NCBI GenBank assembly: GCA_963931925.1
Contig: OZ007572.1
Span: forward strand, 28,137,191 to 28,201,190
Source: Onchidella celtica
Lineage: Eukaryota; Mollusca; Gastropoda; Systellommatophora; Onchidiidae
Reading direction: 5' to 3'
DNA: 64,000 nt
Shown here: positions 1 through 64,000 of the stretch, in pieces
Layout: each line of letters starts with the position of its first letter
How positions within the stretch are numbered: the first letter of the stretch is position 1
The notes under the pieces: generated by a model
The model's input: only the letters and a program-made list of their open reading frames with translations
The model's database searches: none
Told to the model about the DNA's origin: nothing
Position numbers and translations under genes: made by a program

Positions 1-559
1 AACAAGGAAAAACAGAGATTACTGTACCTCCAGGAGGGAAACGAATCACCAGATCAAGCGCAAAACAGAAGGAAACTTGATTCTTTCACCAGATGTAGTT
101 TTGCTTGCATTTTATTCATTCTTCTCCTTTCTTATAAATTTAATTAACTTCACATGTCTTGTTTACTTTAAGCCTTTAACGTTCATGAATAACCATTAAC
201 ATCACTCATATTAAAGACTCGGGGGGCATAGAGAAATATATTACTATTGTTATTATTATGAGTTATATAGATACATTGTTACGTTATTGTTCACATATTG
301 TCATTTTGTATTACACAGACTTCCATCATTGTGACGTATGAGTCAAATCATTAAAAGTCTGCTCAACCGACCAAATACTTCTTTTCAAGTTATTTAAAAT
401 TAAAGTTTGATTTCATTTTGACATAGAAGTGTAGGCCTACCCAAGACACTGTCTGTCCAGATCTATTATTATTACCTGAAGTTTTTTTTTGTTTGCTGCT
501 ACTGGTTTTTTTTTTTTAATTTATGTCATTGACTAACTTACTTTTTTGCATTGTTTTAG
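1..559. other. AT-rich intron or upstream DNA of MRPL46
   Basis: No exon can be supported here. The stretch ends in a T-rich tract and an acceptor at 558-559 that leads into the first recognised MRPL46 exon, so it is most likely intron. The exon with the true start codon was not found and probably lies left of the window. Confidence 0.5.
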
Positions 560-3400
560 CATTGCCAGTCCAAAGACAGTTGTCTTCAGCTCAGCCTAAA
601 TTCAAGAATAACATCCTGTACAGTGCAGTTTGTGTGGAACGGCTTCCTGTTATCACTGCATCAAAAAATGACATGGAACAAAGATTCTCAGACATGATGT
701 CACAGCTTGAACTGGAAAACAGTTACTTGTCAGATCATGAAATTCGTTTGAAAAAAGAGAAGTAAGAAATTATGTTCTCGTGTGGATTCTTTATTATTAG
801 TAACAAATGTACTCATGTACATCATGATCAGTAGTTTGTCCCTAAAATGTAAGATGCAGAGCTTTCATGCAACTAAATGCATGGCAATCCATTTTTCAGT
901 CCTGGGGAATATCATATATGATAATTTCTGCTTCATGCCACATTAGAATTGTCATTCCATGTTTTTTTTCAGATTTGTAAATTCCATAGACCTTGATAGT
1001 TTCATTTTGAGGTTAGATTTCTGACCCATAAGACACAGATCCCAGCCAAAGTACCAACCTGATACAGTAGAACTCAGATATATACCATTTAAAAAACTGT
1101 TTTTAATATCCTTTTTTTTAGACAGGCTGCAAAGAAAAGACAAGAATCAGGGGAAGATGAGGCTAGTGCTGAGGGAGAAACAGAGACAGCGCTTGACTTA
1201 GAGGATAAGTGGGAAGCAGAATTAAAGAAATTCAGTCCAGCTCCTAGAGAGACTGAGGCAGAGCAGACTGACAACAGACATTCACTGGATAGAAAGCTTG
1301 ATTCTACACTTTACTTACTGGTTAAGCAAGACATCGAGGGCAGACATCACTGGGTCTTGCCTCAAGCCACATGGGAAGAGGGTGAGACACTTAGACAGGT
1401 AAATACTTAATCTGTAGTTGTGTCGTTTTTTTTTTTTTTATCATCTTGGTATTTTCACTTGGCCATTAACCCTTTGTGTACCAACCACCTGACCATGTTG
1501 GCTGTTCAAAATACCCCTCCCCCTGAGAAAGTGTTCCAAATATTAGGTGTGTTCACACAAAAAAATTACATAAAATAAGTTTCTTGAAATAAATCACACA
1601 AAGTATATAATTTTCATGGAGGAAAGTGAACACAGAAACTGTTAATGTAACAAAATTGGAGACATGTATCATTCTGAAATTTATCTGATTTTTATTCCAA
1701 AGCGTTAGACCCAGGCTGCAGTGGATTTTTGCTTTTAGAAGCAGGCACATTGAAGCGACCAGTTGAGGTTGGGTGGCACAAAATCATTAATGTTCCCAAC
1801 AATTACATTTGTCATTTCAACATCGATTTCATCACAAATTAATGCTTGAGGCATCAGAACGAGCACCGTCAGAGTCTGACATTGTTGCTATGTTAGTAAG
1901 CGTCCTGTTCATTGCTCTAAACAACAAAATAAATTCAGAAAAAATACTCTCCGATCTAGGAGAGCTCCATATCCGGGCTTTTCATTAAGGGACATCACTC
2001 TATTATCGTTAGAAATGGAGGTAAACATGATAAGTTCCTGTCGTTTGCGCTACGAAAAATAAAAACACCGGGGGTCACTGCAGGCCGCTATTATAATAGC
2101 GGCCTGTTGTGAATCCCGACAGCTAAATTTGTAGGCCGCTATAGTAGTCGGTGGTACACAAAGGATTAACAGCAACTACTTATGTCTATAGTATTGGTAC
2201 AAAGCATAAATTTGGTCTGAAATCATAAGAGAAACACGTATGTGGGTGGTGGCTGGAAGTTTGCATGAATATATTGTTAGTATTTCTTAACTGCTTTTGC
2301 ACAATCCTAATATGATCATGTCATTTGCAATGATATTGTAATATTAACGTTGATATGAATATGAATTTGTATTATTTATGAAAAATATGAAGCTACCCAA
2401 CTATTAAATGTCTGCCCGTCTTCATATTGTATATTTAGTCAGTCTCAGCTGAGCACTATGTAGAATAAGGAGATTGTTGATGGAACATCATGAGAAAAAC
2501 AGCAGTTTCCCTAATGATGGAGCTTGTCTTTTTTTTTTTTAACCCGGTACTTGTAAATTTATTTGCAGACTGCAGAAAGAGCCCTTTCATCAGTTTGTGG
2601 TGAAGTTAAGGCTACAATCCTTGGAAATGCGCCTTGTGCTATTGCAAAATATGAGCCCAAGGTTAAGGAGGAGGAAAGAGGAATTAAGGTACAAAGTTTC
2701 ACCTCCACTTCCATGATACTTTTTTTTTTCCGTTTATGATGAATAACTTATGCAAAACCTGCAGTATCTTTCTGACTACTTATTTTTGTGAGCAACATTC
2801 AAACTGAAAAAAAGAAAAAAAACATACATTTAGTTAATATTTGTTACAAAACAAGTGCTTGCCAGTAATCATATCTAAGGTTCTCAGGTATGTATTTGAA
2901 CTTGTGTGAAGGGAAAATGAGATTGATTTTTATCACAAATTGCACATGTCAGTATATAACATTATAAGTTTCTGTTGGTCATATGAGGCCTCTGGCAAGA
3001 TTTTGGTGTGTGATAAGGAACAAAAATTTTTCTTATATATCCACAAAATATTCTTTTTCAGTCTTACATCATTTCTTGCTGGCCTGATATCCAATACATG
3101 TATTTTAAAAGTATCAGTTTTATTCATTTTCAGATAAAGCAGAGAATCTGCTTACAATCCAAGTTAGCGTCTTTGGTAAAAAAGCACTTTTATGGACTGC
3201 TGTGTCCTTGAAATAATCGACTGTGTTTTTGTCTTTTGTCCAAACAGCTTTTCTTTTTCAAAGCATGGTACAGAGATGGGACAGTCAAGCCAAATCAAAA
3301 GTTTGCCCAGGACTATTTGTGGGTGACAAAGGAAGAGATACCACAGTATTGTCATCCAGGTTATTATAGACATTTGAAGAAATTCATTTTTGAGTTGTGA
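560..3400 (+). CDS. MRPL46: Mitochondrial ribosomal protein L46 (5' partial)
   Basis: This gene encodes mL46, a mitochondrial 39S ribosomal subunit protein with a Nudix-like fold. Four exons are visible: 560-761, 1122-1398, 2569-2688 and 3248-3400 (stop TGA). All have AG/GT borders and compatible phases, giving about 249 residues against about 279 for human. Residues matching the family include AVCVERLPVITA, LSDHEIRLK, HSLDRKLDSTLYLLVK, HHWVLPQATWEEGETLR, ILGNAPCA, LFFFKAWYRDG and DYLWVTKEEI. The amino terminus is not resolved. A strong acceptor at 558-559 implies an upstream exon carrying the start codon and targeting peptide, but an ATG at 523 lies in frame just before it and could be used instead. 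AATAAA at 4045-4050 and 4714-4719 are candidate poly(A) signals. The 1399-2568 intron holds a piggyBac-type element. The gene is convergent with RPAP3. Identification is from remembered family sequence; exon edges are inferred by eye. Confidence 0.9.
1466..2169. mobile_element. piggyBac-type non-autonomous element in MRPL46 intron
   Basis: The element is flanked by TTAA at 1466-1469 and 2166-2169, the obligate piggyBac target. The left end reads CCCTTTGTGTACCAACCACC. The right end, on the other strand, reads TCCTTTGTGTACCACCGAC, so the termini are inverted repeats matching over about 17 of 19 bases. A perfect palindrome built on AGGCCGCTATTATAATAGCGG lies near the right end (about 2081-2104), and a partial copy of it recurs nearer the right terminus (about 2132-2142). 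On the minus strand near the right end, a short decayed reading frame contains MSDSDGARSD, resembling the acidic amino-terminal start of piggyBac transposases. No full transposase remains. It lies between exons 1122-1398 and 2569-2688 and does not touch them. The class call rests on TTAA plus terminus; the transposase relic is weak. Confidence 0.75.
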
Positions 3401-5736
3401 TTAATTTTTATTCATTTCTCACACTAGTGCATTTCATTGTTGAGTTTGTGTCATATTCTATTGCAAGTAAGTCAATACCTTTGCACCGTAGAGTTGACAA
3501 GCAGCATCTCCAGTTGAAAATCTTTAATGTGTAGTATTTGTGGCTGAAAGGTGATTGATATACATATGTATGTACGAGTCAACGAGTCATAAAATGGTGT
3601 GCTGCCGATGTGATGCTTTTAATGATATATGATGTACAAGATCAGAAATCCCAATGAAATGGAAAAGTAAACTCAGCTGTCTGCAGCAAGCTAATGGTTG
3701 AATGATTGTGTTACCAATATTTTAGGTTCATGTGTTTGTAATGTGCAAGATCTACGGGAAGTAGCACATTGTTACGACACATTGGTTATGGCAAAGCGTA
3801 GATGGTCTGTTATGTTTATTTTAATACATGTAAACCAAAATGAAAGATAATTGAAAATGATGTGAAAGGTGTTGCCATTATAAGAACTCAAACAATAAGT
3901 TTGTCAGTGCACCTTTTTTTTCTTTAATGTAGGAGTTAATCATCTTTGTTAGTCCTGTTAAATCTTGCTTTTAAATCATTTTTTTTTTTTCGAAGTTCAT
4001 TTGTGAGCTTTTAAAATATATTCATGAGATTCCTTGGATACCTGAATAAATACATAATTTGCGCTAAATCCTGCTCTGGTTTTTAAGCCCAGTGTGATTT
4101 ACGATTTTTACTAGATTAAATTTATTACTTTAATATTTTGTTTGCCTTATCCTTTGTTGTTGTTTTTTTTAATCAACTTCAGATGAGTGTGCCTTTTCTG
4201 AAGTGGAGCTTACGGGGCACAGTGTCATTTCAGTTTTTATCTGTCAGAAAACTTACCAAATTTGCAATAGGTGTGTAACTTCAGTTACCTACAAAGATGT
4301 TTCACTGAAACTCTAGTGTGCGAGCATACTCAGGTGAATGGAAATGAATGAGTGTTGAAAAATTCCAGTCATCAGCTTTCAGCCTTGTCAATGTAATATT
4401 AAGGCAACAGTTTCCAAACAGTCAAAGGAAACAATCATCAAACAGCCTTATCGAAAGAATTTATATTCCCAAAACCACATGACCAATACACTTTTATTCA
4501 TTACCTCATAAAACATTATGATAGTTATTCATATTATATTGTACCTTATGTAAAATTTATTCTGTACCAATGACAGATTTAGGCTGATTAGATGTATCTG
4601 AAATTTATCCTACAGATTCATATCATGATTTATGATGTCATTTATCACCATAGTTTTGTTTAGTTGTTTTTTTTTTTTTCATCTTTGATTATGCGATGAA
4701 GCTTGTGGATATTAATAAAGATATACGAGTAATAACAATTTCTTTACTTATGTCATTATTTTACAAATTCTATCTTAACTCTTCCTGAAGGCTCTTTAAA
4801 ACAAATTATGTCAGAGGGAAAGACGCTAGCCGTTTGAAAACACCAGCACTCTGAACTCAAGAGAACTCAAAATGCTGGAAACAAAAAGTTTTCCCTTTCT
4901 TAGACAAAATAACACATTAAAAATTGGAACACACATTTTATTTCATAATTTGCTCACTCTCAACAAAAGTAACACATGCCAATTACTTGTTTCCAATGAA
5001 TGGCTGAAAGGAATGAGAGTCAAATTAGATGCTCCTAGTCAAAACAATGATCTCTTATGAAAATAATGTACATATATGTAACTCATTAGCTGTCATACAA
5101 AGTGTTACCAATATCTTCTTTACCAAGTTTTACATCAAGAACTCCCACTAATAATCAGCTCAAAGAGAAGTGCAAGAAATTAAAGGCAGACGTGTTTAGA
5201 AAAAACTTGTAAGATTTCCATTAAGGTGATTGTTTCAACATTGTAGACTGGATATTAATGAAGGAATACATTTGTCACTGTCTCATGTTGGTATGTAAAT
5301 AAATAGCTAACTAACTGATTACGAAGTAAGATCTCACAAGCATTACTTACTATGGCGTAAGTCAATATTCATATGCATCGTACGAGTGATGTCACTGACA
5401 TTGTTATTATCCTTCACATGTTGCATATAATCAGCAAAAACTACTATCTGGGTACTAGTCTCCAGCTAATTGAATGCAATGTTCAGTCAGGGTCAAGATC
5501 TATCCGTAATACTTTGCTTTTTAGGGTTTGTACCCAGATTTTACAAATACATGTACCAATCACAATACTAAAAAGCAAGTATTGCTGGTGTCATGAAATA
5601 CAGACACAAAATATGCCCTTTCATGCCATTATGACAGACATTCTGAATCCCACGGACAAGAACCAGTTTGTGTTAAAATAGTTCGACTGTAATTACATAC
5701 ATGTATTTCACATGATTGTCAGTATCACCCTAACCC
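3401..5736. other. AT-rich intergenic region after MRPL46
   Basis: This region holds the 3' UTR and end of MRPL46, with candidate AATAAA signals at 4045-4050 and 4714-4719. No exon, RNA gene or clear repeat was recognised in the remainder. Short open frames such as 4872-5060 and 5373-5681 have no family resemblance and look spurious. Confidence 0.5.
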
Positions 5737-5799
5737 TACATTCATATATATGGCCTTTAGCGTCTTTACAGACGGTCTTAGCAGCTAGAATATTCACTT

Positions 5800-8421
5800 T
5801 CACTTTGTCTGACAGCTTCTCTCGTGGCTTATTCTACCAATGTTTGACCCGAGAGTGCGATGGCAGTGATTGCAGGTCAGTCTTTTGGGTTCACTTTGGC
5901 GAGTGTTTTCATTCCGCCTCTGTCGTTTTGTCAGGTATGTTTCTTTTGCCTTGAAGTCTATTGCGAGCGTGCCACTGCGCAATTTTTGTCTCCATCTGCT
6001 TCGATCATTTGCAAGGTTCTCCCATTCATTGGGGTCGATGTTGAATGCTTTCATCGTGACCTTGCAAGTGTCTTTGAATCGCAGATGTGGCCTACCTCTG
6101 GGTCGGTTGCCAGTAGCAAGTTCCCCGTAGAGAATTTGTCTGGGGATGCGATCATTTTCCATACGGTGGAGATGTCCAAGCCACCGCAGTCTTTTTTTGC
6201 CTAGGAGAGCCTGAGTTGATGGAATGTTGGCTCGGCTCAGAACTTCGATATTTGAGATCCTGTCTTGCCACTTGATCTTGAGAATTTTGCGTAGGCAGCG
6301 CAGGTGGAAGGAGTTGAGGGATCTTTCATGTTTGGAGTAGGTGGTCCATGTCTCTGAGCCATACAGCAGGGTGCTTAGGACGCAAGTTTGGTACACGAGT
6401 ACCTTTGTTTTGATGGTCAGCTTGCTATTGTTCCACACCCTTTTTGAGAGTTTGCCAAAAGCTGTGGCCGCCTTTCCTATTCTGGCATTTATTTCAGTTG
6501 TTATGTCTGTGCTACCACTGATGGTTGAGCCTAGGTAGCAGAATTTTCCCACTTGCTCCAGAGGAGAGCCATTCAGCATGATTGGGTTGGGGTTTCTCAA
6601 GCCTTGTGTCAAAACTACAGTTTTTGAGACACTGATCTTTAGCATGAATTTGTCACAGGCTTTGGCAAGGCTATTGATGAGAGCCTGGAGCGTGGTTTCA
6701 TCGTGGGCCACGATTGCAGCATCATCTGCGAAGAGGAGCTCTTGTAACATAATATGCTCTGTACGAGATTTTGCTTTTAGTCTGGCAACATTAAAAATGG
6801 AGCCGTCCACTCTGGTGTTAATAAGTACTCCACCTGAACATTGACCAAAAGCATTCTTGAGTAGGGCTGCAAAATATATACCAAATAAGGTAGGAGCAAG
6901 AACACATCCCTGCTTCACACCGCTGTTTACAGCAAATGAATTGGATGTGCAGCCCTCAAAGTTGACACATGCCCTCATGTCAGTGTGGAAGGATGCAATA
7001 AGTTTTAGCAATGTTGGTGGACAGCCTATGGATTTAAGGACTGCATACAGGCCAGATCGGCTTACGGTGTCGAAAGCCTTTGTTAGGTCCACAAAGCATG
7101 TTATAAGCGGCCTGTTTTGTTCTTTACATTTTTCTTGGATTTGCCGAAGTGCAAATATCATGTCAATAGTTGATCGTTTGCTTCGAAAGCCACATTGTGT
7201 TTCTGGTAAGACTTTTTCCGCCAGTTGTTGAAGGCGGCAGAGGATGACGCGAGCAAAAGCCTTCCCAGTAATGCTGAGGAGGGATATGCCTCGATAGTTG
7301 TTGCAGTCGCCTTTGTCTCCTTTGTTCTTGTAAAGTGTGACAATTTTGGCGTCTCTCATATCATGTGGTATCACGCCTTCTTTCCAACACTGCAGTAACA
7401 GATTATACAGGTGTGGTAATAGTGGGCCTTTTAGGTCTTTTAATACCTCTGCAGGAATGTTGTCACTTCCTGTGGCTTTTCCAGCAGACAGGTGGTCGAT
7501 TGCATTGGAAAGCTCGACTAAGGAAGGTTCAGCGTCAAGTTCGGCCATTATTGGCAGTTTTTGGAGGTGTTCCTCAAAATCTGGTGGAATATTTTTCTCA
7601 GTTGAATACAACAGAGAGTAATGCTCTACCCACCTATTCAGTTGTTCATTTTTATCTGTGATGGGTTCACCATTTACAGACTTAAGTGGGGCGCTTTTGG
7701 TGATGATTGGCCCAAGAGCTACTTTCATCTGACTAAAGGCGGTTTTCATATCTCCCTTTTCATTTGCCTCTTGTATGCTGTTACACAAGTCTGTCCAGTA
7801 TTTGTTGGCGCAACGTCTTACCTCCAGCTGAAGTTTAGCTTTTGCATTTTTCAAACAAGTTTTTGTACTCTGATTGCAATTTTTGTTATACTCATTGAAA
7901 GCAGATTTCTTTTGCTCAATGAGAGGTAGGAGAATTTCGCTGTTCTGGGCTACCCAGTCGTTGTTTGAAACTTTATGCTGTCCAAAAGACTTGATGGCAC
8001 AGTCATGAATTTTTGAACTGAGAGTGTTCCATGTTTCATCTACCGAGTCACATTGGCTGACATTATCCATGCTTTCAGCAAATAACTTTTCAAATGACTT
8101 TCTATTTGATTCATCTCTGATTGCTGTTACATTGATCTTAGGGATTGAAGGGGCTTTTGATCTGTATATTTTCTTGGCCGAAATTTTGATTTTGCTGACT
8201 ACCAGTGCATGGTCGGTGTCACAGTCAGCACTGTGGAGGGAACGAGTTATTTTTATACAGCCCAAACTCTTCCTCCTTGAGAGAATAAGATCTAATTGAT
8301 GCCAATGGCCAGACCTGGGATGGCGCCATGATGTTCTTTGGCATCTCTTAAGGTCAAAGTACGTGTTTGTAACACATAATGAGTTTACGGAGCATAGCTC
8401 CAGAAGGCGCTGCCCGTTTTA
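5800..8421 (-). CDS. LINE endonuclease (C-terminal part), reverse transcriptase and zinc finger; 5'-truncated
   Basis: This is one open frame of about 874 codons reading from the inner junction at about 8421. It starts inside the APE-type endonuclease (RTSWRHPRSGHWHQLDLI, then CDTDHALVVSKI). A reverse transcriptase follows (VTLYKNKGDKGDCNNYRGIS, QCGFRSKRSTIDMI, CFVDLTKAFDTV, VKQGCVLAPTLFGIYF, and the catalytic LLFADDAAIVAHDE). Next is the LLYGSETW / RLRWLGHLHRM domain, and last a carboxy-terminal CNHCHRTLG...HERSC zinc finger. The first ATG in frame is at 8265, but the frame continues upstream, so that ATG is internal. The frame is open to its stop, so decay is limited, but the first half of the endonuclease is missing and the copy cannot be autonomous. 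The family is RTE-like; the exact clade is not resolved. Confidence 0.85.
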
Positions 8422-8422
8422 T

Positions 8423-8599
8423 AAAGCATGTTATAAGCGGCCTGTTTTGTTCTTTACATTTTTCTTGGATTTGCCGAAGTGCAAATATCATGTCAATAGT
8501 TGATCGTTTGCTTCGAAAGCCACATTGTGTTTCTGGTAAGACTTTTTCCGCCAGTTGTTGAAGGCGGCAGAGGATGACGCGAGCAAAAGCCTTTCCAGT
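8423..8599 (-). repeat. Second copy of LINE RT segment within the insertion
   Basis: This stretch repeats 7093-7269 on the same strand with one mismatch seen (CTTTCC for CTTCCC). It encodes the QCGFRSKRSTIDMI region again, out of order with the main frame. It sits between the truncated endonuclease and the copied intron segment, as expected for a template switch during first-strand synthesis. Confidence 0.8.
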
Positions 8600-8617
8600 G
8601 CTACACACTGCCGACTA

Positions 8618-8816
8618 AATGTACGTTCCTCTAACAACAGTCTAAATGGTGGTTTAGGTGGATGTGGGTTTTCTTTTAAAAACCCATAAGCCAATGAAAC
8701 AAAATAATGTAACTGTTCAACTGATTAAGTTGAGCATTTCATCTCCAAACACCTAAAAAATCACTCAGGCAATAATCTTATGACGTGACGATATAATTGT
8801 TTCTGCATTGATGATT
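8618..8816. repeat. Copy of RPAP3 intron segment (source 9670-9833)
   Basis: GTACGTTCCTCTAACAAC through CAACTGATTAAG, and then GCAATAATCTTATGACGTGA through TGCATTGATGAT, occur in both places in the same orientation with almost no differences. The distal copy has 39 extra bases (about 8733-8771) that the source near exon 9 lacks. The copy stops within a few bases of the source exon 9 splice donor, at the right-hand target-site duplication. Confidence 0.8.
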
Positions 8817-9067
8817 TACATTCATATATATGATTATAAAGAAGGATTTTTTTTTTTCACTCTCTTGAAAATATAAAACCACCTTTTTTTCCCTGATGCC
8901 AGTATTATGATATTTTACTACCTTATAGTATCTTACAGAGATAGTTCTGAATCCCAAATAATAACTATCAGAAATAATTCAGAGAGTAAGAAATGCACAG
9001 TCATAAAATTTTCACTTATTGTGAATTCAGTATAAAATCACATTCACACAATTTTCTGGAAACTTGG

Positions 9068-12000
9068 TCATAAATTATATTTCTTCCTCAATGATGAAAC
9101 ATCACTTGGCGAATATGTGCCACTGCTCTCTAGCTGGTTCATTAGTTTCTGGGCGACTGAAATAGGGAAACAGACATACAACATAAGTTACATTAGATTT
9201 TTCTTTTCCTTTTTTTTTAAAAACATTTTTCTACCTTCGAAGAAAGCCATCATATGAATACCTATAATCATTTATTATTATTTAGCCTCATCATTATGAG
9301 ATCTATCCATGCCATCCACTGTGATGTAGAATAAACAGAAACAAAGATTGGACAAGGAAAATGTGCCAAGACGGAAATTTCAGGTTTAAAAAACATGGAT
9401 ATATTGGAAAATTGTCGCATCTCCATGGATATTCACTTTTATTAAACTCCCCTTTCACAGACCGGCATTTTGATCATAATAGCCAGATATGCATACATTA
9501 TCTCCACGATCATGACATGATTGCTTATGTTTTGGTGTTTTTTGAATTTCAAAGAAACCCGTTCATATCGAATATCATACTGTCTGTTGTTAGGGAAGTA
9601 TAGTATTTCATATAGAAAGCTGTAGCTGAACAGTGAATACAGCATTTTCTCTATTTGGCTTTGTTATTAGTGTACGTTCCTCTAACAACAGTCTAAATGG
9701 TGGTTTAGGTGGATGTGGGTTTTCTTTTAAAAACCCATAAGCCAATGAAACAAAATAATGTAACTGTTCAACTGATTAAGGCAATAATCTTATGACGTGA
9801 CGATATAATTGTTTCTGCATTGATGATGTACTTACTCAGTTTGTCCTTCCCTGTGAGGAACATGGCTGTCATTGAAAATCTCTTCACCCGAGTAAGACTG
9901 TCCAGAATATCATACACATCTATTTCTCCCCTGCAGAGAAAAAAAAACAACATAAATTCAATGAATCTATCAGAATCATTCTCTGTGATAGACAATATCA
10001 CAAATACAGAGCATTTTTTTTTTTTTAATTTCATTATTTTAACTTGAAACTTTAAAGACCTGCCAGTAATTCTTGGTCTTCAAAGAAGTCATAGCATCTC
10101 AGACATGCCGACTAAATGAGAGTTTCAATATGGGATACTTCAACAGTCATGGACATGTGACCTATCGCTATAAAGGCAAACTTAAACTGTCATTTACTCG
10201 TAATTTCTACAGAAAGGAGAACACAGATTGATATGAAAAACTGTACCACAGTTCACTGGTCACAGTATGCATTTCATGTACAGAAGAGTCCATGTAAACC
10301 GAACTTCGGTAATTTGAATTTCTGCTAAACCGAGGTGATTTTGAAATGAGTTTTTTTTTCCTTCTTTATCTCTGTTAAATATTTCCTGCCAATTCAAGTT
10401 TCAAACAGCTCCAATTCTGGTATATCGAACTGATCGTGCGCACTCATCCTCAATGTAACTTCTGGCTTCCAGCCCCGTGGCCGTAACAACCAATTTCCAC
10501 AAACACACTGACACGGGACTGTTCAACAACTCTTTATTTTTAGCAGCAATCGAGGGCGAGGGTAGAGGTGCTAAAAATGATGCAATGGGTAGGCCGCAGA
10601 GCCTTCCTCTTACGTGTCTGTCAGACCAAGCGAGAAACATGTCGCAGAGGGTGGTAGTGGTACGGGTGGGGCCCCTGCATGCAGCGTGATTCTGCCCCAA
10701 TGACCAATTTGATATCAGCCAATAACACGCGTACGTTAGATCATGCTCGCATTATGTCTAGTAAATTTATCGATTGCTGACATAACCACAACATGTACAG
10801 CCAAGACACAGTATACCGTAGAACATAAATTACACAGCAAGCTGGTTTCAGGAGTAATCGATCAACCACCGACCAGATCGCCACGCTGAGAATTATAGTA
10901 GAGCAGTCGCTAGAGTGGAACTCCCAACTGATAGTGAACTTCCTTGACTACGAGAAGGCCTTTGATAGCATCGATAGAGAAACGCTGTGGAGAATATTGA
11001 GACATTATGGAATCCCAGAGAAGATGGTGAATCTTATCAAGAGCATGTACGAGGGGACAAGTTGCAGAGTTGTACACGATGGTGAGCTTACTGACAGCTT
11101 TGATATCAAGACTGGTGTTAGGCAGGGTTGTTTGCTGTCCCCATTTCTGTTTATTCTGGTGATTGATTGGCTTATGAAAGAAACCACCAATGGAGGAAGA
11201 AATGGCATACAATGGACCCCATGGACACAGCTGGACGATCTAGATTTTGCAGATGACTTGGCACTATTGTCGCACACACACGACCAGATGCAAGCAAAGA
11301 CTACAGCTCTAAACAAAATTTCAGAATCTATCGGATTGAGGATACATCCTGCGAAGTCGAAGGTCCTAAAAATTGTTGCACCCCCAAGCGAACAAGTCAA
11401 AGTAGGAGATCAACCACTGGAAGATGTAGAGTCCTTCTGCTATCTTGGTAGTATCATTGACAATAAGGGAGGAACAGAGGCAGAAGTCAAAGCACGAATT
11501 GGAAAGGCACAGGCAGCTTTCACGTCCTTAAGCAAGATTTGGAGAACCAAGGATATATCTCTAAAAACAAAGCTGAGGATATTCAACTCGAACGTGAAGT
11601 CAGTCCTGTTGTATGGATGTGAGACTTGGAATGCGTCCCAGGCCTGCATAAAGAGAATCCAAGTTTTCATCAACAGATGTTTGAGGAAGCTACTTAAGAT
11701 CAGATGGACAGACAAGGTCAGCAATGAAATTGTTTGGAAAAGAACAAGACAGAGCCCAGTCAGAGAGGAAATTGGTAGGAGGCGATGGAGATGGATCGGC
11801 CACACTCTCAGGAGGCCAGGAAACAGCATCACGAAGAAGGTATTGGATTGGAATCCCCAGGGCAAGAGATCAAGAGGAAGGCCGCGCGGAACGTGGAGAA
11901 GAGCCAGAGAAAATGATGTGCAACGAAGCGGAAAGACTTGGAATAATGTAAAGAGGCTGGCCCATGATAGAGAGGGATGGAAAGTGTTTGTTGGTGGCCT

Positions 12001-15000
12001 ATACCCTGATCCAGGGTGAGAAAGGCAATGATGATGATGATAAATTACACACAGTAAAACCACGAGCCTCACAGTGTGTCCACCGTGTTCATATAGAGCT
12101 ATTCTGCTACACACTTAGACAATGCTCGCTAAGCTATACAGCATCACATGACTCACACTGTACGAAGCGTAAAAATTATGGTAATGCTGTGAAGGAACAA
12201 AGATCTCCACCACACGTGGTTCTTCGCATTTCAGTACTGCAAAGAAGCTGTTGCAGTGTTTACACATTCACCACACTACCCTCGATGGCAAGGGGGAATG
12301 AGTACGGCATTGTCACACTAATAATAGTTCGTCCATCAGGTATGATGATGACCTTAACAACACCAGAGGAATAAAGAACAGAAATTGTTGAGAATTTCAA
12401 CACATGGACAGTAAAGAGAACTAAAGGACACAGATGACAGAATGGAAAGACTGTTCTTTCATGACTTATGGCTTCTCATGTGACTGATAAGTCCTATTTT
12501 TGCCCTGCAGACCCTTCCGCATAAATGACAAGAGTGCTCCGTTGGTTCAGTACCACTGGGCCTTTTCTTGCGCCGTTCTCTTTTTTTGATAGCCTGCTGG
12601 ACTCTGTCAGCTTCCCATGCTTTGCTGCCTCTGGTAAGCCTGCTGGACTCTGTCAGCTTCCCATGCTTTGCTGCCTCTGGTAAGGGCCACCCTCCAATTT
12701 GCACGATCAAGCGAGAGCTTTTCCCACTCACTCACATCAATGGCAAAGGCCTTCAGTGATTGCTTGAGAGTGTCTTTGTAACGTCTCTTTGGGGCCCCAA
12801 CATTCCTCGTTCCATTGGAGAGCTCAGAGAAGAAGATTTGCTTAGGGAGTCTGGAGTCGGGCATTCTGACAACATGTCCTGCCCAACGTAGCTGAATTTT
12901 TTTCAGGTGGCAGAAGATGCTCCATTCCTTGGCACGATTGAGGACCTCAGTGTCTGGAATTTTATCCTGCCATTTGATCCTTAGGATCTTTCTAAGGCAG
13001 GCCAGATGAAAGTGATTTAGCTTTCTGGCATGCGATTGGTACACTGTCCAGGTTTCAGCCCCATAGAGTAGGGTGGGAAGGACCACAGCATTGTACACTT
13101 TCAGCTTAGTGTCTGTGCGAATGCCGGCGACATCCCATACTCTCTTTCGAAGCCTGCCAAATGCAGAGCTGGCTTTGCTGATTCTTGAGAGAATTTCAGT
13201 ATCAACACGAGCCGCGGAAGACAGTGTACTGCCAAGATAGGTGAAGTTCTCCGACACCTTCAGAAGACTGTCATGGACTTTGATATTTGGGGTCACAGGA
13301 TACTTGTCGTCTGGAGTAGGCTGATGGAGCACTTCCGTCTTCTTTGTGCTTATTGTGAGGCCAAAGTTGTCACAGGCACTAAAGAACTTATCAACACAGT
13401 TTTGCATGCTATCCTCATCATGTGCCAGAAGTGCACAATCATCAGCAAATAGTAGGTCACAGACTTGAGTACTTTTGGTTTTGGTTTTTGCCTGAAGTCT
13501 CCTGAGGTTGAATAGACTGCCATCAGTTCGGTACTTGATGCTTACCCCTTGAGGAGGAGAGCTAAAGGCTTCTTGTAGCATTGCAGAGAACATGATGCTG
13601 AACAGAGCTGGGGCTAAGACACAACCCTGTTTTACCCAATCTGTGACAGCAAAGGGCTCTGAAACACTGCCGTTGCTTTTGACTGCAGCTTGCATGCCAT
13701 CATGAAACTGGCGCACTATTGTGATGAATTCGGGTGGACACCCAAACTTCACCAAGATTTTCCAGAGGCCTTCACGACACACTGTGTCAAATGCTTTTGT
13801 GAGGTCAACAAATGTGATATACAGCGCTTTATTTTGTTCCATGCATTTTTCCTGAATCTGTCTGGCAGCAAAAATCATATCCGCGTTTCCCCTCTCTTTA
13901 CGAAAGCCACATTGGCTCTCGGGAAGCAAGTCATTTGACGAGAGGTGATCAAGAAGGCGATTCAGAAGCATTCTTGCCAATATTTTGCCAGCAATTGAAA
14001 GTAGAGAGATTCCCCGATGGTTGTCACAGACTTGGCTGTCCCCTTTGTTTTTGTACAGATGGATGATTGAAGCATCTTTGAAGTCCTGTGGCAGTTTCCC
14101 TGCTTTCAACATAAGATTGAACAACTCGGTCAACCTTTCAATAAGCTTTTCTCCACCGAAGGCATACACCTCAGCAGGAATTGAATCCACACCTGGTGAT
14201 TTGTTAAAGGACATCTGATTTGTGGCAGTTCGGGTCTCATTTGCTGTGAATGGCTTGGCAAGAGCTGCATTAATAGGAGTCTGAGGGAGGCGGTCAATGG
14301 ACTCAGTATTTATATTTGATGGCCGATTTAGCACACCTCCGAAATGTTCTGCCCAACGCTGAATTATGGCATTCAATTCAACAATGCGTGTTGAACCATC
14401 TGACGCAAGAAGTGGCGTAGTGCCAGAGCGGGATGGTCCAAACACAGCTCGGAGGCTCTCAAAGAACTTTCTAGTGTTGTTTGTGTCGGCATATTTCTGA
14501 GTTTCTCTTACTCGCTCTTCAAGCCAGTCATTTTTCATTTTCCTCAGCTTCTTCTGGAGTACACCCTTACATGCACGCAGTGCATCAGCTTTTGCTGTGG
14601 AAGAGGGGTCACTGCAGTGAGCTTGGATGAGACTATTTTTTTCTTTGATGAGCACTTTGATTTCATTATCATTATCATTGAACCAGTCCTGGTGCTTGCG
14701 GACAGGAAAACCAACTGTGCTGCTGGCGCAAGAGTGTACAGTCGTATTTAGGTCAGTCCAGCTCTGTTCAATGTTCTCAGGGTCAAAAGTCACGCAATCC
14801 AATTTTGAGGAGAGTTCTGATGAGAGCTCGCTCTGTTTCTCAGCTGAGCAGAGTTTTGAAACATTTAGGCGTTTAGGTGGCGCTTTCCCTTGAGGGCGTC
14901 TATTGCGCCTCAATGTTAGTCTGAGCTTGCAAACAATGAGTCTGTGGTCAGTTCCACACTCGGCACCACACATCGCCTTTGTTACAAGGACATCCTTTCT

Positions 15001-18000
15001 GTCAGTCTTCCTCACAATGACATAGTCTATGAGATGCCAATGCTTTGAGCGGGGATGCATCCATGACGTTCTGTTTCTCACGGGGAGACTAAAATTTGTG
15101 TTGGTAATGAACAGGCCAAATTCAGCGCACAAAGTAAGTAAGCGCAACCCATTGTTATTGCATGAACCAACTCCATGAGGGCCCAAAACATTTGGCCACG
15201 CTGAGATTTCGGAGCCAACCCTAGCATTGAAGTCCCCCAAGAGAATCAGCTTATCAGCTGCCGGGACAGAGCATATGACAGATTCTAGATCAGAATAGAA
15301 ATTGTCTTTGGCTTCATCTGGGTTTGTCATGGTGGGCGCATATGCGCTAATGAGGGTGGCTGACTGGCTTTTCCCAACTGGGATCCTGAGTGTCATTAGC
15401 CTGTCATTTATTTCAATTGGCATGGACTGCAAGTTTCTGACAAGGTCATTTTTAATTGCAAACCCAACACCATGCTGTCTCGGTTCGACTGCACCCTTGC
15501 CTTTCCAGAAGAAGGTGTATCCACCACTGAGCTCTTTGAGTTGGCCACTATCAGGGAGTCTGGTCTCACTGAGTGCCACTATGTCCAGGTTGTACCTGCT
15601 GAGCTCAATGGCAATAAGTGCAGTGCGTCTTTCCGGGTTGTTTGAGTTGTCCTGTAGTGTGCGTATATTCCAGGCTCCTAGCCTGAGTAAGCTGAATTTC
15701 TTTTTGTTTCGACCGCAAAAAGGGATCCCCACTGGTCGCGGTATACCAGTCAGGGTGATGTGAAGTGGGCTTTCTTTAGGGCACCTTTTCTAGCCCCTTC
15801 CTCAGTTGAGGTGAGCAGTGCTATCCTTAAATAAGGCTGCTCAGCTACTGTGGGTGCTGCCTCCCCACGCCTCCACTTCAATCGACGATGAAGCGACCAT
15901 AGCCCACAGCCACCAACGTGTAGGTCTGTGCTAACAGCTTCCAGTCTATCCAAACCTGCTGCCACCGCACTCGCCCATCGCCGTTGGAATTTTGAGAGGA
16001 AAGAAGACGAGACAAAGATGAAAGAAGACGAGGTGAGTGTTAAGACTGGCGCAAAGAATTTGTTTTTAGTGAGAAAGAGCTGCGCAAACATCAGACTCAC
16101 TCTCTCGCCTGGACACAACTTATCCAAGTGGCAAGACAGGGTCGAGACGACTGGAAATGTATCCAGGTGCAGGAGGATGCCAGAGGGACAGTCATATTGC
16201 CTGACCGGCTGCCTGTAGGCTACTCCACAGCCTCGCAGTCCCAACTGACTAGGGTGAAAGACCCAAACCAAAGAACACCAATACTGGTGGATGCTCTGTG
16301 TCACGATATCCAGGCCAGAGTGACGGTATATTGCCATCTGCCCTATCAATCAACCACTGGCCTGCTGCCGCCAGCTTCGAAGCTGCGTCCGGGAAGTTGC
16401 TCAATTCTTCGTCTGTGATTTAGGCAAACAAGCCTATGACCACACCGCTACCGGGGGCCAATATGAAGGACTCAAGTACTGAGGGTCACATTGTGCCCTA
16501 GCATGTGGCCGTTGGGTTAGATGAAACCTCCTCCGCCCTGGCCGTTTGCACCGACAGGTGCACGCCCACTGATACCATGCTAGCGTACCAGTTCATGAAA
16601 CAGGTTGTACTGGATTACATGTTACCAGTAACAGATTTTTCTGACCTGACACTGCGTAATAGTAATTCCACGCCATTGATAGCAAGGTGGGACAACGAAG
16701 TAGGCCTACTGTCTTGCATTTGAACATCAAACACGGGAGAATGTTTTTATCGATTGATGACATCAGACACAATACATGTGGTCAAGATAAAGACAGGGAA
16801 CAGAGTTTGCTGACCAGAACAGTTCACCGAGGCCTAAGCCATTCAATGCTGCTTTTTTGTTTTACTACTACCGTACGGTCACTTGTAAAGAAAAAAATAA
16901 TCAAAAGATCTCATGACTCATACAAGTTCCTATGCATTTTTTTTCTTGTGTGTGTATGGTGGGGAGGGGGGTTCTGCAGTCGAACTGTAATCCAATTCCC
17001 AACGACTTCAAATGATGCAGGCTCCGCTGTATATAAACTAGTGTCATAACGTGCATACCGCTACCTTGGACTTTACTGAGGGGGACAATTCTCCCCTATG
17101 ACAATGGTTTACTATGGAGTCAAAAAAAAAAATGAAATGCCTGAGAAACTTCATAACTAACCCATTATAAATGATCAACTGAATAACTTACTACCTGGCA
17201 GCACTTATTAATAAAAATAACCCACCTATCTGAAAACTCTGCCACCAATTTCAAAACGGCAACTAGAATATCAGCATCCAGACACTGACCAAAGAGTTTA
17301 GGGTACTGAGCTGGTGGAATGGCCTGCAAATAAAGAAAAACACATTTCTGTAGGTGTTTCTTTTTTATCAGAAAATGTTGAGAGCCTACTCCAACACTCA
17401 AACATAATTACATAGACACTGTCATTAAAATGAAATTTGTAATAAGTTTATGATTCCCCATGTTAGAAATTACGCGTTTAAGATTCATCATGTAATGTCA
17501 ATGGGTATTTGCCATATTGTTGTAAGCAATATTTTGCCGATTTTGAGGTTTTGTTATGAAAGTGATTCTCTCACTTCTTCTTTCACTATGTATACTATAA
17601 GTCCCATTCCAACGGGTTCAAAACATTTTGAGATATGTGTTTGTGATGTAATGTTTTATATGTTTTAACCCTTCTGCTGACCAAATTTCAGTCCTCAGTT
17701 ACTTGAAATGTCACAAATGCACATACAACAATATGGCAAATACCCGGCAATATTTGTATTTACAAAGCATTCACATACAATTAAATGTGTACTGCCCACG
17801 TTCAAGTGGAAGTGTCAATTGTCAAATCAAGAATTAGTTTTAGAAGGTGACAAAAATGAAAAATTAAGGATATTTCTAATTTCTGAATCAAGATGTGCCT
17901 ATGTTTGCAAGAACAGTTTCAATGAACACTAACAAATCTGGAAATGTCACCAGCATTAAGGAGCAAAGACAACACATGAAGCAACAAAACAAAAACAAAA

Positions 18001-21000
18001 AATTTAAAATAGCCCATGTCAAACAAAATAAAAATAAAATCAATAACCCCAGTAAAAAGACCTGACCAACCAAAAGGTACAAACCTTGAAATACTGATAA
18101 AATGAATCTTGTTTGTTTTTTAACAGTTTAAAATCTGCCTGAAACTGGAAGGATGTTTGGGGTACACAAAAGCCATCGCCTGATCCATCACCATTGTGCT
18201 TTGCTGAATTCTGAACTGCTTCACCATTTTGTTTCTTGTGATTTTCTTTTAAACCACTACTACCGGTTTCTCTGGGAGCACAAGACTGTTTGTTCGGCAC
18301 AGAAGAGGGCTTTTCTGAAGATTTCACACTCTTTGCTTTTGGCTGAGCTGACACTGCAGAAGAGTTTTCTAAATGCTGAATTTCTGGTTTGTGGTTGGGT
18401 GCTCCATTAGCAATGTTTATTGCTGATCCAGGGTCCTTGGCAGAGCTCTGTCTTGTTTCCCTACTGGAAATTTCAGAAATCGTTGGTGAAATCTGTGTTC
18501 CTTGAGGCAATACTGGCATGGTTTCAGTCAATGGTTGTGCAACAGATGCTGATGATGGATCTGATTTAAATAATCTGTCAAACTTCTCTCCTTCCTTGGC
18601 TGTGATTTTCTTGGCAACATCGCTCTGTTCCAGATTGGCTGGTTGCAGGCGACCACTTAACTCAATGCCAATTTCTTCAATAGGGATGCGCCGCAGAGGA
18701 GCCTAAAACAGAATCATGAAATTATAAGGTTACAATACTAGTAAGTATGAAGGCAGTAATATATACTCTTAAACCTTTTTGTCTTTAACTTTCACAGATT
18801 CATATTCAAATATGACACTGTGACAAAAACAAACAGATATTTTTAAAAAATGCATTTTAAAGGATTATCAAGGACTCTTGAAACTTGGCTGATAATTAGG
18901 GAAAATAATCTGAGAAAAGCACAAGCTTTGAGCATGCCTAAAGAAAAAAAAATTTGGAATACAGAACAAAGATTCTGTATTCATATATATGCGATTAAAG
19001 TTGACAGCAAACATTTTCATAACTCTGGAATATCAGTGCTGTAAAACCACATACATATATGTTTATAGACGATGGACAGATTTGCAGGTTAACCCTACCC
19101 ATGTCCTGGTGATGAAACTTAAGTTGGGGGCTAAGACATAGCAATTCTGAAAAACTATTTTTGTCTCAAAAAAGTTTACCTTTGATCTCTCTTCCAGTGG
19201 CTTGTAAATAGGTTTTACTATTCCCTTTCCTTCCTCTGTAAAACTGGATGTCACAGGTCCTTCTTTCTCCCTCTCGATTTCCTGACAACAAGATAATATT
19301 CACAACATAATTCACTATAAAAACTGAGCTGGCTAAAGATTCTAAAAGAACAATGAAATGTAAATATGCATTGCAAGTATATGTTAACTTAAAGTGTCAG
19401 CCACCTTCAACTGTTTGTTTCTATGACCATTATTAAGAAATTTCCCTGATTCCTACTACCCAAAAGAGTAAGCTACCGTGTGTCAGGTTGTTTTATCATG
19501 ATTCATCATCCTCAAATATTTTTTCAACAAATGTTCATGTGATGTTTGTAAAACTATGTTCAAATATATTTTTGCAAATTCTATACACAAACAAGGCAAC
19601 CTTGATAATCATTTTGAATAATAATGACCATAATTACAACACTTGGTTAAGGCTACCCACAAATGTTTACAAAATTAGAATTCTGTTAAGGAAGGAAATA
19701 TAACCAGGTGGTTCAATCATACCACCAAGCATAGAAAAAGTAAATGCATTCTTTATGTTACACTGTTTTCTATACATATATAACAAATAAAAAAAATATG
19801 GACATTCTTTGCCATGTCTAAACTTTCAGGACTAAGTAATGTTGTTGCTAAAAGCCATGGGTGGGGAAATGATGCAAGGGTCTACTTCCCTGATCAAATT
19901 CTACATCCCCACACCTCCGCTTATGATGTGGCTATGGGAAACTGGCATGGTCCCAAAATGCTCAAAATTTCATAATTCATCTATCTGCAGTATTTATAAA
20001 ATCCTTAAGTTCTTATCATACATAAAATATATTACTGTGAAGATGCACACTTGATTTTTTTTCATTTTTAAAGAGTGAACTAGAAAAATTTTCTGAGTCA
20101 CATTAACCCTTTCACTGCTCCATGGTTTCTCATGCCATAAGCTGAAACGCACACTCTCACTATTAATTTTGGACATACATCACAGCGCCCATGCACTATC
20201 AAATTTAAGACATATGGTGTATGTCCACAGTGCAGTGAAGGCATGAATATCAAGCTCTGTTTCATCCACACTGAGGCTTATAGTACTAGTATCTTGTTTA
20301 TGTGCATGAAGCCCTAGCATATGCAATTAAAATCATGTAATTATGGTATTTTCTTATAACTTTCTAGATTTGAACTTGGTCCTCTCTTTCGGTGGTTGCC
20401 ATTTATCTATATGGGACTGAAATACAAGAATTACATTTGGAAATCAGCCTAAGGACATTATTCAATAATAATATGAAACCCTTTATGCTTCTGACAGCAA
20501 ATTGAGTCATAAAATCAGACCTTCTGTAATCTCTCCAATTCTGTCTTTGCTTGTTTATTAGATGGTTCCAGGTCTAGGACTCTATTGTAATCAGCAATTG
20601 CCTCCTCCAATTTTTTCATTCCTGACCTGGCCGTGGCCCGCCTGAGATATGCTTTGATATACAAGGGGTCCAAGGAAACAGAAGTGGTACAATCCAGCTC
20701 AGCTGCTCCAAATCTGAAAAAGAAAAATTACAAAATGAGGCATGTGATCCCCTAATACGTCCATCTTAACGTTCTTCTGTTTTCACTTTAGACATTTTCA
20801 TTTCTTTTGTATTTTTCAGAACAATTAGGCTATTTCAAACATGATGCTTAGGCCTCTATAGGGCAAACCAACAAGTTCAGACCTTAAAATCACACATCTA
20901 GGTCAAGCACTCTAAGTGACTGAAACATTGCGCCAGAAACTGAGAAAATAACGACTGTAAAGTGATATTTGAGACAGAATGTATTACGTGACACATTGGA

Positions 21001-24000
21001 ATACTGATGAATACAGTAAGAAATGTCAAATGGAAACAACATTTTCCGATGCCACATTTTCTTAAACTGTCAAAATCAGCGTGTGAAATAAATCAATAAC
21101 TCGCTGATTAACAGTTTAATTACACTTTCAAATCCAATGATGATTTCACCCTCAAAATTTGGGAGATGGATATATTCTGTATCAAATAAACACAAAAACG
21201 GGCTAAAATGATGAAAATTAATTGATAAACAGTTACTGACTTCTGTTGTTTCAGTAAGGCCATAGCTCTGTTAGCGGGAAGAATAGCATTTGTTGCATCA
21301 AATTCCATGCCTTTAGTGTAAGCTTCGACAGCTTTTTCAAGATCTCCTTTCTTCAGGAATTCATTTCCCTGGAAATAAAATAACGCAGTTGACCCAATTA
21401 TCTCTGAATTAATTCAGACTGCATAGCAGCTCAAAAACAAATACAATTTAATATTTGAGACATGATAAGGTGAGATATTTATAAATATAAATTCACGTTG
21501 CATAGAATGGTACATTCTTGCAAGAGATGATTGATGTACATTTCAAGTTCAGAAACTGGATTCTGAAAAACTCATATGTGAAACACTGACAGTGTAACCT
21601 TGCTGAAGGAAACTGTGTGGTGAAACATTCTGGATAAAAGACATTGTGTGGTGAAACACCCTGGACAAAAGGACATTATGTGGTGAAACATCCTGGATAA
21701 AAGGATATTGTGTGGTGAAATATTCTGGATAAAAGTACACTGTGTGGCAGAACATTCTGGATAAAGAACATTGAATGATGAAGCACTGTTATCTGCACAG
21801 GACATTTACCTTGTCTTTTTCCAAACCAGCCAGGTGCTTCTTTCGTTCCATCTCCCATTCTTCATCGGTTTCATACTCAGATGAAGATGTTTTATCACCC
21901 TTTTCCTCTGTCTCAATTTCTTCTAGTGCCTTGTCCTGAAATGGATGTACATCATGCTAACAGATACAATAACTATTCCAAAATGAATAGAGAATGCTTG
22001 TTTTCAATGATTAAATAATTTTTTTTTACTCAACTGTAACTACCGATATTAACCTTTTCACATCACCCCACATCTGTTGGGTGCAGGCCGTTTTGCAACC
22101 CATGGATACACTGGTCACCGGCAAGGTGCGGCTACTCACACACCAAAAAGCAGCACGTCGCCTCAATTGAGATAACACACGGTTTCATAGCACATTCTGT
22201 TTTTGTTTTTTTTTGCGTTTGTAAACATACAAATGTCATTATTTTGCTCCGAGGAAGCTTTCCAATGATACCAAATATAAAACTAGCTTTACTGGAAAAA
22301 TTTATATGAATTTTCAAAAACACATCCAAAATAGTGCATTCACAGGTAACAGCCACTGTAAAGAAGGAACATACAGTGGGAATGCGAGAGCCAAAGTCCC
22401 CACAATGCAAAATGTAATATAGAAGTAGTTGATAAGGCTTCAGATAGTAAATCTGCCCTACCTAGGGCTTGAATGATCAGAAAGTGTTATCAATAAAAGC
22501 CTACAATGATCTGCAACAATATACAATGTATGATGACTAAATCTTTTTCAGTAACTTAAAATAGTCTATAATCCTGCACAAAAAAAACAAAAAAAACAGC
22601 TACAGTGGCCATCATGTTTAACAACACTGCTAATAACGAGACCTTGCTGACAGCGAGAACATTTTAAATCCCCTTATTTTTGCTGCTTTATGGGCTATAT
22701 AATGAAATACTCAAATAACAGCAATCGACAATCAAAACACCTGCTATAGCGAGAGAATTAACTTAGAGTGTGTAGTACAGCATATTGTTGGGGTGGGCGC
22801 AGAACAACGTGTTGGGATCAAACAATAACAACATGTATTGTTCTTTGTTTATTACTACATGCCCACCATGGCTGTCTTGCGAGCTGTGATCCCAGCTGGC
22901 CATCTCTCGCTTAGGCCTAGTATGCTCTTTCTCCCTACTGACCATGTGCTGTGACAGCACACTACATGCAGTCAGTTCAAAGTGATGACTCATCACTCAC
23001 TGAGGCAAACTGTTGGGGTGGCCATGTAGGCCACAACCGTGTAGTTTCGTCAGACACGTGCACCGTCTAGTCACTACCTGTGATGTGCGATAATTACAAC
23101 ACTGTAGCACGATCATTGATCGTCACTAATCGCCGCCTGAAGCATGCTTTGTCTGCACTGGGCTTACTTGACCAGGTGCTTGCACTACCCGCATGAATGT
23201 GTCACAATCACTTGGCCAGGCTGTTCTCATTTTTTTAATGATGCAGCATGGGAAACCACCAGAACAAACATACTCAAGGTGGGACAAGGTGGTCTAGAGG
23301 CAAGGTGCTCGGCTCTCATGCCAAGGGTCCCGGGTTCTAAACCCGGGCAGTGCAGGCATGTTGGAAATTGGGATTTTTCACATATTTTCAAGTCCCTGAT
23401 CCTATTGGGGGGGGGGGGGGGGTAGGATCAAGTACCAAGTCTTCTCGGATAAGGACGAAAAATTCGGAGGGCCCGTGTGCACGTTGCGCACGTTAAAGAT
23501 ACCTTGGCAGTTAGAAATCGTAAAGAGCAGGCCGAACAGGCCGCTGCCCGGGCAAAATTGAAATTAATAGATCTATTAAAATTTATCCATATCATCCCCC
23601 CCTCCCAACCAGCAACAACAAAATTTATTATTCATTATTAAATATATATTATTATTAATAAATATTCAAATATTATTTGAGTTGTGAGTTGTGAACTGTT
23701 GTTGTGAGTTGTGGACTGCGCCTAACAGGCTGCGTTACAATTATCCTCTGAGACAGAGAGAGAGGTAGAGAGAGAGAGAGTGGGCGAGACAGGGAGAGAG
23801 AAAGAAGCAGTGTAGTGTGTTGAGCGCTTCGCAGGTGCTCCATTCTGCTCTGTGGTTGACATGTTGCTTCTGTAAAGCGCACAGAGCATTTTAAATGGAT
23901 ATGTGCTACATAAATGCCATCCATTATTACTCTTCTGTTTCTAACTTTTGCATCTGACTCTCTCGTAATTTGATTAAAACAGAGCTACCGTCAGCAAAAA

Positions 24001-27000
24001 AAAAAAAAAAAAGTATTGGTAAGAAAGCCAAGATTTGCCGTCACTTCAATATTACATGGACGTTGATGTACAGGACATGCTAACAAGGGAGTTAGCCATA
24101 TAAAAAATAGTGGGTATTTTAATCCCTTGCCTTGTTTTTTTTTTGTACTCTTTCCTGGAATAGCGAAAGCTTGGGTATAATGAGACATTTTTAACGGAAC
24201 ATGACATCTCATAACCAAGTTCCACAGCATCTAGATTGTCTACTCTTCTTAATTTCCATAACAACAGATTTCTTTATGAATGTAATTTAACCAGTCAGAC
24301 AGAAAATATTATTATTACTTTTATTATATAGACATGAATGAGGTCTCTAAATGGTTTTGTGCAATAGTTAAATATGTAACCAAGATTAAAAGCAGTACTG
24401 GACGCTGTACATTTTAAGTGTAACCACTACCAAGAGCGAGACAATGAGCCATCATGTTTCTGAATATATAATCTTTTCTCAAGATCTGCAACAAAAAGCA
24501 GATATCGTCGATTGGCTGATGGAACCTCGTTAAGTCCATTTTTGGGCAAATTCACTTTTTTTTAAAAATGGAATCTATAGCACGAGACGCATCGGATGCA
24601 CTTGAAAAAACAAAAAAATTCTGCTTAGTAGTGGAGAAAAGCGATGTTGTAATTCCGTGTTATAACCTCGTTAACGTACGGCTGGCGGAATGTCGGCGCT
24701 TGAACCTGGCTAAAATCGTTTGCCAGGTTATGCACCGCTGGCCACGGCCAATTGTTGGCGTTTGAACCTCACTAAACGTTTAGTTTAGTAGCGTTTAATA
24801 CTAAACGTTTAGTAAACGTTTAATAGCATGCTTATTACATGTAACAATTGTTGTCGCTTGAAAATGAAGAAAAAAAGTGAAAGTCGACAAATGTAGCGCC
24901 GATGTAAAAATCATTATTTCGTAGTAGTGCATGATTGTATCATGTTTACAAATAACGAGACTGAAGAAGGGCAGTCATGTACCATACCCTGTAACTCATA
25001 ATTATTTTAAAGGATTTGGAGATACAGGGAATAGGTTATTGTGTACAAAATTCACACACGCATGCACACACACAGGCACACAGAGTAATTAGGTTTTTAC
25101 TAAGTTCGAAATGACTTTTTTTTTAAAAATTACTTTATATAATTATAGTTATGTGCCAGTAAAATCATTGAGTCTGGGGATGAATAAAAAGTGGTCACTT
25201 TGAAATAGCCTAGATATCAACCGGCGTATATTTTGCGTCCGAAGTCAGAGATCTATTGTCATTAATGTAATCACCGACGGTAGGGTAAACTTGAATGAAT
25301 AGATCAAAGGAAAGGCGGCGGCAAGTTTACGGCCTTTGAAGTTGCCGCCCAATAGAGTGGACACCGTCTTTGAAGAAAGTAAGACAAGACCGGCGAATAT
25401 AAATAATTATTTTGAGTTAATTGATCAATCTGTAATTAATCATGCGAATCTTCACCCCACCCACACTTTAATAGCTATAAATACTGTCAGTCTCATATCT
25501 GACAAAGTAAAGCGCCCCAGTATCTGAACTTTTGAATCCAGTGCTTTCCAGTATGTAACACATAAGTCACTGTGCATTTCCAGTGTGTTATTTTCAACGT
25601 TTCCTCTGAGCAGAGGACAATGCATGGTGCAATAAGCACTTTCAAAACCTGTTAGAGGAAGATGCCGATCGCAGGAGCCTTTAATTGACGTTGCACACAA
25701 ACCTTACTGGTGTGAAAGTAGATCTCTCAAAGAAACACAGAGCAGTTCTCTCAGTGCACTAAACTGCAACCCTCTCTCAAAGAACAATGCTGGAACTCTC
25801 TCACAGAACCAAGTGCACAGCTCTCAAAGACCCTATGTGGAGCTCTCTCAAAGAACAAAAATGAAAATTACCCAAGGAACTGAAATGCAGCCAGCTCAAG
25901 GAGCAAACGTACAAATCTCTTGCTCTCCCCCCCCCCCCCCCTTCCCCTTCTCTCTCTCAGAACCAGAGCGCCACATTCTCAAACTGCAAGACGCAGCTCT
26001 TTCAGGGGGCAGCTCTCTCAAAGACCAGATTGCATCTCCCTTAATATTAATAAAGAACCAAAGTGCAGCGCTCACCCCCCCCCCCTTCTATCTCTCTCTC
26101 TTTCTCTCTCTCTCTCCCCCCCCCCCCCCTCTCTCTCTCTCTCTGTCAAATAACCAGAGTGAACGTCTAACTCAAAGATCCAGTGTGCAGTTGTCTCTCA
26201 AAATCCCTGAGTGCAGTTACTCACACAGCCGCAGAATGCAGATTTATACAAGAACCAGAGTGCACCTCTTTCAAGTTTCATCTCTCCCAAAGAACCAAAA
26301 TGCAGCTCTCTCTCAAAGGACTGGAGTGCATCTCTTTCAAGTTTCATCTCTCTCAAAGAACCAAAATGCAGCTCTCTCTCAAAGGACTGGAGTGCATCTC
26401 TTTCAAGTAGCATCTCTCCCAAAGAATCAAAATGCAGCTCTCTCTCAAAGGACTGGAGTGCATCTCTTTCAAGTTTCATCTCTCTCAAAGAACCAAAATG
26501 CAGCTCTCTCTCAAAGAGCTGGAGTGCACCTCTTTCAAGTTGCATCTCTCTCAAAGAACCAAAATGCAGCTCTCTCTCAAAGGACTGGAGTGCATCTCTT
26601 TCAAATTGCATCTCTCTCAAAGAACCAAAATGCAGCCCTCTCTCAAAGAACTGGAGTGCACTTCTTTCAAGTTGCATTTCTCTCAAAGAACCAAAATGCA
26701 GCTCTCTCTCTCTAAGAACGTGAGTGCACCTCTTTCAAATTGCATTTCTCTCAAAGAACCAAAATGCAACTCTCTCTCAAAGAACTGGAGTGCAACTCTC
26801 TCAAAGAGAGAAAGAGAGCGGCAGGGGCAGGTGGATGCGGCTGGGGAGGGGGCAGTGAGCAAGGACATAACATAGACAAAGATAGACAGAGGGAGAGACG
26901 GGCAGATAGAGAAAAAAGGGAAGGGGACATGGAGAGAGAGAGAAAGAGAGAGAGAGAGAGATAAATAGTAGAAACAGTAGAAAGAGAGATTTAATGATGT

Positions 27001-28831
27001 ATTTAATGTCTTTTGTAAACAAATGTCATGTAATACTTTGTGTTACTAAAGAGTCAAGTGTGAATAAATAGACAGTAAATCATACATTTATATTACACTC
27101 ATTCGCTCGGCGATGGTGTGATACATAGGAAATAAACGAAGTGAAATACTAAGTTTCGATGGATAAATGTAAAACAGAACTAAAACGGCAAAGACAACAA
27201 AAAATGCCTCCGAGGCACTTTTAAACATATTTTTACTATGCCAAAACAAAGGTAGCGAGGTTATACGATCAGCCAAGCGGCGCGATGTGTGCGCTTGAAC
27301 CTCGTTAAAGCTTTAGGCAGGTTCCAACAGCCGACTTCGGCGTGTTATAACCTGCTTAACTCTGGTTACGTAATTACAGTAGGGTTGTCGTCAAAATGCA
27401 ATACACGGCACAACTACTGGTCAAGAACATAGGCTAGATGCCAAGTTACAGCTCCCAATAATGAAAACTATTAAAGATAATCAGTTTTTTCCTTCTCCTG
27501 TAAAATTTTGATTTTGGACTTAACGAGGTTCCAACAGCCAACCGACGATATGTAAATCAAACTAATCAGAATACTGAACCATGATGTATCACTAGAGTAT
27601 GTTGTGGGAATAATTTAAAACATCGCAGCTCCACTTACCACATCAAATTTATCCCATGCTCGAAAATCAAACCCACTGATCCGTTTTGGTTTCTTTGGGT
27701 CCACTGGTTTCTCTCTCTTTTTCTTCTTCAGTTTCTTTGTGTGAACAGTATTTCGCACAGGAGGTAGAGTTTCACTCTGAAAAGAGTAGATATATGAAAA
27801 TACAAAACTTCAGCTATTTCACTGCCAGTGCTCATGCAATAAACAAAGTATCAAAACGAAACAGTGCACATTCAAGTTTATAAAAAAAATTAAATTGATG
27901 ATTAGAATTAGGGCCATCAGGTGAGGTGATAACAGTTTTCATCATGATTTGTGACAGCTGTGAATTATACAGGACTCCTGATCTACTAAATATTTTCTGC
28001 ATCAAAGTGAATTAACTATGTTGCTGAAATATTTCCATGAAATCTCATATTTAGGACTTATACAAGCTTAAAAGCCACGCCCCGTGCGAACCCCCCCCCT
28101 GCGCCGCCCACTATGTTCTACCCCCTCTACATGGCATTCCTGTGTTCTTTATAGTTGCGAGCACAGTGAATAGTTCAATTCAACCACAGCAGTGACCTAC
28201 ATATGACAGGAAGTGTTCACATCCCGGGTCATGTGCTCTTGAAAAAAAGGGATCATGGGCGAGTAGTTAGCGGCACAAAGCAAACAAAAAAATAGAAAAA
28301 AAAACAATAAAAAAATCCAAATTTCGTTGCACCCTCCACGGTGTTTGAAATCTAAATGCAAAATCTGGTTACTGTACTAGTAGGTGGCCTAATAAAAAAG
28401 CCTCTTGTGTTCAAAGGTTGAGAATTTGTGAATTATACAGACTAGAATATTATATACAATATTCTTAGAGATATCTGTACCACCATTTGGATGTCATTTT
28501 ATAGGTAGTCAACTTAGTGTTAAAATTCATTAAAAAATAATTTCCACCTAGATGCTTTTAAAAAATATTTTCTCACATGTAAGGATTTACTGAGAAAGCC
28601 CCGTTACTAGTGTTTGTGGTTCACTATATTAATATCAAAGTGAAAGTCAGTATCTGAAACAACGTTTGTTTGTACCTTGTCTGTAGATCCCTTTTTCAAT
28701 GTTTCTTCTTTCTGTTTAATGTCATTCTCCCAATTGTTAAGATCAGCCAGATAATCCTGCAGCTCGGACTGATTCTGTCGCATTTGGTACTGCAGGTTAA
28801 TCATTTTCTCTTCATGCTTGGAGACTGACAT
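9068..28831 (-). CDS. RPAP3: RNA polymerase II-associated protein 3 (R2TP cochaperone)
   Basis: RPAP3 is the TPR scaffold of the cytosolic R2TP complex. It links HSP90/HSP70 to PIH1D1 and RUVBL1/2 in assembling RNA polymerases, PIKKs and snoRNPs. There are ten coding exons on the minus strand: 28676-28831 (ATG), 27639-27776, 21810-21935, 21241-21368, 20521-20713, 19180-19281, 18085-18702, 17226-17323, 9836-9930 and 9068-9156 (stop). Phases agree and the sum is 1743 nt, or 580 residues (human about 665). Exon 1 carries QNQSELQDYLADLNNWENDI and exon 2 ISGFDFRAWDKFDV, both amino-terminal RPAP3 hallmarks. Exons 4-5 encode one TPR block (LPANRAMALL, AYLRRATARSGMKKLEEA). Exon 7 is a low-complexity linker. 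Exons 8-10 form the carboxy-terminal RPAP3_C domain (YPKLFGQCLDADI, RVKRFSMTAMFLTGKDKL, SLRKKYNL). The second TPR block of human RPAP3 was not found. The exon 8/9 intron (7.3 kb) contains two LINEs. Confidence 0.92.
9616..9670. repeat. Dispersed repeat, copy C (partial)
   Basis: AAGCTGTAGCTGAACAGTGA through CATTTTCTCTATTTGGC matches the distal part of copy B at about 42427-42475. It lies in the RPAP3 intron between the last two exons, directly left of the source of the duplicated segment. Confidence 0.45.
10837..12039 (+). mobile_element. RTE-type LINE, 5'-truncated copy A
   Basis: It is bounded by a 12-bp direct repeat ATAAATTACACA at 10825-10836 and at 12040-12051, the second overlapping the last A of the tail. 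The 3' end is an ATG/GAT trinucleotide run directly after a very short UTR, typical of the RTE clade. The body is about 99% identical to copy B at 34186-35010; about eight differences were counted by eye over roughly 820 bp. It lies in the RPAP3 exon 8/9 intron, on the strand opposite to the gene. The shared sequence and clean duplications indicate recent retrotransposition. Confidence 0.88.
10838..12019 (+). CDS. RTE reverse transcriptase fragment
   Basis: The frame is open for about 393 codons from the truncation to TGA. It begins at the RT motif QAGFRSNRSTTDQI, then has NFLDYEKAFDSIDRE, GVRQGCLLSPFLF and the catalytic DDLDFADDLALLSH, followed by FCYLGSIIDNKGG, LLYGCETWNAS and the RRWRWIGHTLRR / GRPRGTWRRA tail. 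It ends at GGLYPDPG. Endonuclease and upstream RT are absent, so it cannot move by itself. There is no carboxy-terminal zinc finger, unlike the LINEs at 5.8 and 12.5 kb, so it is a separate family. The open frame is explained by youth, not by host function. Confidence 0.85.
   Translation, partial: QAGFRSNRSTTDQIATLRIIVEQSLEWNSQLIVNFLDYEKAFDSIDRETLWRILRHYGIPEKMVNLIKSMYEGTSCRVVHDGELTDSFDIKTGVRQGCLLSPFLFILVIDWLMKETTNGGRNGIQWTPWTQLDDLDFADDLALLSHTHDQMQAKTTALNKISESIGLRIHPAKSKVLKIVAPPSEQVKVGDQPLEDVESFCYLGSIIDNKGGTEAEVKARIGKAQAAFTSLSKIWRTKDISLKTKLRIFNSNVKSVLLYGCETWNASQACIKRIQVFINRCLRKLLKIRWTDKVSNEIVWKRTRQSPVREEIGRRRWRWIGHTLRRPGNSITKKVLDWNPQGKRSRGRPRGTWRRARENDVQRSGKTWNNVKRLAHDREGWKVFVGGLYPDPG
12459..12591 (-). 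pseudogene. Out-of-frame carboxy-terminal zinc finger of the LINE ORF
   Basis: A CxxC...H...H zinc finger (CHLCGRVCRAKIGLISHMRSH) is encoded in the frame next to the main LINE ORF. Without the 46-bp duplicated unit the two frames would be continuous; this is read from unit length (not a multiple of three) and from the matching zinc finger of the LINE at 5.8 kb. Confidence 0.8.
12592..12683. repeat. 46-bp perfect tandem duplication inside LINE ORF
   Basis: Units 12592-12637 and 12638-12683 are identical, each starting GCCTGCTGGACTCTGTCAGC. As 46 is not a multiple of three, the repeat frameshifts the LINE reading frame. Perfect identity indicates a young event. Confidence 0.95.
12607..15732 (-). 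CDS. LINE ORF: APE endonuclease and reverse transcriptase, frameshifted near the end
   Basis: The open frame has 1041 codons from ATG at 15732. The APE-type endonuclease occupies roughly residues 15-270, with LGAWNIRTL, VALSETRLPD, LISAYAPT, LILLGDFNARVG, HWHLIDYVIV and GTDHRLIVCKL covering the expected N, E, Y, D/N and DH residues. The reverse transcriptase spans about 500-790, with ASIIHLYKNKGD, RGISLLSIAGKILARM, QCGFRKERGNADMIFA, ITFVDLTKAFDTV, KQGCVLAPALF and catalytic LLFADDCALLAHDE. Next come LLYGAETWTV and LRWAGHVVRM. A 46-bp tandem duplication at 12592-12683 shifts the frame just before the carboxy-terminal zinc finger. The finger (CHLCGRVCRAKIGLISH) continues in the other frame at 12459-12731. 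All catalytic motifs look intact, so the duplication is the main visible defect. Confidence 0.88.
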   Translation of the reverse strand: MGIPFCGRNKKKFSLLRLGAWNIRTLQDNSNNPERRTALIAIELSRYNLDIVALSETRLPDSGQLKELSGGYTFFWKGKGAVEPRQHGVGFAIKNDLVRNLQSMPIEINDRLMTLRIPVGKSQSATLISAYAPTMTNPDEAKDNFYSDLESVICSVPAADKLILLGDFNARVGSEISAWPNVLGPHGVGSCNNNGLRLLTLCAEFGLFITNTNFSLPVRNRTSWMHPRSKHWHLIDYVIVRKTDRKDVLVTKAMCGAECGTDHRLIVCKLRLTLRRNRRPQGKAPPKRLNVSKLCSAEKQSELSSELSSKLDCVTFDPENIEQSWTDLNTTVHSCASSTVGFPVRKHQDWFNDNDNEIKVLIKEKNSLIQAHCSDPSSTAKADALRACKGVLQKKLRKMKNDWLEERVRETQKYADTNNTRKFFESLRAVFGPSRSGTTPLLASDGSTRIVELNAIIQRWAEHFGGVLNRPSNINTESIDRLPQTPINAALAKPFTANETRTATNQMSFNKSPGVDSIPAEVYAFGGEKLIERLTELFNLMLKAGKLPQDFKDASIIHLYKNKGDSQVCDNHRGISLLSIAGKILARMLLNRLLDHLSSNDLLPESQCGFRKERGNADMIFAARQIQEKCMEQNKALYITFVDLTKAFDTVCREGLWKILVKFGCPPEFITIVRQFHDGMQAAVKSNGSVSEPFAVTDWVKQGCVLAPALFSIMFSAMLQEAFSSPPQGVSIKYRTDGSLFNLRRLQAKTKTKSTQVCDLLFADDCALLAHDEDSMQNCVDKFFSACDNFGLTISTKKTEVLHQPTPDDKYPVTPNIKVHDSLLKVSENFTYLGSTLSSAARVDTEILSRISKASSAFGRLRKRVWDVAGIRTDTKLKVYNAVVLPTLLYGAETWTVYQSHARKLNHFHLACLRKILRIKWQDKIPDTEVLNRAKEWSIFCHLKKIQLRWAGHVVRMPDSRLPKQIFFSELSNGTRNVGAPKRRYKDTLKQSLKAFAIDVSEWEKLSLDRANWRVALTRGSKAWEADRVQQAYQRQQSMGS
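21615..21772. repeat. Minisatellite, five units of about 32 bp
   Basis: Five units begin GTGTGGTGAAACATTCTGGA and differ by a few substitutions and single-base length changes. The array lies in the 441-bp RPAP3 intron between exons 21241-21368 and 21810-21935. Confidence 0.85.
23281..23930 (+). mobile_element. tRNA-derived composite SINE, copy 1
   Basis: The 5' part has a pol III box A-like TGGTCTAGAGG (23291-23301) and a box B-like GGGTTCTAAACCC (23330-23342). A long body follows, including GAAAAATTCGGAGGGCCCGT, a GTGAGTTGTGAACTG-type short tandem, a GA-rich tract and the 3' module TGTAAAGCGCACAGAGCATT. It ends in CCATCCATTATTA. Copy 2 at 54574-55242 aligns over nearly the whole length. It sits in the RPAP3 intron between exons 2 and 3. 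Box spacing fits a tRNA ancestor, but the sequence no longer folds as a working tRNA by eye. Confidence 0.75.
25720..26250. repeat. CT-rich, degenerate tandem region with C and CT runs
   Basis: Irregular CTCTCTCAAAGAAC-like units are interrupted by poly-C and (CT)n runs at 25926-25958 and 26074-26143. It grades into the regular 66-bp array that follows. Long open frames here come from repeat composition and are not coding evidence. Confidence 0.75.
26247..26806. repeat. 66-bp minisatellite, about eight units
   Basis: The unit is TCTCTCAAAGAACCAAAATG, then a CT-rich stretch, then GGACTGGAGTGCATCTCTTT, ending TCAAGTTTCA. Each 66-bp unit looks like two related half-units of about 33 bp. Because 66 is divisible by three, several frames on both strands stay open (up to 300 codons), which imitates coding sequence. 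There are no splice signals or family matches. It is intronic to RPAP3. Confidence 0.88.
28056..28190. repeat. Dispersed repeat, copy A
   Basis: ACTTATACAAGCTTAAAAGC followed by CACGCCC, a C-run, TTCTACC(C)CTCTACATG and ATTCC matches 42297-42400, with diverged spacing. It is probably an old SINE or miniature element; the class is not recognised. Confidence 0.5.
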
Positions 28832-29876
28832 CTTGGACTTTGGGCAGTGCAGTCAAAATGGTCTTGATTACCGTACAGTTCTTGCCAACAGAAAATGCTA
28901 CTGCAGAAAATATAGCACACACAAAAAATGACAATCAATCACGCTACTTTTATTTTTTTTAAATATATATATAATAAAGCTTATCATAATGAAGATCTAC
29001 ACACATAGATCTAGATATTCTAGGCCTAATTATGTGAAATGAAAGAGTAAGAGATCAGATTTTATCAGTCACATCTCCATTATAAATTACAGTCGTTGCG
29101 AAAAAGTTTAACACCACCTTCCATTTCCTAAAAAGTATGAATTTAACAGCTCATACAAAGAGAACAACTTAGCATACTCACTTTGAAGAGTAAAATTGTG
29201 TTTAATGCCTTCATTGGGACATTGCACACCCTTTCCAACAAATGCTAGAGTCTAGATCTAGAATCTAGACTAGACTCTAGATCTATTCTAGATATAATCT
29301 AGATCTAGATCTAGATCTAGATTCTAGATCTAGATCTAGATAAAATAATATCTTAATAAGATTTTTAAGAAGCCAAGAAACAGTTATAAAGAATAGCCAA
29401 TAATCTGAATAAAGTCCTGCGCTGACTCAAGTTGTTCACTTCTACTAGATCTAGATCTAGACTACCTTAGGAATAACAAAGTAGAATCTCCGTTCTATAT
29501 CATGCCACAGAATGTTGCCATGCATGTCATTTTGTCGACGTTTCATGTATGTTTCGCAATTTTCTTGAGCACTGTTTTAGAAGCCATTTGCCACGGAAAG
29601 GATTATAGACCTCGCCATAGAGAACTGATTAACAACGGAGTACCATTGCTAAGATTTAAGTTTTTCTCTACATGCCCTTCCTCGTCCGTCCCTTTCCAAA
29701 TTACTCATTTTATGGATGGGATATTTTTCCTTTCCGACTAGACTTATTTTCATTTTTCAGAGTTATTCACCTTACACGTAAACAAATATGGCGGAAAATG
29801 CGAAAACTACTCTAGTGATTTATGAAAGATCCGAATAACTCGCTCCGGTCGAGATTGAAATACTCATCTGCCAACG
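28832..29876. promoter_or_regulatory. Divergent RPAP3/HAUS5 promoter region
   Basis: The start codons of RPAP3 (28831, minus) and HAUS5 (29877, plus) are head to head, 1,045 bp apart, with no other gene between. On the HAUS5 side, ATATGGCGGAAAAT at 29786-29799 resembles the YY1 element (ATGGCGG core) often found near starts of housekeeping genes. The ATG in it opens a 16-codon upstream frame at 29788-29838 that ends before the HAUS5 ATG. A cluster of TCTAGATC palindromes occupies 29249-29346, with stray copies at about 29003 and 29444. No TATA box is obvious. A shared promoter is inferred from geometry. Confidence 0.55.
29249..29346. repeat. TCTAGATC palindromic short tandem cluster
   Basis: Repeated, partly irregular TCTAGA/AGATCT hexamers form an imperfect array of nested palindromes. 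Related copies occur nearby at about 29003-29013 and 29444-29462. It lies in the divergent promoter region. Confidence 0.8.
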
Positions 29877-32800
29877 ATGGAGAAAAGAGAGAAGTTACAC
29901 AGATCGCTGATGTCATGGGCGACTGAAGAAATGAGATTTCATACTGCAGCGCATGTGTCTGCCAATAGTTTTGCACGTTTGCCAAATGAGAAAGATTTTA
30001 AACAGTGAGTTCTTTTTCTCACTTTGATTTCTAATCTAGTTTGTGACTAGATCTAGTCTATTAAACTGAGGATACAGTTTAGCATGTATTCATACATTGC
30101 GCATCAAATTGAAGATGTAACTTAGTGGTAGAAGATATCTGCACAGATTGAGGTGTTGATAGTTTTGGTCATTGATATCGGATTTACCAGCGCACTTCAG
30201 ATTCAGACAGCTTTTTATGATGATCTAGACTGTAGATCTAGATCTGGTTTTTAAACTCTTTCACCATTTGCCTATGCAACTGACTTTCCCCCCTGGACCA
30301 GTTAAGTGAAACTACTGTGACGTGGTTCAGCATTCAGGAAAATTGTCATACTTTTTTAATTGAGGAGTAATAGCCTACCCATTAAAGTAGGCCTACATAT
30401 TTTCATGCAGAAAAATGGTTTGTGCTACCTAATAGGGAAATTTTGTTTGAAAATACTGATGTTCATAGATATAGTTTGTTTGGGGAAAGGAAAGAAGAAA
30501 AAGAACAATTACCTAACTATTTTGACTTACTTGACTTAGTTTATTGCTGTCTTGTCCACACAGTTTTACATAAATTGCAGTATTCTAAAAGATAGAGAAA
30601 CTGTGTCATCAAAACATCAATATACAGATCAATAATCCATCATGAATTGATTAGAAATTCACTGTCTATTTGTGAAAAGGAGTACTGCTTTTACCTCCTT
30701 CATTTCCAGCACAGCGGGTCTTACCGAACGTAAAACTCCACTTCTTTCCATTCTTCACGACTTCGCTTCCTTAGGAATTTGAAAATTTTATTTGATCTCT
30801 AACAATTCATTTGAAAAAAAACTTCTGGAAGTGTAATGGATGTTTTGGACCTGTAGTCACAGTAAATGCAGAGGTAGTAGTTTGGGCCTGGCAAGCTGAG
30901 TTTTCTTTCACTCCCTAGATGCTTTGTTGTTCTGCCTAGAACCTCTTCAACAGTAATATCTGACTCTCTTTCATCATTTCCTTCCTCATCTAAATCCATA
31001 ATCTAACTCATTTTCACTACTGTCTTCAATAAACGAATTCCATGATATCTCACGTTCATCTCCACTTCCCTGTTCAACATCGCTTTCATCCACGGTCAGA
31101 AACAAAACACAACTGCACTCATAAAACCCATGCTAAATGAAGGAAAATATAGCATAAGAAAGTAGAATTCTTTAGTGAAGGAAAACAGAAGTCATAACTA
31201 TCAGCGTGAATTTATGCTATTTCTAAGGCAAATTCTACCACAACCCCTGATCATCACTATGACAGCAACGGGCATCATTAAATACGGAACTACCGTCGCG
31301 GTGATAATTAAGTGAAAGGATTTAAGCCTTTCAGTTCTGACACAATACTGGGCTCTTTAACATCTATATTATTCTTATTATTTGCTTGATATAAAATAAC
31401 AATCACAGTAAATTCATGGTATGTGGTTGAATAAAAATTCAAATACGAATGTATAGGATACAAATTCAGGATGTAAAAAAACTTTGTGTGATATGATTTT
31501 ACACATTGTAGGGCAGCTTCTTAGGGCCTTCAGCAACACCAATCCCAATATATTGGAGTATATATGGAAAGTACTAAGAACCAAATGTTTCAATGAGAAA
31601 GGTGCTGAAAAGTGAGTCCCAGCATGTTCCAGGATCATAACAGCAACATTCACATGAACAAGGTTACCAGGAAAATTATGAAAACCTGATGAAAAAAACG
31701 CATCAGTTTATTTGTAATGATATTCCAGTGATTTTCTGACAAAAAACTGAATGCATTTTTATGAAAATGCAGAGAAAGGTGGGATTCCATTGTATCTTAG
31801 TTGAGATTAATAGTGTGTTTTCATTCTGATCTATAATTTATTGACTTTCATTTTACTGTTTTCACTTTTTTTTTTTACCCCCTCCCACAATATATAATTG
31901 TTTTATGTGTATGAAAATTATATGGAGAAAACATTCAAGCAATTTTTAGGGTTTTTTTTTTTTTACTTTCAGTTCCTAGGGTTTATTTGCATGAAAATAA
32001 TGAAATAGGGCACTACCAAATTTTCCTTGCCAATGGTATAGCTGTCCTTGTCTTCATCATTTTTAAAAATTGTTTTTGTATTCCAGGTTGTGTCAGAAAC
32101 CACTTGATGATGTTTGGAAGTATGTTTTACAACATGTAAGATCAGTGCAGTAAGTATCACTATCCGTGTTGCTCGGCATTTGATAGTTATAGGCTAAAGT
32201 TTACTTGATCTAGAAGTCATGACATTTTTTTCTGATGCTGATTGATTTGTATTTCTACAAGATCACTTGTCCGCTTCTTTTTTCCCAAATTTTTGTTCGA
32301 AAAAGCTAGTGGAAGTAATTTGCTCATTTGCATTTCCATTCTGACTTTAATGTGAGGAATTCAGTATTCAGAGCATGTTGTTTCTTCATTATCCGTTGCT
32401 GTCTTTCATAGTTTTGTAATCGAGATTATGTTATGTTACTTCCAGAAGAGGATGTTTTTTGACATTGCAATTTAATATGTGTCCATCTTATTTTATCAAG
32501 ATAATAGTTTCTTATATCGTTTTTTCAACTTGTTATTGACCAGTAGGCCTACTGTCTTTTTTTTTACTTCTCCAGAGCTGTGAAACAAATCAAAGGCAAC
32601 ATCAGACTGTATCTTTTCCCTGGAGTTTCAAATGATATTCAACTCTCTAATGAACTTGATACCTGAAAAGAATGTTGCATGAGAAGCTTGTGTATCTAAC
32701 ACAAAAATCAGCCAGAGAATTCTTGGTTGCATGTATAAATTCAATCAACACAAGGAAAGTTTAATATCTATATTAAAATACATTCAGATTGGAAATTCAC

Positions 32801-35800
32801 CTTGAGAAATCCATTTGGACCATGAAATTAGATCAGAAAGCCAAAAGACAACATTCTTCTTTTTTTCCCTGATAATTCATTCCATGAAATTTATTGATGT
32901 TTTGAAGTGAAATTTTACAAGGTCAAGATTCCTGAGGAAGAGAGTAATTAACATTTTTCTAGCTTTGTCCACAGCAGCTATTAATATTAAAATGGAAGTG
33001 AAATTTGAAAAAGAGAAAATAAAAGGAAAGAAAACAGAGAAATGAGTAGGCACTCAAATATAGATTAAGGCAACATAAGGATGTAACAGATGCATACAGA
33101 ATACACAGTGGCGGAAAATTTTGATGCTTATGCTATTATTCAGAGTTCTAGACAGTATTTGTAGTTCTGTAGTTCCTCTTGAAAAGTCGCTAACACCCAT
33201 TTCTCATCAATATTCAATTGTAGTACAGCAGTAATTATTTTCCTCGGGCTCCTATTGTCTTAAAGGAAGGAAGTAGGGAACAGCAGATGACCCAAACTCA
33301 ATTTCCTTAACTGAAATCAGTAGACAAGCACTTGGAGGACCTCAAGCATACAAGGCACAGCTCAAGTCAGACAAAGTGTATGATGAGGATAAAGAGAGAC
33401 TCAATCAAGAGAGAGCTCAATTAGCAAAAGAGTTAACTAGCTGTTTATCTGACATTCAGCGCCTTCATAAGGAACTGGAACATGTCTCTTCTGAAGTGAT
33501 GAGGACAGGTAATGTATGTGAGCTTTTGAGAGACATAGCCTATCTAATCTCTGCTCTTGAGATAAAAAGGAGAGGTAAATGAAGCATGCCTGATATCTTC
33601 TTGCATTTCACCTTTCCCTTGTAAGACAGAAGTGAAAAAAAAACAACAAAGAAAACTTTATTAGCTAATTGTTTCACAGTTACTTTCAATAAGAGATTTG
33701 GACACTTAATGAAAAGTGCATAAAAGAAAGTTAAAGGGTTGGGTTGCATATGGGGCTACATCAGTTAACACTGACCATAAACTGATAAATTTATGTCATG
33801 TTACATAATTTATTTTCATGTAGAGCTGTCCTACCAGAAGAACTTCCAAAACATGCGTGATCTGCAGAGAAGAGAGTGTATACTAGAATTAGTATGCAAA
33901 AACACAGAAGAAAAGATTGCAATTTACTCTGAATATGCACACAGGGTGAAAGAACGCACTGAAGCGATCCTCAGGAAAGAGTATGTATTGAACACTCTGG
34001 TTGTGACATATGCAAAGTTTAAGTCATTGTGATATTTTGTATTCATCTTTGATCAGATTTATTTTTTTCATTTGATAGCGTGTCACTGGGTATGTGTTTC
34101 ATTAAGTACCATAACAAGTTCATTGAATAGGGAGAAATTTTACAAGGAAAAAAGCCTGAATTTAGGGCACTGGGAGGGTCACACTCCCCATGGACACAGC
34201 TGGACGATCTAGATTTTGCAGATGACTTGGCACTATTGTCGCACACACACGACCATATGCAAGCAAAGACTACAGCTCTAAACAAAATTTCAGAATCTAT
34301 TGGATTGAGGATACATCCTGCGAAGTCGAAGGTCCTAAAAATTGTTGCACCCCCAAGCGCACAAGTCAGAGTAGGAGATCAACCACTGGAAGATGTAGAG
34401 TCCTTCTGCTATCTTGGTAGTATCATTAACAATAAGGGAGGAACAGAGGCAAAAGTCAAAGCACGAATTGGAAAGGCACAGGCAGCTTTCACGTCCTTAA
34501 GCAAGATTTGGAGAACCAAGGATATATCTCTAAAAACAAAGCTGAGGATATTCAACTCGAACGTGAAGTCAGTCCTGTTGTATGGATGTGAGACTTGGAA
34601 TGCGTCCCAGGCCTGCATAAAGAGAATCCAAGTTTTCATCAACAGATGTTTGAGGAAGCTACTTAAGATCAGATGGACAGACAAGGTGAGCAATGAAATT
34701 GTATGGAAAAGAACAAGACAGAGCCCAGTCAGAGAGGAAATTGGTAGGAGGCGATGGAGATGGATCGGCCACACTCTCAGGAGGCCAGGAAACAGCATCA
34801 CGAAGAAGGTATTGGATTGGAATCCCCAGGGCAAGAGATCAAGAGGAAGGCCGCGCGGAACGTGGAGAAGAGCCAGAGAAAATGATGTGCAACGAAGCGG
34901 AAAGACTTGGAATAATGTAAAGAGGCTGGCCCATGATAGAGAGGGATGGAAAGTGTTTGTTGGTGGCCTATACCCTGATCCAGGGTGAGAAAGGCAATGA
35001 TGATGATGATGAGGGTCACACTAAATAATAAGTAAGCAAGTATACAGATTATTATATCGCACTTCATGTGACCTGTTAAATGTGTTGTTGTATATTTTAA
35101 TTTTCCTGTCTCTAGCAGTCTTAACTAACTGATAGTTGAAATTAACATTCATACAGCATGAGTACCAGTATATTTATTTGCACTGCAGTGTGTCCCATAT
35201 TGAAGTGGTCATTTAGTTGGCCGATTTGTCAAAGTTAAGATGGTGTTCAAAAACGAGCTTATGGAACTTTCTTGAGGTTAATGATGTATTTGGTAAATGT
35301 GGAAAGGACTTTTTAAGAAAAGGCTTCAGTAGATGTCTTCTGATGTTTTGACAAAGAAAAGGGATAGAATGCATAAGAAAAAATATTAATCTTCCTTAAG
35401 TAGAAGAAATTTTAATCATAATTAGGTAGTTGAAACTAAGAACTGCTAGTAAGATTTTGTGACATACCGTACTTGAAAAATTCTCCTTATATAAAGGAAC
35501 ATGTATAGACAAAGTGCCAGTATTGGTGAAATGCTGTTAAGCTGGGCCAGACTCAGACTCAAACAGAAGTGGATCTACCACATAGCCTTCACAGACAAAG
35601 ATTCATCTGATCAAGGATGTTTTTAATATCTTCTTTTTTGCTGTTAACAGTAACAAATCTGGGGAGAACTATGTGGCAGTTGGAGTCAAGAACAAGAAAG
35701 GTGATCTTGAAACCGAAAGCTGTGTAAGTTACAGATCTCTCTAAGAATGTACAGCATATACCATTACCTAGAGGTCTTCGGACTAATGTAAAATAATACA

Positions 35801-38800
35801 ACCAGATGTCAATATTTTGCATTTTGGGGGGGCAAAAAAATTTTAGGTTATTTAGAGGGTGCCAGGTCAGTATTTTGTGTAATACTGCGCTGAGATTTAC
35901 TTCAGTCTCAAGAAACAACTAATCAATGAGTACATGTATTTTGCCTCATTAGCATAAACAAAGATTGTGTTTGTCAATCAGTGTACTAGTAAATACCAGT
36001 TATAAGAAAGGCTTGATCGTAAGTCTCCCCCCTCTTAAAGTGGCCTCTGTTTCTTGAAATGCTGAATAACTAAGGCATATGATTAGCATACTTTTGTCTT
36101 GCAGTCTTTATCCACCATTTTAAGAAACTCAACAGCTTTAATGGCTAATCTTGCAGCATGAGAGTTTTTTAACTGCCTGAAGGCACACTGCGGTTACCTG
36201 CTCTCTCATACATTATACCATTATTATAAACTGTTTCTGAAAATAGATGACCAGCAGTTCATGTACTTTCACAGAGAGAAGTTCGCCTGACTTGTGAAGC
36301 TGTTGAGGGGTTTGTCAGCAAGACAGTGAATGGTTCCGTGACAGACAAAACTGCCATGTGCGTTGTTCTCTGTTATTCCGACAAGAATTTATAAAAGTTC
36401 TATAGTGTAATTTCAAATGAAGGAAGAAACTCTGTGCATCCTGCCTCTTTAATATGGTTTTTTTTTTAATTTGTAAATAGAGTTGATGGATTTTGTTGTT
36501 AGTCTTTTTCAACGGAGTGTGAAATTTTTTTGGTTTTTTTTTTCTTTTTTCATTGGTGTTTTCAATGTTTGAACGGTATTTTCCTTACAATTGGATTTTT
36601 TTCCATATTTTGGGGTTTGGTGCAAAAGAACCAAAAATGTAATAAAATTTAATTGACATTGCTGCCTCAGTGTTATATAAGTCACACTACAATTCATGCT
36701 GGTATGCAGTATTCTTTGACAGATTGATGACAGTTGTCACCCATAAATAAAAGAGTAGTCATTCCACTTTTGTTGGAAACAGAGATGCCTTTATGAGCAT
36801 GTTCAGGACCTTCTACTAGTTTTAGTCTTTCAGTGTAATAAAGGTCTAATTGCCCCACGATGAAATATACTTATTGTTTTGTGCCTTTTCTCATGGCCTA
36901 CATTTCAAATCAATTTTCTTTCCACTTTTTGACTCAATTTTCTCTAAAGAAACAAGGTGGAATTTGATTGGTCTTTGATTCATGGGCACAAATTAGGTAA
37001 GACTGTCTTATCAGAATGTTCATTCTGAAGACAGTAAAGTAGCTTCCATGGTGTTTATAACATATAATTGATTTCATTAGGGAGAAAGCTCAGAAAGACC
37101 TTTGGGACAAGGTCAGTAAAACAGCGGGATCTTGGAGTATTAGTAGCATAATATCAGCGTTGACCACCAACACAGAACTCGCAGCCAAACACTTGAGAGA
37201 AGAGACGCTGGAACTTAACATTGCAAAGGATGCTCAAGATCTTAAGTGAGTTCATGAGTTATATTAGTACCATTGTAATATCACAGCTGGATTTGTAATT
37301 GTTGTATAAATTGTTGATCTATGGCAACTGTGATCTATGGCAACTGAAGAGTGTATAGCAGCATAGCTATGTTTCTTTGTAATTTTTCTTACTTAAAAAT
37401 CTGCTGACCCTGTATAGTATGTGCGTGATGGAGTTTATGACATGAGGTTATCAGCATTTCTTTTTTTTTTTTACATTTATTGAGGCATTCTTTGTAATAG
37501 CATGTATTTTGTATTTTAAGTCTTTTCATATTTTTTCTATTAATTTTAGACTACCCAGAAATCAGGAGATTGTAACGGCCATTAGTCATATCTCATCCCA
37601 GCTTTATACTCTCCTAAAAATACACTGGGCAAAAGAAATTAAACCAGAGAATATATATATAGAGAGAGAGGGTTCACTATTGGTCAATGTGCACTGCGAA
37701 ACACGGGAGGCTCTGTGAAACCACTGTTAGCATGGAGCGGAAAGTAGGTCGCTGCAGTAAACAATATCTGTTTGTGCATTTCCAGGGGGCGTAGGAGCTT
37801 ACAAATGGTTGTAAATAGTTTCAATCAGCCCAAAAATATGAACAAACCACACTGAACAGATACACTATCTTTGGTGAAGAAGGTCTCTTTCAATTCTTCA
37901 ATTTCTTGTTTACGGCAGCGACCTAGTTTCGTGATTTTGCAGAAGTGAACCCTCTCTACACATCTATACTCTCTGATTAAACTGATTTGGCCACATGAAC
38001 CAACCAATCCCTCCAAACATAATAATCTCTCTCAGTTACTGAAATCATTTGTTTTCTGTGTTTTTAAAAAATAAAAAAGCACAAAGTTCTTGTAAATGAA
38101 ATGTGAGTAATTGATTCACATTGTGGCTGTTATTTCTTGTCTTAGTTTTTCCTATGGCAACAAAGGAAGCCTTCAAGACTTGTCTTCACCACCATCAATC
38201 CAGAAGAGTGTTCAGCAATTGCTAGAGGTATTGTAGCATGGCAGCATTAATGATGGCAGGCTGATTGAGTCATTATTACTTGTTGTTTAGTCTGTTGGGG
38301 AAGAGTTCCATATCTCTCAGCCACCTAGCTCATACTTAAACAGGATTTTCTAAAATTCTTTTTTTGGGGGCCCTATCTCTAAACATATCCTTAACCCTAA
38401 ATGAAGGAGGCTAAAATGACCGGGATGTATGGAACTTTCATCTGATTGGTTTGTTATGTGTTAAGGACAATTTTTGACATCTATGATATGGTGTTAAGAG
38501 AGTTCCTCCATGGGAGCCCTCTAGGTGACCAGGGATCTTATTCAGGCTAAAAAATTGATTGCACATAGAATGAATTTTATAGCATTTCTCTGCTATTGGA
38601 TCATCTCTGTAAAGTCTTCATGTGGGTCCAACAAGGAAGAATTGTTTGAAATAGGAATTTTATTGGCTGTATCATTTTTATTTTTTTTTAGACCATATGT
38701 GCTTTTCAGTCCAATTTAATAAATTGTATTTGTAGGCCAGCAATTTGCAGCATGTGATGCGCTGGTTCAAGGAGCAGGAACATAAGAATGAGGAATGGAA

Positions 38801-41800
38801 ACTGACGGCCAGACTGGATGATATGATGTCAGAGATTCATAAACACGTTCACAGAGTAATGGGAGAACACCCTCGTAATGTTCCTTTGGCCAAGTACGTT
38901 ATTTTTTTGTGTGAAATTCTGTGTGAGACAAGCACTTCTGCAAATCAGCTGTATAATTAAAAATAAGTCAGTAATGTGTATTTGTTTATTTGCAAGAAGT
39001 TTATGGAGAAAGTACAACAAATACAGAGGAGATAAAATACAGAGGGTGGTGGTCATATTTCAGTGGTCTGTCACACAAAAAGCCCAACATACAAAATTGT
39101 CCAGTTTTGTCTTTGAGTGGAAACAGAAAAGAGCACGATTCTACGTCCTAGGTAAAAAATAATCATCTTACCATAGAAGACAGTTGAAATATAAAAAAAA
39201 TATAGTCTGATGAAACTGTCTGTCTCAGACTACTTTTTTCATGTTCAACCAGTTTTTTCTACCTCCTGAAATTTAACCCTTTTTGACTAGTGGTTTGTAG
39301 CCAAGACATCCATTGATTTGTTTTGTTCTTAAGGATAATGGTAGCCTATAGTGCTGGGCAAGAGTCCAGATTTAGGTTTGGATATCCAGTTAAACGGATC
39401 AAATCAGTTTATGGGATGCAAGTGGATGGATGACCTGTCTGCAACTCATTTCTGGCTTGCATATTTTTGGGGCAGCAAGACAAAGTGCTTCATTACGGAC
39501 GGAGGATCCAGACCTGATTTTCTTAAATGGTCCAAAATATGGATCGTGATCCGGACATCCAGATATTTTGAAGTGGGTGATTGAAAAATCCGGATCACTC
39601 AAAAGCAAGACTCTGTCCGGCACTAGTAGCCTACTTTGTTACTGCTAAGTTGCTTGTACATCTTCTTTACTATCTTTTGTGTATCATATGTCACTGATGT
39701 GAGGAGTCATAGGTGGGAATTATCCTCCTCATGGCTGACTTCAACCCTATTGAGATTTTCCTCTCCTTTCAGCCTGTATAAATTCATGTATCATCATGTA
39801 TTCATGAAAATATAACATGCAAGTTTGCAGCTAGTTTCACGCCTGTCAAGCAGTTTTGGTCCATTTTCAGCATTGTGAAGATTTTTCAATTCGTACTTTA
39901 TACATACCACAGGTGTGAAGAGTTCACAGGATTATTCTTTGATTGCTTTCCACAAGTTTTATTTTATTGGATATTTTAGAGGTTATATTGATGCCGTGAT
40001 CCAACGGGCTGTGGAAAAGTCAGTACCAGCCAGCCTCCGGATAGAAGCTAATGGGCTTATCGACAATATCCAAAAAGCCAAAACAGAGAGACAGGAGCTA
40101 AGATTGAAACACGAAAAGATTCAAGACTTTAAAAAACTTGTGGTAAGACAGGTTACTCACTGAGTCAAGTCTATTTTGCGTCTCTTTTGACTCAGGGTGG
40201 CATAATGCCTCTATTCCCACCAGCTGTCTTATGATAGATTTGAAGCACCCAAAATGATTTGCTTGGTTTTGTCAGTGGGCAAGGTCCTGTTGAATCCAAA
40301 GTCCACATCTTTCACTAAAGCCAAAACAAAACAGGCTTGACTCGGCGCACATTCAGCCTATGAAACATTGTGTGTCTCTCTCTTATGCAATAATAAATTT
40401 GTACAGCTTCACCCTCCACATGTTTCCTACATTTTCTTGTTGCATTTTGTTTGCTTCATCTTTTTATTTATCACACAATAGCAATATATCCAGGGCCTGT
40501 TCTTGAAAAGGTCTGTACTAAAATTGTTTGATCCAAATTTTAAGGCATTAAAATCTATTCCTTCGGATGAGATTTCAGAAACCTTTACAATGTTTATAGG
40601 AATGATAGAGTAGACTTTGTTATGCCACTTTATAGCCTGTCTCAATTTTTGTCAAAGTGTGGATAGAATGAATTAATACCAAGGTAACATATTTTCAAGT
40701 TACACATTTTCATTTTTGCAGGAAACAAAGCAGTGTGTGATTGCATCCTTGGCGAAGCAAAATAGTGGAGCCCCTGATAGATTAGAAGCGCAAAGAAGAC
40801 AGGTGAGTGAAAGTGCATTCTCTTCCTTGGCAAAGGGCAAAACATTTGAGATTTTGAACATGTGAATTAAGTGAAAAAAACAAAGCTGATCTTGAGAAAA
40901 GAAAGTGGTACGAGGTAATCCTGTAATTCACCATTTTTTCAAAAAGTACCTCATGTGGACCATCAAATGAGATATTGTCAGAAACTACAAAATATGTTGT
41001 AGCTCCATAGACCACAATGTATGTAGCTGAGACTTTCAATTGCATAGAATTTGGACAGTCACAATAATATTCTTATACAAGGCAAATGTACTCAATTTTT
41101 TCTTTGAAATAAATATGTTGAATGCAAGTTATATTTGCTAATCAGTTTATCTAAATTGTCATTATATATATATTTGGACGTCCTGACGTTAGCGCTGGAT
41201 ACTGAATATCTCACTTTTGTGTTGCCACTATCTGTTCACATTTCTTTGTTATCTGAATGTATCTGAATGTGGTTGCAATTTGATTTGGACAGATCTGGAA
41301 AAAACATTCATTATTATATATATAGTTATATTCTAGCAAATTCAAACACGTGAGAACTAACAACGTTTTAGCTGAAAGATTCTGGTATTGGCTGCCTTAA
41401 CTTCGTTGTTCCCATCATCTAGGTTTTCAACTGTATTGCATCTCGATCCATGAACTCTCATGTAATGGAGGTGCGACATCTTGCGGATGACTTGAAAGGA
41501 AGTCTTTTAGCCGAGCTGGACAAGTTTTCTAATGTGCTGTTGCCTTGCTTGTTGACTGTTTCAATGGACAGGTGAGGAAAAGTGGACCTAAATCATCCAA
41601 AACTAGAAGAAGATCAGTGAGTTTAGATTGTCTCAAATTTCCAGCTAAAAGAGATGTTACGTTGCTTTTGTTGAATTGAATACCAATTACATTGGACAGA
41701 CGTTCTGTCACTGTCAAAGAAATACATGAAATAGACATTAAAGTACATAAACTTACTGGCTGAATGGCTGCAAAGAAAATGTAAATCGCAATGGCAGGTG

Positions 41801-43392
41801 AAAGACAAGAGACATACAACTTGGTATCAGATAAATCTTTGCTTTTATTTATTTCGCCTACCTTATGCCAAGTTAAATATTTTATTTATTCTTTCAGAAC
41901 AGAACAATTTCAGGATAAAAGCAAAAACGTAGGAGATATATTAATAATGACACTGTGACATTTGATTACCCTAATAACGAAGGATTAGTATATTGTAATT
42001 CTTTACTGTATTTCAGCAACACTCGTTTGTGTGTCCTTGATCTATCAATTGCACCCTCCATCTATTCCTTGGCCTATGAAAGATTGCACACTTACGCTGA
42101 TGTCTGCTCAGCTCTAAGATTTCCTGAGTTTAAGGTAAATTTGTTGAAATTTCATTAATTCACAACATGTATTGACGAGTTACAAAGACTCACTCAGATT
42201 CCTGCAGTTCTGCAGTTTTTGTTGGTTTTGCTTTTGAAATATTTGTCACTGTAAGAGAATACAGACACATCCATAATTTATACTTTTATAATATATACTT
42301 ATACCAGCTTAAAAGCCACGCCCTGCACGGACCCCCCAATCACTGTCCCTCCTGACACTTTCTACCCTCTCAACATGATATTCCCTGACTCAGTGTCTAC
42401 TGTTTGTTGACTGGAGATTTTCCATAGTAAGCTATAACTGGGCAATGAACACAACTCAGTATTTTCTCTATTTGGCCCTATAATAGACTGCTGTTCCCTA
42501 ACGACAACCTGTGATTTAAGTTTTGAAGAGGTTCCAACAAGATATATGTGTTTAGGTGTCCCTTTTATTTAATGATCTGGATGGTTCAGTTTGGAGCCCT
42601 GTCATTTGGGGTTTTTTGTTGATTTTTTTTTTGTTTCGTTTGTTTTTTTCTTTTAATAATTATTTGGTACGGGAAATGTTTTCTTCGGTTTTCCCATTTT
42701 GAATGACAGTACTGTTTTTAAAAGTCTGTAAAAATGTAGGCTGTTCCCAATGCCACAAGGATATCAGTATGATGTATTCTAGAGAATGACTTTAGTAAAT
42801 ATTTCCTTTGCCGTTCTCTGTCAGTCCCCAGGGAGTTTGTTCTTACATTTGTTGAAAGTTCAGGACAACATAGAGGATTTGAAGTGCACCCAGCAGCGTC
42901 GTGAGAACAGTGTACAAACAGCAAAGGGTTTGGCCAAGACAACAGATGATGTCAGAGCTTTTGTTGGTATGTTGTGGGAAATTTTCATTGACTAACAATT
43001 ACCCAGACCAATCAGTGGGATATTCGGAATGTCTGAAGCAAACCTCAGGGTGCCATTTTGTTTTTTCTGAAGTTCAAATGTTTACCACAGACAAAAGACA
43101 GTCTGGGGTGTTGACACTGTGAACTGAATTCTCTCAATGCAGTATCATGGCGATAGTCAAGGTCTACATTTGACAAAGTTGTTTCAAAGCAGAAGTGGGT
43201 GTGAACTGTATTAGCGGTAATAGAGACAATGTTCATTAGCATCCTTGGTAAGGACGACACATTGGGCAACACAAAATGGAGGAGCTGAATAATTTTTGTG
43301 AAGTCATATTATGGTATTGGTAAATGTATGTTATTTGGTTCATCAGTGAAGGCCCTTCCTCTCCTCCTCCCCCTCCCCCCCCCCCCCTCTCC

Positions 43393-43471
<79 letters not shown>

Positions 43472-46400
43472 TATCTGACTAAAGCAGTACTGGGTGATGC
43501 AATATTTTGACTAATTACTAATTGGTATTGATGTATGTACACAGCATAGAAATTATATATGTTTTTCTCATTCTTATTATAGAAAGAACAAAGGAACATG
43601 TTGCAGGTTGTATAGCTCTCATAAAGTTCACATCTTTCCTTGACATTCATATTTTCCTCATTTAGTAAAGGGTTATTCTGGCCACCTAGTTATTCTAGTG
43701 CCAAAGGATTATTTTATCAAGATACATAAATCTTACGCTGACAGTAGGTATCCAAACTGCCCAGCTGAAGGGCGAAGTCCCATTTTTGCATAATTTTAGG
43801 CCACCATTACAAGGCCACCACTGTTGTGTGTTTATGTAAAGTAATGGGACATGCATTCTGCATCAAAATTTTAACTTCAATTCTTCCTCGGTCAAAACAT
43901 ACTATCTTTTGTATTATTTAATTTGTGTAGCAGTGTGTTTTTATTGCTTGAACAAGACATAGTCTTGCCATTTTCGCCCCAGGCCACGCATTCATGCAAT
44001 TTGCAAAAGGTAGGAAATTAGAGGTGTTTTTTCACATTTGAAAATGCCATAATTTTCGAAGCCTTTAGGCCAGAATAATAAATCTGCTGTCAAAATTCTT
44101 GGAAAAAGCAAGCTCCATCAGATTAGACAGTAACTGATCAGCATAAAGGTTTTCGGTGTTGTGCTGCTGCAACCATTATCCTAAAAATATTTTTTAAAAT
44201 ATTCCCAGCGTTGGTGCAGTCACTATCTCAGATATCCTAGCAATGAATTATGAAGGAATCACTGGACATCTGATTGGTCAAATATTTCACGGCCACAATA
44301 ATCACTTTTGTTTGTTTGTTTTGTTGGAGCTCTCCTCCCCTGGTTGAAATGTTGTGTTCAGTTTTCTCATCTTGAATGGCAATACATCTGGACTGTTTTG
44401 GAAACTTGTTTAAGAGGTCCATCATCTTCTGATATAATGTATACCACAAATCTGCATCAAACAGCGTTATGTTCTCATTATGTGAAGACAGTTTCTTGGG
44501 AGCAAGGACAATGTCTTGGAAACTTGAGATTGGGTCATTGATATGAAGTTGACCTTAAGCTTGACCAAGCAATGGATTGACAAATCAAAGAGCCTTGCAG
44601 CTGGTACATAATGCTGGCGAACAGCAAGAAAAAACAAAATGAAATGAAAAATGAAAGAAAACTTGTGTCAGTGTATTTATGAGCGTTGTGCAGCCCCCAT
44701 CGAGAGGGAGGACGTCAAAGCTGAAACTTGTTAGCAGGGTTTTTCTTCCTCTGAACATCTCTTGTAATCTTGCTTTCCCAAGAGTTCAATTTTTCTCGTT
44801 TTTTAATTTAAAATTAGGAAGAGAAATAAATATTAAGATAGAGTCAATACAAGCAGTTTTCAATAGACACACCACTTTCATCACTCCCTCATCTTCCAGA
44901 ACCAGAATGGCTCTTATTGAGTTATTCTGGGTGTTCATTTTTGATATATTAACATGATTTCAATGTGGTTAACATACATTTTTTAATACATTAATGCATT
45001 CAACTCATTTCTTCTCACAAATACATTAGATGTATGCAATTTCAGTTGATGAAAGGTTTTCATAAAATATGACTCTCTAACAATTAAAAGAATGAGTGTA
45101 CTCATGGATTTCTATTGAAGATCTCAGAGTGCAAAATCTGAAGTTTTTAAACCTATAGTGGAGAGGAATGTAGAAAATGTTTTGTTTTACATGTAATCGT
45201 AGTGAAATTCAGTAACATATTGTCATATTTTCACAAGTAAATGATGTGGAATAGATAGCATTAGTGTAAAAGTCATATTTTCATATTTTCACAAGTAAAT
45301 GATGTGGAATAGATAGCATTAGTGTAAAAGTCGGTGAGGTCCAAGAATTAAAAGGAATGATCAGTAGAAACTTTTCATTTTCTAGACATTTGTTTTGTTC
45401 CCTCCATGTGAGTGAAGAATTTGAACTTGAAAAATTTATACCAACTGGCAGATCACCAGATATAAAATGGGGCCTAAAAGTTACTTGTGTACTATAGTCT
45501 GCAGCAGCTGCCATAATTTCTCATCGTCTGTAAAATAAATTAATAAATGAAAATAAAAAATTACTTTTTTTTTTTTTAAATGCATAATTATGAAATTTTA
45601 AAAATTCTTAAAATGCATTTGCAATCAGAACTATATTTTATATTTTAGTTGTAATATAACTGTGGTAATGAAATAATATTGTACTGTAACTTTGGCTCAC
45701 ACTGTGTATTCCTACACATATCAGTCACTTGACTATGTTAATTAGTATCCTTCTTTAATTGACCGTGTCTGGGCATCTCCAGATCTGTGTCAGCGTGTAC
45801 AAGAACATGACAGTGCCCAATGTGAGAAACTTTTACCCAGTCTGAAGAAGAGAGTGGAGGCAGTCACTGCTCATTCCACTGAGTTGGTCAACATCAAAAA
45901 ACAAGTTACTACATGGTAAGGCATTCATCTCAACCGCTATGATCTATCAGTTGGAACTCTTTGGTACAAAATTCCATGTGTTATTGAAGTTTTGGACTGC
46001 ATTTAGAAAACACCTTGTTTCTCAGTTTAACAGGAATGCATGATAATTTGGATCATAAGCAATGTAACTCCAAGGAGTCCTTAAGCCTCATCTTTGATAT
46101 TGTCTCCTTGTGTTGAAAAGGAGATGCCACCTAAGACTAGTCAATATTATCTCAAGCACTCTCATTGGCATTCCGAGCAGTCCATAAAGTACCTTCTCTC
46201 TATTTTGGCCATATTCAAACCCGTTCACCCCATCACCGTGTATGCTTTTCATATGCCAGGCTTCAACCCTCTTCTCCTAGCACAAGCATACAGTGACTAG
46301 AATGGCAAATGTCAATAGTAAGGCTTTGATATTCTGAAACTTCAAGTGGTGTTTTGTATCGATTTTTTGAATATTTTATCAGAAACATCGTGTTTGATTT

Positions 46401-47177
46401 GCCCTTTTCTCCCAAACCATTTTATTTCTGGTGTATACTTCATTTTTTTCCCCACCGTTACTTTTTCCTTTCACCTTCACCTAGATATTTTCCATTCACT
46501 GTAGGATATAGCCCTCCGACAATGACTTCCATTCTTTTCTGTCTGATATTTTCCTATTTCGTGTTGCTCACTTTCTCTGTTTAATTTCATGCCCCCATCT
46601 TCTTTCTGGTCGTCCTTTTGTTCCCTCTTCCTGTCCTTAGTTGCCATTCAGTACAGCATTTTGTCCATTTATTATCATTCATCTTTTCCACATGTCCTTT
46701 TTCCTACTTATGTTTAATTCATTGCCATAACTGAAAAGTGTACTTTAGCTTCCCAGAACCCAACCTTACTCTATGTACACTTTTCATATACTAGGAGTAA
46801 TCCTTCCCTCCCCCCTTCTCCATTCTACCTGTGGATTGGGATAAGTATTAATGAGTCAAAATGTTTTCAAACTGAAGCAGAATGAGTCAGCAAGACAGAT
46901 TGTCCTCAAGGCTTGAAGAGTCATCAAATTTCATTGTAGGTGAGGTTAAATGTGTGGTGGCACAGCCTGTCAGGTATACATGACATTAGCATGTTTTACT
47001 ACATAGTTTTTCTGTCTGTTTGTTTGTTTGTCCAGGTGGGAACAGCCAGCACAGTTCATAACACCTTGGGTGGTTACAGAAGGCATGACTTTTGACCAGT
47101 GGCTACAGAGATGGAAAGTTGCAGTCTCACAAGTACATAAACGCATGATGGAGGGAAAACTTCCTCAGAAAAAGTGA
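29877..47177 (+). CDS. HAUS5: HAUS augmin-like complex subunit 5
   Basis: HAUS5 is a coiled-coil subunit of the eight-protein augmin complex, which recruits gamma-tubulin rings to spindle microtubules for branching nucleation. There are seventeen coding exons: 29877-30004, 32087-32149, 32576-32608, 33321-33508, 33824-33980, 35651-35723, 36275-36357, 37081-37245, 38146-38227, 38736-38893, 39980-40142, 40722-40802, 41423-41571, 42017-42134, 42825-42966, 45783-45915 and 47036-47177. Phases agree; the sum is 2058 nt, or 685 residues (human about 633). Family hallmarks are the amino-terminal SLMSWATEEM and LDDVWKYVLQHVRSV followed by VKQIKGNI, and the carboxy-terminal WWEQPAQF...MTFDQWLQRWKVAVSQV. 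The middle is Glu/Lys/Gln-rich and coiled-coil-like. The third exon uses a weak donor (GTATCT); reading through hits a stop after about 20 more codons, so this edge is the least certain. AATAAA at 47342-47347 is a candidate poly(A) signal. Introns carry several mobile elements. Confidence 0.88.
30251..31325. mobile_element. Candidate degenerate piggyBac-derived element
   Basis: TTAA at 30251-30254 followed by ACTCTTTCAC, and on the other strand TTAA at 31322-31325 followed by ATCCTTTCAC, form a short inverted terminal match of piggyBac type. On the minus strand next to the right end, a broken frame encodes acidic stretches (DESDVEQGSGDEREISWNSF at about 31090-31030, then LDEEGNDERESDI). These resemble acidic amino termini of piggyBac transposases, and the same frame runs on to a CxxC-containing segment. 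It lies in HAUS5 intron 1 and is heavily decayed. Without a database search this stays a candidate. Confidence 0.4.
34186..35010 (+). mobile_element. RTE-type LINE, 5'-truncated copy B
   Basis: A 12-bp direct repeat GAGGGTCACACT at 34174-34185 and 35011-35022 bounds the insertion exactly. The 3' end is AAAGGCAATGATGATGATGAT, as in copy A at 10.8-12.0 kb, to which it is about 99% identical. It lies in the HAUS5 intron between exons 33824-33980 and 35651-35723, in sense orientation. Confidence 0.92.
34188..34988 (+). CDS. RTE reverse transcriptase C-terminal fragment
   Basis: The frame is open from the truncation point to TGA and includes the catalytic DDLDFADDMALLSH-like site, here DFADDLALLSH. 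The FCYLGSIINNKGG, LLYGCETWNAS and RRWRWIGHTLRR segments follow, ending GGLYPDPG. The palm domain upstream of the FADD box and the endonuclease are missing, so it is non-functional as an element. The open frame reflects recent insertion. Confidence 0.85.
   Translation, partial: PWTQLDDLDFADDLALLSHTHDHMQAKTTALNKISESIGLRIHPAKSKVLKIVAPPSAQVRVGDQPLEDVESFCYLGSIINNKGGTEAKVKARIGKAQAAFTSLSKIWRTKDISLKTKLRIFNSNVKSVLLYGCETWNASQACIKRIQVFINRCLRKLLKIRWTDKVSNEIVWKRTRQSPVREEIGRRRWRWIGHTLRRPGNSITKKVLDWNPQGKRSRGRPRGTWRRARENDVQRSGKTWNNVKRLAHDREGWKVFVGGLYPDPG
39349..39625. mobile_element. hAT-type miniature element (277 bp)
   Basis: An 8-bp direct repeat GTAGCCTA lies at 39341-39348 and 39626-39633. The termini are inverted: the left reads TAGTGCTGGGCAAGAGTCC and the right, on the other strand, reads TAGTGCCGGACAGAGTCTT. 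TAGTG/CAGTG ends and an 8-bp duplication are diagnostic of hAT elements. Inside, GGATCC- and GATCCGG-like subterminal motifs recur. There is no transposase, so it is non-autonomous. It is in the HAUS5 intron between exons 38736-38893 and 39980-40142. Confidence 0.9.
42297..42530. repeat. Dispersed repeat, copy B
   Basis: The first part (ACTTATACCAGCTTAAAAGC and following) matches copy A at 28056. A later part (AAGCTATAACTGGGCAATGA through TTTTCTCTATTTGGC) matches 9616-9670. This suggests one old family whose pieces appear in all three places. The class is not recognised. Confidence 0.5.
43376..43475. repeat. (CT)n microsatellite with poly-C lead
   Basis: A C-rich run is followed by about 40 CT dinucleotides with few interruptions, in the HAUS5 intron after exon 42825-42966. 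Confidence 0.95.
45223..45338. repeat. 58-bp tandem duplication
   Basis: The block starting TCATATTTTCACAAGTAAAT at 45223 recurs at 45281 with the same sequence through GTGTAAAAGTC. It is in the last long HAUS5 intron. Confidence 0.9.
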
Positions 47178-50100
47178 CCGAACCTTTTTAAGACCAGTCT
47201 GATCTTCAGATTCCATCACCTGTTGGCCACGTGGTAACCTGTCGGCCACGTGGTAACCTGTCGCAAGTCGGGTTTTGTGAATCTTTAGAAGCAGAAAACT
47301 GAATAACTTTCTTTGTCAGACTTAATAATTGCGATATAAAAAATAAAAAAAAAGTTATTTACACTCTGTTTTCAGAACTTAACCCCCAACTCATGAGACA
47401 ACATGCAGGCTGTTTCAGACTGGGTGTGTGGCTTGGTTGGCTTCACTCAGGAAGATCTAGGGAACGATTGTGCAGCCACGTCTGGCGCAGGCATGCTGGG
47501 GACTCGTGAGGCCTATCCGAGATAGGCATACTCTGCCACAGCGACTGCAGGGGAAGGACAGGTCTGGGCTGGTGGTGGGTGTTTTCGACGCATCTTTTTC
47601 TCGGTTGGGTTTCAGACTAAAAGCATGCCAAATATCTTAATTGTTTTTTTAAAAGTAGTATTACAGCAGTTTACCATGATGCCCCCAATATATGTTCTGC
47701 ATACAGTGTATCTGATTTTCAAGGCTCACAACAGACAAGTTTGAGTGCCTATTAATTCCTAGAAGAAAATCTGTGGTACATTTCTTGTGCCTGCTGAATT
47801 TATTGAAAATGGTCTTAACATTTCAGCTGTATGTTTTTAATCAAAGTCTGCTGTTAAGTGATAAATCATTATTAATAAATTGTTTTTATTGGAGATTTAT
47901 TGTTTGTTTTTGTTTCATAGATGTTTGTGCATATTATATTTGTGATGTGGCTTGGCTGCTCAGGCATAACAGTTTGCATCACATTCAAAGTAAGTCTGGC
48001 CCTTAATAACCCATTCATTCAAGTAAATTATTCAAGAGGACGAGCACAAATTAGTATATTGAGAATAAATTTTATTCATTTTGTAATATCATGTATTATA
48101 AATATCACAAGATGATTAACTTTATTCTACGTAACAAAGCCATGATACATCATTATGATATCCGTCTTAAATATATGCTGTAGTCACATGAACATGTCCA
48201 GTGTCATTATGGCACATTAGGCCTAAACTGACAAAACCTTTGTTTCCAGGACGATTTTGCATGGAACTGAAGCACGCTTTGTCTCTAATGTACCCATACC
48301 ACTGTTTGTTTCAAAGAGACCTAAAGAGAAAGAAAACCACAAAGATGAGCTGAAAAACTTTACCTGGTGACGATCTTTTCATCCAAAAACTGAATTTTCA
48401 GAGAAGTAGTAAAGCCTATCAACAAAATAGACTTCAGAATTTGAAATGAATGGAATGTTTCTCTTCATAATCTTAAAACATTAACATTTCAATAATCTAT
48501 TTTGTGCATTAAAAGGAATGAACTTAATCAAAACCAGTGATGGCAACTTTTCCACAGTGTCTCGGATGATGTCTCACAGATCTATTTAGTGATTAACACA
48601 TCCAACCATTTCTTCAATTCATCTCAGTTGTAAAATCTGAAGCAATTTGGTTTAAGTAGATCTGACCGAAGGAATAAATACCTTATCATCACTGCCATAC
48701 ACAGTGACAATAACCGGCTTCAATGGAGATGAGATTTCTCATTATAAATAAACACATTCCACATTACAAATAAAAATATTTCCACTCGCAGCTGGCAAAA
48801 CCATTCACAGTGGAAATCAAGAAATTCAGAAATGCATGACAATGAATAAGGCAAAAGAATTTCAAAAACAATAGAGGCAAAAAAGGTCCAGAAAATCTGA
48901 TGGGCAAATGAGTGCCTCGTTACAATGTCACTGCTCTGCCAAGCGGCAGTTGAAAAAATTGCAACAAAGCACTGATCTGTCCAACTAAATGACTAGATGT
49001 CTCAAACAATGTGCTTGAACTATGGCCTTTGTTCAGAACACTTTGAATGACAATTACAAGACAAATGTGCAGCATTAATTCAAAACTGATGGCTGAATAC
49101 GTGCTCAGATCTAATAAGGTATAAAAGGTGACCTAGGGACAAAACAAAACGGTAGCAATCCCTGGGGTTAGGTGAAGCACTTCATCAAATCATATTGAAT
49201 TTGGAATTCACATATACAGTTATATATACAGAAAAAAAAATTTTAAAAAGACTTTCAAGGCTTTTTGGTTATCTCAAAAACCATTCGAAGCTGAGAAAGA
49301 TCAAAAAGAACTTGAAGTACAACATGTAGAAACAGGAAAACAAAATATTTTTCTGAAACAATACACTGCACAAATTCGGAAGTGGAGATACATGTATTTT
49401 TCTCAAATTACTTTGAGGTCCCATTTGTAATCCAAGACACTTAAACCAAATCTAACATCTAGGCTTTTTTTTTTGTTGTTTAATAGAAGTTTGTTGACTG
49501 GGAATATCAGGTTTACTGATTGTTGTTTGTTGTTTTTTTAAGACCTCTCTGCATATATAAAAATTCATATGGCCACCATAAATCCACTTCAAATATTGCA
49601 CATTATAACACCTCAGTGATCAAACAGGTGAAGAAAAAAAATCATTTTAGGAAAGAGACACAAAAAAAAAGATTACACAGAGGAAATGGACAAATCTAAC
49701 TTTGATGAGCTACAGTGTAATGAACACAAGAGTTGACTAAAACACAAATAAAACAGATTTGCTGTTCAAAATTCTCATCTCTGACCTCTTTCACCCTGCT
49801 TTACTTCCCAAATCACATTCCTCAAATTTGCTTGCACCTACCAGTCCCAGAAAATGTTCACTACAACAGAATAAACATTCCACCCTGGTATTCCAGGAGA
49901 GCACGGAAAATTACTTGTGAAACCAGAGGGGTAACTTTAACACCTTCTGTTCAAAGGAAATTTTCACAACAATAACCTGTTCCAAATTTCTTTTTCAAAA
50001 GAGTTCCTGTTACTTTCTCAGTGCCGGGATTAATATCAGGGAAAGCTGAGTCAGTATAGGCACATTGCTACATTAGAGTATCTCATTTTTTTGGATTTTT

Positions 50101-51679
50101 TTTTTTTTGATAGATTGGACTCAGGCATGCCTGTAATTGTAAAAGAATACGCAAAGTTCCCATTCTTGTTTAAAAGGTAAAAATCTTAAAACAAAATTGC
50201 CACAAGTTTAAAAGTTGTTAAACAATGCAAAACCAGGAGACATACAGAGGAGAAAAGAAAAGAGAGAAACTGAATAATAATCATTTACTCCAGTACAAGA
50301 ATTCAGGACGTAAGGAGAACAAATCTGGCAAGAACATCATGATCACCATATCGGAGTTTAAATCTCTGACCCACAGCAATCACAATAGAGATACCAGTGC
50401 TGGATTTATGTAATACAAAAGCTAGTAATGAAACTTCCACCGAGATGACAACCAAATACAAATTGATTATAAGGACAGACAATTGAATAAAACCACAGTT
50501 AGACAACGTTCCTGCATCAGTACAAATGCATGCCCATAACAAAGAAACTTTGAGCAGCACAGACTGAAATGTGCTCGGGTACAAAAAGAAAAAGGAGTAA
50601 GATCTTTCAGCCCGCGGCTTGAAAAGTTAACAACAACAAAAAAACAAAAACAAAAATTTTAATGTTTAAAAAAACAACTGTTCATATTTACATGATACAT
50701 ACATATATATATATATTTTATACTTCTGTCATAATAATATCAAGATACAAGGTACATTAATTAATTGTGTGAAAACCCTCATTATAAAAGCAAATTTGTG
50801 GATACATGTGTTTTGTAGCTGATGTAAATAAGAGTTTAAATGACACCATTCTGATTTCATTGCTAATAAAAAAAATACTCCTCAGGACTCCAGTTTGAGG
50901 TTAACTCTGTGTTTACAGAAAGTTTGTTAAAACGTTTTCACAGTTCTGAATCAGATTTAACAATGTTGTATTACATTTTAAAAAAAACTTTTTAGACATT
51001 ACCAAGACACTGTGACACTTTTATCTTGAGGGTTTCCTGATGAAAGAACTTTATTGTTAAGTGATTAAAGCCGCAGAATGAACAACACACAATGCTGTTC
51101 TCTAGAAACATGTCCCTATTTACTGGCCCGTAAACAAGCAAGTCTTAAATCATTCTGTAAAACAGGGTTCACAGTTAAAGATTTCTGATTCTCGGTCCAA
51201 GTATTCTGCGACATTCGGAAATGATCTTAGTTCCGAACCGATAAGTTCCAGAGATGGTACAATGTTCATATTCATATGATACAAACTGTTCTATGAGTTT
51301 ATTTTCTATTACAAAATGAAGATCTTTGCTTATCTTTTTGTTTTTGCCTCCTGACTCCGTGAAAATTTACATACATAATCATGTTCAAACTGACAATCTC
51401 TGTAAAAATCAGTTTAATTAAGTGAACATTGTAAATTGCTAAAACTTTAAAGCTTTGTCAATCCATTGTAATACTGGAATGAATGTAGAACAGTTACATT
51501 ATTTACATCTCTTAAAACCCAAAGCTTACTCTGGCAAGTACATTTGTATGAGTCCTTCCCCGTTCCCCACTCCCACACTGAAAATGAATACTAATGACAA
51601 AATTAGCTCCCTGTGACACAGTCATTGTTTGTTCATGTCTTATTGTGTAAATATTTCTTTCAGGTTGTTGTTGTTGCTG

Positions 51680-51940
51680 TTGTTATTGTATTATTATTAT
51701 TATTGATACTATTTATTGTGCCTTAGGAAATTGTATTATTATTATTATCGGTACTACTTATAGTGTCTTAGGAAACTATTATTATATATACATGTGTTAT
51801 TATCATTATTATTACTATTATTATTATTATATTATTGGTACCATTTATGGTGTCTTGGGATACTGCATTATCATTATTATTGCTACCATTTGTACTGTCT
51901 TAGGATACTGCATTATTATTATTATTACTATGATTATTAT
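51680..51940. repeat. (ATT)n compound minisatellite
   Basis: ATT runs alternate with a conserved spacer GGTACCATTTATGGTGTCTT plus GGGATACTGCATT, seen in four diverged copies. The array is therefore a higher-order repeat and not a plain microsatellite. Confidence 0.8.
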
Positions 51941-52635
51941 TTTAATAAGGGTGCTCTGCTGATAATAGTGATATGGTCGTATAACTGGTACTGTATCAAA
52001 GTTGATGGAAAGATTGATGAAATGAGTATGGCACTTTATAATGCAATGAGAAAAGCTAGGCAACTAGGTGTTTATATAGTGAAGACAGTGGCGCTGATAG
52101 GTCTGTAATAATGACAGGCAACTAGGTGACCAATGTATAAAAAAAAAAAAAACACAGTCATGTTACTAGTGTAAGTAAAAACATGAATCATATTTAATGA
52201 CGGAATAATCCAGCATTCATTTTAAAAAACTCAAAGGCAGCAATTTTTGTTTTAAAAAATGACCAAAAAAATTTTTAAAAATGAAAATAAAGCACAACAT
52301 CAAAATACCCTGAGCAGTAATGATATGGATGAGCAGCTTTGCTGTTCATGAAAAAAATTCAACTTTCACTTCTCTGACTGTACACTGAAATATTTATGAC
52401 AAAAGTTATGAACTAAACTTACATTTCTTGTTAAAAGCCAGTCTGTACCACCACTGCTTAGGGGCCATCTATAAAGTATGTATGCTTGACGGCGGGGAGA
52501 CGGGTATTGTATTTGTTGCCCCACAGTATGAAAAGCATAGGAAGAGGGGTGGGGGGTGGAAATGTGTGTGTCTGATGAGGTACTTAGGCTTTTCAATTAC
52601 AGTAAAGATTTAAACTCTTTGGCTTTATTAATGTT

Positions 52636-52686
52636 TGGGGGGGGGGGGGGGGTGGTGTGTGTGTGTGTGTGTGTGCGCGCGTGCGT
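52636..52686. repeat. Poly-G followed by (GT)n/(GC)n
   Basis: A run of about 17 G is followed by GGTGGTGTGTGTGTGTGTGT and a short GCGC-rich tail. It could form G-rich or Z-DNA structure; this is composition only. Confidence 0.9.
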
Positions 52687-54357
52687 GTTCCCCCCAGCAA
52701 CTTAAGGTTGTATCATGTTCCCAATATTGGAACAGCCAAACACTCCATGCAAATTGCCACTGCTTAAACTCTTTGAATGTCAAGATCTCATTGCAGGTAA
52801 TTGCCATTCTAAACAGCTGTGCATTCATACAAGGAGGACAGGGGTGCCCCCGGCAGATGAAACAGGTACAGGGGGTAAACAAAAATTGCCAAAATCGAGC
52901 ACACCTATTTTCTGGATGACCCCTTATCTAATTTGTCAAACATTTTCTGTGCCATTTTCACCTCATGGTTGTACAATGCACTGATAATCCACTGGCACTG
53001 TGTTGTAAATTGAAAGTCAAACTTGACCAACATCAGTTCAAATTTGTTGTTGATTACAGCAATGATCACCGATAAACAGCAACAAATGCTAATGATACAC
53101 AGGCTGCATGCATTGTACATCATCTTTTGCTATGCTATGGCAGTGACAGCATTCTAGCAGTCCTGTGTAACAAGTAATAACATTGAAATACATTTCTGGC
53201 TGGAGTCCTTCTATGTCGAATGTCCCTATTCAAATTTGTCCTTACAAAAAAAATTTCACTCTTTAAAATCAATAGTACCATTTCTTAAATTTCCTACATC
53301 TTTGAAATAATGACCAAATAAATCCAAATGAAACAAATACTTATACATGCTATCTTGATTCATGTTAAGAAACCACTGGATTGCAACGATATGAAATGTT
53401 TAGTCAAAGTACTGTGGAATATCCAAGAAATATTCTTAGACATAATACCTTCCCAGCTTTTACTTTTACAAATGAGCCATATGTTCGTATAAAACATGAG
53501 AACTGGAATGTCAAATAAAAAAAGTGATCTTTCATTAAGCTAACATTTGGAAGTTGTTATCAGATTTATCCAACAAAACAACATCCAACAGAGTGAGTAT
53601 TATGAAAATAGATATTACCAATGAAAACTGAAATTTTTGACTGTGAAATCAGTGTTTAAAAATGTATGTGACAAACCAGACATACAAATAACCTAATTAA
53701 TCCAAGCCTTGTCTTCATTTAGACATCATTTCACCACCTGAAAATACAACTGTCTTATGTCCAATTTAAATGAGTCTGAGATTAGAGGTTCACCTATTAA
53801 GGAGGCCAGTTGCAGCTTGTAACATGAAATACAGACAATATTGACGACCATTTTGGTATGTCATTCAGTGCAATAATAAGATATTTTTTCTCATTAACTC
53901 TCCAGTGAATTCTGCATTTTGGACATAGTGCAATAATGTTTCCAGGCAGTGACTTTATCTAGTCAAATTTCTCCAAAACAAAGCACTGAACACTTACTAA
54001 ACATTTTTACTTTTCCAATCTTGTTCAAGTTCTTGCTCATAAAAACATAGTTCAAATGTATGTCATAACATATTCTTCAAAATCCAGTCTTGAAGGAAAA
54101 AAAGAAAAAGATATGTTCATTACTATGTGTAAGCACTGAACATCTGCCCTTGGGGAGAGACAGAAAGAATGTCAGTATGTTTACATATAAAATCCCACAT
54201 TCCTTCACTATCGTAAAAATATATGAGTATTTAGCAAAGTCACCCTTTTGGTCCTAGCCAGATGCCATTCATTATCATCTTTTGAATGCAAGGTGGGAAT
54301 GGACAGCTTCTGAATTCCAAATGCAATCAGAGTCACTGTTGAGAAAGAAGTTGTGAT

Positions 54358-57300
54358 TCAACTGCTCAACTGCTGCCTGTCTTTGTTTTTATTTTCGCTG
54401 GCTACTACAAGAATCTTGGAGGTCACTTTGTGGAAGGCTTGCATCCACTGGCGCTTGTCATGTTCATCATTGGCAATGAGTGTGTGAGCCTGGCCTTTTT
54501 CACCATCCTCAAAAGAAATTCTGATCAAGTTTTTGGCTGTGATTGAAAGTGAAAGAAAAAAATACATTAAGTGGGGACAAGGTGGTCTAGAGGCAAGGTG
54601 CTCGCCTCTCATGCCAAGGGTCCCGGGTTCTGAACCCGGGCAGTGCAGGCATGTTGGAAATTGGATTTTTCTCATATTTTCAAGTCCCTGGTCCTATTGG
54701 GGGGTAGGATCGAGTACCTAGTCTTCTCGGATAAGGACGAAAAAATTCGGAGGGCCCGTGTGCACGTTGCGCACGTTAAAGATACCTTGGCAGTTGGAAA
54801 TCGTAAAGAGCAGGCCGAAAGGCCGCTGCCCGGGCAAAAATTGAAAATTGAAATTAATAGATTAAAAGTTATCCATATCACCCCCACCCCCCCTCCGCCA
54901 GAATTTATTATTCATTATTAAATATATATTGTTATTAATAAATATTCAAATATTATTTGAGTTGTGTGTTGTGTGAACTGATGTGAGTTGTGAACTGCTG
55001 TGAGTTGTGAACTGTTGTGAGTTGTGAACTGCGCCTGACAGGCTGCGTTACAATTTGCTCTGAGATAGAGAGAGAAAGAGTGAGCGAGACAGGGAGAGAG
55101 AAAGAAGCAGTGCAGTGTCGCTTCGCCGGCAGCTCCATTCTGCTCTGTGGTTGACATGTTGTTTCTGTAAAGCGCATAGAGCATTTTAAATGGATATGCG
55201 CTATATAAATGCCATCCATTATTATTATTATTATTATTATTAAAAGTACATAAGTCAACTCATCACTGGTAAATGACATGTGGGTTTTTTTTTTTTTTTC
55301 ATTCTCTTCACATAAGAGTTTCTTATTAAAAAAGTGTTTAGGACAAAGAAAAAGAAACTCTATTTAAAACTAAGCTGTTATGTATCATAATGGAGAACAA
55401 CAAAAATGGGGGAAATGCAGAATCAAAGCCCAGACAAACAAGAAAATCTATATCTTTTCTCCTTCTAGCACAGCTCTCCACAAACAATACGAACATATTC
55501 TGTTAAAAAGATAACAGTTTGATGATACTTTTGAAGGCAGTAGTGTTGGTCTCATTGTGACAAAGCGGTAACCTGAAGTTATAATGTGAACACAAATAAT
55601 TAAATGTCATGAAATACTCTCATCTTCAAACTTTTCAAACTGAAATCAAGCTTCTTCCAAATGTCTTACCTGTTTGTCCACCTTGGCCAAATGCATTGCG
55701 GAATGAACCCAATTTAACCTCCCCGTCAGGCAAGTCTTCCACTATTAATTCAGATACCGGGATGGGCTGTCGGTAGATCTGATACATCTGTCGACCATTC
55801 TGATTTGTTGATCTGGATACAACTGCTACTTTGTCAAACAGGAACAAGTACAATTTCTGTAGAGAACAAAAAGTGAACACATACAGTTGTCTAATGTTCT
55901 GATAGTGCAAAGTCTCACCACATTATTTTTTCATTCCCCAGAAAATGAAATTATAAATTCTGTTATTGTTAAATGTAACAAAGCTAACACAATATTCTCA
56001 CTGTATTGTGTTCTTTTATGATATGAAATTTACTTGCAAGTATTTTCTGTTGCAGAAATAATTTGAACTTAAACCAATCTATATACATGTATTCTGAAGA
56101 TTACTTTATGGTTTCCACTGTACATCTGAAATGTACAGTCAACTCTCAATTAAAAGCCTGTTCAGAGTTTCATTATAGTGTTTTAATTTTAGCATAGGAC
56201 CCTGAACAAACGTTCTTAGATCAGCACTTCCCTAAGCTTTATAACTTTTCCAGGAAAAATGGAGTTGGCACAGCAATAAACTCCAACTGTGTTTAAATGT
56301 ATCTTTAGATAAGAAAAAAGTTTATCCACACTTACACTGCCCTTGGTGTTCTTCATACATCCACTGCAAACCAGTGCCTTGGATTCTTCGATCTGTGGAA
56401 TTTTCTGGTCGTCAAACAAGTAGATGAGCGAGTCCTGTGAATGTTCACACCGAGCAAGGCCTGTGGCTTCATCTGCTTCACCAATGATTTTCTCAATCAG
56501 CTCTACCTGTTAGATGTCATCAAAATCAACATCTTACTGTCCAGTTGTTCATTTAATGTTCTGTATATAAAAATGTTGCCTTTTCTGGATGCATCACAAT
56601 GCAAAGATCTTTACGTGAACATTTCAATTTGATGCGAACCACCATGAGGCATTTTCATATGAATTTAAGCATACCGGTTCCTTCTATTTGATGTTACAGA
56701 ACCTGTGCTCGTCTGAAATTTACAGCTTCTTTAGCTCAATAAAATGACAGAGCATTGTATGATAGTCCACAGCTTATTATGAATGAAACATAGCAGTATA
56801 TGCTCAACCCTTAAACTTCACTAAAGAAGATATCTTTTCTATAGCTGCACAGTCTTCAACATAATAAATGTGAGTCATTTTTTTTACTGCAACTCATTAT
56901 CAAACTGGTTTCAGGTTTTGTTTTTCCTGCTGTTTTCTAAGTACAATTCTGAACTAAATTGTGACAGAGAACAATCAGAAATTAACTATATAAATGTACA
57001 CAAAATTTCTGGGACAAGAAGAAAATAAACTTACAGCTTTCTCTAGATGTGCCGCATCACCACAATCACTGGGGGTCTGGAAAAGATAAAAATGAAATAA
57101 GATATTTAAGGTGATAATATCAATGAATGAATCAGAAAAGTATATGGAAAAAAAAAAAATTTTAAATCTTAACAATCCCATGATGAATCTGGCTGGCATA
57201 TTCCAGTACAAATTTTTCATTCTAGTTCAAACCTTTTTCGCCAGGTCAGAAGAGACCAGCTGACACATTTAACAGGCAATGTATTTTTGGCTGGGTTTAA

Positions 57301-60300
57301 AATGCAGTTACACCTACCATTATTTCTAAACACTGCTGAAATTTCAGCATTATTTATTCATGAATTTAACAACAACTTAGAACTAGAAATGAAACAAACA
57401 GCTCAACAGAGGAATAGCTACATTGGTGAGTAACTTACGTATTTACTTACGTATTTCAGAATGCTGCGGACCAGAAGAGGATATTTCACAAATCTGCCCC
57501 TGGTACCATCTGTAAATAAAAATGACACACTGTGACATATACAGAGAGAAACATAATTACAGCTCTTTCATTGACAGTAAAGGAAGTAAAAGGTAACGAT
57601 AATATTAATAATGGAATAGCTTTGGGAGGGATGATGGGTTTTAAGTATATAATTTCACTAAATGAAGTGGTGAATAAAGAATGTCCTCTTTTTCTTTTTA
57701 TTGTTATTTTGTTTAAATGAGTAAAATGACATTACTGCAATAACATTTCCAAACATATTTCTAATCTTTGGAATTTATTACATTATTATAGCTCATAAAA
57801 AATGAAAAATTAAATGTGTCATAGTAATGTCAGAATATTTATAAATGAGAAAAATGTAGGTAAGATGTCACTGTCTGTGAGTGACAAGTTCTTTGTATGA
57901 TAAGAAAAAGAAGGGATATGTACCTAATAATGTCCACAAATCCAGTTTGCGGCTGAATGGTGAGGCAAGGCATCTTTGGAAAAAATCATCAACAGCAGGC
58001 TCATTTTTCTTTTCATCGAAGACAGCTTTGGCGTTAATCTGATTGGCACAGAATTTCACATAGGCACGTAACCTGTGGGCCTGAAAATAGAAAGAGAAAG
58101 AATTCTTGTTAGAACAGCAAGAATGGTAACATGTCATCTGTCAAAAGTCAAACACTGAGGTAAAGATCATTATGAATGTATGATGTATATCCTCATAGCC
58201 TTTAAGCTTTTTTTTTTCTTTTCTTCTCGGAGCTTAATCATTCCCCATTATGTTTTTAATTTACTTTTTTTTTCTTTTTTTCATCATTAACTCACATGAA
58301 ACAGAAACAAATCTTTTCTAGATTACCTTCATATTTATTTCAGAAAGCTGCAGATTAGGCGAGATCCTAAGGCAGATCTCCGTGTGATATTTTCCTGATA
58401 CTTTACTGGGTCAGAGTGTTCAGTTAATTCTACACCTCATTATGCCATTGATTTCAAATTCCTTCTTTCCAAGAAATATATAGTACTGTAAACTTTACCA
58501 CTCCCTACCAGCTGCCTTAGAGGCCCTCCCTTTGGATTTTCTGTCGGGGTTTAGTCCCCTAGCCTTTGACACTCCCATGTGTATCTACAAGGCAGTAGAG
58601 ACAGGTGCAGGTAGAACCATCGATCATTATGGTAGCACACAAAGCCTGACCTGACTAACATATACAATGTAATACTGATTTTAAAAAACTTACCCAGTCA
58701 TGAATCTGTTTCCCTACATTCTGAGTGGTTCCATCTGGTTTTCTCTGTTCTTGTAATCTCGACAATAAATCTGTCAAAGACAATGAAAATGGAATTTTAC
58801 TTAACTTTTCAAAGAGCGAATCTTCCACCTTTTTTGTGAAAGTGTCTTAACAGCTTAGTGAAACACACAGCCAGGTAGTTTGTGATGATGAAAAGAAAAC
58901 AAATATTACAAACACGACAATAATAATTCAATAGTCTATTCATAGTGCTCAAACGAAGCTGGGCTGTGAGTTTGGGTGGACCTATTGATTTGTAACTGTG
59001 ACATTTGGACGCACATGGTGAATAGTTTGACAGATCAGGAGCTCAGCTTACCTTTGTGTACAGGTATCAGGGCATCAATATCGCCAAACAGTGTGTTCAC
59101 ATCACTTGAAGACATCAGATTTAGAGTTAAAAGTGTATCTCTGTACATCTGGTGACAAAAAATAATCATATATTCAACTGGAGGTAGTTAAAACTTAATG
59201 TAATGTGAAGTTTTATATGATATTTGGCTTGGGGTGGTGGGTGTGTGTGTGTGTGTGTGTGTGTGTGGTGTACTCAGTTCAATTTTTGGGCTCAGAGGGT
59301 TTGGCTCAGTTCAATTCAGCTCTTTTATCTCCAGCCTCTTGTGGACAGAGCAGACCATTGATCTTCTATGCAAATTCTGTGCTAGGTTTACCATACCCAT
59401 ACAGTGACATAAGTTTTTATACCTTTAAGAATTTGCTTAATAATAATGAGTACCCAGAATCTTGATTTTGAACAAGTCTATAGCCCACAATTGTATAGCA
59501 TATATAGGACTCTGGATCTCTGTGTGGGCACAAGCCACCCAGTTTAGCAGGCTGTACGGCTTTGAAAACACCACTCCCAAAAACCCATCACTTTTTATTA
59601 TAGAAAATATTTCCTTCTTTCCTTCAACTACTAATCTTGTTTTTCACTTCTCCTCTCTGCCAAATAAACACCAAACATTTGTGTTATACATATATTGCAG
59701 TTTCATCAGATTTGCAACAGTTGTTTCTAATGTCAAACTATGAAAGTCAGAGGTCAGACCTGACTTCAAATATTATCTTTCATGATACTTTCCCCTTGTA
59801 TGCTTAAATCCTACGTATGAAGTGGGGATCTGAACCCTGGAGAAAAATTGATTGGAGACAATGAAATAGTACTAGACTACATTTTTTTCACCTCAGTTCA
59901 CGTCAAATTGCCTTCATTACGAATGCAAAGAGGGATTTACAGTCTCCCTGGATATAGCCTTTTCAAGAACTCCCTGCGAATATGCAGGTAAATGAATAAA
60001 TGTAGACTCGGAAATTGTGAATGAGTATAGAAAATGATGCAGCAGAAATTGGCACGTCAGTGTCATTATCAAACAAACAGTCAGACAGAGAAAAGACTGG
60101 AAGGAATAGTCATCATAATAAACACAAGAATGGAATTAATGCACCTGAAAAATTCTGTCCATTACCCAGTTTGGAGATTGACATGGGACTAAATCTCCAG
60201 TATCCCTAAAACTGTAGTAACTGACTTTGGCTAGTCTTTAGGAGAAGCAAAACACTGTTTTATTTCAGCACAACTGGTCTAGTTACAAGAAATTTTTTTG

Positions 60301-60770
60301 AAAGTTTGCTGTTCAGTTATTTTTCGGTTCATGAGTCTATAACCAAAATCAACCACATGCAGTTTTGAATGTACATGTAGTTTAATATATCCAAAAACTT
60401 TTTTTTTCCCCCCCGAATTTTGGAATTACTACAGTTTTAGGAAACAATGACAAAATATTGCTTTTGGAGATGCTACTCATAGAGCCATAGAGGTCTTGAA
60501 TCCACAGACAACAGAAAGAACGGTTGGCAATACAAATAGTTGTCTTACCTTGATCACATTGACAAGATCGTCAACCATATCTTTCTCTCCTTGATACAGT
60601 TCATAAATTGCCTGAAATTCACAGATAAAAGTAAACATGATTGAATGCAGTCTTGGCTTTAACACTTTGCAATGGTATGCACAGATGAGGAAAGCAGAGA
60701 GGCAAAGAGAGAGAGAAAGAGAGACTGTTAGATTGGCAGACAGACAGAATGACACATAGAGACTGAGACC

Positions 60771-60842
<72 letters not shown>

Positions 60843-60850
60843 GAGATAGG

Positions 60851-60889
<39 letters not shown>

Positions 60890-61615
60890 AACTGAGAGAA
60901 GAGGAGAGAGAGAGACAGAGAGAAGAGAATTTATCAACTACATGTAGTCTTTACCTCCTGTCTCTTTATGTCTGTGTGTGAGAGGGCGGGGAGGACGGAC
61001 TTGCCACTGTCACCACCCACTGAATCCATCCATGTTCTCTGGACTCTTCTCTTGGCAGGGGACGGCTGTGGTGGCTTGTACGGGGAGGGTGACTGGCGGA
61101 GTGGCGAGCCGGGCACCTTGAAGCCATCACTGTCTTGCTGCCCATACAAATAAAATAAAATAATGAAGAAATCCCTAATCCTTTCACTAATGCTCAGTTC
61201 AGGGATATGTATAACTTTCTGTCTTGTAGAAGAGAGCTGCTATAGTTTTGGGTTAAGCTGAGCTTGCATCGGGTGGGGAGGGGAGGGGAGAGAGAGAGAG
61301 AAAGAGAGAAAAGGGGGGGGGGGAGAGAGAGAGAGAAAGAGAGAGATTTTCTCATGATGAGGCCAGTTATATTTGATGGCATATTTAAGAAATCACTGTA
61401 TATTATCAAACCTTAAAAATAAATTATAAAGCCGCCACTTAAATGAAAAATAGCAAAATCAACAGGAGGAATGAGAGAGGGAAAAGAAAAAAAGAAAGAA
61501 AACCCCATAAAACTTTTTATAAAGACTTTTTTTTACTTACGTTTTTCCCTCTGCTGGGTGAGATGAGATTAACCAAGGAGGCTGACACACGTAACAGCGA
61601 CCGCTTTGACTTTTT
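54358..61615 (-). CDS. NET1/ARHGEF3-type Rho guanine nucleotide exchange factor (5' partial)
   Basis: This is a Dbl-family exchange factor, most like human NET1 and ARHGEF3, which activate RhoA through a DH domain followed by a PH domain. Eleven coding exons are visible on the minus strand: 61541-61615, 60955-61137, 60549-60611, 59052-59148, 58694-58770, 57924-58080, 57451-57509, 57035-57076, 56336-56506, 55670-55856 and 54358-54536 (stop). Phases agree, giving 429 residues. Hallmarks are RVSASLVNLISPSRGK, HTDIKRQEAIYELYQGEKDM opening the DH domain, LFGDIDALIPVHKDLLSRL, FFQRCLASPFSRKLDLW and GRFVKYPLLVRSILKYTP. The PH strands KLYLFLFDKVAVVSRS, YQIYRQPIPVSELIVEDLPD and KRQWMQAFHKV follow. The start codon lies right of the window. 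Whether it is the single invertebrate ancestor of NET1 and ARHGEF3 needs a tree, so no symbol is assigned. The last intron contains a SINE. Confidence 0.9.
54574..55242 (+). mobile_element. tRNA-derived composite SINE, copy 2
   Basis: It aligns with copy 1 at 23281-23930 from GGGACAAGGTGGTCTAGAGG to the ATT-rich tail. Box A-like TGGTCTAGAGG and box B-like GGGTTCTGAACCC are present. It carries about four copies of GTGAGTTGTGAACTG where copy 1 has about two. It ends with CCATCC(ATT)n. Flanks TACATTAAGT (left) and TACATAAGT (right) could be an imperfect target-site duplication. It lies in the last RhoGEF intron, antisense to that gene. Confidence 0.8.
60770..60922. repeat. (GA)n and (TA)n microsatellites
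   Basis: Long GA runs are split by a short TATATATA block at about 60850-60872. They sit within the short RhoGEF intron just left of exon 60955-61137. Confidence 0.95.
61266..61347. repeat. G/GA-rich microsatellite
   Basis: GGGGAGGGGAGGGGAGAGAG-type purine tract with a poly-G core, in the RhoGEF intron between exons 60955-61137 and 61541-61615. Confidence 0.9.
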
Positions 61616-62135
61616 CTGCAATGAAATGCAAAGGTAAAAAGGAACAGTCAGCATCATTCTCTAGACACGAATTCACACAGTTTTATTATTAAGAAACTTA
61701 ACAACAGAGTCAAATAGATTACTGGGGAAAACACTTCCGTAATGTTGGACGTGTCGGGAGCAGTCCACAGTGAATATGATACGTTCATTAAACACAGAAT
61801 GCACGCCAGGAATGCACACGTCAACAGGTGCTAGCCAAGTTGAGCTGCCATGAAACTACAACTGTTACATTTTGCCAAGTTCAAATATTTCTGATAACGA
61901 AGTTCAAGTTTAATATCAAGGCATTCTTCCCTACGACCCAGTCAATGACTTGCATTGAAAGAAAAAAAAAAACGACAAAATATTATTTGGGCGGGGGGGG
62001 GGGGCGACAGAAAATCCGTGGGGGCTCGAAGTAAAGACAAAACATGACCAGTTCCACAGGAAAACAACATTTGACGATAATGTACGGGAGGACAATCAGA
62101 AATAAAATGTTGCTGTTCACAGTTTCACATACATG

Positions 62136-62272
<137 letters not shown>

Positions 62273-62470
62273 AGATAGATACACAAACAGATATATAAAG
62301 AGAGAGATAGAGATCGCAGGAGAGAGAGAGAGAGAGATCGCCTCTTTACCAGCAAAATCGGACTATATTAGAAACCATGCTTGGGTGAAGGTCAGCGCCT
62401 CCCCCTCCCCCCCCCCCTTTTTTTAACGAGTGAGTGCCTCAAAAGATACTGCCATAAGTTAGTTCGAAAC

Positions 62471-62518
62471 GGAGCTCGAACGCGGTACCTTTCCCACCTG
62501 AGTCAAGCGCCCTAGCCA
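62471..62518 (-). repeat. tRNA-like relic (pol III box A and box B)
   Basis: On the minus strand TGGCTAGGGCGCTTGACTC (box A region, 62500-62518) is followed by GCGTTCGAGCTCC (box B region, 62471-62483) with tRNA-like spacing. Flanks do not form an acceptor stem by eye, so a SINE head or tRNA pseudogene is more likely than a working tRNA. Confidence 0.45.
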
Positions 62519-64000
62519 CAGGGTCTGCGGCTTCAAACTCTCATCCCTGAGTGACATGCCCTGCTGGCTGAATGCCCTACACTGAACATAATGTAATGAA
62601 TTGTGCATTTTCCCCCCCTAACAATCCAACAAATTTACGTAATTCAGAAAAACGTAATACTCAGTTGCATCTCAACACGTAAGACAAATCCCAGTCCCCC
62701 AAAACAGAAACGACGCTTGTCTCAGCCGCAGGCTTGACGCTTGCTTTTGGCCGACCGAACAGATGCTCTGTAATTGTAACTGGAAGCGTTTTGCGTCAGC
62801 GACGCTTTAAGGCATCTGAATACAAGGACACGTGGATAATTTGAAAACAACAGCGGTGTGACATTTTGGCTATGCAAACAACGGCAACTTTTACGCCAAA
62901 GCCTGGGCAGGAATGGAAACAACAAATTAGCTACCTCCAGGCTAAATGGGCTTTATTATGCCGACTGAACTAAGGAGCCGGTGAAGGCTGCAGTATTGAT
63001 ATTTCTTGGTGTGAAATCCGAGAGATCTTCATCTGGACGTCTTCAAGCAAAAGCCAAATACTCCTGGACAGGAATAACATATAGATACTACGTATTCCCC
63101 CATGCAAAATGTGTGCAATTGACAGAGTGCGTCAGATATCATATGTAAGCAACTTTCGATTTCTTACAGGCTTTCGTTCTTCGATAAATCTGGTTGCAAA
63201 TGCGTAGATCCTTCTCTACGTATAAAATATGTACAATAATACCAAAATATAATACATGTATAAACTGCCGTCTTTGTTTAATCGAGTTCAAAGATTTTTG
63301 TATTGGTAACAGTTCTTATTGTTGTTATTACTGCTGCTGCTGTTGTTGTTGTTTGCTGCTGTTGGTGTTTTTGATAACCACGATGGTGGTGATGATGAAA
63401 TATCATAAAAACCACAGAAAAACTGTGGGGTCGCAGCAGGGCTTTTCTTTTTGCCCAATTTTGACTTTGGTGGTGATGATGGTTAAGATAATGATGACAA
63501 TCATATGGAGAAGGGTGAAAAGGATGGCAGCGGAGATGATGATGATGATGATGATAACGACAGTGATGACGACGATGATGAGGTTTAAATGTCTTTACGC
63601 AGGGGTCTGAATGTTTTGTTGTTTTTTGTTGTTTTTTCTTTGGGTGGCCATAATTATAAACTAAACGACAAATTTGTGCCCTGTCTACTGACGAATCATG
63701 ACGCTGATAGAAAGGTTAAATTTCCTCACTGATCAATGTGGAGTATCTATTTTACTCGATGACTGATCCTAACTTTACTGCTTGAACATTACTGTAGAAT
63801 AGGCAATTTTCAGCTCAATTCTTATTTTCAGATCTGAGCTAATCCGTTTCCCCAAGTAGCGACGGTGCTGGGACAGTTGGTCGAATTTCACCCTGAGAGT
63901 GTGCCGGACAAATATTACTCAAACGTAAAATTGTCGTACGCCATGAAAGATGGGCCTTTGCCAACTGTTCTATTAATATTTGGTTTGGCAACGCTTCAGT

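Follow-up and report, generated by a model that had tools for sequence, protein, structure and literature searches.

Between the truncated 5′ end of an apparently young LINE and its target site, downstream of the inferred RPAP3 stop codon, lie a second piece of the same LINE and about 220 nt of host-derived sequence, the latter in three patches whose donors are each no more than 3.3 kb away. The reading favoured here, which is given a probability of roughly 0.65, is that the LINE may have entered by target-primed reverse transcription, that synthesis would then have passed from LINE template to LINE template, and that the last three copies would have been made from the DNA flanking the target. 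The insertion belongs to an already known kind, with unusually clear joints. It would constitute a recent, nearly undamaged record of the closure of a LINE 5′ end, in which a LINE-LINE switch is followed by repeated copying of the neighbourhood. The window refers throughout to the whole 64-kb stretch of DNA that was analysed.

Structure of the insertion

The letters themselves show which pieces are present, in what order and on which strand, where they join, and the target-site duplication around them. An exact 16-mer, TACATTCATATATATG, stands at 5737-5752 beside the LINE 3′ end and again at 8817-8832 on the LINE 5′ side, and is found nowhere else within the window. The 1.14-Gb assembly (43 contigs) holds six exact copies, two of them those that flank the insert, compared with one copy of a reversed-pattern control. 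The perfect duplication enclosing fused pieces that was described in the earlier note is real, but its true length may be less than 16 bp, since the left flanks of sibling LINE copies show a CATATATA-like, AT-rich tail and some bases of 5737-5752 may therefore be LINE tail.

Inside the duplication, the first and longest piece is the LINE itself (5753-8420, minus strand), which is 5′-truncated and retains an open reverse transcriptase (RT) reading frame. It is joined by 2 nt (AT, 8421-8422), for which no template was found, to a second LINE piece (8423-8599, minus strand) that duplicates 7093-7269. Three host patches follow, all matching the plus strand: patch 1, TGCTACACACT, at 8599-8609, which matches 12105-12115 and shares 1 nt with each of its neighbours; patch 2, TGCCGACTAAATG, at 8609-8621, which matches 10106-10118 and overlaps patch 3 by 2 nt; and patch 3 at 8620-8815, comprising 196 bp from the last RPAP3 intron, 39 bp of which are absent in the donor. 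The host block adjoins the duplication except for a single extra T at 8816, where the donor has a G followed by a TAC that is common to donor and target. LINE sense and RPAP3 both lie on the minus strand and all pieces of the insert are in the sense of RPAP3 transcription, as had been claimed.

Genome comparison of 5753-8420 gave 39 scored matches besides the window, each listed as 100% over 2,668 bp, a lower bound on LINE copy number because 40 of 184 first-look candidates were scored. When 29 sibling loci were compared with the window LINE, 4-7 differences were counted per 2,668 sites; against the sibling majority the window LINE differs at 4 of 2,668 sites, one of which is a common polymorphism. 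To judge from this near-identity, the family appears to be young. Siblings extend up to ~1,279 bp past the position of 8420, which implies a full-length LINE of ~3.95 kb and a window copy without ~1.28 kb at its 5′ end; 19 of the 29 siblings are full length and 10 are truncated. The window copy has the 3′ terminus usual in the family, in agreement with the earlier description of a LINE 3′ part. An open frame of 1,071 aa in one sibling (L008) includes Exo_endo_phos and RVT_1 domains, and RT is the only domain that Pfam finds in the window copy.

The second LINE piece is identical to 7093-7269 at 176 of 177 positions, which bears out its description as a second RT segment of the same LINE. The sole difference is at 7264, where the second piece has the base found in all 29 siblings and the main copy has the odd base. 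Variants of the main copy also occur at other loci: 7264C within an exact 45-mer occurs at four loci including the window, 6850A within an exact 34-mer at two including the window, and 5808T within an exact 60-mer at 12. Only the window is common to the three sets of listed loci, a pattern that fits one or two template RNAs.

An arrangement like that of 8423-8816 might already have been a feature of the LINE family, as the earlier note had proposed to check. That explanation was rejected, as 29 of 29 siblings remain plain LINE past 8421 and a 28-base pattern over the 8420/8423 LINE-LINE junction occurs once in the whole genome. Among the 40 of 906 candidates that were scored for the host block, no second match crosses the LINE-to-host joint. 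These observations, together with the contact between duplication and host block and a LINE-LINE jump in one of the 29 siblings, argue for one target-primed event with successive template switches, a well-supported reading of the sequence as it stands.

Donors of the host patches in RPAP3

The part of RPAP3 nearest the insertion is defined by two coding exons on the minus strand. The penultimate exon (9836-9930) encodes RPAP3_C (Pfam E 1.2e-6), and the last exon, running to the stop, was inferred at 9068-9156 from an open frame, a splice site and phase. When the latter was compared with the tail of human RPAP3 (an approximate query), 0 of 5,000 shuffles reached its score. On its own 9068-9156 gave no Pfam match, and the last two exons joined gave E 2.9e-6 over the penultimate part only, compared with 1.2e-6 for the penultimate frame alone. 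In the PDB, RPAP3 was matched only weakly (E 0.17). Approximate RPAP3 probes gave TPR matches at 20521-20715 and 21240-21371 and C-terminal matches at 17234-17365, 18085-18159 and 9840-9917, and the gene extends past 21 kb in the window. The insertion follows the inferred stop codon (9068-9070) at a distance of 235 bp, which would place it in or just past the RPAP3 3′ untranslated region; of eight poly-A motifs, AGTAAA alone occurs between stop and insertion, at 8914. With its donor in the inferred last intron and the insertion past the stop, patch 3 was not copied within one and the same intron. Two further LINE sequences occupy the penultimate RPAP3 intron: a LINE at 12607-15789 (minus strand) whose open frame of 1,060 aa encodes endonuclease and RT, and, on the opposite strand at 10829-12019 (plus strand), a piece of RT from a different LINE that also matches DUF6451.

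The donor of patch 3 is 9671-9827 (plus strand), with 8 nt left between its end and the 5′ splice site GTAAGTAC. Positions 8620-8729 equal 9671-9780 and 8767-8815 equal 9779-9827, both at 100%, so that 157 of 157 donor bases are matched. The block in the insert is 196 bp long and the donor 157 bp, the extra 39 bp having a 2-bp AG repeat at its ends. The donor seems to have lost these 39 bp, because they are part of a dispersed repeat family; the discrepancy would then reflect a later loss from the donor intron, or the copying of a different allele. The earlier claim of about 200 bp copied from an RPAP3 intron holds as to the donor match, but the copy begins at 8620 and not at 8618 and is preceded by two further flank patches.

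About 180 of the 196 bp of patch 3 lie inside this old dispersed repeat, a ~350-bp family that spans about 9500-9812 at the donor, and only the last ~5-15 copied bases fall outside the alignments to the 28 repeat loci that were read. Of 906 first-look candidates 40 were scored, and the 38 besides insert and donor are 74-90% identical; judged from these matches, the family probably has hundreds of copies. The best identity in the 28 loci read was 93% over 90 bp, or 84% over 167 bp. Identity of 100% at RPAP3 against at most 93% over 90 bp elsewhere indicates that the RPAP3 copy is the donor, and, along with the few unique bases, led to the rejection of an ordinary dispersed-repeat copy as the source of the host block.

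The 23-nt joint between the second LINE piece and patch 3 (8599-8621) is wholly covered by two exact matches to the plus strand of the right flank, and by none from the other three combinations of flank and strand. The joint's 11-mer has one further occurrence in the window, at 12105, and its 13-mer one further, at 10106, both on the plus strand; the likely donors of patch 1 (12105-12115) and patch 2 (10106-10118) both lie in the penultimate RPAP3 intron. Not one of 20,000 shuffled 23-mers could be covered by two exact end pieces of the 4-kb right flank. Random 23-mers from the window were covered in 316 of 20,000 cases by the right-flank plus-strand set and in two by the left-flank minus-strand set, probably on account of repeats held in common, as 71 of 5,000 random 24-mers match whole. 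For single matches, 5 of 5,000 shuffles gave one of at least 13 nt, and the right flank contains 116 of 5,000 random 11-mers, so that more confidence attaches to the 13-nt patch than to the 11-nt one. Taken together, the two short patches are convincing on these counts.

The donors of patches 3, 2 and 1 lie 838, 1,273 and 3,272 bp from the duplication, on the same flank and the plus strand. Overlaps of 1, 1 and 2 nt link the patches, and the last join has 3 nt (TAC) of microhomology only if one mismatched base is allowed. The earlier note had suggested looking for microhomology near 8421 and near 8600-8618; around 8599-8621 there are these overlaps of 1-2 nt, and at 8421-8422 there is the AT.

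Template of the host patches

The reverse-transcription, switching and repair steps proposed for this arrangement can be set out in order. Target-primed reverse transcription would have placed the LINE 235 bp beyond the inferred RPAP3 stop, with synthesis running from the LINE 3′ end to 8420 and then switching to LINE RNA again (7093-7269). The free cDNA end would next have been treated as a broken end, and pairing of one or two bases with a right-flank strand that had become exposed would have allowed it to be extended by 11, 13 and 196 nt at sites 3.3, 1.3 and 0.8 kb off before being joined to the target end. Either a repair polymerase, acting in synthesis-dependent repair or in end joining of the annealing type, or the LINE's own enzyme could have copied the flanking DNA; the available text of PMC2666801 credits such extra nucleotides to template jumps of the LINE machinery, on the basis of data unpublished there. 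The 39 bp would have left the donor intron later, or the copied allele would have differed.

This single event can be set against a sequence of two, in which the 5′ end of an ordinary truncated LINE insertion was later broken and then mended by drawing on LINE and flank sequence. PMC2671141 describes proximal duplications of the repair-mediated type within older transposons, and the single 7264 difference between the LINE pieces gives no dating. The later break would, however, have had to hit the edge of the duplication while sparing all 16 bases, and a complete donor match (157/157) beside a LINE that differs from the sibling majority at 4/2,668 sites leaves little time between two events, so that this history appears quite improbable. 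Still further down the scale is an assembly artefact, or an older tandem duplication that flanks a LINE by chance: the structure is known from one assembly, but the clean duplication, the usual LINE 3′ terminus and the flank-matching filler are unexpected of a misassembly, and this explanation is given hardly any weight.

The identity of the last template is a separate matter, as the host piece is sense-strand intron sequence and an RNA template and the flanking DNA yield identical letters. The earlier note had proposed that the LINE reverse transcriptase jumped from LINE RNA to LINE RNA to nascent, unspliced RPAP3 pre-mRNA at the target. Its single target-primed event with successive switches has been retained here, and nascent pre-mRNA as the last template is now regarded as unlikely. 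In favour of it, all pieces are in RPAP3 sense and every donor precedes the insertion in the transcript, in the part that would be present as nascent RNA, although this orientation is equally expected from flanking DNA. The last donor halts 8 nt before a 5′ splice site, which counts to some extent against a DNA template, although the position may be due to chance. A splicing factor bound near a 5′ splice site could stop a reverse transcriptase. The feature of an RNA-RNA template-switch chimera, LINE-sense pieces fused inside one duplication, is present, and tripartite RNA chimeras have been published, one of them with a 14-bp duplication (PMC2104539, as far as the available text shows). Against pre-mRNA, both the last and the penultimate introns would have to be unspliced, with three switches within 3.3 kb, two of which gave 11 and 13 nt. 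Moreover, the published sense mRNA/LINE-1 chimeras described in the available portion of PMC13174262 are first exons, many with splice-site joints, with no pieces of target-gene introns. Among the titles listed from a mostly non-subscription literature, none concerned LINE template switching to the nascent pre-mRNA of the target gene. If pre-mRNA was the template and copying stopped next to the 5′ splice site, a transcribed target would leave its own introns inside new insertions.

A DNA template is favoured over RNA because no patch comes from more than 3.3 kb beyond the break, although the gene extends past 21 kb in the window, because two of them are only 11 and 13 nt long with overlaps of 1-2 nt, and because there is published precedent. 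All donors come from the flank that had to receive the cDNA end, and from the strand that this end would copy after annealing to flanking DNA. Several points weigh on the other side. Origin in the right flank, like RPAP3 sense, is equally expected from nascent pre-mRNA; copying as far as 3.3 kb into the flank would call for strand invasion or for a strand exposed over a long distance, although the duplication has remained whole; and the 11-nt patch is weak singly, given how often random 11-mers are present in the flank.

Insert junctions of the zebrafish LINE ZfL2 are reportedly the subject of work by Kajikawa in 2012. For zebrafish LINE inserts, the available parts of PMC4245944 and PMC4760211 give a large share of 5′ extra nucleotides as flank-derived, and the ZfL2 inserts resemble the present one in 5′-junction extra sequence that matches flank and/or LINE DNA and in short duplications; the difference is that here three patches, the most distant from 3.3 kb away, make up ~220 nt of host-derived sequence. 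A second comparison is provided by human duplicons, for which PMC2671141, in the portion available, reports a donor within 5 kb in 824 of 1,136, a mean length of 162 bp for proximal cases, fillers of 1-68 nt and breakpoint microhomology of 2-9 nt in repair-mediated duplications. The likeness extends to donors less than 5 kb away (all three host donors here lie within ~5 kb), a length near the 162-bp mean, several donors per acceptor and a short filler, the 11- and 13-nt patches and one extra T beside the duplicated block falling within the published range. Unlike those duplications, the present one has the open 5′ end of an inserted LINE as its break, and two of the three overlaps are 1 nt, below the reported 2-9 nt, which counts against copying from DNA.

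RNA chimeras are more distant relatives. The MGL/Mg-SINE/WEIRD insertions of Magnaporthe, as presented in the available text of PMC2104539, likewise have several fused pieces in one short duplication with a LINE at the 3′ end, but their pieces are separate expressed RNAs, whereas the present insert contains the same LINE twice plus intron sequence from beside the target. Mammalian chimeric LINE-1 insertions, from what is available of PMC13174262, share the fusion of foreign sequence to a LINE and the presence of a duplication, but carry sense mRNA where the present insert carries intron copies of the target gene.

5′ junctions of sibling copies

The existence of many near-identical young copies would make the choice between RNA and DNA copying answerable, through junctions compared across genic and intergenic, sense and antisense sites. 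The junctions of the 29 siblings were compared as controls, most of them with 221 bp of right flank only. Within that flank no sibling has a long flank-derived piece like patch 3, an absence that weighs against the flanking-DNA reading, as does the lack of a duplication of at least 7 nt near the LINE 5′ end in 8 of the 29 (L009, L018, L019, L026, L029, L032, L033 and L036). In 20 of the 29 such a duplication begins no more than 20 nt from the LINE 5′ end, with those of L011, L022 and L031 sitting in simple repeats. The target-site duplication of L010 is 102 bp long, far above the other siblings read.

Longer right flanks of L009, L019, L021 and L032 contained no long local copy; the hits there were short, for example one of 16 nt (inverted, left flank) and one of 14 nt (right flank) in L009, ~190-260 nt from the junction. 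For L018, L029, L033 and L036 the comparison was limited to the flanks within their own loci. On the right, L033 is flanked by a different dispersed repeat (91-92% identity, inverted end arms), and the LINE 5′ end adjoins base 2 of that repeat (L033:5448-5668). A 50-nt inverted match (86%) links the two flanks of L018, 142 nt from the junction.

Filler was present at several junctions. L021 has a filler of 76 nt (L021:5448-5523), 14 nt of it LINE-like, before a 10-nt duplication, and a genome search with this filler returned only itself. The filler of L024 is 10 nt, its first 7 nt repeating the LINE 5′ end, and that of L016 is 14 nt, its first 11 nt being a copy of the locus's own duplication. 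In L026, a full-length LINE runs into 47 bp of internal LINE sequence, followed by a 5-nt match to the left flank, and this sibling is an independent LINE-to-LINE template switch. L026 and L016 thus indicate that LINE-to-LINE jumps and copying of the target recur in this LINE family.
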